Shown: positions 1 to 64,000 of the stretch, piece after piece | Layout of the letters: each line of letters opens with the position of its first letter | Numbering within the stretch: position 1 is the first letter of the stretch | Source: Deltaproteobacteria bacterium | Lineage (GTDB): Bacteria; Myxococcota_A; UBA796; GCA-2862545 | Length of the DNA stretch: 64,000 nt | Assembly (NCBI GenBank): GCA_006226595.1 | Contig: SBGP01000109.1 | Coordinates: 1 to 64,000 of the forward strand | Direction of reading: 5' to 3' | Translations under genes and position numbers: made by a program | The notes under the pieces: model-generated | What the model was told of the DNA's origin: nothing | The model's input: the letters and a program-made list of their open reading frames with translations, nothing else | The model's database searches: none

Positions 1-95
1 GGGGAGGAAGCGTGCTGAAGCACGTGACCGACGAGACGACGGGCGAAGGCGTGAAACGGGTCCAGAACGCGACGGGAGAGTTTTTCAGCAGCCTG

Positions 96-2111
96 TTAGA
101 GCCGACGGCGGAAGATGCCGAGGCCACCGAGCCCGAAGAGCACCATAAACCCGCGCGGGTCCGCGCGACGGCCGCCGCAGCCGCCACAGTCCGGGCTGCC
201 GCTGCTCGAGCCATCGGAGCCGCCGGTGCTGCCGCCGGTCGAGCCGCCGGTGCTGCCGCCGGTCGAGCCGCCGGTGCTGCCGCAGCCGTCGTCGACCAAG
301 CCGTCGCAGTCGTCGTCGACGCCATTGCCGCAGACCTCGGTGGCCGCGCAGGTCGTCCAGCCCATCACCGAGTCGGCGACGTCGCAGAAGGCCGAGAACG
401 GCTCGCTCGCGACCGTGTCGTCGCTCACGCCGGCCTGCGGGCAGGACTCGTCGGCGGACCACTCGACCCACGCGTAGCCGTGGTTGTTGGCGTAGGTGCG
501 GAAGGGCTCGTACTCGCCGCCGTCGCGGGCCATGAACACGACCGGCTCGACGCACTGGCCGTTGTCGTTGGCCGCCTCGACGAGCTCCGCGTTGTAGCCG
601 ACCACCGCCGCGTACATGTCCGGCGTCGTGCTGTTCCAGCAGCAGGTCTTGCTCGCCGAGTACTCGAGCTCCGCGAAGATGTAGTCGTCGAGCTCGCGCC
701 AGGTCTCGTCGACCTCGGTGCGGGTCATGCCGAACTCGTTCGCGGCGAGCGTGTACAGCTCGTCGAAGGCCTCTTCGCGGCGGATGCGGTTGGTGCAGGA
801 CGCCGGGCGCTGGGCCAGGGCCTGGCGGGCCATCTCGATGCGCGCGAGGAGCGCGTCGCGCTGCTCCTCGGGGGTCGCGTCCCCGAGGATCTCGCCGAAG
901 GTCGCGACGCGGGCCTCGAGGGTCGGGTAGTCCGTGGAGCCGATCCACTCGTCGCGGTCGGCCACCGGCACGATGTTCTTCCAGCGGCCGTTCGCGACCA
1001 CCGGGGTGCGCCAGCGCTTGAGGCCGCCACCGAGCTCGCTGTAGGGCACACCCTCGGACGACATCGCCGGGCCGCCGGAGCGCTGCGAGGTGAAGTAGGA
1101 CTGCGCGATGCTACCCGTGTACCAGACCGGCTGGATGCGGGGCATCGAGCCGTAGATCACCTCGACGTCCATGTGGCCGGCGGCGAGGTCGTCGACCTCC
1201 TTGATGACCACCGTGTGGCCGATGCCGGAGGACTGCCAGCGCTGGAGCAGCAGGTCGCCCTCGCGCATGGCCTCGGGGGTGAGGTTCCAGGTGTTGCGGG
1301 CGCTCGCCAGGTGCATCGAGCCCACGTTGACGAGCATGCGCATCAGGAAGTGACCGGCGCGCTTGTTGAGGAACAGCTCGTCGAAGTACGCGCCTGCACC
1401 GGCATCCGCACCGAGGAAGGTCACCAGATCATCGCCGTTGCTGCCGAGGCGGTCGTCCTCGAGCGTGGCGTCGTCGGGCCAGTTCGCGACCACGGTCGCC
1501 GCGTCCACACCGGCGAAGTCGTCGCGGTAGTCGGCGTAGGTGGTGGCGAAGCGGGGGTAGCCGCTCAGGCGGTTGCCGTTCGCATCGAGGATGCCGAAGT
1601 GGCCGAAGTAGACCTCGCCGCTGCCCGTGCCCGCGGTGATGAAGAACGGCAGGCCGTGCCACGCGGCGAAGGTCACGCGCAGGAACATGGCCATCTCGGC
1701 GCACTCGAGGCGCGGCGACGGCAGGTTGCGGCCCCACGGGGTGGTGAGCTCGACCGTCTTCGAGCCGGTCGTCGACGTGGTCTCTCCGAGGGAGTCGACC
1801 CACACGGCGTACTTCTCGTCCCAGGTCAGGCCGCTGTTCGCGCCCCAGGCCAGGCCAGCCTCGCTGGTCACGTCGCTCCACGCGTGGCGCACGTCCCACA
1901 CCGCGGCATCCGCGGGCACGGTGCTCGGCGGGCCCATCGAGTCGAAGCCGATGCTCCGGGTCATCGGGGCCGCCGGCAGGATCATCTTGCCGGCTTCGAG
2001 GATGCGCTCCTCGTCCACGCGGGCGGCGGCGGTCTCGTCGACGGTGTCGAGGGCCGTGGGGGCGCAGGCGGCGAACAGAGCGAGAGCGGACAGCGCGACG
2101 GTGCGAAACAT
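96..2111 (-). CDS. Exported lipoprotein with possible Cys/His catalytic pair and MYXO-CTERM-like tail
   Basis: 671 aa. The N-terminus is a lipoprotein signal with the lipobox ending at Cys16. Residues 130-310 resemble a transglutaminase/papain-like core: a Cys in LECAEM (Cys137) opens a hydrophobic helix, and a His in GIGHTVVIKEV (His299) opens a beta strand. This is an inference from pattern only. The C-terminal part has a CGNGVDDDCDG motif of the MopE/calcium type, then a low-complexity STGG linker, then CGGCGG, a hydrophobic helix and RRRL, which is a MYXO-CTERM-like sorting tail. A lipobox plus a C-terminal anchor in one protein is unusual. It is probably located on the cell surface. The function is not recognised; a peptidase or amidase-type role is possible. 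Confidence 0.8.
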   Translation of the reverse strand: MFRTVALSALALFAACAPTALDTVDETAAARVDEERILEAGKMILPAAPMTRSIGFDSMGPPSTVPADAAVWDVRHAWSDVTSEAGLAWGANSGLTWDEKYAVWVDSLGETTSTTGSKTVELTTPWGRNLPSPRLECAEMAMFLRVTFAAWHGLPFFITAGTGSGEVYFGHFGILDANGNRLSGYPRFATTYADYRDDFAGVDAATVVANWPDDATLEDDRLGSNGDDLVTFLGADAGAGAYFDELFLNKRAGHFLMRMLVNVGSMHLASARNTWNLTPEAMREGDLLLQRWQSSGIGHTVVIKEVDDLAAGHMDVEVIYGSMPRIQPVWYTGSIAQSYFTSQRSGGPAMSSEGVPYSELGGGLKRWRTPVVANGRWKNIVPVADRDEWIGSTDYPTLEARVATFGEILGDATPEEQRDALLARIEMARQALAQRPASCTNRIRREEAFDELYTLAANEFGMTRTEVDETWRELDDYIFAELEYSASKTCCWNSTTPDMYAAVVGYNAELVEAANDNGQCVEPVVFMARDGGEYEPFRTYANNHGYAWVEWSADESCPQAGVSDDTVASEPFSAFCDVADSVMGWTTCAATEVCGNGVDDDCDGLVDDGCGSTGGSTGGSTGGSTGGSTGGSDGSSSGSPDCGGCGGRRADPRGFMVLFGLGGLGIFRRRL
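217..282. repeat. 24-bp tandem repeat encoding the STGG linker
   Basis: Two exact 24-bp units (217-240 and 241-264) and a partial third. They encode the Ser-Thr-Gly-Gly repeats of the linker before the C-terminal anchor of the surrounding lipoprotein. Copy number is likely to vary by slippage. Confidence 0.85.
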
Positions 2112-2229
2112 CGAAAACCTCGAATAGAACGGGTCCCGCGTGCCGAGAGGGCGAAAAGACCGGGTCCACAGAGGTGGAAGCGCCGGAGAGCGGGATTCGC
2201 GGCCCTGTTAAGGCGCTGTCCAGAAGCTG

Positions 2230-2952
2230 TCAACGACGTGCGAGACGCCATCCGTGCACGAGTCCCATTCGGTCGATTCGCGCGTGGTTTCCATAGAACA
2301 GTGGCGCACCGAAACACGCCTCGCGAACCGTCCACATCAGCTCCGGTCCGGCGGCGAACAGGGGCAGCATCCAGCGATGGCGACGGCGACTGCCGGCGGC
2401 CAGGCCCGCGGCGAGCGTGGCCAGGTAGTGGTAGACGTCCCCGAGCGGATCGCCGCCCCGCGAGTCCTCCGGGTGAAACGGGAGCACTCCCCTGCCCCGC
2501 GCGAGGCGCGCCTCCATGTCCATGCGCAGCGGCGGACAGGCCCGACCATCGCGTCCCCGAGCGAGCTGACGCACCGCGAAGTGCGCGACGAGCACCGCTT
2601 CGAGCAGGCTCCCCTGGGCCAGGCAACTCGGCGAAGCGAGGATCTGCGGCACGGTCACCGTCGCCGGCCACTCGTCGATCAGCGCGGCTGCGGCCGCCGG
2701 GAAGCACTCTTCGGGAAATGGCTGATCGTGGTCGTCGACGAAGCTGACGAGCGCCGCGGTGAGCCGCCTGCCACCGAGCTCGTCGGGCACCCGCAGCGCG
2801 AAGTGCTCGGACAGGGCGCACAGCGCGTCGAACAGCTCCGCGGAGCGTGGCTGAAAGCCCGGATGAAACTGCTCACTCACCACGTCCACATACGTGGGGT
2901 ACGCTTGCATCGCGGGCGAAGTGGACACCGCGTGCGCCGCAACGAGGAGCAT
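2230..2952 (-). CDS. Uncharacterised protein
   Basis: About 240 aa, no recognised family. It has no signal peptide or clear membrane helix. It is Ala/Arg-rich with several HxxF and DDHDQ-type stretches and ends in GWRLARR. The start is uncertain. The longest frame begins at 2985 inside the divergent DUF962 gene, so I chose the ATG at 2952, just clear of that gene; an ATG at 2910 is also possible. Neither has a good ribosome binding site. The reading frame is long and unbroken, and the competing frames give unnatural Arg/Ala-rich peptides, which supports it being coding. Confidence 0.55.
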   Translation of the reverse strand: MLLVAAHAVSTSPAMQAYPTYVDVVSEQFHPGFQPRSAELFDALCALSEHFALRVPDELGGRRLTAALVSFVDDHDQPFPEECFPAAAAALIDEWPATVTVPQILASPSCLAQGSLLEAVLVAHFAVRQLARGRDGRACPPLRMDMEARLARGRGVLPFHPEDSRGGDPLGDVYHYLATLAAGLAAGSRRRHRWMLPLFAAGPELMWTVREACFGAPLFYGNHARIDRMGLVHGWRLARR

Positions 2953-2954
2953 CC

Positions 2955-3344
2955 ATGAGTCAGACGTCAGCCTCTGCCCGCGCACCGTCAGCCCTCCTCG
3001 CCGAGGCCCGAGCCTACTGGGACAAGTACGTCTGGCACCACCGCCATCCGTGGACGCGGCGCCTGCACCGCATGGGCAGCTGGACGTGCATCGCCGGGTT
3101 CACCGCCACGGGGCTCGGCTACGGCTGGTGGTGGACGCCGATCGCGGTCGCCATCGGCTATGGCTTCGCGTTCACCGGCCACTGGGTCGTCGAGCGCAAC
3201 CGTCCCCTCACCTTCGAGAACCCGATCCGCGCGGGGATCGCCAACTGGGTGATGTTCTTCTACGAGATGATCTTCGACGTGGAGCGGGACATCGCGCGAC
3301 TCGAGGGTGATCCGCCGACCACCGACGACATGGGCACCCAGTAG
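2955..3344 (+). CDS. DUF962 (Mpo1-like) membrane protein
   Basis: 129 aa. It matches the DUF962/Mpo1-like family: an HHRHPWTRRLH motif near residue 30, two hydrophobic segments, then GYGFAFTGHWVVERNRP and a C-terminal amphipathic stretch. In yeast, Mpo1 is an iron-dependent alpha-dioxygenase acting on 2-hydroxy fatty acids; the conserved His residues here fit that metal site. Bacterial members of this size are mostly uncharacterised. The start is the ATG after GAGGAGC; the open frame extends further upstream but without a better start. Its 3' end faces the LuxR-type gene two bases away. Confidence 0.85.
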   Translation: MSQTSASARAPSALLAEARAYWDKYVWHHRHPWTRRLHRMGSWTCIAGFTATGLGYGWWWTPIAVAIGYGFAFTGHWVVERNRPLTFENPIRAGIANWVMFFYEMIFDVERDIARLEGDPPTTDDMGTQ

Positions 3345-3346
3345 GC

Positions 3347-3814
3347 TCACAGCAGATCGTCGAGGAACCACGCCGCGAGCTCGGCGCGACCGGCCAGACC
3401 GGACTTCTTGTACACCGCCCGCGCCTGCTCCCTCGCCGTGCGCTCGGAGGTGTCGCGCACCGCGCCGATCTCCTTGAACGAGAGCCCCTTGAGCAGCAGC
3501 ACCGCCACCTCGGTCTCAGCCTCCGACAAGCTCCACTCGGTCAGCTGGCGATCGACGCGATCCCCGAGGCCGGCGAGCAGCTGCTCGGCCTGAGCCCGCA
3601 TCGCCTTGGCCTCGGCGAGCTCCCGGCGCTGGTGGCCGTAGAACCACCCGGCTCCGGCAAGTGCCAGAGCGGCAGCCAGACCCTCGAGACCCACGTGGGC
3701 GAGGTCGACACCCGACCCGACATCCGACAGCAAGTCGGCGCCGACGAGCGCGGCGACCACCGCGAGGAGCCGGTATGCAACGGTGTTTCCATTCGGGGTA
3801 GTCATGTGACGCAT
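3347..3814 (-). CDS. Membrane-anchored LuxR-type HTH regulator
   Basis: 155 aa. The N-terminal 60 residues contain two hydrophobic helices, followed by a charged, probably coiled linker. The C-terminal 65 residues form a GerE/LuxR-type helix-turn-helix, with WSLSEAETEVAVLLLKGLS, then KEIG, and RTAREQARAVYKKSGL as the recognition region. There is no receiver domain. The likely role is a membrane-tethered transcription factor responding to an envelope or membrane signal (inferred). It is divergent from the haem-binding protein gene; their start regions are about 50 bp apart, so that gene is a plausible target. Confidence 0.8.
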   Translation of the reverse strand: MRHMTTPNGNTVAYRLLAVVAALVGADLLSDVGSGVDLAHVGLEGLAAALALAGAGWFYGHQRRELAEAKAMRAQAEQLLAGLGDRVDRQLTEWSLSEAETEVAVLLLKGLSFKEIGAVRDTSERTAREQARAVYKKSGLAGRAELAAWFLDDLL

Positions 3815-3860
3815 GGTCCTGGAGCCGCGTGTGGAGCAGGTTCATGTCGAGGAGAGCGCC

Positions 3861-4352
3861 ATGAACCGTCGCACCGTCAGCATCGCCCTTGGGGTATTCG
3901 CCCTCGCCTTCGTCGGCATCCAACTCGTACCCCTGCGGGTCCACAACCCGGCCGTCACCGCCGAGCCCGCGTGGGACAGCCCGCAGACCCGCGAGCTTGC
4001 CGCTCGCGCCTGCTTCGACTGCCACTCGAACGAGGTCAAGGTGCCCTGGTATGGGCACATCGCGCCGATCGCGTGGTTCGTGAACCACCACGTGGAGGAG
4101 GGCCGCGAGCAGATGAACTTCTCGGAGTGGGACAAGCCCCAGCGCGAGGCCCACGAGGCCAGCGAGGTGATCGCCGAGGGCGAGATGCCACCTGGCTACT
4201 ACCTGGCACTCCACCCGGAGGCGCGGCTCACCGACGCCGAGTGGAAGCTGCTCCAGGACGGGCTCGACGCCAGCGTGGGCAGCGAGGGAGGTCACGGCGA
4301 GCGCGGTCATGGCGGGGAACACGAGGGGCACGACGAGGATGACGACGACTAG
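3861..4352 (+). CDS. Haem-binding domain protein (CxxCH), membrane anchored
   Basis: 163 aa. One N-terminal transmembrane/signal segment is followed by a haem-binding domain of the PF14376 type: CFDCH (c-type haem attachment) near residue 52, then VPWYGHIAP and a WFVNHHVEEGREQMNFSEW stretch typical of the family. The C-terminal 25 residues are His/Glu/Asp-rich and may bind metal. It is probably a periplasmic electron-transfer or sensor protein. The start was chosen at the ATG after GAGGAGAGCGCC; the upstream extension adds non-signal residues. It is divergent from the LuxR-type gene. Confidence 0.82.
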   Translation: MNRRTVSIALGVFALAFVGIQLVPLRVHNPAVTAEPAWDSPQTRELAARACFDCHSNEVKVPWYGHIAPIAWFVNHHVEEGREQMNFSEWDKPQREAHEASEVIAEGEMPPGYYLALHPEARLTDAEWKLLQDGLDASVGSEGGHGERGHGGEHEGHDEDDDD

Positions 4353-4391
4353 TCCGGACGAACCTGGTTAGAAGCGCCACTCGGAGGTCCG

Positions 4392-5852
4392 ATGCGCTTC
4401 GTTCCCGTGTCCGCGCTGCTGCTCGTCGCCTGCAACACGCCCGACCACCCCTTCCCGCGGGACTTCCTGTGGGGCTCGGCCACCGCCGGCTTCCAGGTGG
4501 ACATGGGCTGTCCGACGTGGACCTCGGAGCAGTGCAACGACACCGCCAGCGACTGGTACCAGTGGGTGACCGACGAGTCGATCATCAACACCGGCAACCT
4601 GTACGTCACCGGCGAGCCGGTCGAGAACGGCCCGGGCATGTGGGAGCTGTACGAGCAGGACATCGAACAGATGGGCGATGACGGGCTCAACGCCTACCGC
4701 TTCTCGATCGAGTGGTCCCGCCTGTTCCCGGACGGCGCCGCCGAGCAGGCCACGACCGTCGACGAGCTCGCCAGCTACGCGGACACCGACGCCGTGGCTC
4801 GCTACCACGAGATCTTCTCGGCGCTCGACGAGCAGGGCATCCACCCGGTGGTCACCATCAACCACTACACGATGCCGCTGTGGGTGCACAACGGCGTGGA
4901 CTGCCACGACAACGACCTCGTGTGCGAGGCCGACGGCTGGCTCGACGGCGAGCGCATCACCCGGCTGATCAGCCTGTACGCGGGCTTCTGCGGGCGCGAG
5001 TTCGGCGGCGAGGTCGACCAGTGGGCCACCCTCAACGAGCCCTTCGCGACGACCCTGTCCGGCTACCTGCTGCCCGGCGAAGACCGCAGTGCACCTCCGG
5101 GCGTGTCGCTCAACGCCGAGGGCGTGATCGGCAGCCTCACGCATCAGATCGAGGGCCACGCGGCGATGTACGACGCGCTCCACGAGCACGATCGCGACGA
5201 TGCCGATGGCGACGGCGTCTCAGCGGACGTCGGCGTGGTGCTCAACATGGTCGACATCACGCCCGCCGACCCGGAGGACCCCCAGGACGTCCAGGGAGCC
5301 GAGCACGCGGACCACATCTACCACCGCCTGTTCCTCGACGGGCTGACCTCGGGCGACTGGGACGACGACCTCGATGGCACCTTCGATCGGCAGCGCCCCG
5401 AGCTCGCCGATCGCCTCGATTGGATCGGCATCAACTACTACAACCAGATGATCGCCACCGGCCTGTCCTTCGCAGTGATGGAGGAGATCCCGGCCTTCGA
5501 CCTCGTGCCGAACTTCTCGTGGGACCCCCACCCCGAGGGCATCGCCGCCGTGGTCGCCATCGCCGCGGAGTACCAGCTGCCGATCGTGATCACCGAGAAC
5601 GGCACCCCGCATACCCGCGAGAGCCGCGAGGTCCTCAAGCAGCACCTCTCGTACCTGGCCGGCGCCATCGACGATGGTGCGGACGTGCGCGGATACCTGT
5701 ACTGGAGCTGGGTCGACAACTACGAGTGGAACCACGGCTTCGACCTTCGCTTCGGCCTGTACGAGCTCGATCCCGAGACCAAGGAGCGCATCCCGCGCCC
5801 GGTGGTCGAGCTGTACCGCGACGTCGCCAAGCGCAACGGCATCGACGACTAG
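4392..5852 (+). CDS. Glycoside hydrolase family 1 lipoprotein (beta-glucosidase-like)
   Basis: 486 aa. A lipobox ends at Cys14, then comes a full GH1 barrel starting FLWGSATAGFQVD. The acid/base is Glu216 in TLNEP and the nucleophile is Glu402 in ITENG. YRFSIEWSR near 102 and YLYWSWVDNYEW near the C-terminus are also family signatures. The length fits GH1 plus a signal. The expected reaction is hydrolysis of beta-linked glucosides or related sugars. Export as a lipoprotein is less common for GH1 enzymes, which are often cytoplasmic, and suggests digestion of external oligosaccharides. There is a good GGAGG-like site before the ATG. Confidence 0.92.
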   Translation: MRFVPVSALLLVACNTPDHPFPRDFLWGSATAGFQVDMGCPTWTSEQCNDTASDWYQWVTDESIINTGNLYVTGEPVENGPGMWELYEQDIEQMGDDGLNAYRFSIEWSRLFPDGAAEQATTVDELASYADTDAVARYHEIFSALDEQGIHPVVTINHYTMPLWVHNGVDCHDNDLVCEADGWLDGERITRLISLYAGFCGREFGGEVDQWATLNEPFATTLSGYLLPGEDRSAPPGVSLNAEGVIGSLTHQIEGHAAMYDALHEHDRDDADGDGVSADVGVVLNMVDITPADPEDPQDVQGAEHADHIYHRLFLDGLTSGDWDDDLDGTFDRQRPELADRLDWIGINYYNQMIATGLSFAVMEEIPAFDLVPNFSWDPHPEGIAAVVAIAAEYQLPIVITENGTPHTRESREVLKQHLSYLAGAIDDGADVRGYLYWSWVDNYEWNHGFDLRFGLYELDPETKERIPRPVVELYRDVAKRNGIDD

Positions 5853-5864
5853 CGGCCCGTCGGA

Positions 5865-7433
5865 TCACAGCGTCCACACGCCCCAGCCGTCCATCTCCGC
5901 CTTGAGCTCGCGGAAGAGGATGGCGTCGAGGTTGTTGCTCTCGACCTGGCCCGTCACCCCGTGTGCGGCGGCACTTCCGGAGAGGTCGCCGCCGTACTCG
6001 ATGAAGATGAACTTGCCGCGGGTGAGCTGAGCGACGCGGCGCATGACGAGCGAGCCCATGCCGTCGAGCCCGCTGGCCGCGACGGTGTGGATGCGAATGC
6101 CCTCGGAGAGCGCATCGAGCGAGGTCTGTCCGTGGGGACGGCCGCGGAGCTGGGGTGGTGCGTCGGCGACGAGGAAGGCGACGCGGGCCGCGTCCTCACG
6201 CCAGTCGAGCTCGTGAACGGCGACCTCGAGGGCCTCGTGCATCGCCTCGGGCGTGTCGCCGCCGCCGTCGGCCTCGGCGGACTCGAGCATGCGATCGAAG
6301 GAGGCGATGTCGGTGAACGCGTGCTTCTCGGTGACGTAGCGGTCGCCCTGGTCGCGGTAGAGCACCGCGGCGAAGCGAAGGTCGACGGAGCGGTCCTCGG
6401 CCCGGAGCCGCTCGGTGAGATGGAGCACGGACTGCTTGATCGCAGCGAGCTCGTCCGCCATCGACCCGGTGGTGTCGAGGACGAGGGCCACGTCCATGCG
6501 CACCCTGGCATCGGGCTTCACGTCGAGGGTCACCGTGAACTCCTCGTCGCCGGTCCAGCGCGCCTCGGTCTTCTTGCCGTCGTGGGACACGCGCACACGG
6601 GTGATCTCGGCGCCGAGCTGGGCCGGGTAGTACGGAAGGCGGCCATCGCCGTAGGTCTCGCCGGTCCACACCTCCTCGCCGTCGTTGAGCAGGGTCACCG
6701 TCGCGGAGGGAACGGGTTCGCCGCTTGCGTCGAGCACGCGGAGGAGGACCCGCGACGAGACGTCCACGGGGTCCACGCGACCGAGGCGTCCGTGGCTGCG
6801 CTCCTTGTCCAGGTACGCGAGGTAGGCGTCGAAGGCGGCGTTGTCATCGGTGCTTCCGGCGCGCAGGGGCCGGGTCGGCTGGGGTGCCGGCGCCACGTAG
6901 GACGAGCCCGAGCCGGACGCGATGTAGGCGGAGCCACCACCTCCACGTCCGACGGTACCGATCTCGGAGCTGACCGATCCCCCGAAGCTGCCGCCGCCGG
7001 AGCCGTAGCCGACGGCACCACCGCCGGCGAGACCCGAGCCGCGAATGCCGAGCCCGCCGCTTCCCATGGAGCTGCCCTTGGCGCCGATCAAGCCGCCGAT
7101 ACCATCGGAGAGCCCACTGTCGAGGGTGCCCTTGGATCCCAGCAGCTCGGCGAGCTCGCTCTTGGCGGCCACCTCGCCGCCCGCCGCCTCCTTGGCGGGC
7201 GCGCGCTCGAGCACCGCGCCGGCCGGCGGGCCGGCACGCTCGGGAGTGCCCTCGCCGATGACGAGATCGGGCTCGGCGGTGATCCGGACGAAGCGATCCG
7301 GGACCTCCTCGAGCTCGACGGGCTCGGGCGCGGGCTCCGTCTTGCGGATGGCGACGTCCGGGGCATCGAGCGCCGGGTCAGCGGTCGTGCCGCAAGCGGC
7401 GAGGACGAAAAGCAGGGGGAGCGAGCGGTGCAT
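5865..7433 (-). CDS. Gly-rich VWA-domain lipoprotein
   Basis: 522 aa. The lipobox ends at Cys14. Residues 100-180 are a Gly/Ser-rich linker containing GSGGLGIRGSGLAGGG, like linkers in myxobacterial AgmX/PglI-type envelope proteins. A beta-sandwich region (about 225-305) is followed by a von Willebrand A domain from 312: the MIDAS begins at Asp320 as DTTGS, with a conserved Thr and Asp later (GGGDTPEA; FLVADAPP). VWA domains bind ligands through a metal; here probably in the envelope. The gene is convergent with the GH1 gene, 12 bases apart. Confidence 0.82.
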   Translation of the reverse strand: MHRSLPLLFVLAACGTTADPALDAPDVAIRKTEPAPEPVELEEVPDRFVRITAEPDLVIGEGTPERAGPPAGAVLERAPAKEAAGGEVAAKSELAELLGSKGTLDSGLSDGIGGLIGAKGSSMGSGGLGIRGSGLAGGGAVGYGSGGGSFGGSVSSEIGTVGRGGGGSAYIASGSGSSYVAPAPQPTRPLRAGSTDDNAAFDAYLAYLDKERSHGRLGRVDPVDVSSRVLLRVLDASGEPVPSATVTLLNDGEEVWTGETYGDGRLPYYPAQLGAEITRVRVSHDGKKTEARWTGDEEFTVTLDVKPDARVRMDVALVLDTTGSMADELAAIKQSVLHLTERLRAEDRSVDLRFAAVLYRDQGDRYVTEKHAFTDIASFDRMLESAEADGGGDTPEAMHEALEVAVHELDWREDAARVAFLVADAPPQLRGRPHGQTSLDALSEGIRIHTVAASGLDGMGSLVMRRVAQLTRGKFIFIEYGGDLSGSAAAHGVTGQVESNNLDAILFRELKAEMDGWGVWTL

Positions 7434-7746
7434 GGGGCCTCCTGCTCATGCAGACCGAGGCCCCCGCGGGCGGTTCGCCAAGGCGGCGTCAACTCACTTC
7501 GCCGTTCTTCGTCGTTCTTCGTCGATCGGGGGTGTACGCGTGCGGAATGGGTCTGACCCCTGAGGGGGGTCTGACCCCACCCAGGGGTCAGACCCCCCTC
7601 AGGGGTCAGACCCCTGTCGATCCTTTCGCGAAGCCCATCCACGGGAACGGAACCCGGCGGTCACCTGCGGGTCATGGCGCCGCCAGCGCCCCGAAAACGG
7701 CGCCGATCACGGCCCGGTGGCACGCGAATTGCCGCTGACCAAGCGG
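7434..7746. other. Intergenic region with a large palindrome
   Basis: No supported gene. It holds a short direct repeat of GTTCTTCGTC (about 7503-7523) and a perfect 30-bp inverted repeat (described separately). It lies downstream of the barrel-like gene and upstream of the VWA gene, both on the minus strand. Confidence 0.6.
7549..7613. repeat. Perfect 30-bp inverted repeat built from GGGGTCTGACCCC units
   Basis: The arms 7549-7578 and 7584-7613 are exact reverse complements around the 5-base spacer ACCCA. Each arm contains two copies of GGGTCTGACCCC (or its complement), itself nearly palindromic. The structure could fold into a very stable hairpin in either strand. It could act as a terminator for the upstream minus-strand gene (there is no T-run) or be a REP/BIME-like mobile repeat. 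Confidence 0.9.
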
Positions 7747-8235
7747 CTAGAACGCAACGCCCAGGTTCGTGTGCAGCGCAGGGAACGGCCCGGAGACGCC
7801 GTACTCACCAATGTCGTAGTACAGCACGTTCAGTCCCGCGCCCCCGGAGAGCACGAAGCGCTCGCCGAGGATGCCGGTGTAGCCGACAAGCACGCTCGAG
7901 TAGCCCCCGGGCTTCGCAGGCGCCGAGCCATCGGTCGTGTGCAGCCGCGCGACCACCTGCCGACCCATGATCCACGCGCCTTCGGGGGCCTCACCCCACG
8001 GAAAGTAGCGAACCCCCACCTCGGCTCCGAACCCGAGGAAAGGCTCGTGCCCCTCGGTGAGCAGTCCGTCGAACAGTCGCATGTGCGGACCCACGTACAC
8101 GCTCGCGCGCTCGCTCACGGCGCGTTCCACCTGCACGTGCGCGTAGCCGAGCCCAAAGGTCAGCGGGTCGACGGTGACCGTCCACTCCGGGTCGACGTCC
8201 TGTGCCATCGCGAGCGACACGAGCAGTGCGAGCAT
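7747..8235 (-). CDS. Small exported beta-barrel-like protein
   Basis: 162 aa. A short signal peptide (LALLVSLAMAQ) is followed by alternating hydrophobic/polar strands rich in Gly and aromatic residues, ending in Val-Ala-Phe, a typical outer-membrane beta-barrel C-terminus ending in Phe. Size and pattern fit an eight-stranded barrel, but no family is recognised. The start is the ATG at the first in-frame position. It is divergent from the LysR gene (about 90 bp between starts), so that regulator could control it. Confidence 0.7.
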   Translation of the reverse strand: MLALLVSLAMAQDVDPEWTVTVDPLTFGLGYAHVQVERAVSERASVYVGPHMRLFDGLLTEGHEPFLGFGAEVGVRYFPWGEAPEGAWIMGRQVVARLHTTDGSAPAKPGGYSSVLVGYTGILGERFVLSGGAGLNVLYYDIGEYGVSGPFPALHTNLGVAF

Positions 8236-8324
8236 GCTGCCTCCTCACGCCTCTTCACCTGACACGACTCGTCGCACTACCGACAAGATTCGACGCCACT
8301 CGTTCATCTGAAGTACAAGTTGGC

Positions 8325-9200
8325 ATGGACCTCATCGCCTGCCGCTACTTCGTCGAGACCGTCCGCGCCGGCACCATCACCGACGCCGCCCGCAGCCTGG
8401 GCCTGTCCCGTCCGACCCTCTCCCGGCGCCTCACCGCCCTCGAGGAGGAGCTCGGCCTCGCGCTGCTACACCGCACGACCCGCGCCGTGCGGCCGACCCG
8501 AGCGGGGCAGCGCCTCTACGATCGCCTGGTTCCCGTACTCAGCGACCTCGACGGCATCGAAGCCTCACTCCACGAGGAGCGGGACGAGGTCGCCGGTCGC
8601 CTGGTCGTCAGCGTGCCCCCGCCCATGGCCCCCGAGGTCGCGCGTCTGCTCGTACAGCTTCGCGACGCCCACCCGCTCCTCGAAGTCGACCTGCGGGTCG
8701 AGGGCCGACTCGTCGATCTCCGCGACGAGGTCGAGGTCGCGCTGCGTGCCGGACCATCGCCCGACGCCGACGTCGTTCAGCGCGTGCTCGCCCGCAGTCC
8801 AATCCGGGCCGTCGCTTCTCCCGCCTACCTCGACGCGCACGGCATGCCTGCGGAGCTGCCAGACCTCGCACACCACACGCTGCTGCTCGGACGCCGCGCC
8901 GACGGCCCCTTGCGAGACACCTGGCCCCTGCGATCGGGCGAGCGGCTGCCCGTTCGCGGCCGCTTCGCCAGCGACGACCAGCGCGCCCTTCTCCACGCCG
9001 CCATCGCCGGCGCGGGTATCGCGCTGATGAGCGAGGTCACCTATCGCGAGGCGCTCGCCGCTGGACAGCTCGCGCTCGTTCTCGAGGACCAGCTCGGCAC
9101 CGAGCTCCCCCTGTATGCGGTGTTCGCCCAGCGAAGCCGCCAGCCCGCCCGCATCCGCGCGTTCGTGGATGCGGCGGCCAGCCACTTCGAGCGCCGCTGA
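8325..9200 (+). CDS. LysR-family transcriptional regulator
   Basis: 291 aa. A canonical N-terminal winged HTH occupies residues 1-60 (FVETVRAGTITDAARSLG, then RPTLSRRLTALEEELG and LLHRTTRAVRPT). The periplasmic-binding-like effector domain follows to the end. The start is the ATG giving the usual MDLIACRYF beginning; an in-frame upstream extension is unlike any LysR N-terminus. The effector is unknown. LysR proteins commonly regulate the divergent neighbour, here the small barrel-like gene. Confidence 0.93.
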   Translation: MDLIACRYFVETVRAGTITDAARSLGLSRPTLSRRLTALEEELGLALLHRTTRAVRPTRAGQRLYDRLVPVLSDLDGIEASLHEERDEVAGRLVVSVPPPMAPEVARLLVQLRDAHPLLEVDLRVEGRLVDLRDEVEVALRAGPSPDADVVQRVLARSPIRAVASPAYLDAHGMPAELPDLAHHTLLLGRRADGPLRDTWPLRSGERLPVRGRFASDDQRALLHAAIAGAGIALMSEVTYREALAAGQLALVLEDQLGTELPLYAVFAQRSRQPARIRAFVDAAASHFERR

Positions 9201-9210
9201 TCAGCCGCGA

Positions 9211-9681
9211 TCAGGGAACCTCGAGCACCATGTCGTCGTAGACCATCTCGTAGGTCGTGTCGCCGATGGTCGCGGCCACGGAGAGCTGCACGGTCGCCCC
9301 GTCCCACGCGAGCAGCTCCTCCTCGGTCTGGGCGGACAGCGGGAACGCGGTGTTGGTCTCCCACACGCCGCCGTCCTCGAACGCCGGCAGCCGCGCGAAC
9401 ACGTCCTCCGTGGGCCCGTCCTCCACCGACATGCGCATGACGAGCAGCACGCCTTCGGACGCATCGTCCTCGAACTCGAAGCCGAGCCACACGCTGTAGG
9501 CGCCGGGAACGCCGCCCACCACGAGAGCCTCGCCGCCGCAGAACGGCGTGATCGGGTTCGCATCCATGCCCACGCGCAGCGCGTCTCCGCAGATCGCGGG
9601 CGCGTCGTCGTCGACGGCGAGCGGCGCGGGCTCGGGGGTGCAGGCGGCGAGGGCGAGAAGGCTGAAGGTCAGGAAGCGCAT
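9211..9681 (-). CDS. Small lipoprotein of unknown function
   Basis: 156 aa. The lipobox LLALAAC gives Cys14. The mature part is acidic with two further Cys (ICGD and FCGG), which may form a disulfide. Beta-rich sequence such as YSVWLGFEFEDD and VQLSVAATIGDTTYEMVYDD suggests an immunoglobulin-like or jelly-roll fold. No family recognised. The start is the ATG at 9681; the longer open frame upstream is low-complexity antisense to the Asp repeat of the divergent gene. Confidence 0.75.
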   Translation of the reverse strand: MRFLTFSLLALAACTPEPAPLAVDDDAPAICGDALRVGMDANPITPFCGGEALVVGGVPGAYSVWLGFEFEDDASEGVLLVMRMSVEDGPTEDVFARLPAFEDGGVWETNTAFPLSAQTEEELLAWDGATVQLSVAATIGDTTYEMVYDDMVLEVP

Positions 9682-9859
9682 GGTGTTCTCCAGGTGATGC
9701 TGGGGACACTCCGAGAACCGTGCCAGCCACAAACCCGCATGATTGGCGGATCTGACTCCTGGCCTGGACGCCGAGTGACGACAGCTGTCGCCGATCGAGG
9801 ACAGTCGCGGCGAGCACGACGGCGTGCACTGGGGCACACTCCCCACATCCGAGGTCCAC

Positions 9860-11377
9860 ATGTCTCGCTCCCTGGTCTGGCTCGCCCTCCTCCTCGCCCT
9901 CCCCGCCTGCACCGCGGACGAGACGAGTGAGGACACCGCCGAGTCCGACACGGACACCGACACCGACGCAGACGCCGACACCGACGCGGATGCCGACACC
10001 GACGCGGATACCGATACCGACGCGGATGCTGATACCGACGCGGATGCCGATACCGACACGGACACCGATCCCTGGGTCGATGCGACAACGACGAACCACG
10101 GGTTCACCCCGAGCACCGCGGTGATCCTCAACCCCGAGCGCGGTTTCTACCGAACCACGAACCTGCGCGTGGCGCGCAACCTCGACGGCATCCGCGACGC
10201 CGGGTCCACGCTGGCATTCAGCTACGTGCACCTCGGCGACTACCGCGACCGCGACCTCGACCAGACCGTGCTCGACGAGGCCACCGCGGGCTTTGCCGCC
10301 GCACGCAGCGCCGGCATCAAGATCGTGCTCCGCTTCGCCTACAGCCAGTCACTCAGCGACCCGGACGCCTCGAAGGCCCAGATCCTGCGCCACATCTCGC
10401 AGCTCGAGCCGCTGATCACCGCGAACCGCGACGTGATCGCCGTCGTCCAGGCCGGGTTCATCGGCGCCTGGGGCGAGTGGCACACGTCGAGCAATGGCTT
10501 GCTCGACACGCCCCAGGACAAGTTCGACATCCTCGACGCGCTGGTCGACGTGGTCCCCGTCGACCGCGTCGTGCAGCTCCGCAACCCGGTGCACAAAGAG
10601 GAAGGCTACGGAGGCCCACTCACCGAGGCCCAGGCCTTCTCGGGCAGCTACGCCGCGCGCGTCGGGCATCACAACGACTGCTTCCTCGCCAGCGACACCG
10701 ACTTCGGCACCTACCCGTCCGACCGCATCGAGGAGGTGAAGGACTTCGTCGCCGCCGAGACGCGCTTCCTTCCCATGGGCGGCGAGACCTGCGCGCTCAA
10801 TCCCCCGCGGTCGCGGTGCGCCACCGCGCTCGCCGAGCTGGCGCGCCTGCACTTCTCGTACATCAACCACGAGTGGCATCCGGACGTCGTCGCCTCGTGG
10901 ACCACGGATGGCTGCCGCACCGAGATCGAGCAGCGCCTGGGCTATCGCCTGGCCCTGACCTCGGCGGACTTCCCGTCCGAGGCCCCGCCGGGCGGTGTGA
11001 TGCCGGTGACCCTGAACCTCGAGAACACCGGCTTCGCGGCGCCGTTCAACCCGCGTCCCGTGGACCTCGTGCTCAGCGGCCCGGAGACCGTGTGGGCGTC
11101 GATGGGGGTCGACGTGCGCACCCTCGAGCCCGGAGATCACGTGCTCGGCGGCCGGTTCTCCCTGCCGCTGGACCTCGCCCCCGGGACCTACCAGGTGGTG
11201 CTCTCGCTGCCCGACGCGGCGGCCAGCCTGGCCGGCGACAGCCGCTACGCCATCCAGCTCGCCAACGACGGGGTGTGGGACGGCTCCCGCAATGTGCTCG
11301 GCAGCGTCGAGATCCGCGACACGGCCGCGGGCTCGATCGGCACGTTCACGAGCTTCGCGCGTCTTCCGTCGCGATGA
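9860..11377 (+). CDS. DUF4874/DUF4832 lipoprotein with Asp-rich stalk
   Basis: 505 aa. The lipobox ALPAC gives Cys17. Residues 26-75 are a stalk of alternating Asp with Thr/Ala. A TIM-barrel-like DUF4874 domain follows (NPERGFYR, SYVHLGDYRDRDLD, KIVLRFAYSQ, GFIGAWGEWH), then the DUF4832 beta-rich domain. The family is found in exported proteins of bacteria acting on glycans; GAWGEWH resembles glycosidase active-site strands, but no activity is established. It is probably displayed on the cell surface by the stalk. The start at the ATG gives the signal peptide directly. Confidence 0.85.
   Translation: MSRSLVWLALLLALPACTADETSEDTAESDTDTDTDADADTDADADTDADTDTDADADTDADADTDTDTDPWVDATTTNHGFTPSTAVILNPERGFYRTTNLRVARNLDGIRDAGSTLAFSYVHLGDYRDRDLDQTVLDEATAGFAAARSAGIKIVLRFAYSQSLSDPDASKAQILRHISQLEPLITANRDVIAVVQAGFIGAWGEWHTSSNGLLDTPQDKFDILDALVDVVPVDRVVQLRNPVHKEEGYGGPLTEAQAFSGSYAARVGHHNDCFLASDTDFGTYPSDRIEEVKDFVAAETRFLPMGGETCALNPPRSRCATALAELARLHFSYINHEWHPDVVASWTTDGCRTEIEQRLGYRLALTSADFPSEAPPGGVMPVTLNLENTGFAAPFNPRPVDLVLSGPETVWASMGVDVRTLEPGDHVLGGRFSLPLDLAPGTYQVVLSLPDAAASLAGDSRYAIQLANDGVWDGSRNVLGSVEIRDTAAGSIGTFTSFARLPSR
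9946..10075. repeat. Asp-Thr/Asp-Ala dipeptide repeat region
   Basis: A run of GACACC/GACGCG/GATGCC-type hexamers, about 20 units, encoding the acidic stalk after the lipobox. The same type of repeat occurs in the lipoprotein at 36.5-37.4 kb. Confidence 0.85.
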
Positions 11378-12221
11378 GCGTCGGCATGCCTCGCGCCAGC
11401 CATCCCAGCGCGAAGCCCACGGCACCGACGAAGAAGCCGTAGGCGTAGGCGCTCGCCGAGACCACGGTCAGGTCGAGCAGCGCGAAGTACACGCCGTTGA
11501 GCCCGCCGTTGAACGCGAACCACAGCAGGGCGAGGGTCGTGAAGCAGCTGGTCATGGCCCATGCCAGCGGCATCGCCACCCGCCGGTTCGCCGCGGCGAC
11601 GATGGCGACGAGCACCGCGGTGGGCAGGGCCACGGCGACCAGCGCAATCACGTAGGGCCAGACGCCCGGATCGGGTGCCGGCGCGTAAGCACCGGCGATG
11701 GCGAGCTGTGCGCCCCCGAGGAGCAGCACGAGGGCCAGGGCCAGCACCGGAGCCGCGGCGGCGAGTCCCGCGCACAGCACCGCCACGCCGATCGACCGCC
11801 GACCGTCGAAGTCCGTGTAGCGCACGATCGCCAGGCTTCCGAGCAACCCGCCGACCACGAGGCCAACGACGTCCGCCGCGCAGGTCGCCAGCCACATCAG
11901 GCCCTGCTCGAGCGGGCCTCCGAACACCAGGCCGCCAGCGTGGACGCCGACGAACGCGAAGTAGGCGTAGGGCAGCGCGCGAACCACCACCAGCGGAAGG
12001 CCCGCGACGATCGCCGTGGTCGCTCGTCCGTCGACCCAGCTCACGAGCATGGCCGCCACCGGCACCCACAGCATCGACGCGAGCACGGCGGTCGGGCCGA
12101 CGAAGATGGCGTGGGCTTCGCGGTCTCCGCCGAGCATGCCGGTCGCCACCAGCTCCAGCGCGAGAACCGGCACGATCAGCAGCAGCGCGCCGAGCGCGAT
12201 GGCGGGGGCGCGTCCGCTCAA
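11346..12221 (-). CDS. Polytopic membrane protein, third gene of the HELCH operon
   Basis: 291 aa, with about eight hydrophobic helices spread over the whole length, alternating with short Arg-containing loops. No family recognised. The start is taken as TTG at 12221, which overlaps the stop of the preceding lipoprotein gene (TTGA); all longer extensions lie inside that gene. The overlap implies translational coupling. The 3' end overlaps the end of the convergent DUF4832 gene by 32 bases. Confidence 0.75.
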   Translation of the reverse strand: MSGRAPAIALGALLLIVPVLALELVATGMLGGDREAHAIFVGPTAVLASMLWVPVAAMLVSWVDGRATTAIVAGLPLVVVRALPYAYFAFVGVHAGGLVFGGPLEQGLMWLATCAADVVGLVVGGLLGSLAIVRYTDFDGRRSIGVAVLCAGLAAAAPVLALALVLLLGGAQLAIAGAYAPAPDPGVWPYVIALVAVALPTAVLVAIVAAANRRVAMPLAWAMTSCFTTLALLWFAFNGGLNGVYFALLDLTVVSASAYAYGFFVGAVGFALGWLARGMPTLIATEDARSS

Positions 12222-12784
12222 GGCGCGACCGGCTCGAACTCGGCGGGCCGCCCGGTCTCGTCCCACGCGACGACCCGCTGCTTCTCGATCTTGTCGCCGC
12301 TGCGCTTCTCGATGGCGGCGATGCGTCCGGCCTCGAAGTGGGTGCGCACGTCCCACTGCCCGTCGCCATCGAAGTCCGCGACGTCGACGGTGCGCTGTCC
12401 ACGGCCGTCGTAGCCATAGGTGAGCGCCATGTCCCAGCTGCCGTCCGCGTTGCGGTCGACCTCGTAGGACGCAAGCTTTCCGGCGTCGGTATACGCCAGT
12501 CGGTAGTTCACCTTCTGGCCGTCCGCGTCCATGCGAATCGCCGTCGGCCGACCCGCGGCGTCGTTGTCGATCAGCGCGCTCCCCGGCCGATCCCCGAGGT
12601 AGTCCATGCGCACGACGTGCCCCTTCGCGTCGCCCAGGCAGCTGTCGGCGCGACGCTCCTTGGCACCCGGGTCGAGCTTGTCAGGGTGGTACTGCAGCAT
12701 CAGCTCCATCAGCGTCGGACACGGCACCTCGCTGAGCTCGGGCTCGGCGCTGCCACAGGCGAGCAGGAGCGCGAGGAGCGTCAC
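12218..12784 (-). CDS. Lipoprotein with EF-hand-like Asp motifs
   Basis: 188 aa. GTG start overlapping the preceding stop by four bases (GTGA). The lipobox LLALLLAC gives a Cys near residue 10. The mature protein has repeats such as DRNADGSWDM and DFDGDGQWDV, spaced about 30 residues apart, each on a beta hairpin; these look like calcium-binding loops of the FG-GAP/EF-hand type. It is the middle gene of a three-gene operon between a protein with an HELCH motif and a polytopic membrane protein. The function is unknown; its export suggests it faces the periplasm or surface. Confidence 0.78.
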   Translation of the reverse strand: MTLLALLLACGSAEPELSEVPCPTLMELMLQYHPDKLDPGAKERRADSCLGDAKGHVVRMDYLGDRPGSALIDNDAAGRPTAIRMDADGQKVNYRLAYTDAGKLASYEVDRNADGSWDMALTYGYDGRGQRTVDVADFDGDGQWDVRTHFEAGRIAAIEKRSGDKIEKQRVVAWDETGRPAEFEPVAP

Positions 12785-14481
12785 ACCCGCCACCGGGTAG
12801 GCACGAGCACGCCGAGCTGCGCGAGGCTCGCGGCGACCTCGGGCTCGACGGCGTCGATGTCCCCGGCGAGCAGTGCGTCGGCGGCCGCCGGGTCCAGGTC
12901 GAGCACGAGCAGGTCCTTGCCCGGCTTCGCGATCAGCACCGCCGCATCGCCCTCGGGCACCTCGTCGAGTCCGCCGATACCGTCGCCCTCCCGGTACACG
13001 TCGCCTGCCTCCACCGCGTCCGCGAAGGCCACCGGGTCGCGCGAGGTGCGAACGATGTGGGCACCGTCGATCAGCGCGAGCTCGACCTCGCCGCTTCCCG
13101 CGAGGATGCGGGGCGCATCCGGGCCCGGTCGCACCGTTGCCACCGCCGTCTCGAAGGCGATGAGATCGGACAGCTCGGGCTCCTCGTCGACGGCCCACCG
13201 CGCGAAGCGCGTCGGAAGCGGCTCGCGCGTCCACGCGTCGTGCTCCGCGAAGCGGTGGGCGGTGTCGGGCTCGAGCAGTCGCGACGCGTTGGGCACCGCG
13301 CTGTCGATGCCCTCGCCCAGTTGCTCCCAGGCCGAACCCCAGCCGTCGACCAGCGGGTAGCCCACCCCGAACACGTGATCGGCGGGCGGCAGCACCCACT
13401 CCTCGACGAGCTCCTGGTAGTCGGCGAGCACCTGGGACAGGCGGGCCTCGGCGTCGAGACCCTGACCGCTGCGGGTCGCGGGAATGCCGTCGGCGAGGTG
13501 CTCGATCATCGCGAGCAGCGCGTCCGCGGACTCGCCCTCGGTCTCGTGCCACACGGTGAGCAGCCGCCAGCCCACGTCCTGGAGCATCCACCGCGCTCGA
13601 CCGGCTTCCGGCGTGGGCGCGAGCGGCGCCGGCTCGCGGAGGCCGAACACGCCGTGGAGCACGTCGAGCACCCTTGCCTCGAGCGCATCGAGATCCGGGG
13701 CCATGCCGCCGCCGGCGACCGCGAAGCGGCGCGCGAAGTAGGCGAAGGCCTCGGAGCGCAGGCGCCGTCCGTGTCCGTCGGCGTAGGCCATGCCGTCGCT
13801 GCACAGGTCGATGGTCGCCCACAGGTTGGGGACCGGCCGCCCTTCGCGGCGCGTACGGGCGATGGCGGCGAGCTCGCGGTCCACGAAGCGCAGGCCATCG
13901 GCGAGGCGCTGACGCGCGTGCAGGTCGTCCGTCCACGGCGCGGCGACGCGCTCGCACTCAGCGCAGAAGGTGCGGAAGAGAGCCCCACCGCCGCGGTGGT
14001 CGTCGCAGCGCAAGAGCAGGGCCTCGTCGAAGAAGTACCAGAGCGCCACCGGCAGCAGCTCGGCGAGGCGCGACGCGGTCGCGAGCGCGAGTGGCGACTG
14101 GGCGGGCCACCACCCGAAGCCCACCAGGCCGTGGCACAGCTCGTGGGTGGTCCACTTCGCGCGGTGGCCGGGGTTGAAGCCGCCGATCGGCAGGTCGTGG
14201 CGGAAGCTCTGGTACTTCGGCTCGGGAAGCACGCCAGCGGCCCACTCGGGAGCCAGCGCCAGCTCGGGCTGCTGCGCGGGCACCCAGTCCTCGGGCAGGT
14301 CACCCGTGGAGCGGTGCTCGTAGTGGAACAGGAACAGTCCGGCGTCCCCGGCCATGCGCGCCACGCGGCGGGCGGCTGGAGTGCGGGTAAGGTCGCGCTC
14401 GGGCACCAGCGGCAGGCTCGGGGCGGGTCGCTGAAGCTCGGCGAGCAGGGCTTCGAGGGCGTGATCAGGCGAGATGAGCAT
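12781..14481 (-). CDS. Uncharacterised protein with HELCH (HExxH) motif
   Basis: 566 aa, no signal peptide. HELCH at residues 113-117 sits in WTTHELCHGLVGFGW and matches the zincin HExxH signature. A Cys/His cluster follows about 60-80 residues later (RCDDHRGG, TFCAEC). The C-terminal 90 residues resemble a small winged-helix/PqqD-like module (LDLDPAAADALLAG, then ASLAQLGVLVP); that similarity is weak. The expected location is cytoplasmic. It starts a three-gene operon with overlapping genes encoding an exported lipoprotein and a membrane protein, and is divergent from a giant WD40-type gene 84 bp away. Metal-dependent hydrolysis is an inference; no known family fits. Confidence 0.72.
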   Translation of the reverse strand: MLISPDHALEALLAELQRPAPSLPLVPERDLTRTPAARRVARMAGDAGLFLFHYEHRSTGDLPEDWVPAQQPELALAPEWAAGVLPEPKYQSFRHDLPIGGFNPGHRAKWTTHELCHGLVGFGWWPAQSPLALATASRLAELLPVALWYFFDEALLLRCDDHRGGGALFRTFCAECERVAAPWTDDLHARQRLADGLRFVDRELAAIARTRREGRPVPNLWATIDLCSDGMAYADGHGRRLRSEAFAYFARRFAVAGGGMAPDLDALEARVLDVLHGVFGLREPAPLAPTPEAGRARWMLQDVGWRLLTVWHETEGESADALLAMIEHLADGIPATRSGQGLDAEARLSQVLADYQELVEEWVLPPADHVFGVGYPLVDGWGSAWEQLGEGIDSAVPNASRLLEPDTAHRFAEHDAWTREPLPTRFARWAVDEEPELSDLIAFETAVATVRPGPDAPRILAGSGEVELALIDGAHIVRTSRDPVAFADAVEAGDVYREGDGIGGLDEVPEGDAAVLIAKPGKDLLVLDLDPAAADALLAGDIDAVEPEVAASLAQLGVLVPTRWRV

Positions 14482-14565
14482 GCGCCTGTCTATCGCGATG
14501 CCCCCTGGTAGGCTTCGGGCCGGTGCGCGCTTTCGCAGATCGCGGCGCCGCCGTGGAGGGTGGGC

Positions 14566-17500
14566 ATGAGCGACTGGCCGTCGATGGTGGCTGCGGGCGG
14601 ATCTTGGGCCGACCCCGCACTTCGCGCGCAGATCGACGCGCGCACTCCCGAGCGCATGGACGAGTGGGTGTCCCTCGCGATGGCCCTGCCCCCAGACCAC
14701 CCCGCCCATCAGGCGTGCGCCGCGTGGCTCGCCACCGACGCGGGCGCCGCGTGCGTGTGGCTCCGAGGCCCTGTCCGCGAACGATCGAGCGACGCGCCGG
14801 CCCCCTCTGGCCCACAGACCTTCACCGGGCACCGACGAGAGCCCAAGGGCGCCGTGGTCGCAGGCAACCGCGTGGTGTCGCACTCCGAGCACGAGCTGGT
14901 GGTCTGGGACGACCGTGGCACCCTTCTCCACCGCGAAGAGGGCTACGACAAGCCGCTGACCAGCCTGGTGCTGCTCCCCGGCCATCGGGTCGTGGGCCTC
15001 GCCAACCAGCCGGAGCTGGCGGTGCTCGACCTGGGCACGGGCACGCGGGTCGGCACCCTCTCGGGGCAGTACCAGGGCGGCGGGCTCGTCGATGCACGGG
15101 GTCGGCTCGTGACCTGGGGCATGGCCGTCCACCTGTGGGATCCCGCCACCTGTGCGCACCTGGGCTCGATCGAGGGCGGCCACACGCAGTGGATGGCGGG
15201 GGGCACGCTGCTCGCCGACGGGCGACTGCTCACCTGGTCCCGGGACCGCACCCTGGTCGTGTGGAACCTCGACGAGGCCTGCGTCGACGCCGTGCTCAAG
15301 GGGCATCGCGACGTCGTCCGCACGGCCATCGAGCTCGACGACGGGCGCGTGGCATCACTCTCGGAGGACAAGACCCTCAAGCTGTGGGACGTGACGCCGA
15401 ACCCGAAGAAGCGCGGCAAGCCCATCAAGGCGGCCGCCAGCCTCAAGACCGGTCAGCAGTACGGCCTGGGCGCCGTGGGCGCGGCGAACCGTCTGCTCGC
15501 CTGGTTTCACGGCGGTACGGTCCAGGTGTGGGACGTCGACTCCGGCGCGCGCATCGACGAGCGCAAGCAGACCCACGTGGCCGACGCCCGGCGTCTCGGC
15601 GAGCAGGTGCTCTCCTGGGGCATGAGCGGCCTGCGACGGTGGACCCTCGCCGGAGACCCGGACGACGCGGTCCTCTATGCGGACAGCCTGTCCCACGCGG
15701 CCGTGGTCGGCGACACCGTGTTCGCCGCCAACTTCGGTGACTACCGCCATGTGTCCCTTGCGAGCGGCAAGGTCGGCGAGGCCCACAAACAGAGCATCGC
15801 CGGCGTGATCCCCGCGGGAGACACGGGCTTTCTCTCGTGGAACGCCTTCGAGAAGACGCTGACGCGGCATCCCCTCGCGACGAGCGCCCCCGCCGCGCCC
15901 GCGCCAGCCCCGAGCGCCTGGCGCAACGCCGCCTACCTCGACGAGGCGCGCTACCTGACCTGGGACAAGGGCGGCACCGATTTCGCCGTCCGCGACCGCC
16001 GAAGCGGCGAGGTGGTCGGCACGTGGACCGGCCACCGAGGCGAGATCAGCGGCATCCGCCCGCTCTCCGACGGACGCCTGGTCAGCTGGGGAGGCGACGG
16101 GCTGCACCTGTGGAGCCGCGACGGACAGGGCCAGGCCATCGGCGGGCCCGCCCCGCGCGCGGTGCTCGAGCTCGACGACGGGCGCCTGGCGGCCACGGTG
16201 CGCGGTGAGGGCCAGCTGTTCACCTGGGCCCCGGACGGCACCCCCGGTCCATCCGTGACCCTGCACAAGAAGGCCCTCCACGGCGTGGCGCTCCTCTCGA
16301 GCGGCATGCTGCTCACGTGGGGCGTGGACGCCGGCTTCGACGTGCTCGCCACCGTACGTTCCGGCGCGAAGCTGCGCGCCGTGGCCCGGCTTCCGGCTCC
16401 CGCCCACAGCCGCGGGATGCGCGTCGTCGTCCCCGACCGGGCCCTGCTCTCGGCGACGAAGAAGGCGGACCTCGAGGCGGCGTGGCAGGGGGCGTCGTCC
16501 ACGGCGAGCGGCGGACTCTCGGCACGGTTCGCCCTGTTCCTCGACGACGGCACCGTCCTGCAGATGAGCGACGCCGGGCTCGGGCACCTCAGCTTGCCGA
16601 CGGTGTACCCGCTGCCCACGCCGATCCCCACCGAGGCCACGCCCGTGGCGGGCATCGCGCTCCCGGGCGGACGCTGGGCCGTGTGGAGCGGCGGCGGCCG
16701 CGTGATGTGCGGCGAAGGCACCGCCCAGACCTGGGCCGACAGCGAGGACCGCGGCTACCTGTGGGCCGGATGCGCCGTCGACGGCGAGCGCTTCGCGGCC
16801 TGGGCGGACACGCGCCTCGATCTCTGGGACACGAGCGACGGACACCACACGCGCCTGACCTTCGAGCACGCGCTAGCCGGCGTGACGCCGCTCGGGGACG
16901 GGCGCTTCGCCACCTGGCATCGCCGCGGTACCGCCGTGCACGTGCACGACCGCGACGGCCAGGAGGTGGCAGTACTCGGACCGATGTACGAGGAGGTCTC
17001 CGGAATCGTCACCCTGCCGGCTGGAGGCCTGCTGGTCGCCACCCGCGACGGCCTGTTGTGGCGCTACGACGCGTCACTTGCCCCCGTCGGCGAGCCATGG
17101 GAGGGCGAGGAGATCACGCCCAGCGGCCTGGTTCGCCGCGGAGACCGCATCCTGCTGTACTCCGGAGGCCACACCGCGACCGGCACCCTGCTCGAAGCCG
17201 AGACCCTCGCCGTGGTCGGACGACTCGACGGCGCCCACGACCAGATCCTCGGCATGGAGCGCCTCGCCGACGGTCGGCTGGTGGTGTGGGGCAGTCGCCG
17301 TGGCCTGACCTGGGTGCACCGCCCCGACGGCACGCTCTCGGCGGTGTTGCGCTCGCCGGTGGTGGATGCCGCTCCCACCCACTGCGCAGTGGGCGCCGAG
17401 ATCCTGGTCGGCCGACGGACGTACTTCGAGCGCTATGGCGCTCCTCCCGACGGCGAGGCTCTCGTGCTCACCAGCGGCGAGGACCTCCTCGCGACGCACC

Positions 17501-17721
17501 CGCCGCGCTTCGCGCGCGCCGTCGGCGAGGTCTCCCTGCACTCCTCGGCCGGCAAGGTCGCGGTCTCGGGACCGTCCGGTGGCGCTCGCTGGCCCGGTGC
17601 CGAGGCCCACGGCTACCTCCTCTTCCCGTCGGGTGCGGTGGTCGCCAAGGACGACGGCCAGCCGATCCACCTGCAGCTGCATCGCGGTCTGTCCCCCATC
17701 CGCACCGAGGAGCTCGCGTGA
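14566..17721 (+). CDS. Giant WD40-type beta-propeller protein
   Basis: 1051 aa, no signal peptide. An N-terminal region of about 95 residues is helical. It is followed by many degenerate WD40-like blades, each with LVTWG or VxLWD-type strands (for example RTLVVWNLDE, KTLKLWDVT, LRRWTL, RLDLWDTSD), enough for two or three seven-bladed propellers. GH/D dipeptides (GHRDVVR, GHRGEIS) start several blades. It is probably a cytoplasmic interaction scaffold. The start is the ATG preceded by GGAGGG; a GTG two codons earlier is inside that site. The next gene overlaps it by four bases. Confidence 0.85.
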   Translation: MSDWPSMVAAGGSWADPALRAQIDARTPERMDEWVSLAMALPPDHPAHQACAAWLATDAGAACVWLRGPVRERSSDAPAPSGPQTFTGHRREPKGAVVAGNRVVSHSEHELVVWDDRGTLLHREEGYDKPLTSLVLLPGHRVVGLANQPELAVLDLGTGTRVGTLSGQYQGGGLVDARGRLVTWGMAVHLWDPATCAHLGSIEGGHTQWMAGGTLLADGRLLTWSRDRTLVVWNLDEACVDAVLKGHRDVVRTAIELDDGRVASLSEDKTLKLWDVTPNPKKRGKPIKAAASLKTGQQYGLGAVGAANRLLAWFHGGTVQVWDVDSGARIDERKQTHVADARRLGEQVLSWGMSGLRRWTLAGDPDDAVLYADSLSHAAVVGDTVFAANFGDYRHVSLASGKVGEAHKQSIAGVIPAGDTGFLSWNAFEKTLTRHPLATSAPAAPAPAPSAWRNAAYLDEARYLTWDKGGTDFAVRDRRSGEVVGTWTGHRGEISGIRPLSDGRLVSWGGDGLHLWSRDGQGQAIGGPAPRAVLELDDGRLAATVRGEGQLFTWAPDGTPGPSVTLHKKALHGVALLSSGMLLTWGVDAGFDVLATVRSGAKLRAVARLPAPAHSRGMRVVVPDRALLSATKKADLEAAWQGASSTASGGLSARFALFLDDGTVLQMSDAGLGHLSLPTVYPLPTPIPTEATPVAGIALPGGRWAVWSGGGRVMCGEGTAQTWADSEDRGYLWAGCAVDGERFAAWADTRLDLWDTSDGHHTRLTFEHALAGVTPLGDGRFATWHRRGTAVHVHDRDGQEVAVLGPMYEEVSGIVTLPAGGLLVATRDGLLWRYDASLAPVGEPWEGEEITPSGLVRRGDRILLYSGGHTATGTLLEAETLAVVGRLDGAHDQILGMERLADGRLVVWGSRRGLTWVHRPDGTLSAVLRSPVVDAAPTHCAVGAEILVGRRTYFERYGAPPDGEALVLTSGEDLLATHPPRFARAVGEVSLHSSAGKVAVSGPSGGARWPGAEAHGYLLFPSGAVVAKDDGQPIHLQLHRGLSPIRTEELA

Positions 17722-18239
17722 GCCGCCACTTCGCGTTTCTGCGCAGCATGAACGTCGGCGGCCGGCGGGTCACCAACGACGAGCTCGTCGCGCTGGTGGC
17801 GGGTCTGGGTCTCGCGGAGGTCGCCGCGTACCAGGCCGCGGGCAACCTCACCTTCGTGGGCGACACCAGCGAACAGGCGCTGTGCGACGCCCTCTCCGAG
17901 GGTCTGGGCTACGCGGTACCCGTGATGATGCGCACCGCGGACGAGCTGGCGGCGATCGCCGGGGCCCGCCCGTTCACCGAGGCCGAGCACGCCGCGAGCC
18001 AGGGCAAGGTCCAGGTGTCCCTGCTCGCCGCACACCCGCCGGACGACGCCGTGGCGGAGGTCCTCGCGATGCAGACCGAAGAGGACCGCCTGCGCATCGA
18101 CGGCCAGCAGCTCTACTGGCTGCCGAAGGGCGGGATGAGCAGTGCCGAGCTCGACGTGCTGCGCATCGAGAAGCTGCTCGGCATGCAGACCCGGCGGACC
18201 CAGGGCACGCTCCAGCGCTTCCTGCGCAAGTACGCGTAG
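17718..18239 (+). CDS. DUF1697 family protein
   Basis: 173 aa, GTG start overlapping the stop of the WD40 gene (GTGA). It matches DUF1697: an N-terminal FAFLRSMNVGGRRVTNDEL, a central YQAAGNLTF, and a C-terminal TRRTQGTLQRFLRKYA region. The family is small, soluble and widespread in bacteria with no settled function; the fold has ferredoxin-like parts. Translational coupling suggests expression together with the WD40 protein, although DUF1697 genes are usually solitary. Confidence 0.88.
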   Translation: MSRHFAFLRSMNVGGRRVTNDELVALVAGLGLAEVAAYQAAGNLTFVGDTSEQALCDALSEGLGYAVPVMMRTADELAAIAGARPFTEAEHAASQGKVQVSLLAAHPPDDAVAEVLAMQTEEDRLRIDGQQLYWLPKGGMSSAELDVLRIEKLLGMQTRRTQGTLQRFLRKYA

Positions 18240-18240
18240 G

Positions 18241-18990
18241 CTACAGGCCGCCCCCGCCGAGGCCGCCGCCCAGCCCGCCGCCGAACCCGCCGAAGCCCGG
18301 GCGCTTCCACGGGGTGCGCTGGCGAAGCTGGATCTGCTTCCACAGCGGGCAGTCCGGCTTTCCGCGCCACTTCGCGGCGACCAGCTCGTCCCCGTGCTGG
18401 AAGACGAAGGCCCCGCGAACCTCGTCGTCGCCGCAGCTCACGTCGCCTTCCGGCAGCTGCACCCACGACAGCGTCCCCTCGCCTTCAGGCGCGGGCCACG
18501 ACGGACGCCAGGCCTCCCCGACCGGCCAGCCCCCGGGGAGCTCGAAGCTCTCCGCGGTTCCCGTGGCCACCTTGCCCTGAGGCGCGAGCTCGGCGAGGAC
18601 CGCGTCCACAGCGGCCTGATCGGCCTTCACGCCGCGATAGCGCAGCGCCAGCCACTCGCCTTCCTTCTGCGAGCGGAACATGGACACGCTCGCCGCGGGC
18701 AGCATCAGCGCCTCGTCGGGAAGCAGCTCGTGGGCGAACATCTCGGCGGGATGGCAGTCCACGGCGTCCACGTCCGGCACCGCCCCGGCCCCCTTGGTGA
18801 CCTTGCACGTGCTCGGCTCGGGAATCGGACCCGTCGACGGCCAAGGACCCATGTCCACACCAGGCTGGGCCAGGAACCACGCGGCGGCGGCCAGCACGAG
18901 CACGCCTCCGATGGCCAGCGGCACCACGGGCAGCTTGCCACCCTCGGGCTCCACCGTCGCCGTCTCGATGCCGGTCATCTTCTCGGACAC
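18241..18990 (-). CDS. Single-pass membrane protein with Gly-rich tail
   Basis: About 249 aa. A short cytoplasmic N-terminus is followed by one membrane helix (VPLAIGGVLVLAAAAWFLA) and a periplasmic domain with four Cys in CxV and DCHP contexts. The C-terminus is Gly-rich (GFGGFGGGLGGGLGGGG). The start is a GTG preceded by GGAGG at five bases; an ATG four codons later and an ATG nine codons earlier are alternatives. No family recognised. It is convergent with the DUF1697 gene, one base apart. Confidence 0.72.
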   Translation of the reverse strand: MSEKMTGIETATVEPEGGKLPVVPLAIGGVLVLAAAAWFLAQPGVDMGPWPSTGPIPEPSTCKVTKGAGAVPDVDAVDCHPAEMFAHELLPDEALMLPAASVSMFRSQKEGEWLALRYRGVKADQAAVDAVLAELAPQGKVATGTAESFELPGGWPVGEAWRPSWPAPEGEGTLSWVQLPEGDVSCGDDEVRGAFVFQHGDELVAAKWRGKPDCPLWKQIQLRQRTPWKRPGFGGFGGGLGGGLGGGGL

Positions 18991-19088
18991 GTCGCCTCCA
19001 CAAGCGGATGGTGTCATAGCTCATCGCATCCATCGATCGAGGTCGCGGTCTGGCGCACCGGCGGGCATTGTGGGCCGGCGGAGGTTGC

Positions 19089-19589
19089 ATGATGGATTGG
19101 CGGAGAGGCGCGGCAGCGGCGGCGCTCGTGGTCGCGGGGCTCGCAAGCGTGGGCAATTCGACCGTGAACTACGCAAGCGCCGAGATCGACGAGGTGCAGG
19201 CTCACCTCGAGCCCGGCGAGGAGCTCGTCGGCACGCTGATCGCGGTCGGCTCCGGCGGCGCCATCCAGCGCGTGCTCGGGGGCGAGGTGCAGGCGTGGGC
19301 GGTGACGGACCCGGCGGACACCGCCGACAACGCGGACACCGCCGACAACGTGGACGAGGAGATCGGGCGGACGCTGACCTTTGCCCTCGAGAGCGGCGAG
19401 TTCGTGCCCAGCGTACCGCTCACCGGCGAGCGCACGACGCTGACGACGCACATCGACCAGGTCACCGAGCTCGAGGTGCGGATTGCAAACCGCGCGCGGG
19501 TCGCGGTCGACGTCGTGTTCAACGCGCGGGCGACCGAGCACCACGACGAGACCCCTTCGATGACGCTCACCTGGGAGCCAGCTCCGTAA
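19089..19589 (+). CDS. Exported protein of unknown function
   Basis: 166 aa. GGAGG lies five bases before the chosen ATG; a second ATG follows directly. A Twin-Arg-free signal peptide (RRGAAAAALVVAGLASVG) ends near residue 25. A short repeat (DPADTADNADTADNVDEE) forms an acidic linker, and the rest is beta-rich, with VTELEVRIANRARVAVDVVF resembling an immunoglobulin-like fold. No family recognised. It is divergent from the Gly-rich membrane protein. Confidence 0.7.
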   Translation: MMDWRRGAAAAALVVAGLASVGNSTVNYASAEIDEVQAHLEPGEELVGTLIAVGSGGAIQRVLGGEVQAWAVTDPADTADNADTADNVDEEIGRTLTFALESGEFVPSVPLTGERTTLTTHIDQVTELEVRIANRARVAVDVVFNARATEHHDETPSMTLTWEPAP

Positions 19590-19674
19590 ACCGGAGCCAT
19601 ACACGGCTGTGTGGCACAAACCGTCGAACTCCAAGCCGCGGAGGGCGTCGCACTCAGCACACACGGAGGTGCTC

Positions 19675-20124
19675 ATGCACAAGCTCATCGCGCTCGGTCT
19701 GTTCTTCGCCCCCACCGCCCTCGCCTGCGGCCCGTATGTGCCGCGGCCGCAGGTGAACGCCCACGCCATCGTCCACGCCGAGCTGCCCGACGGCACCGCG
19801 GTGTCCACCACCCGGCGCGCGGGCGAGCTGCGCATCGTGCGCGAGGGCAAGCCCACGCTCGTGCAGGTCGACCTGTGGAGCATCCGCGACCTCGACGTGG
19901 TCGGCGATCAGCTCGTGCTCGCCGGCAGCAGCTGGGGCCAGCCCGCTCTGCTCGTCGGGGACGGTGCGAACTGGGAGCACGTGTGGGTCGAGGGCATGGG
20001 CGAGGTCGTCGACGTGACCACGCAAGCGGTGCCCGGCGGGCTCGTGTTCGCGGCATCCGTCGACGGAGGTGGCGATGGGCCGACCCTCGCTGTGGCCCAC
20101 TGGCCGCGCGTCGAGCGAAGCTGA
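19675..20124 (+). CDS. Small lipoprotein
   Basis: 149 aa. A GGAGGTGCTC site precedes the ATG. The signal peptide ends in a lipobox (TALAC, Cys18). The mature part has repeated short strands (VDLWSIRDLDVVGDQLVLAGSS; WGQPALLVGDGANWEHVW) like two propeller blades or a small beta-sandwich. No family recognised. It is convergent with the helicase gene, six bases apart. Confidence 0.72.
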   Translation: MHKLIALGLFFAPTALACGPYVPRPQVNAHAIVHAELPDGTAVSTTRRAGELRIVREGKPTLVQVDLWSIRDLDVVGDQLVLAGSSWGQPALLVGDGANWEHVWVEGMGEVVDVTTQAVPGGLVFAASVDGGGDGPTLAVAHWPRVERS

Positions 20125-20130
20125 CCGCGC

Positions 20131-24543
<4,413 letters not shown>

Positions 24544-24633
24544 GGACCCTTCCCCTAATCCGCGGGTCGCGCCGCGGGGGTGCCCTGGTGGCAGCGGATG
24601 TCAGCATCCTCCCCGCGCGCGGCCGCGACCGGG

Positions 24634-25149
24634 TCAGCCGCCCCAGTTCTGGATGATGCCGATGTCCGCGAAGGTCGCGCTGCTCACCTCGAACGAGGCC
24701 TCACCATAGGTGAAGGTCACGTCGGAGAGCTCGATGGACGCCTGCGGATCGCTCATCGCGTCGCTCGCGTCCACGGTCACGGTCAGCGTGCCCGCGGTGG
24801 CTTCCCAGGTCTCGTGAACGGTCCGCTCGACCAGCCCGTCGGTGCAGTAGTTGTCGGCAATCGGCGTGGCGGCGACCGCCCGCATCGTGTCGTCGCCCGC
24901 GTCCGTGAAGTCGATCACCCGCGTCGCCGTCGACGACCCCGCCTCGGCGACGATCCCCGCGACGTAGATCTCGAGGGCAACGCTGTTGTCCTCGTCCCAC
25001 ACCTGCAGCCAGGTGTCCGTGCAGCCGATCGACTCGCTGAGGCCGGTCTCGAAGCCCTCGCCCACCAGGTACGCCGCCGCACCCGAGTCACTGTCGTCGC
25101 CCTCGCTCCCCGCGCAGCCTACGAGCAGCGCGATCCACGCGTAGCGCAT
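24634..25149 (-). CDS. Small lipoprotein of unknown function
   Basis: 171 aa. A very short signal (RYAWIALLVGC) gives a lipobox Cys near residue 12, then an acidic SEGDDSDSG linker. The mature part is beta-rich with two further Cys (IGCTDT; NYCTDG), probably disulfide-bonded. No family recognised; the layout resembles the other small lipoproteins of this window. It is followed upstream (on the same strand) by an SDR gene 27 bases away and may be cotranscribed with it. Confidence 0.75.
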   Translation of the reverse strand: MRYAWIALLVGCAGSEGDDSDSGAAAYLVGEGFETGLSESIGCTDTWLQVWDEDNSVALEIYVAGIVAEAGSSTATRVIDFTDAGDDTMRAVAATPIADNYCTDGLVERTVHETWEATAGTLTVTVDASDAMSDPQASIELSDVTFTYGEASFEVSSATFADIGIIQNWGG

Positions 25150-25176
25150 GGTCTCTCCGGTCCGTGCTCGCGCAGT

Positions 25177-26022
25177 CTAGCCGACGGTCTCGCCCCCCGC
25201 AGCCTCGGCGTAGGTCGCCTCGTACCGGGCGCGGGCGGCGTGGTCGGCCTCGGCGAAGATCCGATCCACACCGAGCAGGCGGCCGATGCGCTCGTACACG
25301 CGCCGCGGCAGGATCGCGGGGAGGACCGCCGCCAGCCGTCCTGAGCGCGGCACGTAGACCTCGACCAGGCCGCGATCGAGACAGCGCATGACGCCGTGGG
25401 CCACGTCCTCGGGGGCGATGGGCTTGGGCCAGGCGAGCTCCCGTGCTCCGGTGAGCAGCGCCGTGCGTACGGGGGTCGGGCACACGTAGGAGAGCTGCAC
25501 GCCGGAGTCGATCAGCTCCTGGCGGACCGCCTCGGTGACGCCGATCACCGCGTGCTTCGACGCCGAGTACACCGCCGCATAGGGCGTTCCCACACGACCC
25601 GCGGTGCTCGCGATGTTCACCACGTGACCCCGCCCGCGAGCCCGCATGCGCGGCAACACCGCGCGCATGCCGTGCATCACGCCGCGCACGTTCACCTCGA
25701 GCTGTACGTCGTCGCGATCCGGGTCGTTGGCGAGGAAGGGTCCGAGGCGCATGATGCCCGCGTTGTTGACGAGGATCTCGATGGGCCCGATGTCGTCTTC
25801 GATCTCGGCGACCACGGCGGACCACGCGTCGGGGTCGGTGACGTCGAGGCGGAAGGCGGGCATGTTGAGCGCTTCGGCGGTCCGTGCGAGCACCTCGGCC
25901 TGGACGTCGGCGAGCACCACCTTCGCGCCCCGCGCCTTCAGGACCTCGGCGGTGGCGCGCCCGATGCCCTGGGCACTGCCCGTCACCAGCGCCACCTTGC
26001 CCGACCACGAACGTCCCGCCAT
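25177..26022 (-). CDS. Short-chain dehydrogenase/reductase (SDR)
   Basis: 281 aa. A classical SDR: the TGSAQGIG nucleotide loop near residue 14, NNAG near 92, the catalytic Ser in NIASTAG and the YSASK dyad near 155. Asp at the end of beta-2 (VVLADVQ) suggests NAD(H) preference. The C-terminal 60 residues (RLAAVLPAILPRRVYERIGRLLG) are typical of SDRs acting on lipids or hydrophobic alcohols. The start was chosen at the ATG giving MAGRSWSGKVALVTG; the upstream open frame is non-SDR. The substrate is unknown. Confidence 0.93.
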   Translation of the reverse strand: MAGRSWSGKVALVTGSAQGIGRATAEVLKARGAKVVLADVQAEVLARTAEALNMPAFRLDVTDPDAWSAVVAEIEDDIGPIEILVNNAGIMRLGPFLANDPDRDDVQLEVNVRGVMHGMRAVLPRMRARGRGHVVNIASTAGRVGTPYAAVYSASKHAVIGVTEAVRQELIDSGVQLSYVCPTPVRTALLTGARELAWPKPIAPEDVAHGVMRCLDRGLVEVYVPRSGRLAAVLPAILPRRVYERIGRLLGVDRIFAEADHAARARYEATYAEAAGGETVG

Positions 26023-26118
26023 GCAAACCCCCGGCCCAAAGTCAGTTTCGCACAGGCACGACGCGAATGGCGGCACCCCCATGACGCGCCGCCGCACGCG
26101 AAATAGACCAGCCCCGCT

Positions 26119-26826
26119 ATGAGCGAGACCAAGCCACCCCTCGAGTCCTCCCGCCTCCGCAGCCGCGGCGGCTGCCTGTTCCTGGGCCTGCCGCTCGTGC
26201 TCGTCCCGGCGATCATCCTCGCGTACGCGGGCGTGTGGGGCCTCGGCCTCCGCGGTCGCCCCGCCGAGGGCGACACCGTGCGCGTGAGCTACGCGGGCTG
26301 CCCCGAGGCCGGCGCGCCCGTGCTCGCCCGGGTCGAGCAGATGGGTCTGGGAGACCCGCGGATCGAGGAGCAGGAGGGCGGCTTCGCGCTCATCGCCCGC
26401 ATGCCGGCTGACGAGCGGGTCGCCGCTCAGATCCCGATCACGCTCACCGAGCGCGGCAAGTTCGAGCTCTACTGGGGCGCCGAGCGCGCCGAGCGCGTGG
26501 CCGGCCCCGAGGACGTGGTCGAGGTGTTTCCGCGCATGACCGGCGACGCGAGTGCGACCAGCGTGGTCAAGCTCGACCCCGAGCTCGCCGGGCCGCTCCA
26601 GCGCCGCCAGCTCGAGGACCCGCAGGCCCACCTCGAGGTCTTCGTGGACGACGTGCACGTGGACACGCTCAACAACACCTCGCCCCTCACCGAGAACGAG
26701 GTCGACATCGAGCCCATGGCCGAGGGCGCCCGCGACGCGATCGAAGAGGCCGCGGCCCGCGCGGTCGTGCTCGCGAACCCCCTGCCGTGCGACATCGAGC
26801 ACACGGGCACCGAGACCGTCCCGTAG
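26119..26826 (+). CDS. Single-pass membrane protein, SecD P1-like periplasmic part (tentative)
   Basis: 235 aa. One helix near residues 20-42, then a periplasmic domain. Pairs such as ITLTERGKFELYW and VEVFVDDVHVD after a central basic/acidic stretch recall the first periplasmic (P1) domain of SecD/SecDF-type proteins, but I cannot confirm this. An ATG follows a weak purine-rich site. It stands between a divergent SDR gene and the surface-protein gene downstream. Confidence 0.7.
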   Translation: MSETKPPLESSRLRSRGGCLFLGLPLVLVPAIILAYAGVWGLGLRGRPAEGDTVRVSYAGCPEAGAPVLARVEQMGLGDPRIEEQEGGFALIARMPADERVAAQIPITLTERGKFELYWGAERAERVAGPEDVVEVFPRMTGDASATSVVKLDPELAGPLQRRQLEDPQAHLEVFVDDVHVDTLNNTSPLTENEVDIEPMAEGARDAIEEAAARAVVLANPLPCDIEHTGTETVP

Positions 26827-26897
26827 CGAAGCGCCCCGACGCCGCGCAAGGCTCGGCGAACGGCCCCTCCACGGCGTAGCATGAGCCCGGAGGTCGC

Positions 26898-29800
26898 TTG
26901 CGCAGTCCGCTTCTCCTGCTCGCCCTGCTCAGTGTGCCCGCCGTGAGCGGGGTCACCGAGGTCGTCGTGTGCACCGGCACCGTGTACGACACGACGGGAT
27001 ACCTGGTGACCTGCGACTACCCCAACGTGAACCAGGCGCTGGAGTCTGGCGCGTCGACGATCTACGTGTACGCGAACGGCTCGGGCCAGGGCTATCCGCC
27101 GTTCACCGTGGGACGGGCGGTGAGCATCGCGGGCCTGCCGAACCTCGCCGCCAAGTACCCGACCTTCGACTCGGCGGCGGCCCAGCCTGCCGCCACGCTG
27201 GCGTGCACCAACTGCCCGATCACGATCGCCAACCTCACCCTCGACGGCACCGCCTACCGGTCGCTGCAGGTCGACGGCGCCACCGTCACCGCCCAGAACC
27301 TCGAGCTGCTCGCCGAGAGCCAGGCCACCGACGCCGAGCCCGCGATGGTCATGTGGGGCGGCTCGTTCGAGGGCACGGGCGGCGGGCTGACCACCATCCA
27401 GCAGGCCATCTCGATGTATGGCGGCCAGGCGCGGTGGACCGACGGCGTGTTCGAGTCCGAGGATGGCTACCTGCTGCTCTCCGGGGGCGGAACCTTTCGC
27501 TTCTACAACAGCCAGCTGTTCAGCCCCGGCTTCGGCAACGGCATCCAGGTCGACAGCGGTCGGGTCGAGCTGCTCCAAGGCACCGAGCTCCACGGCCACT
27601 CCTCCGACGAGGTCGACACGCGCGCCGAGGGCAGCCTCGTCGAGGTCGGCGGCGGCGACTTCTACTGCCAGGACGCCATACTCAGCGACGGCTACGGCTG
27701 GGCTGGCACACTCATCTACGCGTTCGGCACCCAGGGCAGCCCCGCGGGCTCGGTCGAGCTCGATGGCTGCACCCTCGACAGCGGGGTGACCTCGGGCGGC
27801 GACGGTGGCCTCGTCTTCCTCCAGTACTTCCAGAGCATCGTCGCGACGGACACGGTGTTCTCGAATGGCGAGGGCTCGAACGGCGGCGCGGTGAAGCTCA
27901 TCGATGTCGAGTCCGCGCGGTTCAACGGCGGCACGTTCAGCAACAACAGCGCCGTGGGCCTCGACGCCTCGGTCGGACATGGCGGCGCCATCGGTGCGAT
28001 CAGCACCCCCCTGATGCTCGACCACGTGCAGTTCACCGGCAACAGCGCCGTGCACGAGGGCGGCGCCGTGTACGCGGGCAACCTCGCGGGCCTCGACTAC
28101 GACGGCAGCCTCGAGGTGTGGGGAGGCAGCTACAGCAGCAACCTCGGACGCCAGGGCGGCGCGCTGTTCGTGAACGACCTCACCACCGTGTCCCAGGTCT
28201 ACGGCGGCGCCACCTTCGACAACAACGACGCCGAGCAGGGCGGCGCGGTCTACATCTCGAACAGCCCGTGGACCGACGCAGACAGCGCCTACACGAACAA
28301 CCGCGCCACCGAGGCGACCAGCTCGTGGAACGAGGGCGGCGCGATGGTCACCGACGGCTCGCTCGTGCAGATCTCCGGCGCCTCGTTCGCAGGCAACCGC
28401 ACGGCGGGCTTCGGTGGCGCCGTGTCCGCCGACGAGTTCGCACAGCTGCAGATCGACGACAGCCGCTTCTCGGCGAACGTGGCGGACAGCACGGGCGGCG
28501 CCCTCGACATCCCGGCCACCAGCCTCGGCTGGGTGAACAACTCGGTGTTCTGCCGCAACAGCTCGGGCAGCGAGGGCGGGGCGATCTTCGCGTTCGGCGG
28601 CAGCGACGCCAGCACGGGCAGCTGGCGCAACCTCGTGTTCTTCGCCAATGACGCGGTCAACGGCGGGGCGATCCACGCGGATGGCGGCGCCGTAGCCCTT
28701 GCCTACAGCACCTTCGCGTACAACGACGCGACGGCCGGTGGCAGCCTCTACGCCGACTACGGCGGCGAGATCGCGGTGAGCACCAGCCTGCTCGCGTACA
28801 CGGTCGGCGGCGACGGCGCCCAGCTCGGTGCGAACGACGCGCCCGCCCTGTCGCTCGCGGGCTACGCCTACCAGAACACGGCGCAGACGGCCGGGGCGGG
28901 GGTGTCGAACACGATGGTCGCCCTCAACGCCGACCCCTTCGTGAACCTGTCGTCGAGCGCCGACTGCGCGGCCCTGTCGTGGGTGGTCAACGACGACGTC
29001 GGCGGCGCCACCGCGGGTACCGACCCGCTGAACCCACCCGACACGCTCGATGCCGACGGCGATGGCGTGTCGGTGGCCGATGGCGACTGCGACGACACCG
29101 ACCCCACCCGCTACCCCGGCAACGCCGAGGTGTGCGACGCGAACAACGTCGACGAGGACTGCGACGGGCTCGCGGACGACCTCGACGTCGATGGCCCCGC
29201 GCCCACCGGAACGACCCGCGTGTTCTTCGACGAAGACGGCGACGGGTGGGGCAACGTCGCGCACCAGCTGTGTGATCCGGGGCCCCGCTACGTCGCGCAG
29301 GGCGGCGACTGCAACGAGGCAGACACCGCGATCAACCCGGGCGCCACCGAGGTCTGCGACGATCTCGGCGTCGACGAGGACTGCGATGGCGTCGCCAACG
29401 GTGCCGACGCCGACGGCGCGAGCGTGCGCTACACCGACGCGGACGGCGACGGCTACGGCGACGACGCCACCGGCGCGGTGCAGTGTCCCGGTGACGGCCT
29501 CGTCGAGGCCAGCGGCGACTGCGACGACGCGGCGGCCACGGTCAACCCGGGCATGCAGGAGCAGTGCGACCCCGACAACGTCGACGAGGACTGCGACGGG
29601 GCTGCCGACGACGCAGACACCGGCGGGGCTCGCGGGCTGTCCCAGTTCCACGCCGATCGCGATGTCGACGGGTTCACCGGCGGCGACACCGTGCTGCGCT
29701 GCGACCCGACCGAGCAGTACCTCGAGGCGCCGAGCGAGCTTCTCGACTGCGACGACAACAACGGCGAGATCTACCCGGGCGCGCCCGAGTACTGCGGCAC

Positions 29801-30284
29801 CGGCGAGGACGAGGACTGCGACGACCTGATCGACGAGGACGACGCGGTCGACGCCATCGAGTGGTTCGTCGACGCGGATGGCGACACCTTTGGGGCCGGC
29901 GATCCGACCCTGGCCTGCGCCGCGGACGGGCTGGTCGACAACGACCTCGACTGCGACGACACGAACGCCGACATCAACCCGCTCGCCGAGGAGGACTACA
30001 CCGACCTCATCGACGAGAACTGCGACGGCAACATCGGCGACCAGGACGAGGACGGGTTCCTCAACGCGGCGGTCGCGACCGAAGGCCCCATCGACTGCGA
30101 CGACACCGACAACCGCATCCACCCCGAGGCGACCGAGATCCCCGGGGACGGCATCGACCAGGACTGCACCGGCGAAGATGCGGTGAGTGTGATCGGCGGC
30201 GGCTGTGGCTGCGAGACCAGCGGACGCGGTGCGTGGTGGCTGGCCATTCCCCTGCTTCTCGGCGCGCGCCGCCGGAGGGCCTGA
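26898..30284 (+). CDS. Large surface protein: beta-helix, six MopE-type repeats, MYXO-CTERM-like tail
   Basis: 1128 aa. TTG start eight bases after GGAGG; signal peptide to about residue 20. Residues 30-700 are a right-handed beta-helix with polymorphic-membrane-protein-like FxxNxA...GGAI/V turns. From about 715 come six repeats of DGDCDDxDPxxxPGAxExCDxxxVDEDCDG type, the calcium/metal-binding MopE motif. The end is GGGCGC, a hydrophobic helix and RRRR, a MYXO-CTERM-like anchor. It is probably an adhesin or surface scaffold; beta-helices can also be polysaccharide lyases, but no active site is evident. The last two MopE repeats are degenerate. Confidence 0.88.
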   Translation: MRSPLLLLALLSVPAVSGVTEVVVCTGTVYDTTGYLVTCDYPNVNQALESGASTIYVYANGSGQGYPPFTVGRAVSIAGLPNLAAKYPTFDSAAAQPAATLACTNCPITIANLTLDGTAYRSLQVDGATVTAQNLELLAESQATDAEPAMVMWGGSFEGTGGGLTTIQQAISMYGGQARWTDGVFESEDGYLLLSGGGTFRFYNSQLFSPGFGNGIQVDSGRVELLQGTELHGHSSDEVDTRAEGSLVEVGGGDFYCQDAILSDGYGWAGTLIYAFGTQGSPAGSVELDGCTLDSGVTSGGDGGLVFLQYFQSIVATDTVFSNGEGSNGGAVKLIDVESARFNGGTFSNNSAVGLDASVGHGGAIGAISTPLMLDHVQFTGNSAVHEGGAVYAGNLAGLDYDGSLEVWGGSYSSNLGRQGGALFVNDLTTVSQVYGGATFDNNDAEQGGAVYISNSPWTDADSAYTNNRATEATSSWNEGGAMVTDGSLVQISGASFAGNRTAGFGGAVSADEFAQLQIDDSRFSANVADSTGGALDIPATSLGWVNNSVFCRNSSGSEGGAIFAFGGSDASTGSWRNLVFFANDAVNGGAIHADGGAVALAYSTFAYNDATAGGSLYADYGGEIAVSTSLLAYTVGGDGAQLGANDAPALSLAGYAYQNTAQTAGAGVSNTMVALNADPFVNLSSSADCAALSWVVNDDVGGATAGTDPLNPPDTLDADGDGVSVADGDCDDTDPTRYPGNAEVCDANNVDEDCDGLADDLDVDGPAPTGTTRVFFDEDGDGWGNVAHQLCDPGPRYVAQGGDCNEADTAINPGATEVCDDLGVDEDCDGVANGADADGASVRYTDADGDGYGDDATGAVQCPGDGLVEASGDCDDAAATVNPGMQEQCDPDNVDEDCDGAADDADTGGARGLSQFHADRDVDGFTGGDTVLRCDPTEQYLEAPSELLDCDDNNGEIYPGAPEYCGTGEDEDCDDLIDEDDAVDAIEWFVDADGDTFGAGDPTLACAADGLVDNDLDCDDTNADINPLAEEDYTDLIDENCDGNIGDQDEDGFLNAAVATEGPIDCDDTDNRIHPEATEIPGDGIDQDCTGEDAVSVIGGGCGCETSGRGAWWLAIPLLLGARRRRA

Positions 30285-30289
30285 GCACG

Positions 30290-30316
30290 AAGGGCGCCCC
30301 CGAGGGGACGCCCTTT
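30290..30316. terminator. Bidirectional terminator hairpin
   Basis: Arms AAGGGCGCCCC and GGGGACGCCCTTT around CGA, with one bulge or mismatch. It lies between the convergent beta-helix gene and the PLD operon, with A/T ends on both arms, so it can work in both directions. Confidence 0.8.
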
Positions 30317-30335
30317 CCGTCGCGATGCGCGCGGG

Positions 30336-32111
30336 TCAGTTCCCGTTCGCCTCGCCGGGGCTCGCGACCACCCAGGGCTGAGCCCAGGTGTTCACGTTCG
30401 GGCTGTCGGTGACCGAGGACCGGTGCCAGCTGCTCTCGAGCGTGCCGTCGCCGGGGTTGGCGTTGCGCTCCATGCTGTACACGAAGCCGTTCTCGGGGCC
30501 GCCCACGAACGCGGGACCGCCGTCGCCAGCGCGGTCGATCTCGGCGCCCTCGGGATCCTTGAGGATCAGCTCCAGCGCGCCGTCCTTGAGGTACAGCCGG
30601 GACTGGCGGTCGTCGTTGAAGCTGTTGAGCACGAGGTCGCCGTTGCGGTAGGCACTCGGCTGGTCCTGCGGCACGCCGTCCTGGTACTCCTCGAGCACGT
30701 GGTCGAGGATCAGGTAGGTCGACTGCGGGCCGATGCGCGCGCCCGGAGGCAGGCCGACGATGAAGTCGTCGGGGTTCGCGATCTGCCAGAGATCGAGGTT
30801 GATCTCGCGGTCGGTGAGGTTGCGCAGCTCGATGAACTCGTCGGTGCCGTCGAGGTTGTTCTCGTGCACGCCGTACCACTGGACCTCGTTGATCACGAGG
30901 TCGCCGGGCGCGACTTCACCCTCGGAGACGCGCTCCCCGCCAGCCGTGCGGCCCTGGCCCCACAGCAGCTGGAAGTACTCGTCGTACATCCGCGCGACGC
31001 GCTCGCCCTTGAGCACGAGCAGGAACTCGTCGTTGGACACGGTCGCCGAGGAGGACCAGTTGAACGAGCCGGTGATGACCACCGGGTTCGCGCCGTACGC
31101 GTCGATGACCATCGTCTTGCTGTGCAGACGACCGCCGCCGGCCTGGTAATCGCCCGGCAGGCGCCCGTTGTCGTTGCCGTCCATGCGCACCGGCACGCCG
31201 GCGCCGAGCAGGCGGAACACCTCGTGGTACTGGCGGTTCGAGTGCAGCTGGGACTGGTCGATGACGCCGGCCACGGAGCGGCGGGTGTTGTTGTTGAACG
31301 GGTCGAAGGCCTGATCGGCGATGCCGTCAGCCGCGTTCTTCTCCTCGAACTCTTCCTGCTTGCGGATGAACGCCGAGCCGACCTGGTCCTTGGTGAACGC
31401 GAAGATCGTGAACCGCACGCTCTCTTCGGCGGCGTCGACGTACTCGAGGATGCGGCCCATCGCGTCTTCGTTGGGCGAGAACCACACCTCGACCTCGGTG
31501 TCGTCGACGGTGTAGCTGCGACCGTTGAAGTACTCGACCTTGTTGTGGCCGAACACGCCCTCGAACATCTGCTCGAACTCGGCGGTGAAGTCGGCGGCGA
31601 CCGGGGGCGAGTCGATGACCACGAAGTTGTTCGAGTTCCGACGCAGGTCGGTGTCGGTGATGTTCGCGGTGCCGCAGAACACGAAGCGCCGGTCGATGAC
31701 GAAGAACTTGTCGTGCATGATGTGGGCGTTGTTGCCCACCACCATCGGCACCTGGCGGTCCTCGAGCTGCTGGTAGCCCGAGTTGTACAGGTGGCCGGCG
31801 TCACCGACGAAGCGCACCTTCACGCCGCGGTCGTAGGCGCGAATGACCGCATCGATCACCCGCTGGCGACCGAAGCCCATCACCGCGATGTCGAGCTCGG
31901 CCTCGGCCATCTCGATCATGTCGACGAGCACGTCCTCGGCATCCGGCTCCCACAGGTTCTCGGGGCGGGTACCGGGCTCGTTGAAGAAGAAGTCGAGACG
32001 CCCGCCGCGGGTCATGTCGTAGTCGGCCTGAGACGGCGCGGCGTTGCAGCCCGCGAGCATCGCGAGCGCGGCGCCCGCAAGGCACAGTCGCTTGGTGAGT
32101 GCCTGGATCAC
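30336..32111 (-). CDS. Phospholipase D-family lipoprotein with C-terminal lamin-tail domain
   Basis: 591 aa. GTG start after GGAGG, overlapping the previous stop by four bases. The lipobox AMLAGC gives Cys22. Two complete HKD motifs are present: HDKFFVID at 133-140 followed by GTAN, and HSKTMVID at 330-337 followed by GSFN. These give the full PLD/Nuc-type active site, which forms a phosphohistidine intermediate and cuts phosphodiesters of nucleic acids or phospholipids. Residues about 425-565 are a lamin-tail-like domain (LVINEVQWYG, EFIELRNLTD), frequent in extracellular nucleases. It is the last gene of a six-gene export operon. Nuclease or phospholipase activity cannot be told apart from sequence. 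Confidence 0.9.
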   Translation of the reverse strand: MIQALTKRLCLAGAALAMLAGCNAAPSQADYDMTRGGRLDFFFNEPGTRPENLWEPDAEDVLVDMIEMAEAELDIAVMGFGRQRVIDAVIRAYDRGVKVRFVGDAGHLYNSGYQQLEDRQVPMVVGNNAHIMHDKFFVIDRRFVFCGTANITDTDLRRNSNNFVVIDSPPVAADFTAEFEQMFEGVFGHNKVEYFNGRSYTVDDTEVEVWFSPNEDAMGRILEYVDAAEESVRFTIFAFTKDQVGSAFIRKQEEFEEKNAADGIADQAFDPFNNNTRRSVAGVIDQSQLHSNRQYHEVFRLLGAGVPVRMDGNDNGRLPGDYQAGGGRLHSKTMVIDAYGANPVVITGSFNWSSSATVSNDEFLLVLKGERVARMYDEYFQLLWGQGRTAGGERVSEGEVAPGDLVINEVQWYGVHENNLDGTDEFIELRNLTDREINLDLWQIANPDDFIVGLPPGARIGPQSTYLILDHVLEEYQDGVPQDQPSAYRNGDLVLNSFNDDRQSRLYLKDGALELILKDPEGAEIDRAGDGGPAFVGGPENGFVYSMERNANPGDGTLESSWHRSSVTDSPNVNTWAQPWVVASPGEANGN

Positions 32112-33238
32112 AGGGCACCTCCGCGGGCGAAGTAGTCCTCGAACAGGGGCGCGAGCTCGTCGAGCAGGCCCTCCCGCTCGTTGTAGTCGGTGAGCACCCA
32201 CAGGGCGCCGTCGATGTACTGGTCGCTCGTGATCTCCACGCCGCTGTACGTGCGGGTCGCCGAGTACAGGTCGTGGGTGAGGATCATCGCCTTGCGCTCG
32301 CGCATGCGCTGGTCGACCGGCGAGGGCGCGTAGTCGAAGAGCACGAAGGTCGGCATCACCTCGTCCTGAACCTGGCGCTTCTGGACGTTGGGCGTGTTGT
32401 TCGTGAACTCACGCGACAGCGGCGCGTAGGAGGTCGCGTAGTTGGGGCCGACGACGACGCGCACGTCGAAGCCGGCGGCCGCCTTCTGCTCGAGCGCGAA
32501 GATCAGGCCCTCGTTGGCGAGGTCGTCAGTGACCACCCACACGCTACCCATCGCCCCGTAGGTGGAGTCGATGATGCGCTTGGTGACGCGCTCCTGCGGT
32601 CCGAGCCACAGCTCGAAGTTCGCGGCGGCATCGATGGGGTACATCCACCGGGAGTCGGCCACGGACTTGGCAGGCGCCGAGAACGCGGTGAGCGCGGTGG
32701 CGTCCACGCCGCCCATGAGCTGGTTGTGCTCGGTGAGCAGGTCGCGGATGAGGTCTTCACCGCGGCCTTCGAGATGCAGGCGCGTGCCGTCGGCAAGGCG
32801 ACCGGCCTCGGTGCTGGTCACGAACCGGCGCTTGTCGGCCACCGCGAAGTTGTGGCTCATGATCGTCTTGTCCGACGACCACGACACGTCCGCGTTGAGC
32901 GCGAAGTCGAAGTAGCCCACGCCCATGTCGGTGTGGGAGACCGCGACGCCCGCCGCCTCGAGGTCGGCCACCGCCTGGTTCGCGGAGTCACCGTCGATGA
33001 CGAGCTCGACGAGCACGCCGCGCTGGTGGGCCGCGAGCAGTGCGTCGGTGACGGACGGGTCCTCGACCGAGGAGATCGCGATGTGCAGGCTCGACTCGGC
33101 GCCGTCGATCAGCGACACGAACGGAGCGTTCGCCTCGCTGGCCGTGGCCGGGCGGCTCAGCTGCACGCTGTGGAACATGTCCTCGACGCCGGGGGCGGCG
33201 TTGCAGGCACACAGCAGAAGAAGAGGGAGACTACGCAT
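32108..33238 (-). CDS. Degenerate phospholipase D-like lipoprotein
   Basis: 376 aa. The ATG shares its A with the preceding stop (TGATG). The lipobox LLLCAC gives Cys12. The fold matches the PLD gene downstream, but the first catalytic motif aligns as SHNFAVAD where the neighbour has HDKFFVID (His and Lys lost, Asp kept). The second aligns as ERKAMILT (His and Asp lost). It is therefore probably a non-catalytic partner or substrate-binding paralogue. Tight coupling to the intact enzyme suggests the two proteins work together, perhaps as a heterodimer replacing the internal pseudo-dimer of single-chain PLDs. Confidence 0.85.
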   Translation of the reverse strand: MRSLPLLLLCACNAAPGVEDMFHSVQLSRPATASEANAPFVSLIDGAESSLHIAISSVEDPSVTDALLAAHQRGVLVELVIDGDSANQAVADLEAAGVAVSHTDMGVGYFDFALNADVSWSSDKTIMSHNFAVADKRRFVTSTEAGRLADGTRLHLEGRGEDLIRDLLTEHNQLMGGVDATALTAFSAPAKSVADSRWMYPIDAAANFELWLGPQERVTKRIIDSTYGAMGSVWVVTDDLANEGLIFALEQKAAAGFDVRVVVGPNYATSYAPLSREFTNNTPNVQKRQVQDEVMPTFVLFDYAPSPVDQRMRERKAMILTHDLYSATRTYSGVEITSDQYIDGALWVLTDYNEREGLLDELAPLFEDYFARGGAL

Positions 33239-34005
33239 CAGTCCAGTGCTCCCGTAGAGAACGCGCCGCTGTAGTCGACGCTGTTCGGCAGACCCGGCGA
33301 AGCGTGGGTGCGCTCCTGGCAGTCCGGGTGCACGAAGTCGGTGTTCGGCAAGATGGACGAGGGGTCGATGCCGCGCGGCAGCTGCTTGGTGTAGTGGTGC
33401 CACGACTGCGGCTCGTTGCCGCGACCGCCGAACATGAGCTCGACCTTCTCCATCGACCGGCTGGTGTGGAGGTCGTAGCCACCCGCGAACGGCGGCATGT
33501 ACTTGTCGCCGGCGGGCTCGATCAGGCGCTCGTCGCGGTCGCGCAGGGTGATCCGGAAGGGATCGCCGTACGGAAGCTCGAGGTCCGGGATCAGCCAGGT
33601 CGCGCCCAGGAAGCAGCCGTTCTGCTCACCGGTCGCGTTCTCGCGGGTCTGGGTCGCGACGAACACGTGCCCGCCGACATCGATGGTGACGTCGGTGTCC
33701 GGGAGGATGTACGTGCGCTCGGCGGTGCCCTCGACCCACAGCTGCCAGCCCGACAGGTTCATCGGGCGGTCGCCTTCGTTGCGGATCTCGATGAAGATGT
33801 CGGTCGGGTCCCAGCGACGGCCGCCGCCGTCGAGGTTGCGGACGCTACCGGACCACAGGATCTCGGTGATCTTCACGCTGCCGCGCTCGCCAGAGTTCGC
33901 CCCACCGTCGGTACCCGTGCGGTAGCCGACGGTCTGCGTCTGCTCGTCCGACGGGTCGGTGTTGCACCCCGCGAGCAGGGCGATGGGGAGGAGGAGGCGA
34001 AGCAT
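33238..34005 (-). CDS. Lamin-tail-domain lipoprotein
   Basis: 255 aa. The ATG overlaps the preceding stop (TGATG). The lipobox ALLAGC gives Cys near 14. A lamin-tail-like beta-sandwich spans about 40-160 (VKITEILWSGS, IFIEIRNEGDRPMNLSGW, VFVATQT). The C-terminal 90 residues are rich in His, Asp and aromatic residues and match the tails of exported LTD proteins (RTHASPGLPN). LTDs occur beside nuclease domains and probably bind ligands or the cell surface. It is the fourth gene of the operon. Confidence 0.83.
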   Translation of the reverse strand: MLRLLLPIALLAGCNTDPSDEQTQTVGYRTGTDGGANSGERGSVKITEILWSGSVRNLDGGGRRWDPTDIFIEIRNEGDRPMNLSGWQLWVEGTAERTYILPDTDVTIDVGGHVFVATQTRENATGEQNGCFLGATWLIPDLELPYGDPFRITLRDRDERLIEPAGDKYMPPFAGGYDLHTSRSMEKVELMFGGRGNEPQSWHHYTKQLPRGIDPSSILPNTDFVHPDCQERTHASPGLPNSVDYSGAFSTGALD

Positions 34006-35600
34006 CAGAACCACACCTTGGAGCGAGCCGACAGGGCCCAGCCCATCTCCTCGCCGCCGAGCTGGTCACCGGCGATGCGGCTGATCGGAATCGCGTAGTA
34101 CTCGCCGGGCAGGAACATGGCGCCGACGAGCCCGAAGTCCACGTGCAGCGGATCGGGGGTGTTGGCGTTCTCCATGATGCGGCTGTACTGGATGCCGAGG
34201 TTGATCTCGCTGCCGAGGCTCTTGCCGAGACGCTCCTGGGCCTTGAACTCGTCGCGGCTGTAGCCGAACGGCGGGTCCATGGTGTCCACGTTGGCGAAGT
34301 CGAGGCCGGTGAGGCCCGTGTCCTTCATGTTCCAGAAGCCGGCGTTGAACGACAGCGGACCGGGCAGGTGGTACGCGGCCTCGGCGTGGATGACCTGGGT
34401 GCCGCCCTTGCGGTCGGGCTCGTGCAGATCCTCGGACAGGCCCCAGGAGCCGATGTAGGCGGTGGGGTGCCAGCCCATGAAGCGGCTGGTGAGGTGGCCG
34501 CCGATGTGCTGGGCCTTCATGCCGACGTAGCCGTGGTTCTCCATGAGTCCGTTGCCCGCGTAGGTCGGGCCGAAGGCCATGAAGTAGTCGGCCACGGCGA
34601 CCAGGCCGTTCTGGTCGGCCTCGGAGCGGTCGCGCGTGTCGACGGAGAGGCCGCCGAGGATCGCGATGCCGTCGGTCTTCGCGTCGATGGCGACGAGCTC
34701 CTTGCGGTCGATACCGGTGGAGGCGTCGAAGCTCACGAAGGGCGTGACCGGGCCGACGCTGTACGCGGCGCGAACGCCGAAGTTGGCGACCCAGTCGTTG
34801 TCGGCGAAGTTGCCGAGGTTGCCGTCGTACGAGATGTCGGCACCGGAGCCCATGGCGCCGATGTCGGTGTACCAGGCGTAGGCGCGGGCATCGAGGCCCT
34901 CGACCGCGTCGTCGACGGTGAGGAGCAGGCCGTGCCGGCGGGTCATGCTCTCGCCGCGGAAGTTGAACGGCGAGCCAGGGAACTGGGACACGAACTGCGC
35001 GAACACGATGTCGTCGTCCGCACCGGCCTGGCTCGGGACCTCGATCGGGAACGCGGTGATCGTGCCGAAGCCGCTGATCGGCTTGTCGACGCGGATACCA
35101 TCGATGTTGTCCGAGATGATGAACTCGTCGGTCGGCAGCCCGCCCATGCGGAAGAACTGGCGTCCCATGGTCACGGCAAGCGCGTCGTCGCCGGGCCCGA
35201 ACTTGACCTGCGCGTTGAGCTGGCGGACGAAGATCATGCCGCCGAACGCGTTGGTCATACCGAGCTGGTCGCCACCCCACATGCCGCGGTGGGACACGTC
35301 GATCGCGAACAGGACCTGCTCGTGCGCCTGGAAGCGGATGTTGCTGTCGATCGAGGTGAACGCGAAGCTGCTGCGATCGTCACTGTCGAGGATGGCCTGG
35401 TCGCTCGCGATGTCGAGGGGGCGGAAGTCCATGTTGTTGGACTCGTGCCACTCGGTACCGACGGCGATGTCGGCGGTGAGCGGCGCGCTCTCCTCGGCAT
35501 CCTCGATGAGGACCGGGGTCTTGAACTCGTCGGGGTCCTGGGCGTGGGCGAGGACCGGGAGCGCAAGGGCGACGAGGCCCAGCGCGAAGCGGGTGTGCAT
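34005..35600 (-). CDS. Outer-membrane beta-barrel protein (porin-like)
   Basis: 531 aa. A classical signal peptide cleaved after AHA (about residue 20). The rest consists of alternating strands with short acidic loops, many Gly/aromatic pairs, and a C-terminal Phe in RSKVWF. The length would fit a 16-18-stranded barrel similar to alginate-export or porin families, but I cannot name one. It is the only non-lipoprotein of the operon and could supply an outer-membrane channel for products released by the PLD enzyme (inferred). Its stop overlaps the next start. Confidence 0.85.
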   Translation of the reverse strand: MHTRFALGLVALALPVLAHAQDPDEFKTPVLIEDAEESAPLTADIAVGTEWHESNNMDFRPLDIASDQAILDSDDRSSFAFTSIDSNIRFQAHEQVLFAIDVSHRGMWGGDQLGMTNAFGGMIFVRQLNAQVKFGPGDDALAVTMGRQFFRMGGLPTDEFIISDNIDGIRVDKPISGFGTITAFPIEVPSQAGADDDIVFAQFVSQFPGSPFNFRGESMTRRHGLLLTVDDAVEGLDARAYAWYTDIGAMGSGADISYDGNLGNFADNDWVANFGVRAAYSVGPVTPFVSFDASTGIDRKELVAIDAKTDGIAILGGLSVDTRDRSEADQNGLVAVADYFMAFGPTYAGNGLMENHGYVGMKAQHIGGHLTSRFMGWHPTAYIGSWGLSEDLHEPDRKGGTQVIHAEAAYHLPGPLSFNAGFWNMKDTGLTGLDFANVDTMDPPFGYSRDEFKAQERLGKSLGSEINLGIQYSRIMENANTPDPLHVDFGLVGAMFLPGEYYAIPISRIAGDQLGGEEMGWALSARSKVWF

Positions 35601-35628
35601 GGAGCTCTCTCGGGCTGGATGCGGGGCG

Positions 35629-36459
35629 CTAGTCGAGGACTTCGAGCTGGCCCACGCGCATCACGACGATGCGGAAGGTGGAAAAGCTGTACAGCATGGG
35701 GCCGGTCACCTGGAGCCGGGTGCCGATGGGGAAGCCGATGCCGCGGCGGTTGAGCTCGGCATCGAGCGAGACCCAGTAGATCTCGCCGTTGTCACCCTCG
35801 ACGCTGAACTCTCCGAAGGTGTCCTTCTCGGAGAGCACGGTGCCGACGATGCGCTTGGTGCGGCCCACCTCGCCACGGCTGGTGGCGATGTCGGACGGCT
35901 GGATGAGCATCTCTTCGTAGTAGATGGGCTCGGGGCCGCGCTCGACGCTGAGCACGTCGTGGGCGTAGACCATGTCGACGTCGAAGGTGGTGCGCACACC
36001 GCGGACCTTGAGGCGCACGCGGTCGCCCATGTCGAAGTGCGCGACCTTGGAGTCGCCGAGCACGAAGAAGCCGCCGGTGGCGTCCTCGATGAAGTAGCTG
36101 CCGTAGTACTTCTCGTCGCCGTCGCAGCCCTCGGTCTTGAAGTAGTACCGGGGATGGAGCGTCACGACGCCCTCGATCTCGAAGGGCAGCTCGCTGCTCT
36201 CCGAGCTCGGGCAGCCGGCCGCGCCGTAGCCGTCGCCGACGGCGAACACGGGGTCGCCACCGGACACGGGGAACAGCGAGGCCTTGAAGTCACCGATCGC
36301 CTCGCCGGCGTTGGGCGCGGCGTACGGCTGGTCGGTGTACTCGAGAGGCTCCTCGACATCGAGCACCACACCCGGCTGGTACCAGGTGGTGTAGTCCTCG
36401 GGCTCGCCGCGCACATCGGCGCACGCGGCGAGGAGCAGCAGGAAGGGCAAGGCGCGCAT
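35629..36459 (-). CDS. OB-fold-like lipoprotein
   Basis: 276 aa. GGAGG lies eight bases before the ATG. The lipobox LLLAAC gives Cys near 13. After an acidic, Tyr-rich linker come two beta-barrel modules with the pattern of exported OB-folds: YFIEDATGGFFVLG...MGDRVRLKVRG and EFSVEGDNGEIYWVS...IGTRLQVTG. Such OB modules (YhcR-type) accompany nuclease domains in extracellular nucleases and bind nucleic acid or sugars. It is second in the operon, 28 bases before the porin. The OB assignment is from strand pattern only. Confidence 0.75.
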   Translation of the reverse strand: MRALPFLLLLAACADVRGEPEDYTTWYQPGVVLDVEEPLEYTDQPYAAPNAGEAIGDFKASLFPVSGGDPVFAVGDGYGAAGCPSSESSELPFEIEGVVTLHPRYYFKTEGCDGDEKYYGSYFIEDATGGFFVLGDSKVAHFDMGDRVRLKVRGVRTTFDVDMVYAHDVLSVERGPEPIYYEEMLIQPSDIATSRGEVGRTKRIVGTVLSEKDTFGEFSVEGDNGEIYWVSLDAELNRRGIGFPIGTRLQVTGPMLYSFSTFRIVVMRVGQLEVLD

Positions 36460-36509
36460 GCGTGGAGCCTCCGGGGGCGCCCACACGAGCGCCGCCGTGC
36501 GTGCAGATC

Positions 36510-37376
<867 letters not shown>

Positions 37377-37622
37377 GAGAAGGCTCCTGCGCGCATGGGA
37401 TCGTTGATCCACGAAAAAGGTGGCCCCATGTAATCCATCCTGGAGGCCTGTGGCTGTGACAGGTGTGTCCAAACCCCGAGAAGAAGCCGCACGCGCAGCA
37501 GAACTCATTTCGTTGACATCTCCTGGACATGCACACAACCGACGTTGCGGGCCGCGAACTCACACAGAGTGCTTGAACCCCTCCCCTCTCTTGTTCCGCG
37601 TTGAGTACACTGCCGCGAGATC
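37377..37622. promoter_or_regulatory. Divergent control region of the PLD operon and the PP2C fusion gene
   Basis: No gene supported. A TTGACA at 37513 on the plus strand has a poor matching -10 (CAACCG at 17 bases), and a TACACT at 37606 lies 11 bases before the PP2C start without a matching -35. Promoters of both transcripts must lie here, but none is clear. Confidence 0.3.
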
Positions 37623-39122
37623 ATGGCATCCGGTAGACCACCCCACTTCCCGCCAGGGACCGCCATCGGCACCCGCTTCACCGTGGAGGGGTTGGTGCGT
37701 CTGTCCGAGGGGCGGATGTTCTACCTGGTCAACGATCGGCGTCCTGACCAGGAATTCGCCCATTGCTGGGACTGTGGGAAGTCCGACAATCCCCGCGAGT
37801 CCGCCAAGTGCGAGCAGTGCGGGAGCGACCTCCGCGGACGCCGGTTCCTGATGTCCGCGCGCTGGGACGAGAAGCGCTTCAAGGCCTACGAAGCCTTCTT
37901 CGCGCTCAAGTTGCGCCACCCCGGACTCGCCTCCCCGATCGAGGTGCTCCGAAAAGATGGCCAGCTGCTGTCGATCATCCCCTACAACGGCGAGGGGCTG
38001 ATGCTCGACGAAGCGGCCCCGCTGTCGAACGCACGTGTGCTGGATGTGGGACAGCGGATCGCCGGCATGGTCGCGTGGCTGCAGCGCCACGGCGTGAAGC
38101 TCGCGAAGCTCACTCGCGCCAACATGCTGATCTCGCCGGACAACACCGTGCGGCTGTTCGACCTCGAGGTCAGCGACGTGCTCCCCGGGCCCGTCCCAGA
38201 GGCCGAGCGTGCCACCGAGCTCAAGTCGCTGGGCTTCATCCTCCGTCGCTACTGCAACGTCGAGGCCGAGGACCTGACCGCGTTCCTCGCGTCGACCGAA
38301 GAGGGCGCCTACCCCACGCCCGCCGCCTTCGGTCGCGCCGTCGAGCAGCGCTTCCCCGCCTTCGAGGGCGTGACCTACAAGCCCCTGACCGGCGCGATGT
38401 CCGATGTCGGCCTGGTCCGACAGCTCAACGAGGACAACTGGGGCTGGCGCAAGCTCTCGAACCGCGCACGTCTGTACGTCGTCGCCGACGGCATGGGCGG
38501 ACACGACGGCGGTGAGGTCGCGAGCGACGTCGCCGTGCGCACGATCTGCAAGGTCGCCTTCGAGCGCGAGAACAGCGAGAACCCCCACGAGGATCTCGAT
38601 GCTGTCGAGAACCTGCTCGACGAGGCGTTCCAGTCCGCGAACAACACGGTCAAGTCGCAGGCCGAAGAGAAGGGCAACGACATGGGCACCACGCTCGTGG
38701 CGCTGCTCATGCTCGAGAATCGCGTGGCCTTCCTCGCGAACGTCGGCGACAGCCGCGCATACCTGATCCGCGACGGGCAGCTGCACCAGGTCTCCAAGGA
38801 CCACAGCCTCGTCGCGAAGATGGTGGAGCGCGGCAAGCTCACCAAGGAAGAGGCGCGCGTGCACCCGCACAGCAACATCCTCCTCCGCACGGTGGGCACC
38901 GAGCGCGATGTCGAGATCGACATCTTCCGCGTCGACGTGGAGCGCGGCGATCGCATCCTCATGTGCTCCGACGGTCTGTGGGGCGAGGTCGAGGATCGCG
39001 ACATCGAGGGCATCCTCAACACCTACGGCGATCCGCGCATCGCGAGCCGCGAGCTCGTGCGGGCGGCCCATCAGGGCGGCGGCAAGGACAACGTCACCCT
39101 GGCGATCGTCGAGGTCTCCTGA
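37623..39122 (+). CDS. Zinc-ribbon / pseudokinase / PP2C phosphatase fusion
   Basis: 499 aa, cytoplasmic. The N-terminal 250 residues follow a Ser/Thr kinase layout but with a zinc ribbon (C48xxC51, C63xxC66) inserted in the N-lobe. The catalytic loop reads LAKLTRANML instead of HRDLKPxN, and DFG is replaced by DLE (180-182), so it is a pseudokinase. Residues 257-498 are a complete PP2C domain: NED (270-271), ADGMGGH (288-294), MGTTL, VGDSRAYL, CSDGLWG and GGKDNVT carry the two-metal site. The expected reaction is Ser/Thr dephosphorylation controlled by the pseudokinase module. Such phosphatases often counter Hanks-type kinases, but none is encoded here. Confidence 0.9.
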   Translation: MASGRPPHFPPGTAIGTRFTVEGLVRLSEGRMFYLVNDRRPDQEFAHCWDCGKSDNPRESAKCEQCGSDLRGRRFLMSARWDEKRFKAYEAFFALKLRHPGLASPIEVLRKDGQLLSIIPYNGEGLMLDEAAPLSNARVLDVGQRIAGMVAWLQRHGVKLAKLTRANMLISPDNTVRLFDLEVSDVLPGPVPEAERATELKSLGFILRRYCNVEAEDLTAFLASTEEGAYPTPAAFGRAVEQRFPAFEGVTYKPLTGAMSDVGLVRQLNEDNWGWRKLSNRARLYVVADGMGGHDGGEVASDVAVRTICKVAFERENSENPHEDLDAVENLLDEAFQSANNTVKSQAEEKGNDMGTTLVALLMLENRVAFLANVGDSRAYLIRDGQLHQVSKDHSLVAKMVERGKLTKEEARVHPHSNILLRTVGTERDVEIDIFRVDVERGDRILMCSDGLWGEVEDRDIEGILNTYGDPRIASRELVRAAHQGGGKDNVTLAIVEVS

Positions 39123-39358
39123 CCCGAGCGGTGCGCTGAGCGCCCGAGGGATCGTCGCAGACTCCCCGCTGGCGCTTGCCACTCCGGCGTTCGAGGGCCA
39201 CGCACGCCGACCGGTGGTGCAGTGCATGCCCTGGACCGAAGGGGCCGCGCTGCTCCAGCGCCAGCCCGTGACCCAGCTCCGCGATATTCGACTCGCTCCG
39301 TACGATATCGACTTGCCCGCGGGCGCCGGGGGCGCAGATTTCTCGAAAGGAGGAATCG
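39123..39358. other. Intergenic region, nothing recognised
   Basis: 236 bases between the PP2C gene and a small membrane protein gene on the same strand. No hairpin of note and no coding frame with convincing composition; the end holds the AAAGGAGG site of the next gene. Confidence 0.4.
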
Positions 39359-39748
39359 ATGACCCCCCGCCGTCTGCGCCTGCTCGAGATCGCCACCGCC
39401 TGGCCGCTCGTCTACATGCTGATCTTCCTGGCCTTCTGGCTCGTGTGGATGGTCGGCATCGTCGGCGCCGGCACGCTGGCCCCTCGCCTGGACCCGATCG
39501 TGGTCCAGGGCGCCTTCTCGGGCGGCATGGCACTGTTCGCCGCGGTGATGGTGCTCCACGTGTTCACGATGGTCGAGAGCCTCGTGGTCATGGCGGTGCA
39601 CGCGTACCTCGCCATCGCGGAGAACAGCGACCGCAACCAGGGACTGCTGTGGGCGCTGGTGTGCTTCTTCGGAGGCCCGATCGGCCAGCTGCTTCACATC
39701 GCGTTCGTGCTGCGACCGGCCACCCGCGGCGAGCTGGCCTCGGCCTGA
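39359..39748 (+). CDS. Small membrane protein, unknown
   Basis: 129 aa with three or four membrane helices (about 10-35, 48-85, 92-115) and a basic N-terminus. AAAGGAGG lies five bases before the ATG, one of the best ribosome binding sites in the window. No family recognised. It is downstream of the PP2C fusion and convergent with the SRP RNA. Confidence 0.75.
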   Translation: MTPRRLRLLEIATAWPLVYMLIFLAFWLVWMVGIVGAGTLAPRLDPIVVQGAFSGGMALFAAVMVLHVFTMVESLVVMAVHAYLAIAENSDRNQGLLWALVCFFGGPIGQLLHIAFVLRPATRGELASA

Positions 39749-39895
39749 CGCAGGGCGCGGCTTCTTCTCTCGGGAGGAGGTCGCGCCTCGTTGTGTCGAG
39801 CGCCGGCGTCGAGGCGCCCTCGAGCTCCCCGTGGCGTCGGGGTCCGCAAGCCGGGACCCGCGAATGGCCTGCCCGCCGATCGTGCGGCGGACGAC

Positions 39896-39930
39896 GCAAA
39901 GAAAAAGGCGCTCGTCTCGCGAAGTGAGAG
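39896..39930 (-). terminator. Terminator of the SRP RNA transcript
   Basis: On the minus strand, TCTCACTTCGCGAGA folds into a small hairpin directly after the SRP RNA and is followed by a T-rich run (CTTTTTCTTT). A Rho-independent terminator is likely. Confidence 0.6.
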
Positions 39931-40025
39931 CCGAGCACCCCCGCAGCCCCGAAGGGGCCGCTACCGTTGCTACCTTTCGGTCCTGGCGGGGTTCACGGGT
40001 TCCGGTCTACGGGACCCGACTCTCA
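39925..40025 (-). ncRNA. ffs: Small bacterial SRP RNA (4.5S)
   Basis: About 100 nt. The minus strand carries the diagnostic core: GTGAACCCCGCCAGGACC, a GAAA tetraloop closed by CC/GG, then GGTAGCAACGGTA, i.e. the Ffh-binding asymmetric and symmetric loops of helix 8. The ends pair as TGAGAG with CTCTCA, and CCCGTAG with CTGCGGG. It is a short, Alu-less form as in Gram-negative bacteria. It lies downstream of two tRNA-Ser genes and tadA on the same strand, a known neighbourhood for this gene. Confidence 0.93.
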
Positions 40026-40051
40026 TGACGCGGGACGAACGCCTTTAAAAG

Positions 40052-40139
<88 letters not shown>

Positions 40140-40175
40140 TAAGCGTTCTAGGGGGACGTGTGAGCGTAGCTGTGC

Positions 40176-40265
40176 TGGCGGAGGAGGCGGGATTCGAACC
40201 CGCGGTAGGCGTGAACCTACAGTGGATTTCGAATCCACCGCCTTCAACCACTCGGCCACCCCTCC
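40176..40265 (-). tRNA. tRNA-Ser(CGA)
   Basis: 90 nt with an encoded CCA. The anticodon loop TTCGAAA is closed by GTGGA/TCCAC, reading UCG. A long variable arm (GTAGGTTCACGCCTAC) confirms serine. The T-loop is GGTTCGAATCC. It lies 14 bases after the tadA stop and 36 bases before the second serine tRNA, probably in one transcript. Confidence 0.96.
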
Positions 40266-40279
40266 TTGATCAGCACCGC

Positions 40280-40750
40280 TTACCCCTTGCGCTTCCTCCG
40301 TAGCTCTCGAAAGAACTCCTTGAGGACCGCGCTGCAGTCGTGCTCCTCGATGCCCGTCACCACGTCGAAGCGGTGATTGAGGGCGGGATTGCTCGACAGG
40401 TCGTCGAGGGTCCCGAGGAAGCCTCCCTTGGGGTCGCTGCAACCGTACACACACCGCTCGATCCGCGAGAGCACCATGGCGCCAGCACACATCGGGCAGG
40501 GCTCGAGGGTGACGTAGACCGTGCATCCTTCGAGTCGCCAGCTCCCCAGCGCCTCCGCCGCGCGTCGCATGGCGAGCAGCTCGGCGTGAGCAGTGGGGTC
40601 CTGCAGGTGTTCCCGCAGGTTGTGGCCGCGCGCGATGATCCGGTCGTCGTGGACCACGACGGATCCGACCGGTACCTCCCCGAGCTCCGCTGCCAGAGCA
40701 GCCTCGGCGAGGGCTTCGCGCATGTAGTGGTGGTGGACGGAATCGTTCAC
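40280..40750 (-). CDS. tadA: tRNA-specific adenosine deaminase
   Basis: 156 aa. Cytidine-deaminase fold with the zinc ligands in HAE (catalytic Glu) and PCPMCAGA, and TLEPCPMC as the TadA signature. It converts A34 to inosine in tRNA-Arg(ACG) so that CGN codons can be read. The start is a GTG preceded by GGTGGA, which gives the usual length; the upstream open frame adds non-conserved residues. The C-terminus is Arg/Lys-rich (FFRELRRKRKG), as in other TadA proteins that contact RNA. It is followed by two serine tRNA genes and the SRP RNA. Confidence 0.95.
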   Translation of the reverse strand: MNDSVHHHYMREALAEAALAAELGEVPVGSVVVHDDRIIARGHNLREHLQDPTAHAELLAMRRAAEALGSWRLEGCTVYVTLEPCPMCAGAMVLSRIERCVYGCSDPKGGFLGTLDDLSSNPALNHRFDVVTGIEEHDCSAVLKEFFRELRRKRKG

Positions 40751-41040
40751 ATTCCACCGTTCAAAGAGCGGCGGGCGTGTGCCCTGGAACGGCCCGTGTT
40801 TATGCGCGCGGTGGGGGTGTGTCAACCACGAAACGACGTGGACGGCCGAAAGGCATCCGGATCGTCGCGCTCACCACCGTGGGACTTTCTCTCGTCGGCA
40901 GCCAAAGCCGCACGACCCCGGCCACCGCGGGAGCACACGTCCCCTGGACACACCACTTGACCCGCGGTGGTAGGCTCCTACCTGGAAGGAATCCAGCCCT
41001 TGAGGGGTCGTGGGTTCAGGACCGTTCCCAGGGAGATCCC

Positions 41041-41817
41041 ATGCTCCGATTTGCCCTTGCCGTCGGCCTTGCGTCGCTGGCCACTCCGGCGTTCGCCGGC
41101 ACCGTCAGCATCAAGTCCGCCGATGGCACCTCGCTCAAGGCCCAACATCAGGGCGCCGGCGAGAAGGGAGTCGTGCTCGTGCACGGCAAGAACCGCAGCG
41201 CTCAGGACTTCGAGTACCTCCGCGGACGCCTCGCCTCTCAGGGCTTCCAGGTGCTCGCACTCGACCTCCGCGGCCATGGCGCCAGCGGCAGCAACCCCTC
41301 CGACGAGGCCTGGGCCGAGATGGACCGCGACGTGTGCGCGGCCGCCGAGTACCTCGGCAAGCGCGGCTCCAAGGTGACGACCGTCGTCGGCGCCGAGTTT
41401 GGCGGCGCGACCACGATCCACGCGGCTGCCGACTGCGACGCCATCCACCGCCTGGTGCTGCTCTCCCCCGACCTCTCGAAGAGCGGCGACGTCACCGTCG
41501 GTGCGTCCCTCGAGGCGATGGGCGAGAAGCCGATGCTCGTGATCTACGACCCCGAAGAGATGAGCCAGAACCGCTCGGCAGGCTTCATCGAGGCGAAGGC
41601 CCAGGGCAAGGTCGACGTGACGATCGCCGCGGGAGCCGGCGCCGGCGTGAAGATGCTCAACCGCGACGCGGGCATCGAGGGCACCATCCTCTCGTGGCTC
41701 AACGCGTCCTACGAGCTGAACACCGCCGACCTCACGAAGGGCCGCACCATCGACTCTGCCGGTGAGGCCTCGGACATCGAGACCAGCGGCGTCGAGTACG
41801 GCACCAAGAACGACTGA
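41041..41817 (+). CDS. Exported alpha/beta-hydrolase-fold protein lacking the catalytic Ser
   Basis: 258 aa. Signal peptide to about residue 19 (TPAFA-G). The fold is a classic alpha/beta hydrolase: VVLVHGKN (oxyanion strand) and LDLRGHGAS. The nucleophile elbow, however, reads GAEFGG (Glu119 where Ser/Cys is expected), and the C-terminal His loop reads GAGAGVKML with no His. It is therefore unlikely to be a normal hydrolase and may bind a ligand only. The start is the ATG after GGAGAT. Confidence 0.85.
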   Translation: MLRFALAVGLASLATPAFAGTVSIKSADGTSLKAQHQGAGEKGVVLVHGKNRSAQDFEYLRGRLASQGFQVLALDLRGHGASGSNPSDEAWAEMDRDVCAAAEYLGKRGSKVTTVVGAEFGGATTIHAAADCDAIHRLVLLSPDLSKSGDVTVGASLEAMGEKPMLVIYDPEEMSQNRSAGFIEAKAQGKVDVTIAAGAGAGVKMLNRDAGIEGTILSWLNASYELNTADLTKGRTIDSAGEASDIETSGVEYGTKND

Positions 41818-41853
41818 CGGGTCCGCCAGGGCCCAGGCGGATATGCCAGGCCC

Positions 41854-43062
41854 ATGCGCGTCCCCAAGCCGATCCCCGAGCTCGCTCGGGCCGTCGATGA
41901 CGCCGGCGGGCGCGCCCTGCTCGTCGGTGGTGGGGTGCGTGACGAGCTGCTCGGCAAGAAGCCAAAGGACCACGATCTCGAGGTGTACGGCCTGGAGGTC
42001 GACGCACTCATCGACGTGCTTCGGCGCTTCGGCCGCGTCGACGAAGTGGGTCGCAGCTTTGGCGTACTCAAGCTGACCCCACGCGGCGGCGCGGAGATCG
42101 ACGTCGCGATCCCACGGCGCGACAGCAACGCGGGGCCCGGCCACCGGGGCATTGCCGTCGAGGGCGACCCCCACATGTCCATCGAGGAAGCGGCCCGGCG
42201 ACGCGACCTCACCGTGAACGCCCTCCTCTACGATCCGCTCACCGACGAGCTCATCGACCCGCACGGCGGCCTCGCCGACCTGCGAGCCCAGCGGCTGAGA
42301 GCGGTCGACGCGGACACCTTCCTCGAGGACCCGCTCCGCGCCCTGCGCGCCGTGCAGTTCGCCGCTCGGCTCGGGTTCACCCCGGACCCCTCGCTGGTGG
42401 TGCTGTGTCGCGAGGCGTCGCTCGATGAGCTGCCCGCAGAACGCATCTTCGGCGAGTGGGCCAAGCTGCTCATCAAGGGCACCCGCCCATCGCTCGGCAT
42501 GACCCTCGCTCGCGACGCCGCCATCGGCCGTCGCGTGTTCCCCGACCGCGTGGACGACCCCGCGCTGGACGAGGCCCTCGACCGCCTCGCGGCCTGGCCA
42601 CACCGCGATCGCAGCTCCGGCTGGCGGCTCGCCGCCGGCCTGCTGGTCTGGCTGGCCGCGACCCCCGACCCCGAGCCCACTCTCGAACGGCTCGGCGTCC
42701 ACCGCTACGAGGGCTTCGCGCTCCGCCGCGAAGTGCTCAGGGCGCACGCCGCCGCCGAGGCCCCGGCAACGACCGCTACCGACCTTCGGCGGCTGTCGGA
42801 CCGCTCACAGGTCCTCCTGGGCCTCGCACTGCGCCATGCGCGCGGCGAGGACGTGGATGGCGCCCTCGCGCTGGCCGCCGCCCTCGGCGTGCTCAGAGAC
42901 CCACCACCGCCGCTCCTGCGGGGCGCCGACCTCCGAGCGCTCGGCATGCCCGCCGGTCCGGCCATGGGCCTGCTGCTTCGCGAGGTGTACGAGGCACAGC
43001 TCGACGGAACCATCACCGACGCCGACGAGGCCGCAGCCATGGCCCGCGCGAAGCTGGCCTAG
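41854..43062 (+). CDS. tRNA nucleotidyltransferase / poly(A) polymerase family protein
   Basis: 402 aa, class II nucleotidyltransferase. GGGVRDELLG (P-loop-like) at residue 25, metal-binding KDHDLEVYG (DxD) near 40, RRRDLTVNALLYD near 120 and EDPLRALRAVQFAARLG near 155 are the conserved head and neck motifs. The body domain is helical. The activity is either CCA addition to tRNA 3' ends or polyadenylation; the sequence alone does not decide. The two serine tRNAs nearby encode their CCA, so a repair role is more likely than primary synthesis. There is no HD domain. Confidence 0.9.
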   Translation: MRVPKPIPELARAVDDAGGRALLVGGGVRDELLGKKPKDHDLEVYGLEVDALIDVLRRFGRVDEVGRSFGVLKLTPRGGAEIDVAIPRRDSNAGPGHRGIAVEGDPHMSIEEAARRRDLTVNALLYDPLTDELIDPHGGLADLRAQRLRAVDADTFLEDPLRALRAVQFAARLGFTPDPSLVVLCREASLDELPAERIFGEWAKLLIKGTRPSLGMTLARDAAIGRRVFPDRVDDPALDEALDRLAAWPHRDRSSGWRLAAGLLVWLAATPDPEPTLERLGVHRYEGFALRREVLRAHAAAEAPATTATDLRRLSDRSQVLLGLALRHARGEDVDGALALAAALGVLRDPPPPLLRGADLRALGMPAGPAMGLLLREVYEAQLDGTITDADEAAAMARAKLA

Positions 43063-43079
43063 CAAGCGGCACAAACAAG

Positions 43080-43103
43080 AAAGGGAGCCCGAAGGCTCCC
43101 TTT
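43080..43103. terminator. Bidirectional terminator hairpin
   Basis: Perfect 10-bp stem AAAGGGAGCC/GGCTCCCTTT with the tetraloop CGAA, flanked by A-rich and T-rich ends. It separates the convergent nucleotidyltransferase gene and the TonB-receptor operon. Confidence 0.9.
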
Positions 43104-43131
43104 GCTCGACCATCCCTTGCGGGATCCGACC

Positions 43132-44025
43132 CTAGATGGGCTCGGGGATGTCCGTCGGGTCGCCGCAGTAGCAGCGCTCGACCTTGCAGTCGATGGTCTC
43201 GGCCTCGGTCTGGCAGAACTCGCTGAGCGTCGGCGTGCCCTCAGGCGCGCTGTCGTCCTGCGCAAGGCAGAACAGCGACTCGACGTAGTCGTAGCTCGGA
43301 CGCATCACGCCGCCGTTGCGAGCCTCGCCGGTGATCACGCACTCCTGGTCCCAGGCATCGGTGGTCCGACGCGCGTTCATCAGGTCGGAGCACTCGCCGT
43401 CGACGATGAGCAGGCCGAAGGACAGCACATCGTCATCGAGCGGGGTGTTCCAGGTGGAGATCGCCACCGTGTACTCGAGGTTCGGGATGGTGTTCGGGAT
43501 GTCGCAGAACTCAGGCGCCGCGCGGCCCGAGTGACCACCCGTCTCACCGAACAGGTCGTAGATGATGCACTCGTTGAGGGCGAGCTCGACCTCGTTGCCG
43601 ATGGCATCCTGGTACGACACGGCGAAGTCGCCGACCGTGACCTCGGGGGTACCGGTGTAGAAGATCGACTGGCCGACCTCGATGTCGATATCGCCGTCAT
43701 CGAAGATGTTGTCGGGGTACGACAGGCGCTGGTCGCCGCCCGGAGCCACCGCGGTGTTCCAGGTCACGGCCTCGGGGTCGACCCACACACACACCGTGCC
43801 GCCGGTGCCGGTGAAGCGAGCCGTGGCACCGCCGCGCACGGAGACGTCGGCCGGGCCGACCTCGGCGAACACGACCGCGGACTCGTCGGCGGGATCGCCA
43901 ACCTCGATCACGCCGAGGTCGATGACGCCGTCCACGCCGTTCTCACCGGGGAACAGGAAGTCGCCACGGTAGTCGCAGCCGGCCATCGCGGCGATCGCCG
44001 CCGCGCTGATGAGGATGCGCTTCAT
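43132..44025 (-). CDS. Lipoprotein, third gene of the TonB-receptor operon
   Basis: 297 aa. The ATG overlaps the previous stop (TGATG). The lipobox AAMAGC gives Cys near 17. The mature protein is acidic with about nine Cys, mostly in the C-terminal half (IDCKVERCYCGDP), so it is probably disulfide-rich. Beta-sandwich features are visible (ARFTGTGGTVCVWVDPEAVTW). No family recognised. Its start resembles that of the preceding lipoprotein (MKRIL-leader). Position after a TonB-dependent receptor suggests a surface or periplasmic partner. Confidence 0.8.
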   Translation of the reverse strand: MKRILISAAAIAAMAGCDYRGDFLFPGENGVDGVIDLGVIEVGDPADESAVVFAEVGPADVSVRGGATARFTGTGGTVCVWVDPEAVTWNTAVAPGGDQRLSYPDNIFDDGDIDIEVGQSIFYTGTPEVTVGDFAVSYQDAIGNEVELALNECIIYDLFGETGGHSGRAAPEFCDIPNTIPNLEYTVAISTWNTPLDDDVLSFGLLIVDGECSDLMNARRTTDAWDQECVITGEARNGGVMRPSYDYVESLFCLAQDDSAPEGTPTLSEFCQTEAETIDCKVERCYCGDPTDIPEPI

Positions 44026-44912
44026 CACTGACCTCCGACCTTGAAGTCGATCCAGATCTCGACGTCGTCCGTCACGGTCTCGTAGGTGTGGATGCCCTGC
44101 TCCATGGAGCCGACCCAGTCACCACGAGTGATGTAGGTGTTGGGGTAGTTCAGGACATCCTGGAACTGCGAGCCACCGACGACCGACTGGTTGTAGTCCT
44201 GCACGTTCCGAACCTCCTGGGGGTCGGAGTTGCAGGTGCGGTAGGCCATGGTGTCCGGATCCGGCGCATCCATGTAGGCCCAGGCGGAGAAGCCCTCGGT
44301 GAACTCCTGCTGCCAGATCTTGAAGTTGCCCTCGTAGTTGCCCGTGGACTCGTTGAGCACGAAGTCCAGGTCACCCGCGTCGATCTCGCCGTTGTCGTTC
44401 TTGTCGCCGGGGAGGATGCGAATCTCTTCGTCCGACGTGTAGTACAGCTGCTCGAAGCACACCTGGCGGATGTAGTCGCCGCTGGTGACCGGGTTGCCGT
44501 ACGCATCGAAGAAGTCCTCTTCGAAGACGCCAAGCCACTCGACGATCTCGTCGTAGCTCGTGAAGCGGCCCGAGAGAACCTTGCACGCAAGGTCCTCGAA
44601 GCAGCCGAAGCGGTAGTCACCGAGGGTCGTGCCGCCGTAGGGCAGCGCGTCACCGGTGGGGGCACGCAGCGGGTGCGGGTACGGGAAGTCGCTGTCGCCG
44701 ACGCCGGGGTACAGGCCGACGAAGACCGGACCGATCATCCGCACGTCGGGACCCACGGCGAGGTCGGTGCCGTCGTCCTGGGGCACTTCCATCGAGAGGG
44801 CCTCGGGGGGCAGGATGATCTTGCCCTCGATGTCCTCGATGATGAGCCCCTCGTCGAAGGCACACGCGGTGAGCGCCGCGATGCCGAGGGCAGGAAGGAG
44901 GATGCGCTTCAT
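44025..44912 (-). CDS. Lipoprotein with EF-hand-like loop, second gene of the TonB-receptor operon
   Basis: 295 aa. The lipobox AALTAC gives Cys17. The mature protein is acidic and rich in Tyr and Phe. DKNDNGEIDAGDLDF near 170-184 is a canonical EF-hand/dockerin-like calcium loop. No family recognised. It lies 9 bases after the TonB-dependent receptor and is coupled to the next lipoprotein by an overlapping start. It may be a surface cap or substrate-binding partner for the receptor, by analogy with SusD, to which it has no visible similarity. Confidence 0.8.
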   Translation of the reverse strand: MKRILLPALGIAALTACAFDEGLIIEDIEGKIILPPEALSMEVPQDDGTDLAVGPDVRMIGPVFVGLYPGVGDSDFPYPHPLRAPTGDALPYGGTTLGDYRFGCFEDLACKVLSGRFTSYDEIVEWLGVFEEDFFDAYGNPVTSGDYIRQVCFEQLYYTSDEEIRILPGDKNDNGEIDAGDLDFVLNESTGNYEGNFKIWQQEFTEGFSAWAYMDAPDPDTMAYRTCNSDPQEVRNVQDYNQSVVGGSQFQDVLNYPNTYITRGDWVGSMEQGIHTYETVTDDVEIWIDFKVGGQ

Positions 44913-44921
44913 GCGTGCCTC

Positions 44922-47687
44922 TTAGAACTGGTACCGGGCACCGAACTGCAGACGCAGCGGGTCCTGGCGGGAGTTGGTGACCAGACGGTTGTTCGACTGG
45001 AGGAAGCCGTAGTTGAGGCTGTAGGGCGCGCGGTTGTTGAACAGGTTCGCCGCCTCGAAGTCGAGGGTGAGCTTGCCCTTGCGCACGTCCAGCTGCTGCT
45101 GGAACTTCACGGAGAAGTGCCAGACCGGCGGGAAGCGCGTGTAGGCGCCGCGCGGACGGATACGGATGGAGCCGAAGGTGTCACCCGCGTAGTAGCGCTC
45201 GAACGGCACGCCGCCTTCGTACACGAAGCTGAAGCCGACGATCTGGTTCCACGGGTCGGTGGGGAGCTCCCAGGAGCCGTAGGCCTTCACGCTGTGGCGG
45301 AGGTCCGTGGAGAGGAACGGGCCGTAGTTGTACTGCGTGAGCGGGTCGCTGCCGAAGGAGCCGGAGTTGGCGCCCTGCGAGGTACCAGCCGACCGCATGT
45401 ACGAGTAGGTCACGCGACCGAACCAGCGGCGGGAGAACACCTTGTCGACGAAGAAGTCGGCCTGGAAGTAGTCACGCATCGCGAGCGACGGGGTGCGCAT
45501 ACGCGGGTACTGGTTGTTCGTGTCGCCGAGGCGGCCACCGATGATCTGCGAGCCGTCCTCGTCGTAGATGAGGTTGCGCTCGTCCCACTCGTAGATGTTG
45601 CGAGTGAACTTGCCGGTGACGGTCGCGCCCATGGCGATGTCTTCGATGACTTCGCGCTGGAGCATGAGCAGCAGCTCGTCCTGGTGCGGCGTGGTCATCT
45701 TGTCGTGGCTGGTCGCGAGGTTCTCCTGCGGGGCCACGGAGTAGGCGGACGCCTGGTCGTTGAGCATCAGGCCGAAGAACTCGCCGAGGAACAGCTTGGA
45801 GCCGTAGCCCGAGCGGCGGGTGAACGCGGCGACGCCGAGGCGGCCCGTGTCGTTGAAGCGGCCGTAACCACCGGCGAGCTTGGTCTTCTGGTCGCCGAAG
45901 ACGTCCCAGGCGGCGTAGGCGCGCGGGCCCCAGAGGCGGCCGACGATGACCGGCTCGTTGGCGTCGTTCCGCATGACGACGTTGTCGTAGCGGATGCCGT
46001 ACTTGAGGGTGAGGTTCGGAATCGGCTTGTACGCGTCCTGAACGAACACGTTCCACTCGGAACCGGAAGTCCGGAACTTGATGGGGCCGGTGATCTCAAC
46101 CCAGTAGTAGTTGGAGAAGGTGTTGGGGTCGAAGGAGACCGCGTTCAGGTCGTAGTACAGCGAGTTGCCGCTGTAGCCCTGAATCTGGTCCCAGACCGTC
46201 TGCACGGCCTCGACGCCGACCTTGAAGTCGTGGCTGCCCTCGAAGGGATCCTTCCAGGAGAGGAGGGAGAGCTTCGAGCTGGCCTGGTAGCGCCAACGAT
46301 CATCGAAGGTGAACGTTCCCCAGTTGACGGAGTCGAAGGCACCGCTGATGCCGACGCGACCCGGGGTCTCCCAGTCGACGTCGTTCTCCGGCTCGTCGGG
46401 CTTGCAGGGGTGGTAGCCGAGGCGGGTGTCGTGCGTACACGGAACCGCGGCGACCTCGATGTAGGACTTCTGGACCACGACCATGGTGTCGAGGTTCACG
46501 TCGGGGGACACGAACCACTGCCAGCGGCCCTGGGACACGAAGCCACCCTGCGCCTGGCGAACCTGCGCCTCGGGGCGGACGAACGGGCTGCCCTGCAGGC
46601 CGTTGTCGATGGTGGTCGGGTCGGTCTGGAGGAACGCGGTGAGGCGGTGCGCGCTGTTCGGCTGGAAGGTGATCTTGCCGAGCACGTAGTGCGCGTCGTA
46701 GTCACGCGGCTGCGCGGTGCCGTTCACGGCGATCAGCGAGCGGGCGTGCTGGTAGCTGACGATGAACCAGGCCTTGTCGCGGATGATCGGGCCGGACACC
46801 ATCGAGCCGATGGTCAGCCGCTGGTACTGCGAGTCGAAGCCGCTCGGGGCGAGGCGGAGGCCGTCGGCGGCCCAGCGCTCGTCGATCTTCGGGCGAAGGT
46901 CGCCGTTGACGTAGAAGATCGAGCTGTCGAACTCGAGGTTGTTGTTGCCGGACTGGGTCACCAGGTTGATGACGCCGCCGAGCGACACACCGTACTCCGG
47001 CTCGTAGCCGCCGAGGAGGACCTCGATCTGCTCGAGCGCGTCGTAGTTGAAGTTCAGCGAGAAGGTACCGGTGACGGGGTCGGTGATGTTCGCGCCGTCG
47101 AGGAGGTACGTGTTCTCGTTGTACGCGGCGCCACCCATGTTCGGGTTGCCACCACCGGTCACGCCCGCGGCCATCTGCACGGCGGACTGGTAGTCACGGC
47201 CGGAGGGCACGCGGCGGAGGAACTCCTGCGTGAGGACCTCGCCCTTGGTGACGTCCTCGACATCGACCGCCTTCCGCTTCGCGACGACGTCGATGACGTT
47301 GTCGTCGCCCGACGACAGCTTCATCTCGATCTTCTGCGTCGTGGTGCGGTTGATGTTGATCTGGATGCCGGTGACGGTCTGGGACTTCCAGCCGCCCTTC
47401 ACCACGGTGAGCGTGTACATGCCCGGGGGCAGCTCGGTGTAGTGGGCGCCACCGTTGCCGTCGGTCTCGCGGACCTGCTCACCACCGATCAGGTTTTCGC
47501 CCGACAGGGTGAGCTCGACGCTGGGGACCGGGAGGCCCTCCTCGTCTTCAGCGACGATGCGGAGATCACCGGTCGTCAACGCGAATGCGGGAACGGCGAT
47601 CATCAGGGCGGCAACAGCGGCGAGCAGCTGCAGGGCCTGGAGCGCGCGGATGTGGATGCGAAGCATCTGGTTCGTCCTCGTTTCCAT
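44922..47687 (-). CDS. TonB-dependent receptor, Oar-like
   Basis: 921 aa. Signal peptide to about residue 37. A carboxypeptidase-regulatory-like beta-sandwich follows (about 38-120: GLPVPSVELTLSGEN, TVVKGGWKSQTVTG), then the plug domain (VPSGRDYQSAVQMAAGVTGG, YLLDGANITDPVTG, VLLGGYEPEYG, GVINLVTQSGNN) and a barrel ending in LQFGARYQF. This is the layout of myxobacterial Oar-type receptors. It would import or export a large ligand with energy from TonB. A well-formed promoter lies upstream, and two lipoprotein genes follow in the same operon. Confidence 0.92.
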   Translation of the reverse strand: METRTNQMLRIHIRALQALQLLAAVAALMIAVPAFALTTGDLRIVAEDEEGLPVPSVELTLSGENLIGGEQVRETDGNGGAHYTELPPGMYTLTVVKGGWKSQTVTGIQININRTTTQKIEMKLSSGDDNVIDVVAKRKAVDVEDVTKGEVLTQEFLRRVPSGRDYQSAVQMAAGVTGGGNPNMGGAAYNENTYLLDGANITDPVTGTFSLNFNYDALEQIEVLLGGYEPEYGVSLGGVINLVTQSGNNNLEFDSSIFYVNGDLRPKIDERWAADGLRLAPSGFDSQYQRLTIGSMVSGPIIRDKAWFIVSYQHARSLIAVNGTAQPRDYDAHYVLGKITFQPNSAHRLTAFLQTDPTTIDNGLQGSPFVRPEAQVRQAQGGFVSQGRWQWFVSPDVNLDTMVVVQKSYIEVAAVPCTHDTRLGYHPCKPDEPENDVDWETPGRVGISGAFDSVNWGTFTFDDRWRYQASSKLSLLSWKDPFEGSHDFKVGVEAVQTVWDQIQGYSGNSLYYDLNAVSFDPNTFSNYYWVEITGPIKFRTSGSEWNVFVQDAYKPIPNLTLKYGIRYDNVVMRNDANEPVIVGRLWGPRAYAAWDVFGDQKTKLAGGYGRFNDTGRLGVAAFTRRSGYGSKLFLGEFFGLMLNDQASAYSVAPQENLATSHDKMTTPHQDELLLMLQREVIEDIAMGATVTGKFTRNIYEWDERNLIYDEDGSQIIGGRLGDTNNQYPRMRTPSLAMRDYFQADFFVDKVFSRRWFGRVTYSYMRSAGTSQGANSGSFGSDPLTQYNYGPFLSTDLRHSVKAYGSWELPTDPWNQIVGFSFVYEGGVPFERYYAGDTFGSIRIRPRGAYTRFPPVWHFSVKFQQQLDVRKGKLTLDFEAANLFNNRAPYSLNYGFLQSNNRLVTNSRQDPLRLQFGARYQF

Positions 47688-47759
47688 CGGTTTGCCCCCG
47701 AAAATCCTGGGGAATCAGGAAATTTCCCCGGGGTGGGGGCACCGGGGAGAGTGGCGGTA

Positions 47760-47788
47760 GTCGTACAAGACCGGGAGTTTAAAGTCAA
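47760..47788 (-). promoter_or_regulatory. Sigma70-type promoter of the TonB-receptor operon
   Basis: On the minus strand, TTGACT (-35) and TACGAC (-10) are separated by exactly 17 bases. The transcript would start near 47752, about 65 bases before the ATG. This is the clearest promoter seen in the window. Confidence 0.7.
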
Positions 47789-47977
47789 TCGAGGGCAATG
47801 CCCAGCGACCGATCCCAAACTCCACGTCAGGAGATGCCGGAGAGGATCCCCGCGATCCCGGTGGGTGACACCGAGGCGCGACGACCGACCCCCATGTGGC
47901 GGATGTGACGGCCCCCGTTAACCCCTTCGGCCAAACTTCCCACCCAAGAATCAGCCTATCCACTCGGCTCACAGGGA

Positions 47978-47986
47978 TGTTATATA
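47978..47986 (+). promoter_or_regulatory. Extended -10 element
   Basis: TGTTATATA matches a TGnTATAAT-type extended -10, about 50 bases before the start of the first gene of the metalloprotease operon. No good -35 is present, which is acceptable for extended -10 promoters. Confidence 0.4.
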
Positions 47987-48036
47987 GCCGCGCTCGCGCC
48001 ATTTCCCTGGCGCACAAACCCTTCCGGAGCTTCCAC

Positions 48037-48708
48037 ATGCGCCTTTCCAGCACGCTTCTGGCGATGGCCCTCGCGTTCGGCACCGCCACGCTTGCGCCAA
48101 TCCAGACGGCCGAAGCCACCACCATCGCGCCGCTGACGATCGAGCAGCTCACCGACGCCTCGACGCTGATCGTCGAAGGCAAGGTTTCCCGGGTCTGGAC
48201 CGAGGTCGACGACCACCAGAAGGTGTGGACCCGCGCCCTGGTCGACGTCGACACCCTTCACAAGGGGCCGGCCGACACCCCCGAGCAGATCGTCATCGAC
48301 ACGCTCGGCGGCCACCACTGGGACCGTGTGACCGCGGTCGAGGGCCAGGCCCGATTCAGCGAGGGCGAGCAGGTGCTCGTCTTCCTCGACGTGGTCAGCC
48401 ACGGCACCCGCCTCACCCCGGCGGCGATGTTCCACGGAAAGTTCACCATCCGCCGCGCGGCTGGCGACACCGACAAGCACGCCATGCGCTGGATCGACCG
48501 CCCGAACGCGGCCTTCGACGCGCAGTTCCTCCCCTACCCGGCGCCCGAGGATCGCATCTACGTCGATGACCTCCGCGCCCAGATTTCCGCGCGCGTCACC
48601 GCCGGCTGGGACGGTGAGCCGATCCCCGGCATCAGCGAGGCCCGCCTCCGCCAGATCAACGAGCCGCAGAACCGCACCACCCGCGTCGTTCGCGAGGAGA
48701 CCCGATGA
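48037..48708 (+). CDS. Exported protein of unknown function, first gene of the metalloprotease operon
   Basis: 223 aa. Signal peptide cleaved near residue 29 (AEA-T). The domain is beta-rich: LIVEGKVSRVWTEVDD, then VDVDTLHKGP and a conserved-looking FSEGEQVLVFLDV. The pattern resembles an OB- or TIMP-like small barrel, but I do not recognise a family. The start is the ATG that gives the signal peptide; the upstream frame extends into the promoter region. The next gene starts within its stop codon. Confidence 0.78.
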   Translation: MRLSSTLLAMALAFGTATLAPIQTAEATTIAPLTIEQLTDASTLIVEGKVSRVWTEVDDHQKVWTRALVDVDTLHKGPADTPEQIVIDTLGGHHWDRVTAVEGQARFSEGEQVLVFLDVVSHGTRLTPAAMFHGKFTIRRAAGDTDKHAMRWIDRPNAAFDAQFLPYPAPEDRIYVDDLRAQISARVTAGWDGEPIPGISEARLRQINEPQNRTTRVVREETR

Positions 48709-50027
48709 TGCGCCGCTTCCTTCCCCTCGCCCTGCTTCTGCCGGCCTCGGCGATCGCGTGGAACCCGACCGGACTGATCTGGTTCCTCACCGACATGCCG
48801 ATCCCCTACGAGATCTCCGACTACGTCGAGGACTCCCTGCCCGAGGGTGAGACGATCAGCGTCGTCAACACCTCCTACGCTCGCTGGCAGGAAGCCGCGC
48901 CCTGCGCGCAGATCGACGTGGAGTACACCGGCACCACGACCGAGAACACCGGCTTCGAGCTCGAGGACCAGTTCAACCGGTTCACGTGGGACGACCCCTA
49001 CGACAACCACGGCGTGGGCGTCCTCGGCGTCACCTCCTACGACACCGTGGCCGAGTACAAGGTCATCCAGGGCATCCAGTACACGCACCTCCGCAACAGC
49101 GACATCGTCTTCAACGACAACGTCCTCTGGGGCACCGAGGAGCAGACCGAGGACCCGAACTGCTCGGGCCGTACCTCGGTCACCGCCGTCGCCGTGCACG
49201 AGATCGGTCACTGGTGGGGTCTCGACCACACCTGTGAGGCGACCGACCCCTGCACCGACCCGCTCGATGCCGAAGCCACGATGTACTACGCGGCCGGCGC
49301 CTGCGATAACCACTCCGCCTTCCCGAACCCGGACGACGTCGAGGGCATCACCACCCTCTACGGACCGAGCACCCAGATCCAGTGCTCGCACGAGGTTCAG
49401 CCCGGCGAGACCGGCACCATCGCGACCGGCGTCGTCCCCATGGACATCCGCTGCCGCGTGACCCAGCGCGGTGACGACACCTTCTCCGTCAACGACGCGA
49501 GCTGGTTCTTCGGCGACGGCACCGACGAGGTCGTGGGCCTGGACGCGGAGCACACCTACAACGACGCCGGCACCTTCACGGTGTCCGCGGTCGTGACCGG
49601 CACCAGCGACGCCTGCGGCGACTGGGAGTCCGAGATCGTTCGCGAGGCGTACGTCCGCGTGTGTGGCGTGCCCGAGGTCGGCATGAGCGTCGACCACATC
49701 GACGGCCGCCGCTTCCAGCTCGTCAACGAGACCGACCTCTCCGCGACCGGCTGCATCTACCGTGTCCAGTGGGACATCTTCGACCCGAGCGGCGCGCTCG
49801 AGGCGAGCATCCCGACCTGGGAGCCCGAGTACGAGTTCCTGATGAACGGTGAGTACCGCCTGGTCCTCAACGTCGGCGGCCCCGCCGGTACCGCGGCCCA
49901 CGAGCTGCACGTCAACGTGCGCAACCGCCGCGGCGGTGCCGGCACGTGTGACTCGGCTGGTGGTGCGGGTGCCCTGGGCGCCTTCGCCCTGCTCCTCCCG
50001 CTCGCGATTCGCCGCCGCCGCCAGTAG
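48705..50027 (+). CDS. Matrixin-like metzincin metalloprotease with PKD-like domain and MYXO-CTERM-like tail
   Basis: 440 aa. Signal peptide to about residue 18. The catalytic zinc motif HEIGHWWGLDH (165-175) is a complete HExxHxxGxxH, with the Met-turn in ATMYYAAG downstream. A PKD-like domain follows (SWFFGDGTDEVVGL, AEHTYNDAGTFTVSAVV), then an unknown beta domain and a tail of GGAGTCDSAGG, a hydrophobic helix and RRRR. It is a predicted surface-displayed or secreted endopeptidase. ATG start overlapping the previous stop; the next gene begins on its last stop base. Confidence 0.92.
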   Translation: MMRRFLPLALLLPASAIAWNPTGLIWFLTDMPIPYEISDYVEDSLPEGETISVVNTSYARWQEAAPCAQIDVEYTGTTTENTGFELEDQFNRFTWDDPYDNHGVGVLGVTSYDTVAEYKVIQGIQYTHLRNSDIVFNDNVLWGTEEQTEDPNCSGRTSVTAVAVHEIGHWWGLDHTCEATDPCTDPLDAEATMYYAAGACDNHSAFPNPDDVEGITTLYGPSTQIQCSHEVQPGETGTIATGVVPMDIRCRVTQRGDDTFSVNDASWFFGDGTDEVVGLDAEHTYNDAGTFTVSAVVTGTSDACGDWESEIVREAYVRVCGVPEVGMSVDHIDGRRFQLVNETDLSATGCIYRVQWDIFDPSGALEASIPTWEPEYEFLMNGEYRLVLNVGGPAGTAAHELHVNVRNRRGGAGTCDSAGGAGALGAFALLLPLAIRRRRQ

Positions 50028-52615
50028 TGCGCGGCACCGCCTGGGTGCTGCTGGCCCTCGCCGGCTGCACAGAGGAAAGCTCGAGGCCCGATCCTTCGTC
50101 CACTGCGGACGCGGGGGTCGGGCTTTCGGCGTTGCCCTTCGCGCGTCTGGAGATCCCCGACGACAACCGCCCCGAGCACCGCGAGCCCACCGAGGCCATT
50201 CCCCTCGACGGCTGGCGCCTGGTGCGCGCGAGCCAGGACAGCGCCGTGTTCCGCACGGACCTGCCCATCCGCACGCGGGCGCTGTTCTTCAACAAGCCCG
50301 CCGGCGACATGCACCTGCGTGACGCCGAGGGGAACGTCGTGCCGCACGTGCGCGACCGCAAGTCGAAGAACTCGTGGATCTGGGACGGCGAGACCCTGGA
50401 CCTGACCTGGGCCGAGGGCGTGCCCGAGGGCGTCACGCTCCACTACTCGCGAGCCACGGAGCGCGAGCGCGCGCTCAACTACGGCTTCTCAGGTGCCGCG
50501 ACCCCAGAGGCGTTCGTGCGCACCGAGGTGCAGATCGGTCAGGTATCACGCGCCGGCCTGCTGCTGCCGGCACCCTCGGTGGCCGAGTGGGAGCTCACGA
50601 TCCCAGAGGCCGGCGAGCTCCGCATGCACCCGCTGATCGTGGCACCCGAGACCCTCGACGGCGCCCCCTCCGACGGGGCGACGGTCGTGGTGGAGGTCGA
50701 GGTCGCCGGTGCCAGCCGGGAAGTGCTCGCCACCGACGTCGCCGTGGGTCCCGGTCGTCCGGTCACCGCCGACCTCTCCGCGTGGGCGGGCCAGGACGTG
50801 ACCCTCCGCGTGCGCACCCAGCCCGGCGCGAGCGAGCGGTTCGACTACGTGTTCCTCGGCGAGCCGGCTGTGGTGCCGCGCCGCGAGACCCCGCGCCGCG
50901 TGGTCATGGTGTTCGTGGACACGCTGCGTCCCGACCACCTCGGCGTGTACGGCTACGAGCGCGACACCTCCCCTGCCCTCGCCCAGCTCGCGTCCGAGGC
51001 CGCGGTCTTCGAGTCCGCCCGATCCATCGCCCCGTGGACCCTGCCCTCGTCGCGCACCGCGGTGACCGGCCGACAGCCCGAGTGGTACGGCCTCGCGCCG
51101 ACCCTCGCCGAGCGCTTCGCCGCCGAGGGCTACGCCACCGCCATGTGGGCCGGCAACGTGTACCTGTCGGCGAACTTCGAGATGACCGCGGACTGGGGCC
51201 TGCACCACGTCGAGAACTGGCCAGGCGCGGAGCTGCAGCTCGACCGCGCCCTCGACTGGCTCGACGCGCAGGACGGCCGAGATGCCTTCCTCCTGCTTCA
51301 TCTCATGGATCCGCACCTGCCCTACGTCGAGCCCGAGGACTACGCCTCGATCTGGGCCGGCGAGGCGCCGGAGGAGTTCGAGGGCGAGTTCCACCTCAAC
51401 GCGGTGCGGCGCACGCGGATCACCCCGGTCCACCGGCAGTACATCACCGACCGCTACGACCAGAACATCCGCTACACCGACGATCAGCTGAGCCGACTCT
51501 ACGATCGCCTCGGTCCCGACGACATCCTCGTGTTCTTCAGCGACCACGGCGAGGAGCTGTGGGACCACGGCGGCTTCGAGCACGGACACACGCTGTACGA
51601 CGAGCTGCTGCGGGTGCCGCTGATCGTGAAGGGGCCGAACATGCCGGCGACGCGCGTGAGCGAGCCCGCCTCGCTCCTCGACATCGCGCCCACCATCCTC
51701 GGCATGGCCGGCATCCACACCGACGATCCCTTCGATGGCGTCGACCTCGGACCGGCGGCTCGTGGCGAAGCGGGTGCCCGCGAGGCCCTCGCCTCCCGAG
51801 ATCTCGCGTTCGGCCGCCCGCTGTACGGCTCCACCCAGTGGGGCGTGCTCCACGGCAGCGAGAAGTACAGCTCGCAGAACGGCCGCGAGCGGCTGTTCGA
51901 CCTCACCGAGGACCCGGGCGAGGAGCAGGACCTGCTGCAGGGCTCCGTCGAGGGCACGGGCGTGCACCACGCGCGGCTCGGCGACGCCCTCGGCAGCTAC
52001 GCCGGACCCGCCTACCGCGTCGACATCCATGCCATCCCCAAGCGCGAGTACGACGACGCCATCGTGATGCTCGACGTGCCAGGCGGCGTCCGCGACGCCT
52101 TCGCCAAGGACGACGTCGCGGGCTTCGCGCGGCTCACCGTGAGCACCGAGACCCTGTCTCCGCAGGGATCCGGCCTGGCGTGCGAGGGGTGCAGCGAGCG
52201 CATCGATCGCGTCACCATCCGCATCCACGGCGGCTATCGCGGCGCCACCGAGGCCTTCGTGATCCCGGAAGCGCCGATGGAGGAGGTCACACCGACGCTC
52301 GTGTTCGCCGGCGACTGGCTCGGCGAGCACACCGAGGTCGCGATCCCGTCGGGCGTGACCCTCGCGCCCGACAACAGCGACGTCACCGTCGCGCGCATGC
52401 GTCTGGGCCGCCGCTCGGTGGGGCTCGGATACGCGATCGTCCCGGCACCTCCCGAGGGCGCCCGCGAGCTCAAGGGCCACGACAGCGAGCTCGACGCCAT
52501 GCTCCAGGCCATGGGCTATGCGGTCGGCGAGGGTGCCGAGGAACACAAGCCCGAGACCTGCGGCAACGGCAAGGACGAGGACGGGGACGACAAGATCGAC
52601 GAGGGCTGTCCGTAA
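50027..52615 (+). CDS. Sulfatase-superfamily lipoprotein with Thr at the nucleophile position
   Basis: 862 aa. GTG start sharing a base with the preceding TAG. The lipobox LALAGC gives Cys14. Residues 30-280 are two beta-rich domains. The alkaline-phosphatase/sulfatase core starts with FVDTLRPDHLG (metal Asp near 298), and the nucleophile motif reads APWTLPSSRTAVTG with Thr near 338 where true sulfatases have Cys or Ser that becomes formylglycine. The metal ligands FSDHGEELWDHGG are present. The C-terminus ends CGNGKDEDGDDKIDEGC, a MopE-like calcium motif. It is probably a phosphatase or phosphotransferase rather than a sulfatase. Confidence 0.85.
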   Translation: MRGTAWVLLALAGCTEESSRPDPSSTADAGVGLSALPFARLEIPDDNRPEHREPTEAIPLDGWRLVRASQDSAVFRTDLPIRTRALFFNKPAGDMHLRDAEGNVVPHVRDRKSKNSWIWDGETLDLTWAEGVPEGVTLHYSRATERERALNYGFSGAATPEAFVRTEVQIGQVSRAGLLLPAPSVAEWELTIPEAGELRMHPLIVAPETLDGAPSDGATVVVEVEVAGASREVLATDVAVGPGRPVTADLSAWAGQDVTLRVRTQPGASERFDYVFLGEPAVVPRRETPRRVVMVFVDTLRPDHLGVYGYERDTSPALAQLASEAAVFESARSIAPWTLPSSRTAVTGRQPEWYGLAPTLAERFAAEGYATAMWAGNVYLSANFEMTADWGLHHVENWPGAELQLDRALDWLDAQDGRDAFLLLHLMDPHLPYVEPEDYASIWAGEAPEEFEGEFHLNAVRRTRITPVHRQYITDRYDQNIRYTDDQLSRLYDRLGPDDILVFFSDHGEELWDHGGFEHGHTLYDELLRVPLIVKGPNMPATRVSEPASLLDIAPTILGMAGIHTDDPFDGVDLGPAARGEAGAREALASRDLAFGRPLYGSTQWGVLHGSEKYSSQNGRERLFDLTEDPGEEQDLLQGSVEGTGVHHARLGDALGSYAGPAYRVDIHAIPKREYDDAIVMLDVPGGVRDAFAKDDVAGFARLTVSTETLSPQGSGLACEGCSERIDRVTIRIHGGYRGATEAFVIPEAPMEEVTPTLVFAGDWLGEHTEVAIPSGVTLAPDNSDVTVARMRLGRRSVGLGYAIVPAPPEGARELKGHDSELDAMLQAMGYAVGEGAEEHKPETCGNGKDEDGDDKIDEGCP

Positions 52616-52653
52616 GCTGCGCTCATCGCGGACGTTCACGCCGCGGAGGCTCG

Positions 52654-54171
52654 ATGCTCACCCTGCTCTGCGCGATCGCGATCGGCGGCCCCCTCGATCC
52701 CCTGCTCGCTGGCGACGTAGACGCGATCCTCGCGAGGGTCCGCGCCCAGGGCTTCGACGCCGTTGATGCCGAGCTTCGGGCCCTCCCCTCCCCGCGACAC
52801 ACGCTCCCCGGGACCTACACCGTGCTCGCGCCCCCCCGGGCGGACGGCGGGGTCGAGACCCGCGACGTGCACGTGGTCATCCTGCCCAGCGGTCGCGAGA
52901 TCGCCGTGTGGACGCACGGCTGGCTCGAAGACACGGGCGACTACCTGGGCAACCGCAAGCGCTGGGTCTACGCGGTGTCGTGGTCCGAGCACACCCAGAC
53001 CGGATGGACGGCGCCGCAAGCCATCGGCCGCAGCCACATGGACCTGGAGGTGTTCGTCGATCGGGCAGGCCGCCTGCACCTGTTCGCGAACGGCTACAAC
53101 CTGGAGCCCGAGACCAGCGCCGACGGCGTCGAGTCCGGCCACTACCAGGTGTTCCACGCCCGACTCGACGGCGACGGCTTCACGCCCTGGCGCGGGGTGC
53201 TGCCGCGACAGACCGACCTGCTCCACGGCTGGGACGTCGCCGACGGCCCCGACGGTGACCTGCTCCTCGCGTGGGCCCCGTGGTTCTACGATCCGCACTA
53301 CGCCTCGGATGGCCAGACCCTGTTCGTGCGCGCGCTGACCGACGACGCCCTCGGCGAGCCGAGAGCCCTCGCCGCCCTTCCCGGTCGCAACGTCAGCTCA
53401 CCACAGTTCGTACCCGAGGATGGCGAGCTCGCGCTGTACGCCTCGTGGCAGACCACCGACTACAAGACGCTCGGTGTCGCCCGCGTCGACCTCGATGGTC
53501 AGAGGATCGACCCGCTCCACGACCGCGCCATCGACTTTCTGCGCGAGCCCAGTGAGCCCGGCGCACGCGAGGTGCTCACCTGGCTCGAGAGCGGGGACGA
53601 CACCGTGATCGCGCACATCGGAGCCCACGAGCTGCCCCTGGCCGCCGCGGGCACCCTCGGACGCGCCCCGCTCGCTGTGTTCGACGACTACGTGGCCATC
53701 GCGTACGACGGCGGCGTGTACCTGCTCCGCCGCGGACGAAAACGCTGGGAAGCCCAGGTCATCGCACCGCCACGCGCCGAGACGAGCGGCCCCTTCCCTC
53801 GCAAGTTCACGGGGGAACCGAGCCTGCAGATCGACGGGGACGAAGCCGTCATCGCCTGGCAGGACGTCGATCGCGGCCTGATCGTATGGCGTGGGCCGAT
53901 CCGACCGACGGCCACGTGGCCGGAGATCACGTGGGCCGAGTCCGCCGGTCTCGGCTTCGGGGCCGGCGCGCTCGCCGACCTGGGTGGGCGCATGATGCGC
54001 ATGGCGGACGACGCGGAACCCCTAGACGCCGCGTGTCTGCGCGACATCGTCGGCTGGGGCCTGCGCGAGCTCGGGGGGCCCGGCTACCGGTCCGAGCCGC
54101 TCACCGAGGCCCCCGCCCACTGCCACGAAAAGCCGCCCCCGAAGGAGCGGCTCGGCAGTAGCCCACGCTGA
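52654..54171 (+). CDS. Exported beta-propeller-like protein
   Basis: 505 aa. A GGAGG site precedes the ATG. A short signal (LTLLCAIAIGG) is followed by a region of repeated strands with Asp-box-like or propeller turns (SGREIAVWTHGW, RAGRLHLFANGY, DGDLLLAWAPWF, DGELALYASWQ, GDEAVIAWQD). A six-bladed sialidase-like propeller is likely; no catalytic residues are identified. A helical C-terminal piece ends near a weak hairpin. It is 38 bases after the sulfatase-fold gene and probably belongs to the same transcript. Confidence 0.75.
   Translation: MLTLLCAIAIGGPLDPLLAGDVDAILARVRAQGFDAVDAELRALPSPRHTLPGTYTVLAPPRADGGVETRDVHVVILPSGREIAVWTHGWLEDTGDYLGNRKRWVYAVSWSEHTQTGWTAPQAIGRSHMDLEVFVDRAGRLHLFANGYNLEPETSADGVESGHYQVFHARLDGDGFTPWRGVLPRQTDLLHGWDVADGPDGDLLLAWAPWFYDPHYASDGQTLFVRALTDDALGEPRALAALPGRNVSSPQFVPEDGELALYASWQTTDYKTLGVARVDLDGQRIDPLHDRAIDFLREPSEPGAREVLTWLESGDDTVIAHIGAHELPLAAAGTLGRAPLAVFDDYVAIAYDGGVYLLRRGRKRWEAQVIAPPRAETSGPFPRKFTGEPSLQIDGDEAVIAWQDVDRGLIVWRGPIRPTATWPEITWAESAGLGFGAGALADLGGRMMRMADDAEPLDAACLRDIVGWGLRELGGPGYRSEPLTEAPAHCHEKPPPKERLGSSPR
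54131..54152. terminator. Weak hairpin at convergent gene ends
   Basis: AGCCGC/GCGGCT with one internal mismatch and a CCGAA-type loop, preceded by AAAA. It lies inside the last codons of the propeller gene and faces the flotillin operon. Confidence 0.35.
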
Positions 54172-55419
54172 TCAGCTGTCCGAGGACGTGATCCGCGCGT
54201 TGCCCGACGTGACGTCGGTGAGCATCTTCGGCAGGTCCACGCCGATCGCGGCCTTGAGCTCTTCGACGAGCTGCACCGTCTTCACGGCGGTGCTGTCGCC
54301 GCCGCTCGGCAGCATCGTCAGGCGATCGACCTGCACATCGCCGATCGTGTCGACCATGCTCTCCATGAGCACGTGGAGCTTCTGCATGAGGAAGATGTCG
54401 CGAGCGTTCGGGCCCGCCTCCTTCCACACGCGGATCATCTCCTGAAGCACGCCCACCGTCGCGCGACCCTCCTCGAGGATGCGTGCGGAGCGACCGCGCG
54501 CCTCGGAGATGCCAGCCTCCATGGACGCGCGGGCGGGCTCGATCACGTCGGCCTCGAGCTGGCGGCGAACCTGCTCGACGCGGGCCTCCTCGGCCTCGAG
54601 CGCCGCCTCGGCGCGGGCGATCAGCGCGTTGACGCGACCGACCTCCTCGGCGACACGGGCCTTGGCATTGGTGCGGGCGTCCGCGATCCGGCGCTCGGCC
54701 TGGGCGCGGGCGATCTGCTCCTCGGACTCGATCTCGGCGAGTCGCGCGGACTCGCGGTTGGTCGCGTCCCGGACCATCGCCTGGGCCTTGTTCTGGGCCT
54801 CGGCGATGCGGCTCTTCTTGATGATCTCCGCGCTCTGGCGACGACCGATGCTGTCGAGGTACCCGCGCTCGTCGAACACGTTCTGGATCTTCATCGTGTC
54901 GAGCACGAGACCCAGCTTCGACAGGTCGTGCTCGGCCTCCTCGAGGAGCTGCTCGGCGAAGAGCAACTTGTCCTCGTTGACCTGCTCGGGGGTGAGCTTC
55001 GCGAGCACGCCGCGGAGGTTGCCCTCGAGCACGTCCTTTGCGATGCGGATGACCTCCTCGCGGGGCTTGCCGAGCAGGCGCTCGATCGCGTTGTCGAGCT
55101 TCTGGTCGTGGCTCGCGATCTTGAGGTTGGCCACGCCCTGCACCGTGAGCGGAATGCCGCCCTTGGAGTACGCCTGGCTGACGCTGACCTCGATGATCAT
55201 GTTGGTGAGGTCGAGGCGGTCCACCTTCTGGAGGAGCGGGATGCGGATGCGTCGCCCACCCTTCACCGTGGTGTAGCCCCGGGCTCCGGAGCCCGAGAAC
55301 ACGAGGATCTCGTTCGGCTCACAGATGTAGAGGAGGTTGCCGGCGATGTAGGTACCCGCGGCGAGCAGCGCAATGCCTGCCACACCCAGCGCACCCGCGC
55401 CTACGAGGAACTCGATCAT
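54172..55419 (-). CDS. Flotillin-like SPFH protein (second copy)
   Basis: 415 aa. An N-terminal membrane helix is followed by an SPFH/Band 7 domain (about 40-190: EPNEILVFSG, RIRIPLLQKVDRLDL, AYSKGGIPLTVQGVA, LDTMKIQNV), then a long Glu/Ala-rich coiled coil (200-320) and a flotillin C-terminal part. Flotillins form oligomeric membrane scaffolds facing the cytoplasm. ATG start overlapping the stop of the first flotillin by four bases (ATGA). The two copies are clearly paralogous but diverged, suggesting a hetero-oligomer. Confidence 0.93.
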   Translation of the reverse strand: MIEFLVGAGALGVAGIALLAAGTYIAGNLLYICEPNEILVFSGSGARGYTTVKGGRRIRIPLLQKVDRLDLTNMIIEVSVSQAYSKGGIPLTVQGVANLKIASHDQKLDNAIERLLGKPREEVIRIAKDVLEGNLRGVLAKLTPEQVNEDKLLFAEQLLEEAEHDLSKLGLVLDTMKIQNVFDERGYLDSIGRRQSAEIIKKSRIAEAQNKAQAMVRDATNRESARLAEIESEEQIARAQAERRIADARTNAKARVAEEVGRVNALIARAEAALEAEEARVEQVRRQLEADVIEPARASMEAGISEARGRSARILEEGRATVGVLQEMIRVWKEAGPNARDIFLMQKLHVLMESMVDTIGDVQVDRLTMLPSGGDSTAVKTVQLVEELKAAIGVDLPKMLTDVTSGNARITSSDS

Positions 55420-56684
55420 CGCTTCACCTCCACCTTGTCATTGCCAGCCAGGATGCCGGTCACGTCCACACCCGTGGTCTCGCGGAACTCGCGGAGTACC
55501 GCAGTGACCGTGGCCGGCAGCGCCGCCAGGTGTCCGGCGAGCGCGCGTCCGTCGCCGCTGTCGAGGATGGTGACCTCACCGATCTCGAGGTTCTTCACCC
55601 GCTCGGTGACCGTGGTGAGGATCTGCTCGAGCTGCTGGATGAGGAAGATATCGCGGGCATCGTCGCCTGCGGTGAGCCAGGTCTCGGTCATCATCTCGAG
55701 GACCTTGGCCATGGCCTCACCATCCGCGGCGATGGTCGCCGCCTCGGAGCGAGCCCGCATGCCGGCGGCGTTCTTCTGGGCCTCGGCGGGGAGCACGACG
55801 TCGGCAGACAAGCGCAGGTGCTCGAGCTTGGCGCGGATCTCCTGCAGCTTCTGCTCGGCGCGGGCGCGGGCGGCGAGGGCAGCCTGCTCGGCGCGCTCCT
55901 CCTCGGAGCGAGCGGCGGCCTCGAGATCGGCCTTCACGCGGCGGAGCTCGTTGCTGCGCTGGGCGATGGCGGTCTCGGCCTTCTCGTTGGCGACCTGCCC
56001 CTTGCGGGTCTCTTCCGCCTGGACCATCTCGGCCTCGGACTTCGCGGTCGACTCGGCGATCTCGGCGGTGGCGAGCACCTTCGCGAGGGACTCGCGACCG
56101 ATGGAGTCGAGGTAGCTGACGTCGTCGGACACGCTCTGCACCTTGAGAGTGTCGAGCACGAGCCCGAGGCGCTCGAAGTCCTCGCCAGCCTCTTCGACCA
56201 GCTCTTCTGCGAACTTCAGGCGATCCTCGTTGACCTCTTCCGGCGTCATGCGGGCGAGCACGCCGCGCACGTGGCCCTCGAGCGTCTCCTTGGCGACCTG
56301 GCGGATCTCGCGCGGGTCACGACCGAGGAAGCGCTCGATCGCGTTCGGCAGGCGGCGCGGGTCGCTGCTCACCTTCACGAAGGCGATGGCGTGCACCGCG
56401 AGCGGGATGCCGCCCTTGGAGTAGGCGTTGTTGCACTGGATCTCGATCGGGATCGTGCGCAGGTCCATGCGCTCGACGGTCTCGAGGACCGGGATCCGGA
56501 AGGTCCAGCCGCCGTGGGTGTGGCGGTAGCCGATGATCGAGCCGTCGGGCAGCTGCTGCTGCCGGCCCGAGAAGATCAGCACCTCGTTGGGTCGACTCAC
56601 GTACACGAACTGCTTCGCGACGACGACGCCGACGATGATGGCCATGCCTGCGCCGAAGCCCAGGACTGGTAGCAAAGCCCACAT
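55416..56684 (-). CDS. Flotillin-like SPFH protein (first copy)
   Basis: 422 aa. Same layout as the following gene: N-terminal membrane hairpin, SPFH domain (RPNEVLIFSGR, FRIPVLETVERMDL, AYSKGGIPLAVHAIA, LDTLKVQSV), Ala/Glu-rich coiled coil (about 210-310) and a C-terminal part (ETTGVDVTGIL). The expected role is organisation of membrane microdomains. It is preceded by an NfeD-like gene 98 bases upstream, the standard partner of SPFH proteins in bacteria. Confidence 0.93.
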   Translation of the reverse strand: MWALLPVLGFGAGMAIIVGVVVAKQFVYVSRPNEVLIFSGRQQQLPDGSIIGYRHTHGGWTFRIPVLETVERMDLRTIPIEIQCNNAYSKGGIPLAVHAIAFVKVSSDPRRLPNAIERFLGRDPREIRQVAKETLEGHVRGVLARMTPEEVNEDRLKFAEELVEEAGEDFERLGLVLDTLKVQSVSDDVSYLDSIGRESLAKVLATAEIAESTAKSEAEMVQAEETRKGQVANEKAETAIAQRSNELRRVKADLEAAARSEEERAEQAALAARARAEQKLQEIRAKLEHLRLSADVVLPAEAQKNAAGMRARSEAATIAADGEAMAKVLEMMTETWLTAGDDARDIFLIQQLEQILTTVTERVKNLEIGEVTILDSGDGRALAGHLAALPATVTAVLREFRETTGVDVTGILAGNDKVEVKR

Positions 56685-56782
56685 CTCGGTTCCCTCCCTG
56701 AAAATCCATCGGGCGCGTAGGGCGCACCCGTCCCACCGTCCTCATGGACGGGACTCTAGCAACAGCGGCCAAAGCTGGCGGA

Positions 56783-57508
56783 CTACACCGCCGTCCCCTC
56801 CGCGATCGCGCGGCGCCCGGGGGTCATGCGGGTCACGTTTGCGACGCCGTCCTGCATCGAAGCGATGAGCACGGTGTCGCCGACCTTGAGTTCACGGCCG
56901 TCATCGGTGGTCGCGGTCAGGTCCAGGCGTCCCTGGAAGGTCTGCAGTGCGATCTTGCCCTGCCCTCCCGGACGAATGGTGAGGACCACCTTGGCCTCCT
57001 GGCCGATGTAGCGCTTGGTCGTGGTCTCGCCGCTCACGGGCTTCTGGGCGAGCGCCCGGAAGGCCCAGGCCGCGCCCCAGCCAATGCCGAGGCCGCCCAC
57101 CGAGGCGAAGCCCGCGGTGAGTGCCGCGCTCGAGATGAGCAGCGACAGCATCAGGCCGATCATGCCGAAGGCCGCGGTGCCGAAGGTCCAGAAGCGCAGC
57201 GACATGAACGGCATCCAGATCGCCGCGTCGCCCCCGACGGCGTCGCCCGCATGCGCGAGGACGCCGCCGACGTGACCATGGTCGATGTCCCCGTCGACGT
57301 CGATGTCCCCGTCGACGTCCACGTCCATGTCGACGTCCACGTCCATGTCGACATCCACGTCCGCGTGCAGGTCGATGTCCCCGTCGACGTCGATGTCCCC
57401 GTCGAGACCCAGCTCGTGGTCGTGGTCGAGGTCACCACCGCCCAGCAGCACCGAGACGCCAATGAGGAGTCCTCCAAATGCCAGGGATGCGAGGTAGACG
57501 CTGATCAT
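56783..57508 (-). CDS. NfeD-like membrane protein with Asp-rich insert
   Basis: 241 aa. The first membrane helix (residues 1-23) is followed by about 50 residues in which Asp alternates with Val/Ile/Met/Gly (for example DVDVDMDVDVD) and ends in His-rich DHGHVGG. Then come three more helices (about 95-155) and a C-terminal OB-fold of the NfeD type (YIGQEAKVVLTIRPGGQGKI, GRELKVGDTVLIASM). NfeD proteins partner flotillins encoded beside them, as here. The Asp insert lies between helices 1 and 2, probably outside the cytoplasm, and may bind calcium. Confidence 0.87.
   Translation of the reverse strand: MISVYLASLAFGGLLIGVSVLLGGGDLDHDHELGLDGDIDVDGDIDLHADVDVDMDVDVDMDVDVDGDIDVDGDIDHGHVGGVLAHAGDAVGGDAAIWMPFMSLRFWTFGTAAFGMIGLMLSLLISSAALTAGFASVGGLGIGWGAAWAFRALAQKPVSGETTTKRYIGQEAKVVLTIRPGGQGKIALQTFQGRLDLTATTDDGRELKVGDTVLIASMQDGVANVTRMTPGRRAIAEGTAV
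57285..57410. repeat. Asp-alternating repeat region in the NfeD-like gene
   Basis: Hexamer-based repeats (GTCGAC/GTCCAT/GTCCCC on the plus strand) encode the Asp-Val/Met/Ile segment. One 21-bp block (CGTCGACGTCGATGTCCCCGT and variants) recurs three times. Confidence 0.8.
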
Positions 57509-57632
57509 CGATTCTCTCAGGCTGACGGCGACGTCAGGATGATGTCATGGGAGGTAGTCACGCGACAGACGGTGACAAGCCGAAATCGGTCGGACTCCCA
57601 CCGAAATCGACGTCGGACGCCCGATGGACCGC

Positions 57633-57968
57633 TCAGCGACCCAACGCGAGGGCGATCCAGCCAGCGATGAGGCACAGGCCGCCGATCGGGGTGATCGCCC
57701 CGAGCCAGCCCTTGTCGAGCAGCACGAGCAGGTACAGGCTGCCCGCGAACACCAGGATGCCGGCGGTGAACAGGATGCCCGCCCACTTCGGCGTCTCCGG
57801 GTGGGCGGCGACGAGACCGAGCGCCACCGCGTGGACGAGGTGGTAGTGCGCCGCCGTACGCCAGGTCTCGAGACGCTCCGGCGTCACCTTGTCCTCGAGG
57901 CCATGAGCCCCGAAGGCCCCGGTCATCACGGCCAGCGCGCCGAGCGCGCCCGCGATCTGCCACCACAT
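57633..57968 (-). CDS. DUF423 membrane protein
   Basis: 111 aa, four membrane helices. It matches DUF423 (YgdD family): an N-terminal GALGALAVMTGAFGAHGLED, a middle HYHLVHAVAL and a C-terminal PIGGLCLIAGWIALAL. The function of the family is unsettled. The start is the ATG at 57968, six bases after GGGAG; an ATG two codons earlier abuts that site. Confidence 0.9.
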   Translation of the reverse strand: MWWQIAGALGALAVMTGAFGAHGLEDKVTPERLETWRTAAHYHLVHAVALGLVAAHPETPKWAGILFTAGILVFAGSLYLLVLLDKGWLGAITPIGGLCLIAGWIALALGR

Positions 57969-58620
57969 GTGCATCTCCCTGAAGCACGATGCGTATCACC
58001 GCTGGCGTGGGCTGCCCGTTCCGAGCGCGCTGGGATACGACTTCGACGTGTCCGATCGCCTGACCCGTGTGCTCGCTCTCGTCCGTCGCCACGTGCCCGA
58101 CGTCCGCCTCGTCCACAAGCACGAGGTCGCGTGGATGCGCGTCTTCGGTCGCCTGATTCGCCCGGTGGTCCCGGACTTCGACACCCACTACACCACCGTG
58201 CTCGGCCGCACGGTGTACCTGCCGCGACCGCCAGAGCAGATGCCCGAGCGGGTGCTTGCCGCGACCCTGTGCCACGAGCTCGTGCACCAGCTCGACCAGC
58301 GACGCTACGGCCTGTTGTTCTACGCGAGCTACGCGTGGGCGCTTCCCGCCGGTCGCACCATGCGGGCGTACTGGGAGCGGCGAGCGTACGCGGTCGACCT
58401 GCTGTTCGCCTACGACCGCGGCGGGGACCCCGAGCTCGACAACGTCGCTCGGCGGCTCGCGGACCTGTTCTCCGGGCCTGGCTACTTCTTCATGTGGGCG
58501 GGCCGGGCCTCGGCAGCCGCCTACCTGAGACCGGTGGTCGATGCGGTCCGGGACGGCAGCCTCGCCGAGCAACAGCCCTACGCCGAGATCCTCGCCGTGT
58601 GGCGCGGTGACCAGGCCTGA
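57967..58620 (+). CDS. Predicted zinc metallopeptidase-like protein (HExxH)
   Basis: Up to 217 aa. CHELVHQLDQ holds an HExxH zinc motif near residue 101, and WERRAYAVD about 30 residues later may supply the third ligand (Glu), a gluzincin-like layout. No signal peptide and no clear family. The start is uncertain: the first ATG overlaps the divergent DUF423 start and lacks a ribosome binding site; a GTG at 58048 would give a 190-residue protein. Metal-dependent proteolysis is an inference. Confidence 0.65.
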   Translation: MCISLKHDAYHRWRGLPVPSALGYDFDVSDRLTRVLALVRRHVPDVRLVHKHEVAWMRVFGRLIRPVVPDFDTHYTTVLGRTVYLPRPPEQMPERVLAATLCHELVHQLDQRRYGLLFYASYAWALPAGRTMRAYWERRAYAVDLLFAYDRGGDPELDNVARRLADLFSGPGYFFMWAGRASAAAYLRPVVDAVRDGSLAEQQPYAEILAVWRGDQA

Positions 58621-58621
58621 G

Positions 58622-59299
58622 TCACAAGCGCAGCCACAGCTCGACGCACGGCAACACCGTGGTCTCGCGGGACATGACCACCGGAAGGCGCATGCGGAAC
58701 TCGGCGAGGGCGTCCGGTCCCGGGTTGTTGCCTGCCCACACCGTGGCGCCGAGTGCGAGACGCAGCACGCGGCCGACCGCGTGGTTCCACGTGACCGTGA
58801 ACGTGCCGAACCCGACGCTGTCGTAGTTCACGCCGTAGTTGGCGAGCTCGAAGCGCCAGCGGGTGCTGTTCGAGACGACCAGCTGGAAGTTCAGGTTCAC
58901 CGGTAGCGTCACCCACAGCACCTCGCTCGGCAGCGCCGTCACCGAGAGCCCGAGGTTCGCGTTGAGGCGGTGCCGTCCCACTGGTCCGCCGAAGTGCGCC
59001 ATGAGCGTGGACTGCGCCCAGTCCTGTTCCCAGGCGAAGCGGAACTCCGGCTCCAGGGATGCGAAGTCGGCGAGCCGAAACTCGGCCGAGAGGTTGGGGC
59101 CCGTGCGCCAGGCGACGAGCGTGCTGTTGAGCTGAATGCCGTCGGTGATCGCCCAGCTCGACGGCAAGAACAGCGGGTGAATCAGCACCGTGCCCCGGTC
59201 GAGAGTCGACGGGTCGTGGCGAAACTCGGCCGCGGTGAGTGACGGCAGCGGGCGTGCCTCGGCGGGCGTGCCGAGCAGTGCACAGAACAGGGCAAGCAT
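58622..59299 (-). CDS. Exported beta-barrel-like protein
   Basis: 225 aa. Signal peptide LALFCALLGTPAEA. The mature part has about ten amphipathic strands (PNLSAEFRLADF, RHRLNANLGLSV, FGTFTVTWNHAVG) and ends CVELWLRL; an outer-membrane barrel is likely. No family recognised. Convergent with the HExxH gene, one base apart. Confidence 0.68.
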   Translation of the reverse strand: MLALFCALLGTPAEARPLPSLTAAEFRHDPSTLDRGTVLIHPLFLPSSWAITDGIQLNSTLVAWRTGPNLSAEFRLADFASLEPEFRFAWEQDWAQSTLMAHFGGPVGRHRLNANLGLSVTALPSEVLWVTLPVNLNFQLVVSNSTRWRFELANYGVNYDSVGFGTFTVTWNHAVGRVLRLALGATVWAGNNPGPDALAEFRMRLPVVMSRETTVLPCVELWLRL

Positions 59300-59706
59300 G
59301 CCGCACGCTACCGCCGCGCGCCGTGACCGTCCTCTGCTTTCCGCTCGGGTACGCGATTTCGTCACATGACGCGAGGATCCGCTTGCCGTGCGGTTCGTGG
59401 ACGGGTGTCTCGCTTCGAGCCGCGACGGTTCGCGTTGACGTGGGTCCGCAGGGTCGACTACCACTTGCCCATCACCGGAGTCCCCGTGTCCCTCACGTCC
59501 CGCATGCCCATGATGCGAATGCTCCGCCCGAGTGGCGGTTGCGGGACGGAGTGCGCCTAGCCAGAACACGGCTCCTCCAGACCTCACCGACTGCTCGGGC
59601 TCGCCGCGACGCCGCACTGGCGTAAAAACCCCCGAACTTTGGTCCCCTGCCCCGCGCATAGGGACCCCCGGCAATCGCCCCGGTGCCCTGCACCGACGAG
59701 GTCAAC
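59300..59706. other. Divergent intergenic region before the methionine-branch cluster
   Basis: 407 bases. A TTGACG at 59435 with TACCAC 18 bases later is a weak promoter candidate for the plus-strand genes. An inverted repeat GGTCCC...GGGACC (59641-59666) lies in the leader just before the PLP-enzyme gene. A 64-codon open frame at 59366-59560 has no ribosome binding site and I do not support it as a gene. Confidence 0.45.
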
Positions 59707-60894
59707 ATGTCCTTTCCCCTTCCCGCTGGCGTGGCCAGCGCGCCCCGTGCCGTGCCCGGCACCTACACCCGCATCCTCCACGGAGGCCTCGGTCCGGACC
59801 CCGTGACCGGCGCCATCGTCGAGCCCATCGTCCAGTCGACCACCTTCGTGCAGCCCGAGGTCGGCGTCGACACGGGCTTCACCTATTCCCGCGCCGCCAA
59901 CCCCACGGTGTCCGCGCTGGAACGCAACCTCGCGGCCCTCGAGGGCTGCGAGCCCGATGCCGTGGCCTTCGCGACCGGCATGGCCGCGACCACCGCCCTG
60001 TGCCTGGCCACGCTGAAGGCCGGCGACCACGTGATCTGCGGCGACGTCGTCTACGGCGGCACCGTGCGGCTGCTCCGCGAGATCCTCGCCGGCTTCGACG
60101 TGCGCACCACCTTCGTCGACCCCACCGACCTCGACGCCGTGCGCGAGGCCCTGTGCGACGACACGCGCCTGGTCTTCGTCGAGACCCCGGCGAACCCCAC
60201 GCTGAAGCTCTGTGATCTGGCCGCTCTCGGGCGCCTGCTCGCCGATCATCCCGCCCGCTTCGTGGTCGACAACACCTTCCTCACCGCGGCCGGCCAGCCC
60301 TGTCTCGAGCACGGCGTGGACGTCGTGCTCTACAGCACCACGAAGTACATCGAGGGCCACAACAGCACCGTGGGTGGGGCCATCCTCACGCCGGATGCGG
60401 CGCTGAGGGAGCGTATCGCCTGGTGTCGCAAGGCCACGGGCTCGATCCAGTCGCCCTTCGAGGCCTGGCTCACGCTGCGCGGGCTGAAGACCCTGCCCCT
60501 GCGGCTGCAGCGCCATAGCGACAATGCGCTGGCCGTGGCCCGCTTCCTCGAGGCCCACCCCCGGGTGAGCCGGGTGATCTACCCGGGCCTGCCGAGCCAT
60601 CCCCAGCACGCGCTGGCGGCCCAGCAGCAGCTGGTGTTCGGCGGCATGCTCGCCTTCGAGGTCGAGTCCACCGAGGCCAGCCTGGAGGTGTTGCGCCGGG
60701 TGAAGCTGTGCTCCCTCGCCGAGAACCTCGGCGCGGTGGAGACGCTGATCACCCACCCGGCGTCGATGACCCACGCCGACGTGCCCGTGGAACAGCGCCT
60801 GGCCATCGGGCTCACGGAGGGGCTCATGCGGCTCTCCGTGGGCCTCGAGGACCCCGAAGACCTCATCGCGGACCTCGCGCAAGCGCTCGGCTGA
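59707..60894 (+). CDS. Cys/Met-metabolism PLP enzyme (cystathionine gamma-synthase/lyase type)
   Basis: 395 aa. Fold type I PLP enzyme of the trans-sulfuration family: TYSRAANPTVSALE near 55, a PLP-phosphate-binding AFATGMAATTA near 84, FVVDNTF, and the PLP Lys in YSTTKYIEGH; C-terminal RLSVGLEDPEDLI. Members form or cleave cystathionine or sulfhydrylate activated homoserine; residues alone do not separate them. Position before an aspartokinase-homoserine dehydrogenase and a beta-lyase-like gene favours cystathionine synthesis. The start is the ATG with a GAGG site; an upstream ATG adds eight residues. Confidence 0.9.
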   Translation: MSFPLPAGVASAPRAVPGTYTRILHGGLGPDPVTGAIVEPIVQSTTFVQPEVGVDTGFTYSRAANPTVSALERNLAALEGCEPDAVAFATGMAATTALCLATLKAGDHVICGDVVYGGTVRLLREILAGFDVRTTFVDPTDLDAVREALCDDTRLVFVETPANPTLKLCDLAALGRLLADHPARFVVDNTFLTAAGQPCLEHGVDVVLYSTTKYIEGHNSTVGGAILTPDAALRERIAWCRKATGSIQSPFEAWLTLRGLKTLPLRLQRHSDNALAVARFLEAHPRVSRVIYPGLPSHPQHALAAQQQLVFGGMLAFEVESTEASLEVLRRVKLCSLAENLGAVETLITHPASMTHADVPVEQRLAIGLTEGLMRLSVGLEDPEDLIADLAQALG

Positions 60895-60917
60895 CCTCCC
60901 CCTTTCCAGACACCACC

Positions 60918-60955
60918 GCAGGCTGAGAGGCCTGCTGGACGCCTGACGTGCGTCC
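60918..60955 (+). promoter_or_regulatory. Tandem hairpins in the leader of the aspartokinase-homoserine dehydrogenase gene
   Basis: GCAGGC-TGAGAG-GCCTGC (60918-60935) and GGACGC-CTGACGT-GCGTCC (60937-60955) are two perfect 6-bp hairpins one base apart, eight bases before the AAGGAA ribosome binding site. They may be a terminator/attenuator of the upstream gene or a translational control element. No known riboswitch consensus was matched. Confidence 0.5.
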
Positions 60956-60968
60956 GAAGGAACCCACC

Positions 60969-62576
60969 ATGTCCAAGTTCATCGTGCTCAAGTTCGGCAG
61001 CTCCGTGCTCCCCACCGAAGAAGCCCTCCAGGACGCCGTCCAGGAGATCTACCGCCACCTCCGCGAGGGGCTGCGGGTCGTCGCCGTGGTCAGCGCCATC
61101 GGCACCACCACCGACAGCCTCGTGCAGCGAAGTCGCGGCTGGTGTGACGGCGAGCCGCCGCCGGACGCCTGGGCCACCGTGCTCGGCACCGGAGAGGCGC
61201 TCTCCGCCGGGCTCCTCGGCCTGGCACTCTCCCGAAGTGGCGTGCCCTGCGAGGTCTTCGATGCAGCCCGCTGCGACCTCCGCACCACCGAGGGCATCGA
61301 CGCCGAGCCCCTCGGCATCGACACCAGCGCGTTCCTGTCCGCGGAGGCCGACGTGATCGTGGTCCCTGGATTCGTCGGGCGCGACCACCGCGGTCGCCCC
61401 ACCCTGCTCGGCCGCGGCGGAAGCGACCTCACCGCCGCCTTCCTCGCGCATAGCCTCGGGGCTCGTTGCCGCCTGCTCAAGGACGTGGATGGGCTCTACG
61501 AGGCCGATCCGAACGTACATCCCGACGCGCGACGCCTCGCCCGGGCGAGCTTCGAGGAGGCCATCCGCATCGGCGGGGCCGTGGTCCAGCCGAAGACCGT
61601 GCACTTCGCCCGCGATCGGCGGCTGACCCTGGAGATCGCCGCCCTCGGCGAGGCCGAGTGCACCCTCATCGGCCCCCACGCCGTGCGGGCCGCCCCCCTC
61701 GTGGACGCCGAGCCCGTGCGCATCGGCCTGCTCGGCTGCGGCACCGTGGGCGGAGGCGTGCTCGAGCGGCTGCTCCTGCACCCCGAGCGCTTCGAGGTCA
61801 CCGGGGTCGCGGTGCGAGAGCCCGGCCGCCACGACCAGCCCGTGCCCCTCGCCACCGACTGCCTCGCGGTGGTCGACGGCCCCTGCGAGGTGGTGGTCGA
61901 GCTCATCGGCGGCGTGGAGCCGGCGGCCTCGCTGATCCAGCGGGCCCTGGACCGCGGCAAGATCGTGGTCACCGCGAACAAGGCGGTGCTCGCCGCGCAC
62001 CCGGAGCTGCTCGGCCATCCCCGGCTGCTGGCCTCGGCCAGCGTGGGCGGAGCCCTGCCCGTGCTCGAGGCCGTGGGCCGGCTCACCGACCTCGTCCGGG
62101 TAGAGGGCGTGCTCAACGGCACCTCCAACGACGTGCTGTGCTCGATCGAGCAGGGACGCGACCTCGCGGAGGCCGTGTCGCTGGCCCAGGACCGGGGCTT
62201 CGCCGAGGCCGACCCGTCCGCCGACCTCGACGGACGCGATGCCGCCCACAAGCTCGCGGTGATCGCCCGCCTGGCCTTCGGCAAGGAGCTGGTCGCCGAC
62301 TGGGTGCCCCGGGAGCACGTGGCCGACGCCCCGAGCGGCTGCCGGCAGGTGGCCTGGGTCGACGCCGAGGGTCACTGCGGGGTGGAGAACCGCCCGGTGG
62401 ACGGCGTGCTCGGCCGATGTCGAGGCGCCGAGAACGCGGTGATCCTCCACCGCAAGCGAGGGGGCACCGTGGTCCTCCGAGGGCTGGGCGCCGGGCGCTG
62501 GCCCACCGCCGTGGCCGTGCTCGCCGACCTCTTCTCCCTGGTGGGACGCCGTGAGTCGGCCAAGGAGGTCGCGTGA
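60969..62576 (+). CDS. Aspartokinase-homoserine dehydrogenase fusion without ACT domains
   Basis: 535 aa; classical ThrA/MetL proteins are about 810-820. Residues 1-240 are an aspartokinase catalytic domain: VLKFGSSV at 6-13, GRGGSDLTAAFLA near 148 and KDVDGLYEADP at 171-181. Residue 250 onward is homoserine dehydrogenase: GLLGCGTVGGG (253-263), VTANKAVL, VLNGTSNDVL and FAEADPSADLDGRDAAHKL. The two regulatory ACT domains that normally lie between or after them are missing. It catalyses aspartate to aspartyl-phosphate and aspartate semialdehyde to homoserine. ATG start after AAGGAA. Its last codons overlap the first possible start of the next gene. Confidence 0.92.
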   Translation: MSKFIVLKFGSSVLPTEEALQDAVQEIYRHLREGLRVVAVVSAIGTTTDSLVQRSRGWCDGEPPPDAWATVLGTGEALSAGLLGLALSRSGVPCEVFDAARCDLRTTEGIDAEPLGIDTSAFLSAEADVIVVPGFVGRDHRGRPTLLGRGGSDLTAAFLAHSLGARCRLLKDVDGLYEADPNVHPDARRLARASFEEAIRIGGAVVQPKTVHFARDRRLTLEIAALGEAECTLIGPHAVRAAPLVDAEPVRIGLLGCGTVGGGVLERLLLHPERFEVTGVAVREPGRHDQPVPLATDCLAVVDGPCEVVVELIGGVEPAASLIQRALDRGKIVVTANKAVLAAHPELLGHPRLLASASVGGALPVLEAVGRLTDLVRVEGVLNGTSNDVLCSIEQGRDLAEAVSLAQDRGFAEADPSADLDGRDAAHKLAVIARLAFGKELVADWVPREHVADAPSGCRQVAWVDAEGHCGVENRPVDGVLGRCRGAENAVILHRKRGGTVVLRGLGAGRWPTAVAVLADLFSLVGRRESAKEVA

Positions 62577-62650
62577 GCGACCGACGCGAACATGGAAACG
62601 GAGGTCGCGTGAGCGACCGACGCGAACAAGGAAACGGAGGTCGCGTGAGC
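62565..62650 (+). repeat. Tandem duplication of a ribosome-binding-site/GTG-start module
   Basis: A 36-bp unit is repeated, so GGAGGTCGCGTGAGC occurs three times with GTG codons at 62573, 62609 and 62645, all in the same frame. The first copy also contains the stop of the upstream gene. The units between differ by two bases (CATGG versus CAAGG region). Confidence 0.95.
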
Positions 62651-63811
62651 AAGCGCACCATCGACACCCTCGCGGTGCACGCCCCGGAAGTGCCCATCCC
62701 CAGGGCATCTCCGGTGGTGCCGCCGCTGTACCAGACCGCCACCTTCCGCGCCGATTCGGTGTTGGAGGGCGCCGACTACGACTACACCCGCTCCGGCAAC
62801 CCCACCCGAGACGCGCTGCAGGCCCAGCTCGCCGCCCTGGAGGGCGGAAGCCACGCATTTGCCGTGTCCAGTGGCATGGCGGCAGTGGGCACCCTGCTCA
62901 GGCTGGTTCCCGCGGGGGGCCGGGTGCTCGCCGGGCTCGACCTCTACGGAGGCAGCCATCGGCTCTTGCACCGGGTGCTCGATCGCTACGGCATCGAGGT
63001 TGCCGTGGTCGACACCACCGACCTCGCCGCCGTGGAGCAGTCCCTGCGCACGCCCACCAACTGGGTGATCGTCGAGAGCCCCACCAACCCCCTCGCCGAG
63101 ATCACCGACCTCCGCGGTCTGTGCACCCTGGCCCACGCCGCCGGCGCGAAGGTCGCGGTCGACAACAGCCTGATGAGCCCGGTGCTCCAGCAGCCCCTCG
63201 ACCTCGGCGCCGACGTGGTGCTCCACTCGGCGACCAAGTTCCTCGGTGGGCACTGCGACGTGATCGGCGGCGCGCTGATCACCCGGGACGAGGCGGTGGC
63301 CGAGGAGCTGGCTTTCCTCGTCAACGCCGAGGGCTCGGGCCTGGCCCCCTTCGACTGCTGGCTGGTGAGCCGGGGGCTGAAGACCCTGGCCCTGCGGGTC
63401 CGCGCCCAGCAGGCCTCCGCTCGGATCCTCGCCGAGCGCGTGGCCGCCCACCCGGCGGTGGAGCGCGTGTTCTACGCCGGACTCGCCGACCATGCGGGTC
63501 GCGCGCTGCACCTCTCCCAGGCCAGGGGTCCGGGCGCGGTATTCGCGTTCACCACCGGGGACGTGGCCCGCAGCGCCCGGGTCGTCGACGGCACCGCGCT
63601 CCTGCACACGGCGGTGAGCTTCGGCGGGGTCGCCAGCGGCATCGGGCTTCCTTGCCGCATGAGCCACGCGAGCCTGCCGCCGGCGGTGCGCGAACAGCGG
63701 GCGCTTCCCGCCGATCTCGTGCGCGTCAGCGTCGGCATCGAGGACACCGAAGAGCTGTGGTCGGACCTCTGCCGCGCGCTCGACGCGGTGCGGCTGAAGC
63801 GCGCGGTTTAG
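62573..63811 (+). CDS. Cys/Met-metabolism PLP enzyme, cystathionine beta-lyase-like
   Basis: 388 aa from the GTG at 62645; 412 aa from the GTG at 62573. Fold type I PLP enzyme: YDYTRSGNPTRDALQ, AFAVSSGMAAVGT, VAVDNSLMSPVLQQPL and the PLP Lys in HSATKFLGGH. The DNSxMSP and HSATKFLGGHCDV strings resemble cystathionine beta-lyases, which release homocysteine. Three in-frame starts, each with its own GGAGG, arise from a tandem duplication; the extra N-terminal residues would be two copies of SDRREHGNGGR-type peptides. Directly coupled to the preceding gene (GTGA). Enzyme specificity is inferred from context. Confidence 0.9.
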   Translation: MSDRREHGNGGRVSDRREQGNGGRVSKRTIDTLAVHAPEVPIPRASPVVPPLYQTATFRADSVLEGADYDYTRSGNPTRDALQAQLAALEGGSHAFAVSSGMAAVGTLLRLVPAGGRVLAGLDLYGGSHRLLHRVLDRYGIEVAVVDTTDLAAVEQSLRTPTNWVIVESPTNPLAEITDLRGLCTLAHAAGAKVAVDNSLMSPVLQQPLDLGADVVLHSATKFLGGHCDVIGGALITRDEAVAEELAFLVNAEGSGLAPFDCWLVSRGLKTLALRVRAQQASARILAERVAAHPAVERVFYAGLADHAGRALHLSQARGPGAVFAFTTGDVARSARVVDGTALLHTAVSFGGVASGIGLPCRMSHASLPPAVREQRALPADLVRVSVGIEDTEELWSDLCRALDAVRLKRAV

Positions 63812-63829
63812 GCCTCAGTCCTGCTCGTA

Positions 63830-63873
63830 GGCCCCCAGCGACCCGCCATCGGAGCTCGGGGTCGCGGGGGGCC
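63830..63873. terminator. Inverted repeat at convergent gene ends
   Basis: 15-bp arms (63830-63844 and 63859-63873) with one mismatch around a 14-base loop. No T-run. It lies between the stops of the beta-lyase-like gene and the truncated gene at the window edge. Confidence 0.6.
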
Positions 63874-63892
63874 ATCCACGCCGGTCGCGCCG

Positions 63893-64000
63893 CTAGCCGA
63901 CCGCCTCGAGCTGGGCCGGCACGCTCTTGTGCCACGGCGTGCCCGCCCACGGATCCATGTCCTCGGTCGAGGTGAGCTCGTTCGGCGCCACCCCGCGGGT
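63893..64000 (-). CDS. C-terminus of a probable molybdopterin oxidoreductase (partial)
   Basis: The last 35 residues of a gene that continues beyond the window. GVAPNELTSTEDMDPWAGTP and HKSVPAQLEAV resemble the C-terminal end of molybdopterin-dinucleotide-binding domains (pattern N-x-LT...DPxxGTPxxKxxP). No further evidence is available in the window. Confidence 0.55.
   Translation of the reverse strand, partial: TRGVAPNELTSTEDMDPWAGTPWHKSVPAQLEAVG

Follow-up and report, generated by a model that had tools for sequence, protein, structure and literature searches.

What can a kinase domain that has lost its catalytic aspartate do when it is joined in a single chain to a protein phosphatase whose metal ligands all appear to be in place? 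The question is raised by a plus-strand gene at positions 37623..39122 of the window, that is, the whole 64,000-nucleotide stretch of deltaproteobacterial DNA analysed here, which encodes 499 amino acids followed by a stop codon. Judging from its sequence and from a full-length AlphaFold2 model (pLDDT 93.8, pTM 0.90), the protein is a dead kinase domain carrying a four-cysteine ribbon in its N-lobe and joined to an active-looking PP2C phosphatase. To our knowledge, the signal input to bacterial PP2C phosphatases is mostly unknown beyond cases such as RsbU and SpoIIE.

The sequence-only reading had assigned a kinase layout to the N-terminal half and placed the kinase region at residues 70−250. 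The layout was borne out by profile matches, Pfam and structure prediction, and residues 70−250 did fold as kinase, but the domain started at residue ~14 since the ribbon is an insertion between β2 and β3. AlphaFold2 with 41 family rows as input returned residues 1−252 at a pTM of 0.88 and a pLDDT of 93.6, and the predicted structure showed a full, confidently modelled two-lobed kinase fold over residues ~14−250 (37662..38372). By DSSP of the model, with kinase names that are our own assignment, strands β1 (residues 19−28) and β2 (31−37) are followed by the ribbon and then by β3 (74−80; 37842..37862), β4 (107−111) and β5 (114−120), whereas the helices comprise C (83−94), E (136−155) and, past the catalytic-loop and DFG counterparts, three more at 198−209, 216−226 and 233−248. 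The activation segment is short in the model, the next helix after D180 beginning only at residue 198. The closest PDB fold was PknI (VIA-align Z 16.8, rmsd 3.0 over 201 residues), followed by PknB (Z 16.3, rmsd 3.4, 200 residues), the Rv3910 domain (Z 15.8, rmsd 3.3, 208 residues) and PknG (Z 15.2, rmsd 4.0, 215 residues), Z gaps below 1 counting as ties; Foldseek against PDB chains also matched PknB, at 1.1e-8.

Sequence profiles pointed in the same direction. A profile of 30 members (A1) matched 651 distinct chains of solved structures at E≤1, with a best E-value of 1.5e-6, and the best 60 of the 651 were protein kinases, either by name or by the common matched region. Pfam Pkinase was found at E≤1 in 18 of the 30 members (best 1.6e-6). 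When the alignment of 41 rows (A2) was compared by hhalign with 12 kinases from the window's own genome (E 8.1e-9), HGVKLAKLTRANMLI was paired with HGVLHRDLKPDNVMV and LFDLEV with LMDFGI; removal of the ribbon columns let the alignment to kinases run through the N-lobe over 200 columns (E 7.7e-9). The first 250 residues of the window protein reached no curated family cut-off in NCBIfam or Pfam. This half had a weak LanKC match (2.1e-5). A special kinship to LanKC/LanL was considered; the matches, with a best value of 6.7e-9, fell on the general kinase core and were taken as generic kinase similarity.

Both the HRD and the DFG residues had been called missing, which proved correct for the first motif and only partly so for the second. 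Position 162, where the HRD aspartate is expected, is Lys in the window protein and Asp in none of the 41 aligned rows; it lies in the catalytic-loop counterpart (residues 158−167; 38094..38123), whose Asn167 is kept in 39 of the 41. The DFG counterpart D180-L181-E182 (38160..38168), which hhalign aligned to DFG, retains its Asp in 41/41 rows, with the Phe position replaced by Leu or Pro in most rows and the Gly position (182) by Asp or Glu in 37. The counterpart of the β3 (VAIK) lysine, where hhalign leaves a gap, is likely, as our best guess, R80 (Arg in 39 rows and His in two), two residues past position 78, which is a small residue (S/A/T) in every row. R80 and an acidic residue at position 182 occur together in 36/41 rows. 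In the segment made of β1, the glycine-loop counterpart and β2 (residues 19−37; 37677..37733), the sequences indicate a loop that is clearly degenerate and apparently shortened: in the hhalign alignment, the register of which is uncertain here, the loop is two residues shorter, its first Gly has become S/A28, and G30 (40/41 rows), which retains another of the glycines, adjoins R31. Across the 41 distinct rows, 18 columns of the N-terminal half never vary, and many of these columns are charged and cluster near the glycine-loop counterpart and β2; R26, E29, R31, Y34, D38 and R40, which surround the former glycine loop and the ribbon anchor, are all invariant.

A kinase half without the catalytic Asp should not work as an ordinary kinase. 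SelO is a kinase-like protein that is active without the canonical catalytic Asp, and on this precedent D180 (41/41) and N167 (39/41) might serve a non-canonical transfer, for example AMPylation, in a domain that would then not be dead. We regard such hidden catalysis as very improbable given the loss of the HRD Asp, the degenerate and apparently shortened glycine loop, the short activation segment and, in the likeliest register, an Arg at the lysine position.

The second feature of the N-terminal half is the ribbon (residues 44−72; 37752..37838), with the pattern C48-x2-C51-x11-C63-x2-C66 that had already been placed in the N-lobe from the letters of the gene. In the AlphaFold2 model it occupies the loop between β2 and β3, and each of the four Cys positions is conserved in 40 of the 41 rows, so the pattern is not a chance one. 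Pfam DZR gave a half-match to residues 48−71 of the window protein (E 0.022−0.023; 15.3 bits, below the 27.3 cut-off) and was found at E≤1 in 20 of the 30 members. The single ribbon-less row (L066) comes from genome G003, and in this genome and G015, both of genus g3, the ribbon alone is absent from the main orthologue (L124, L125) with both flanking strands kept. The ribbon is thus a clean insertion, strongly kept yet dispensable in one genus, and its loss in the two genomes shows that the domain, whatever its function, can do without it. Mean pairwise identity was 0.55 in the N-lobe, 0.42 in the C-lobe and 0.65 in the PP2C domain, making the ribbon-bearing N-lobe the more constrained of the two kinase lobes. 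The g3 genomes, which lost the ribbon and kept the rest, and the fairly divergent C-lobe would suit a pseudokinase and ribbon that merely stabilise the PP2C domain or add bulk, without signalling. We consider this improbable, because 18 columns of the N-terminal half, many of them charged, are invariant and because the nearest solved relatives of the phosphatase half, tPphA and PstP, are single-domain PP2Cs that manage without such a domain.

The C-terminal half (residues 256−499; 38388..39119) belongs to the Stp1/IreP PP2Cs, the group of PstP and tPphA, as judged from its curated score and from every ligand position. Residues 259−496 scored 251.1 bits with the NCBIfam model NF033484 against a cut-off of 230, in agreement with Pfam, and the nearest solved relatives were tPphA (E 2.2e-43; we take 5iti/2j82 to be this protein) and PstP (9.4e-40). 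Both were matched over the PP2C domain only, the window protein adding a 250-residue pseudokinase in front. D289, G290, D353, D450 and D489, presumably the metal-binding positions as in solved PP2Cs, were invariant in 45/45 proteins (44 relatives and the window protein), which upheld the earlier call of a complete ligand set; from these ligands we infer that this half is an active Ser/Thr phosphatase. In the full-length model, ~7 residues (249−255) separate the last kinase helix (233−248; helix and junction together at 38319..38387) from the first PP2C strand, and this short junction together with the pTM of 0.90 suggests fixed packing of the two halves. The cyanobacterial PP2C family PRK14559 (NF011149) was matched by the window protein over the PP2C part only, with no homology over the N-terminal half among the matches listed.

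The fusion is conserved across one bacterial order. Of 58 close genomes searched with the N-terminal half, 55 had a match, with best E-values no weaker than 5.4e-41, and G001, G029 and G055 had none; in the genus-mate G001 an assembly gap is as likely as gene loss, since the CCA-type enzyme was likewise without a match there. When the A1 profile was run against 377 genomes of the phylum, with seven candidates scored per genome so that weak members may be missed, strong matches (E<1e-40) came from 60 of the 63 genomes in the window's order and from one of the 314 genomes outside it, G201, of the same class. The other out-of-order matches listed covered the generic kinase core only (about profile positions 79−211). 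A contig scan yielded 49 loci, whose records carry the labels Myxococcota, Deltaproteobacteria or Proteobacteria; a few of the species labels are evidently wrong. The PP2C fusion was kept in 44/44 complete proteins among these loci. Pairwise identities of the two halves correlated at 0.76, which is weak support for joint divergence because the rows share ancestry. Among viral contigs one stretch fit a pattern and none was confirmed. A Streptomyces plasmid match (H1, 75 percent coverage) appeared to have the same order and was set aside, its PP2C being preceded by what looks by eye like a MerR-like N-terminus.

Eleven more distant relatives (L112−L122) kept all four Cys; one of them is from G201 and the other ten are from genomes in the window's family. 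The main PP2C motifs were present in nine of them, decayed in L119, and the sequence of L120 is incomplete; the Asp before the MGTT-like motif persists in L122 alone, and eight have another residue there. L119 (G012:C12:1-3000) is a paralogue with ribbon and pseudokinase in which the PP2C motifs have decayed, and it appears to couple a pseudokinase to a pseudophosphatase.

G201 also encodes a different arrangement. An ORF of 1296 residues (L127; G201:C142:20000-27500, ORF from about 2712) begins with an intact-looking kinase (Pfam Pkinase 7.5e-28, with HGDIKPSN) and continues through a long acidic linker to a C-terminal ribbon and pseudokinase (profile E 4.6e-20), without PP2C. On the basis of this one protein, the ribbon-pseudokinase module seems exchangeable between phosphatase and kinase partners, which fits what is expected of an exchangeable regulatory module. 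The same ORF would also suit a targeting role, in which the kinase-mimicking pseudokinase pairs with a kinase of the cell, for example through the N-lobe contacts by which kinases pair with each other, and so brings the PP2C domain to the activation loop of that kinase, with the ribbon as part of the contact surface. The window's own genome has 152 Pkinase matches, and a search of it with the window protein gave 12 places, namely its own gene and 11 others that match over the PP2C half; with so many kinases per phosphatase, the phosphatases would need targeting. The strong conservation of the N-lobe and the presence of PknB-type kinases among the closest folds are likewise in its favour. Surface mimicry alone, however, needs neither the invariant D180 nor the near-invariant N167, both of which fall at the nucleotide cleft by alignment, and a conserved kinase neighbour is missing, so that we hold targeting as the chief role to be unlikely, if less so than a purely structural one.

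The surroundings of the gene varied by lineage. Among the 49 loci and the window, no partner kinase was found as a consistently adjoining gene. Some loci share with the window a divergent set of secreted-looking genes upstream (clusters of 9−12 loci, window included); the one at 36510-37538 of the window, on the minus strand, is divergently transcribed and encodes a secreted-looking protein with a Thr/Asp repeat linker, and related ORFs occupy the same place in 8/49 other loci. The plus strand at 26898-30284 encodes a large protein that looks secreted and in which D-x-D-G-D-G and Cys-Asp motifs recur, presumably similar to MopE-type repeats. Downstream of the fusion gene, two tRNA-Ser genes (anticodons gga and cga; 40052-40265, minus) adjoin a tadA-like deaminase gene (40280-40825, minus) and lie upstream of a poly(A)-polymerase/CCA-type gene (41854-43062, plus); the tRNA genes have counterparts in only 2/49 loci. 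The poly(A)-polymerase/CCA-type gene was considered as an operon partner. Of 40 loci in which the downstream sequence reaches 2.5 kb or more, 18 have this gene, usually ~500−800 bases on; we took the arrangement as neutral synteny. A consensus scan for promoters returned none.

Several known systems share single elements with the window protein. The kinase-homology domain of Rv3910 is borne by another kind of protein. The pseudokinase has the overall kinase fold in common with this domain, PknI and PknB (Z 15.8−16.8) and differs from them in the missing HRD Asp, the shortened activation segment and the inserted ribbon. In PknG the rubredoxin domain downregulates catalysis of the kinase, according to the part of the source concerned with it (PMC8546545). 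It resembles the ribbon, as we read it, in being a Cys module that binds metal and bears on a kinase domain. The PknG rubredoxin, in contrast, adjoins the kinase core instead of lying between β2 and β3, the kinase is active, and there is no PP2C. Excerpts of a 2025 review describe seven families of bacterial pseudokinases with functions unknown (PMC12599244). Closest in motif among them is the DYD family of actinobacteria and firmicutes, which is membrane-associated, has a β3 Arg that pairs with the second acid of a D-x-D motif, and is counted in these excerpts among the families divergent in ATP- and metal-binding motifs only (PMC12599244). The window pseudokinase resembles DYD pseudokinases and POMK in the Arg that probably replaces the β3 Lys and in the D-x-D/E that replaces DFG, but the HRD Asp is also gone here, whereas the DYD group as excerpted keeps HRD (PMC12599244). 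A word search of the review text found neither PP2C nor zinc (PMC12599244). Both domains in one protein, as here but in reverse order, with PP2C N-terminal to the kinase, are reported for Pseudomonas in the relevant portion of a 2005 survey (PMC1262709).

The domain order alone is not unique, since ribbonless fusions occur on cyanobacterial and Deinococcus plasmids, where the search for it also led. Eight plasmid PP2Cs (L130−L137) from Gloeothece, Nostoc, Tolypothrix, Trichormus and Deinococcus, annotated only as phosphatases, have a degenerate kinase-like domain N-terminal to PP2C and no ribbon. Most of them have FHA and kinase genes as neighbours, and vWA genes are often nearby as well. A profile of seven of the eight matched PknB (E 1.1e-5) and, by hhalign, the 12 same-genome kinases (E 2.4e-12); taken singly, two of seven had a Pfam Pkinase match. 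No special kinship between this domain and the window pseudokinase was detected by hhalign (probability 3.3), and the pairing of a pseudokinase with a following PP2C probably arose more than once. Distinctive here is the ribbon inside a pseudokinase N-lobe combined with PP2C and kept across one order, pseudokinases and regulated PP2Cs being already known. In the open-licence PMC literature we found no report combining pseudokinase, PP2C, bacteria and zinc ribbon, and the four papers there that mention both zinc ribbon and pseudokinase look unrelated, judging by their titles.

The reading we prefer, at a probability of roughly 60 percent, is a phosphatase regulated in cis, in which the pseudokinase is a sensor or recruitment module that gates the attached PP2C domain. 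It is supported by the kinase fold with an absent HRD Asp and a short activation segment next to a PP2C that is complete in 45/45 proteins, by the retention of the fusion in all 44 complete proteins, by the more conserved N-lobe and by the model of fixed packing. Counted against it are the loss of the ribbon in the g3 genomes, the lack of a consistently adjacent partner kinase, and the fact that a domain serving purely for structure or targeting would show a very similar pattern. That attached regulatory domains can switch a PP2C domain is shown by RsbU, described in part of one source as a PP2C under modular sensor control (PMC12143880), and by SpoIIE and RsbU, PP2Cs with a switch helix in the corresponding section of another (PMC8080068).

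In such a cis-regulated phosphatase, the conserved N-lobe residues near the ribbon anchor and the degenerate glycine loop would provide the sensor or docking surface, and the four-Cys ribbon between β2 and β3 would be occupied by metal. The pseudokinase may bind a ligand, possibly a nucleotide, through the conserved basic N-lobe residues together with D180 and N167; alternatively, the input may be a partner kinase or a substrate bound by the pseudokinase. Its state would reach the first PP2C strand by way of the last helix and the ~7-residue junction, which is short and apparently rigid, in the manner of the sensor domains of RsbU and SpoIIE. Control of the phosphatase by a putative nucleotide, metal or redox signal, as first suggested from the gene sequence, is plausible. 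A more specific version is possible, and we offer it tentatively: a so far undescribed pseudokinase family in which the ribbon caps the N-lobe and the shortened Arg loop (R26, R31 and R80, with D180 and N167) binds, but does not turn over, a putative anionic ligand (ATP/ADP or an alarmone, for instance) to gate PP2C, the same sensor being also present on a kinase of a related lineage.

With a dead kinase and a live-looking phosphatase locked in cis, the effect of a bacterial pseudokinase would be readable directly as phosphatase activity, and this in an order of which the window's genome alone gave 152 matches to kinases and about a dozen to PP2C. The kinase-like domains found in front of PP2C in cyanobacteria and Deinococcus suggest repeated origins of the pairing. 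If the more specific, ligand-binding version is true, the order would possess a ligand-controlled phosphatase made of one protein, the sensor module of which would also have been grafted onto a kinase in a related lineage.
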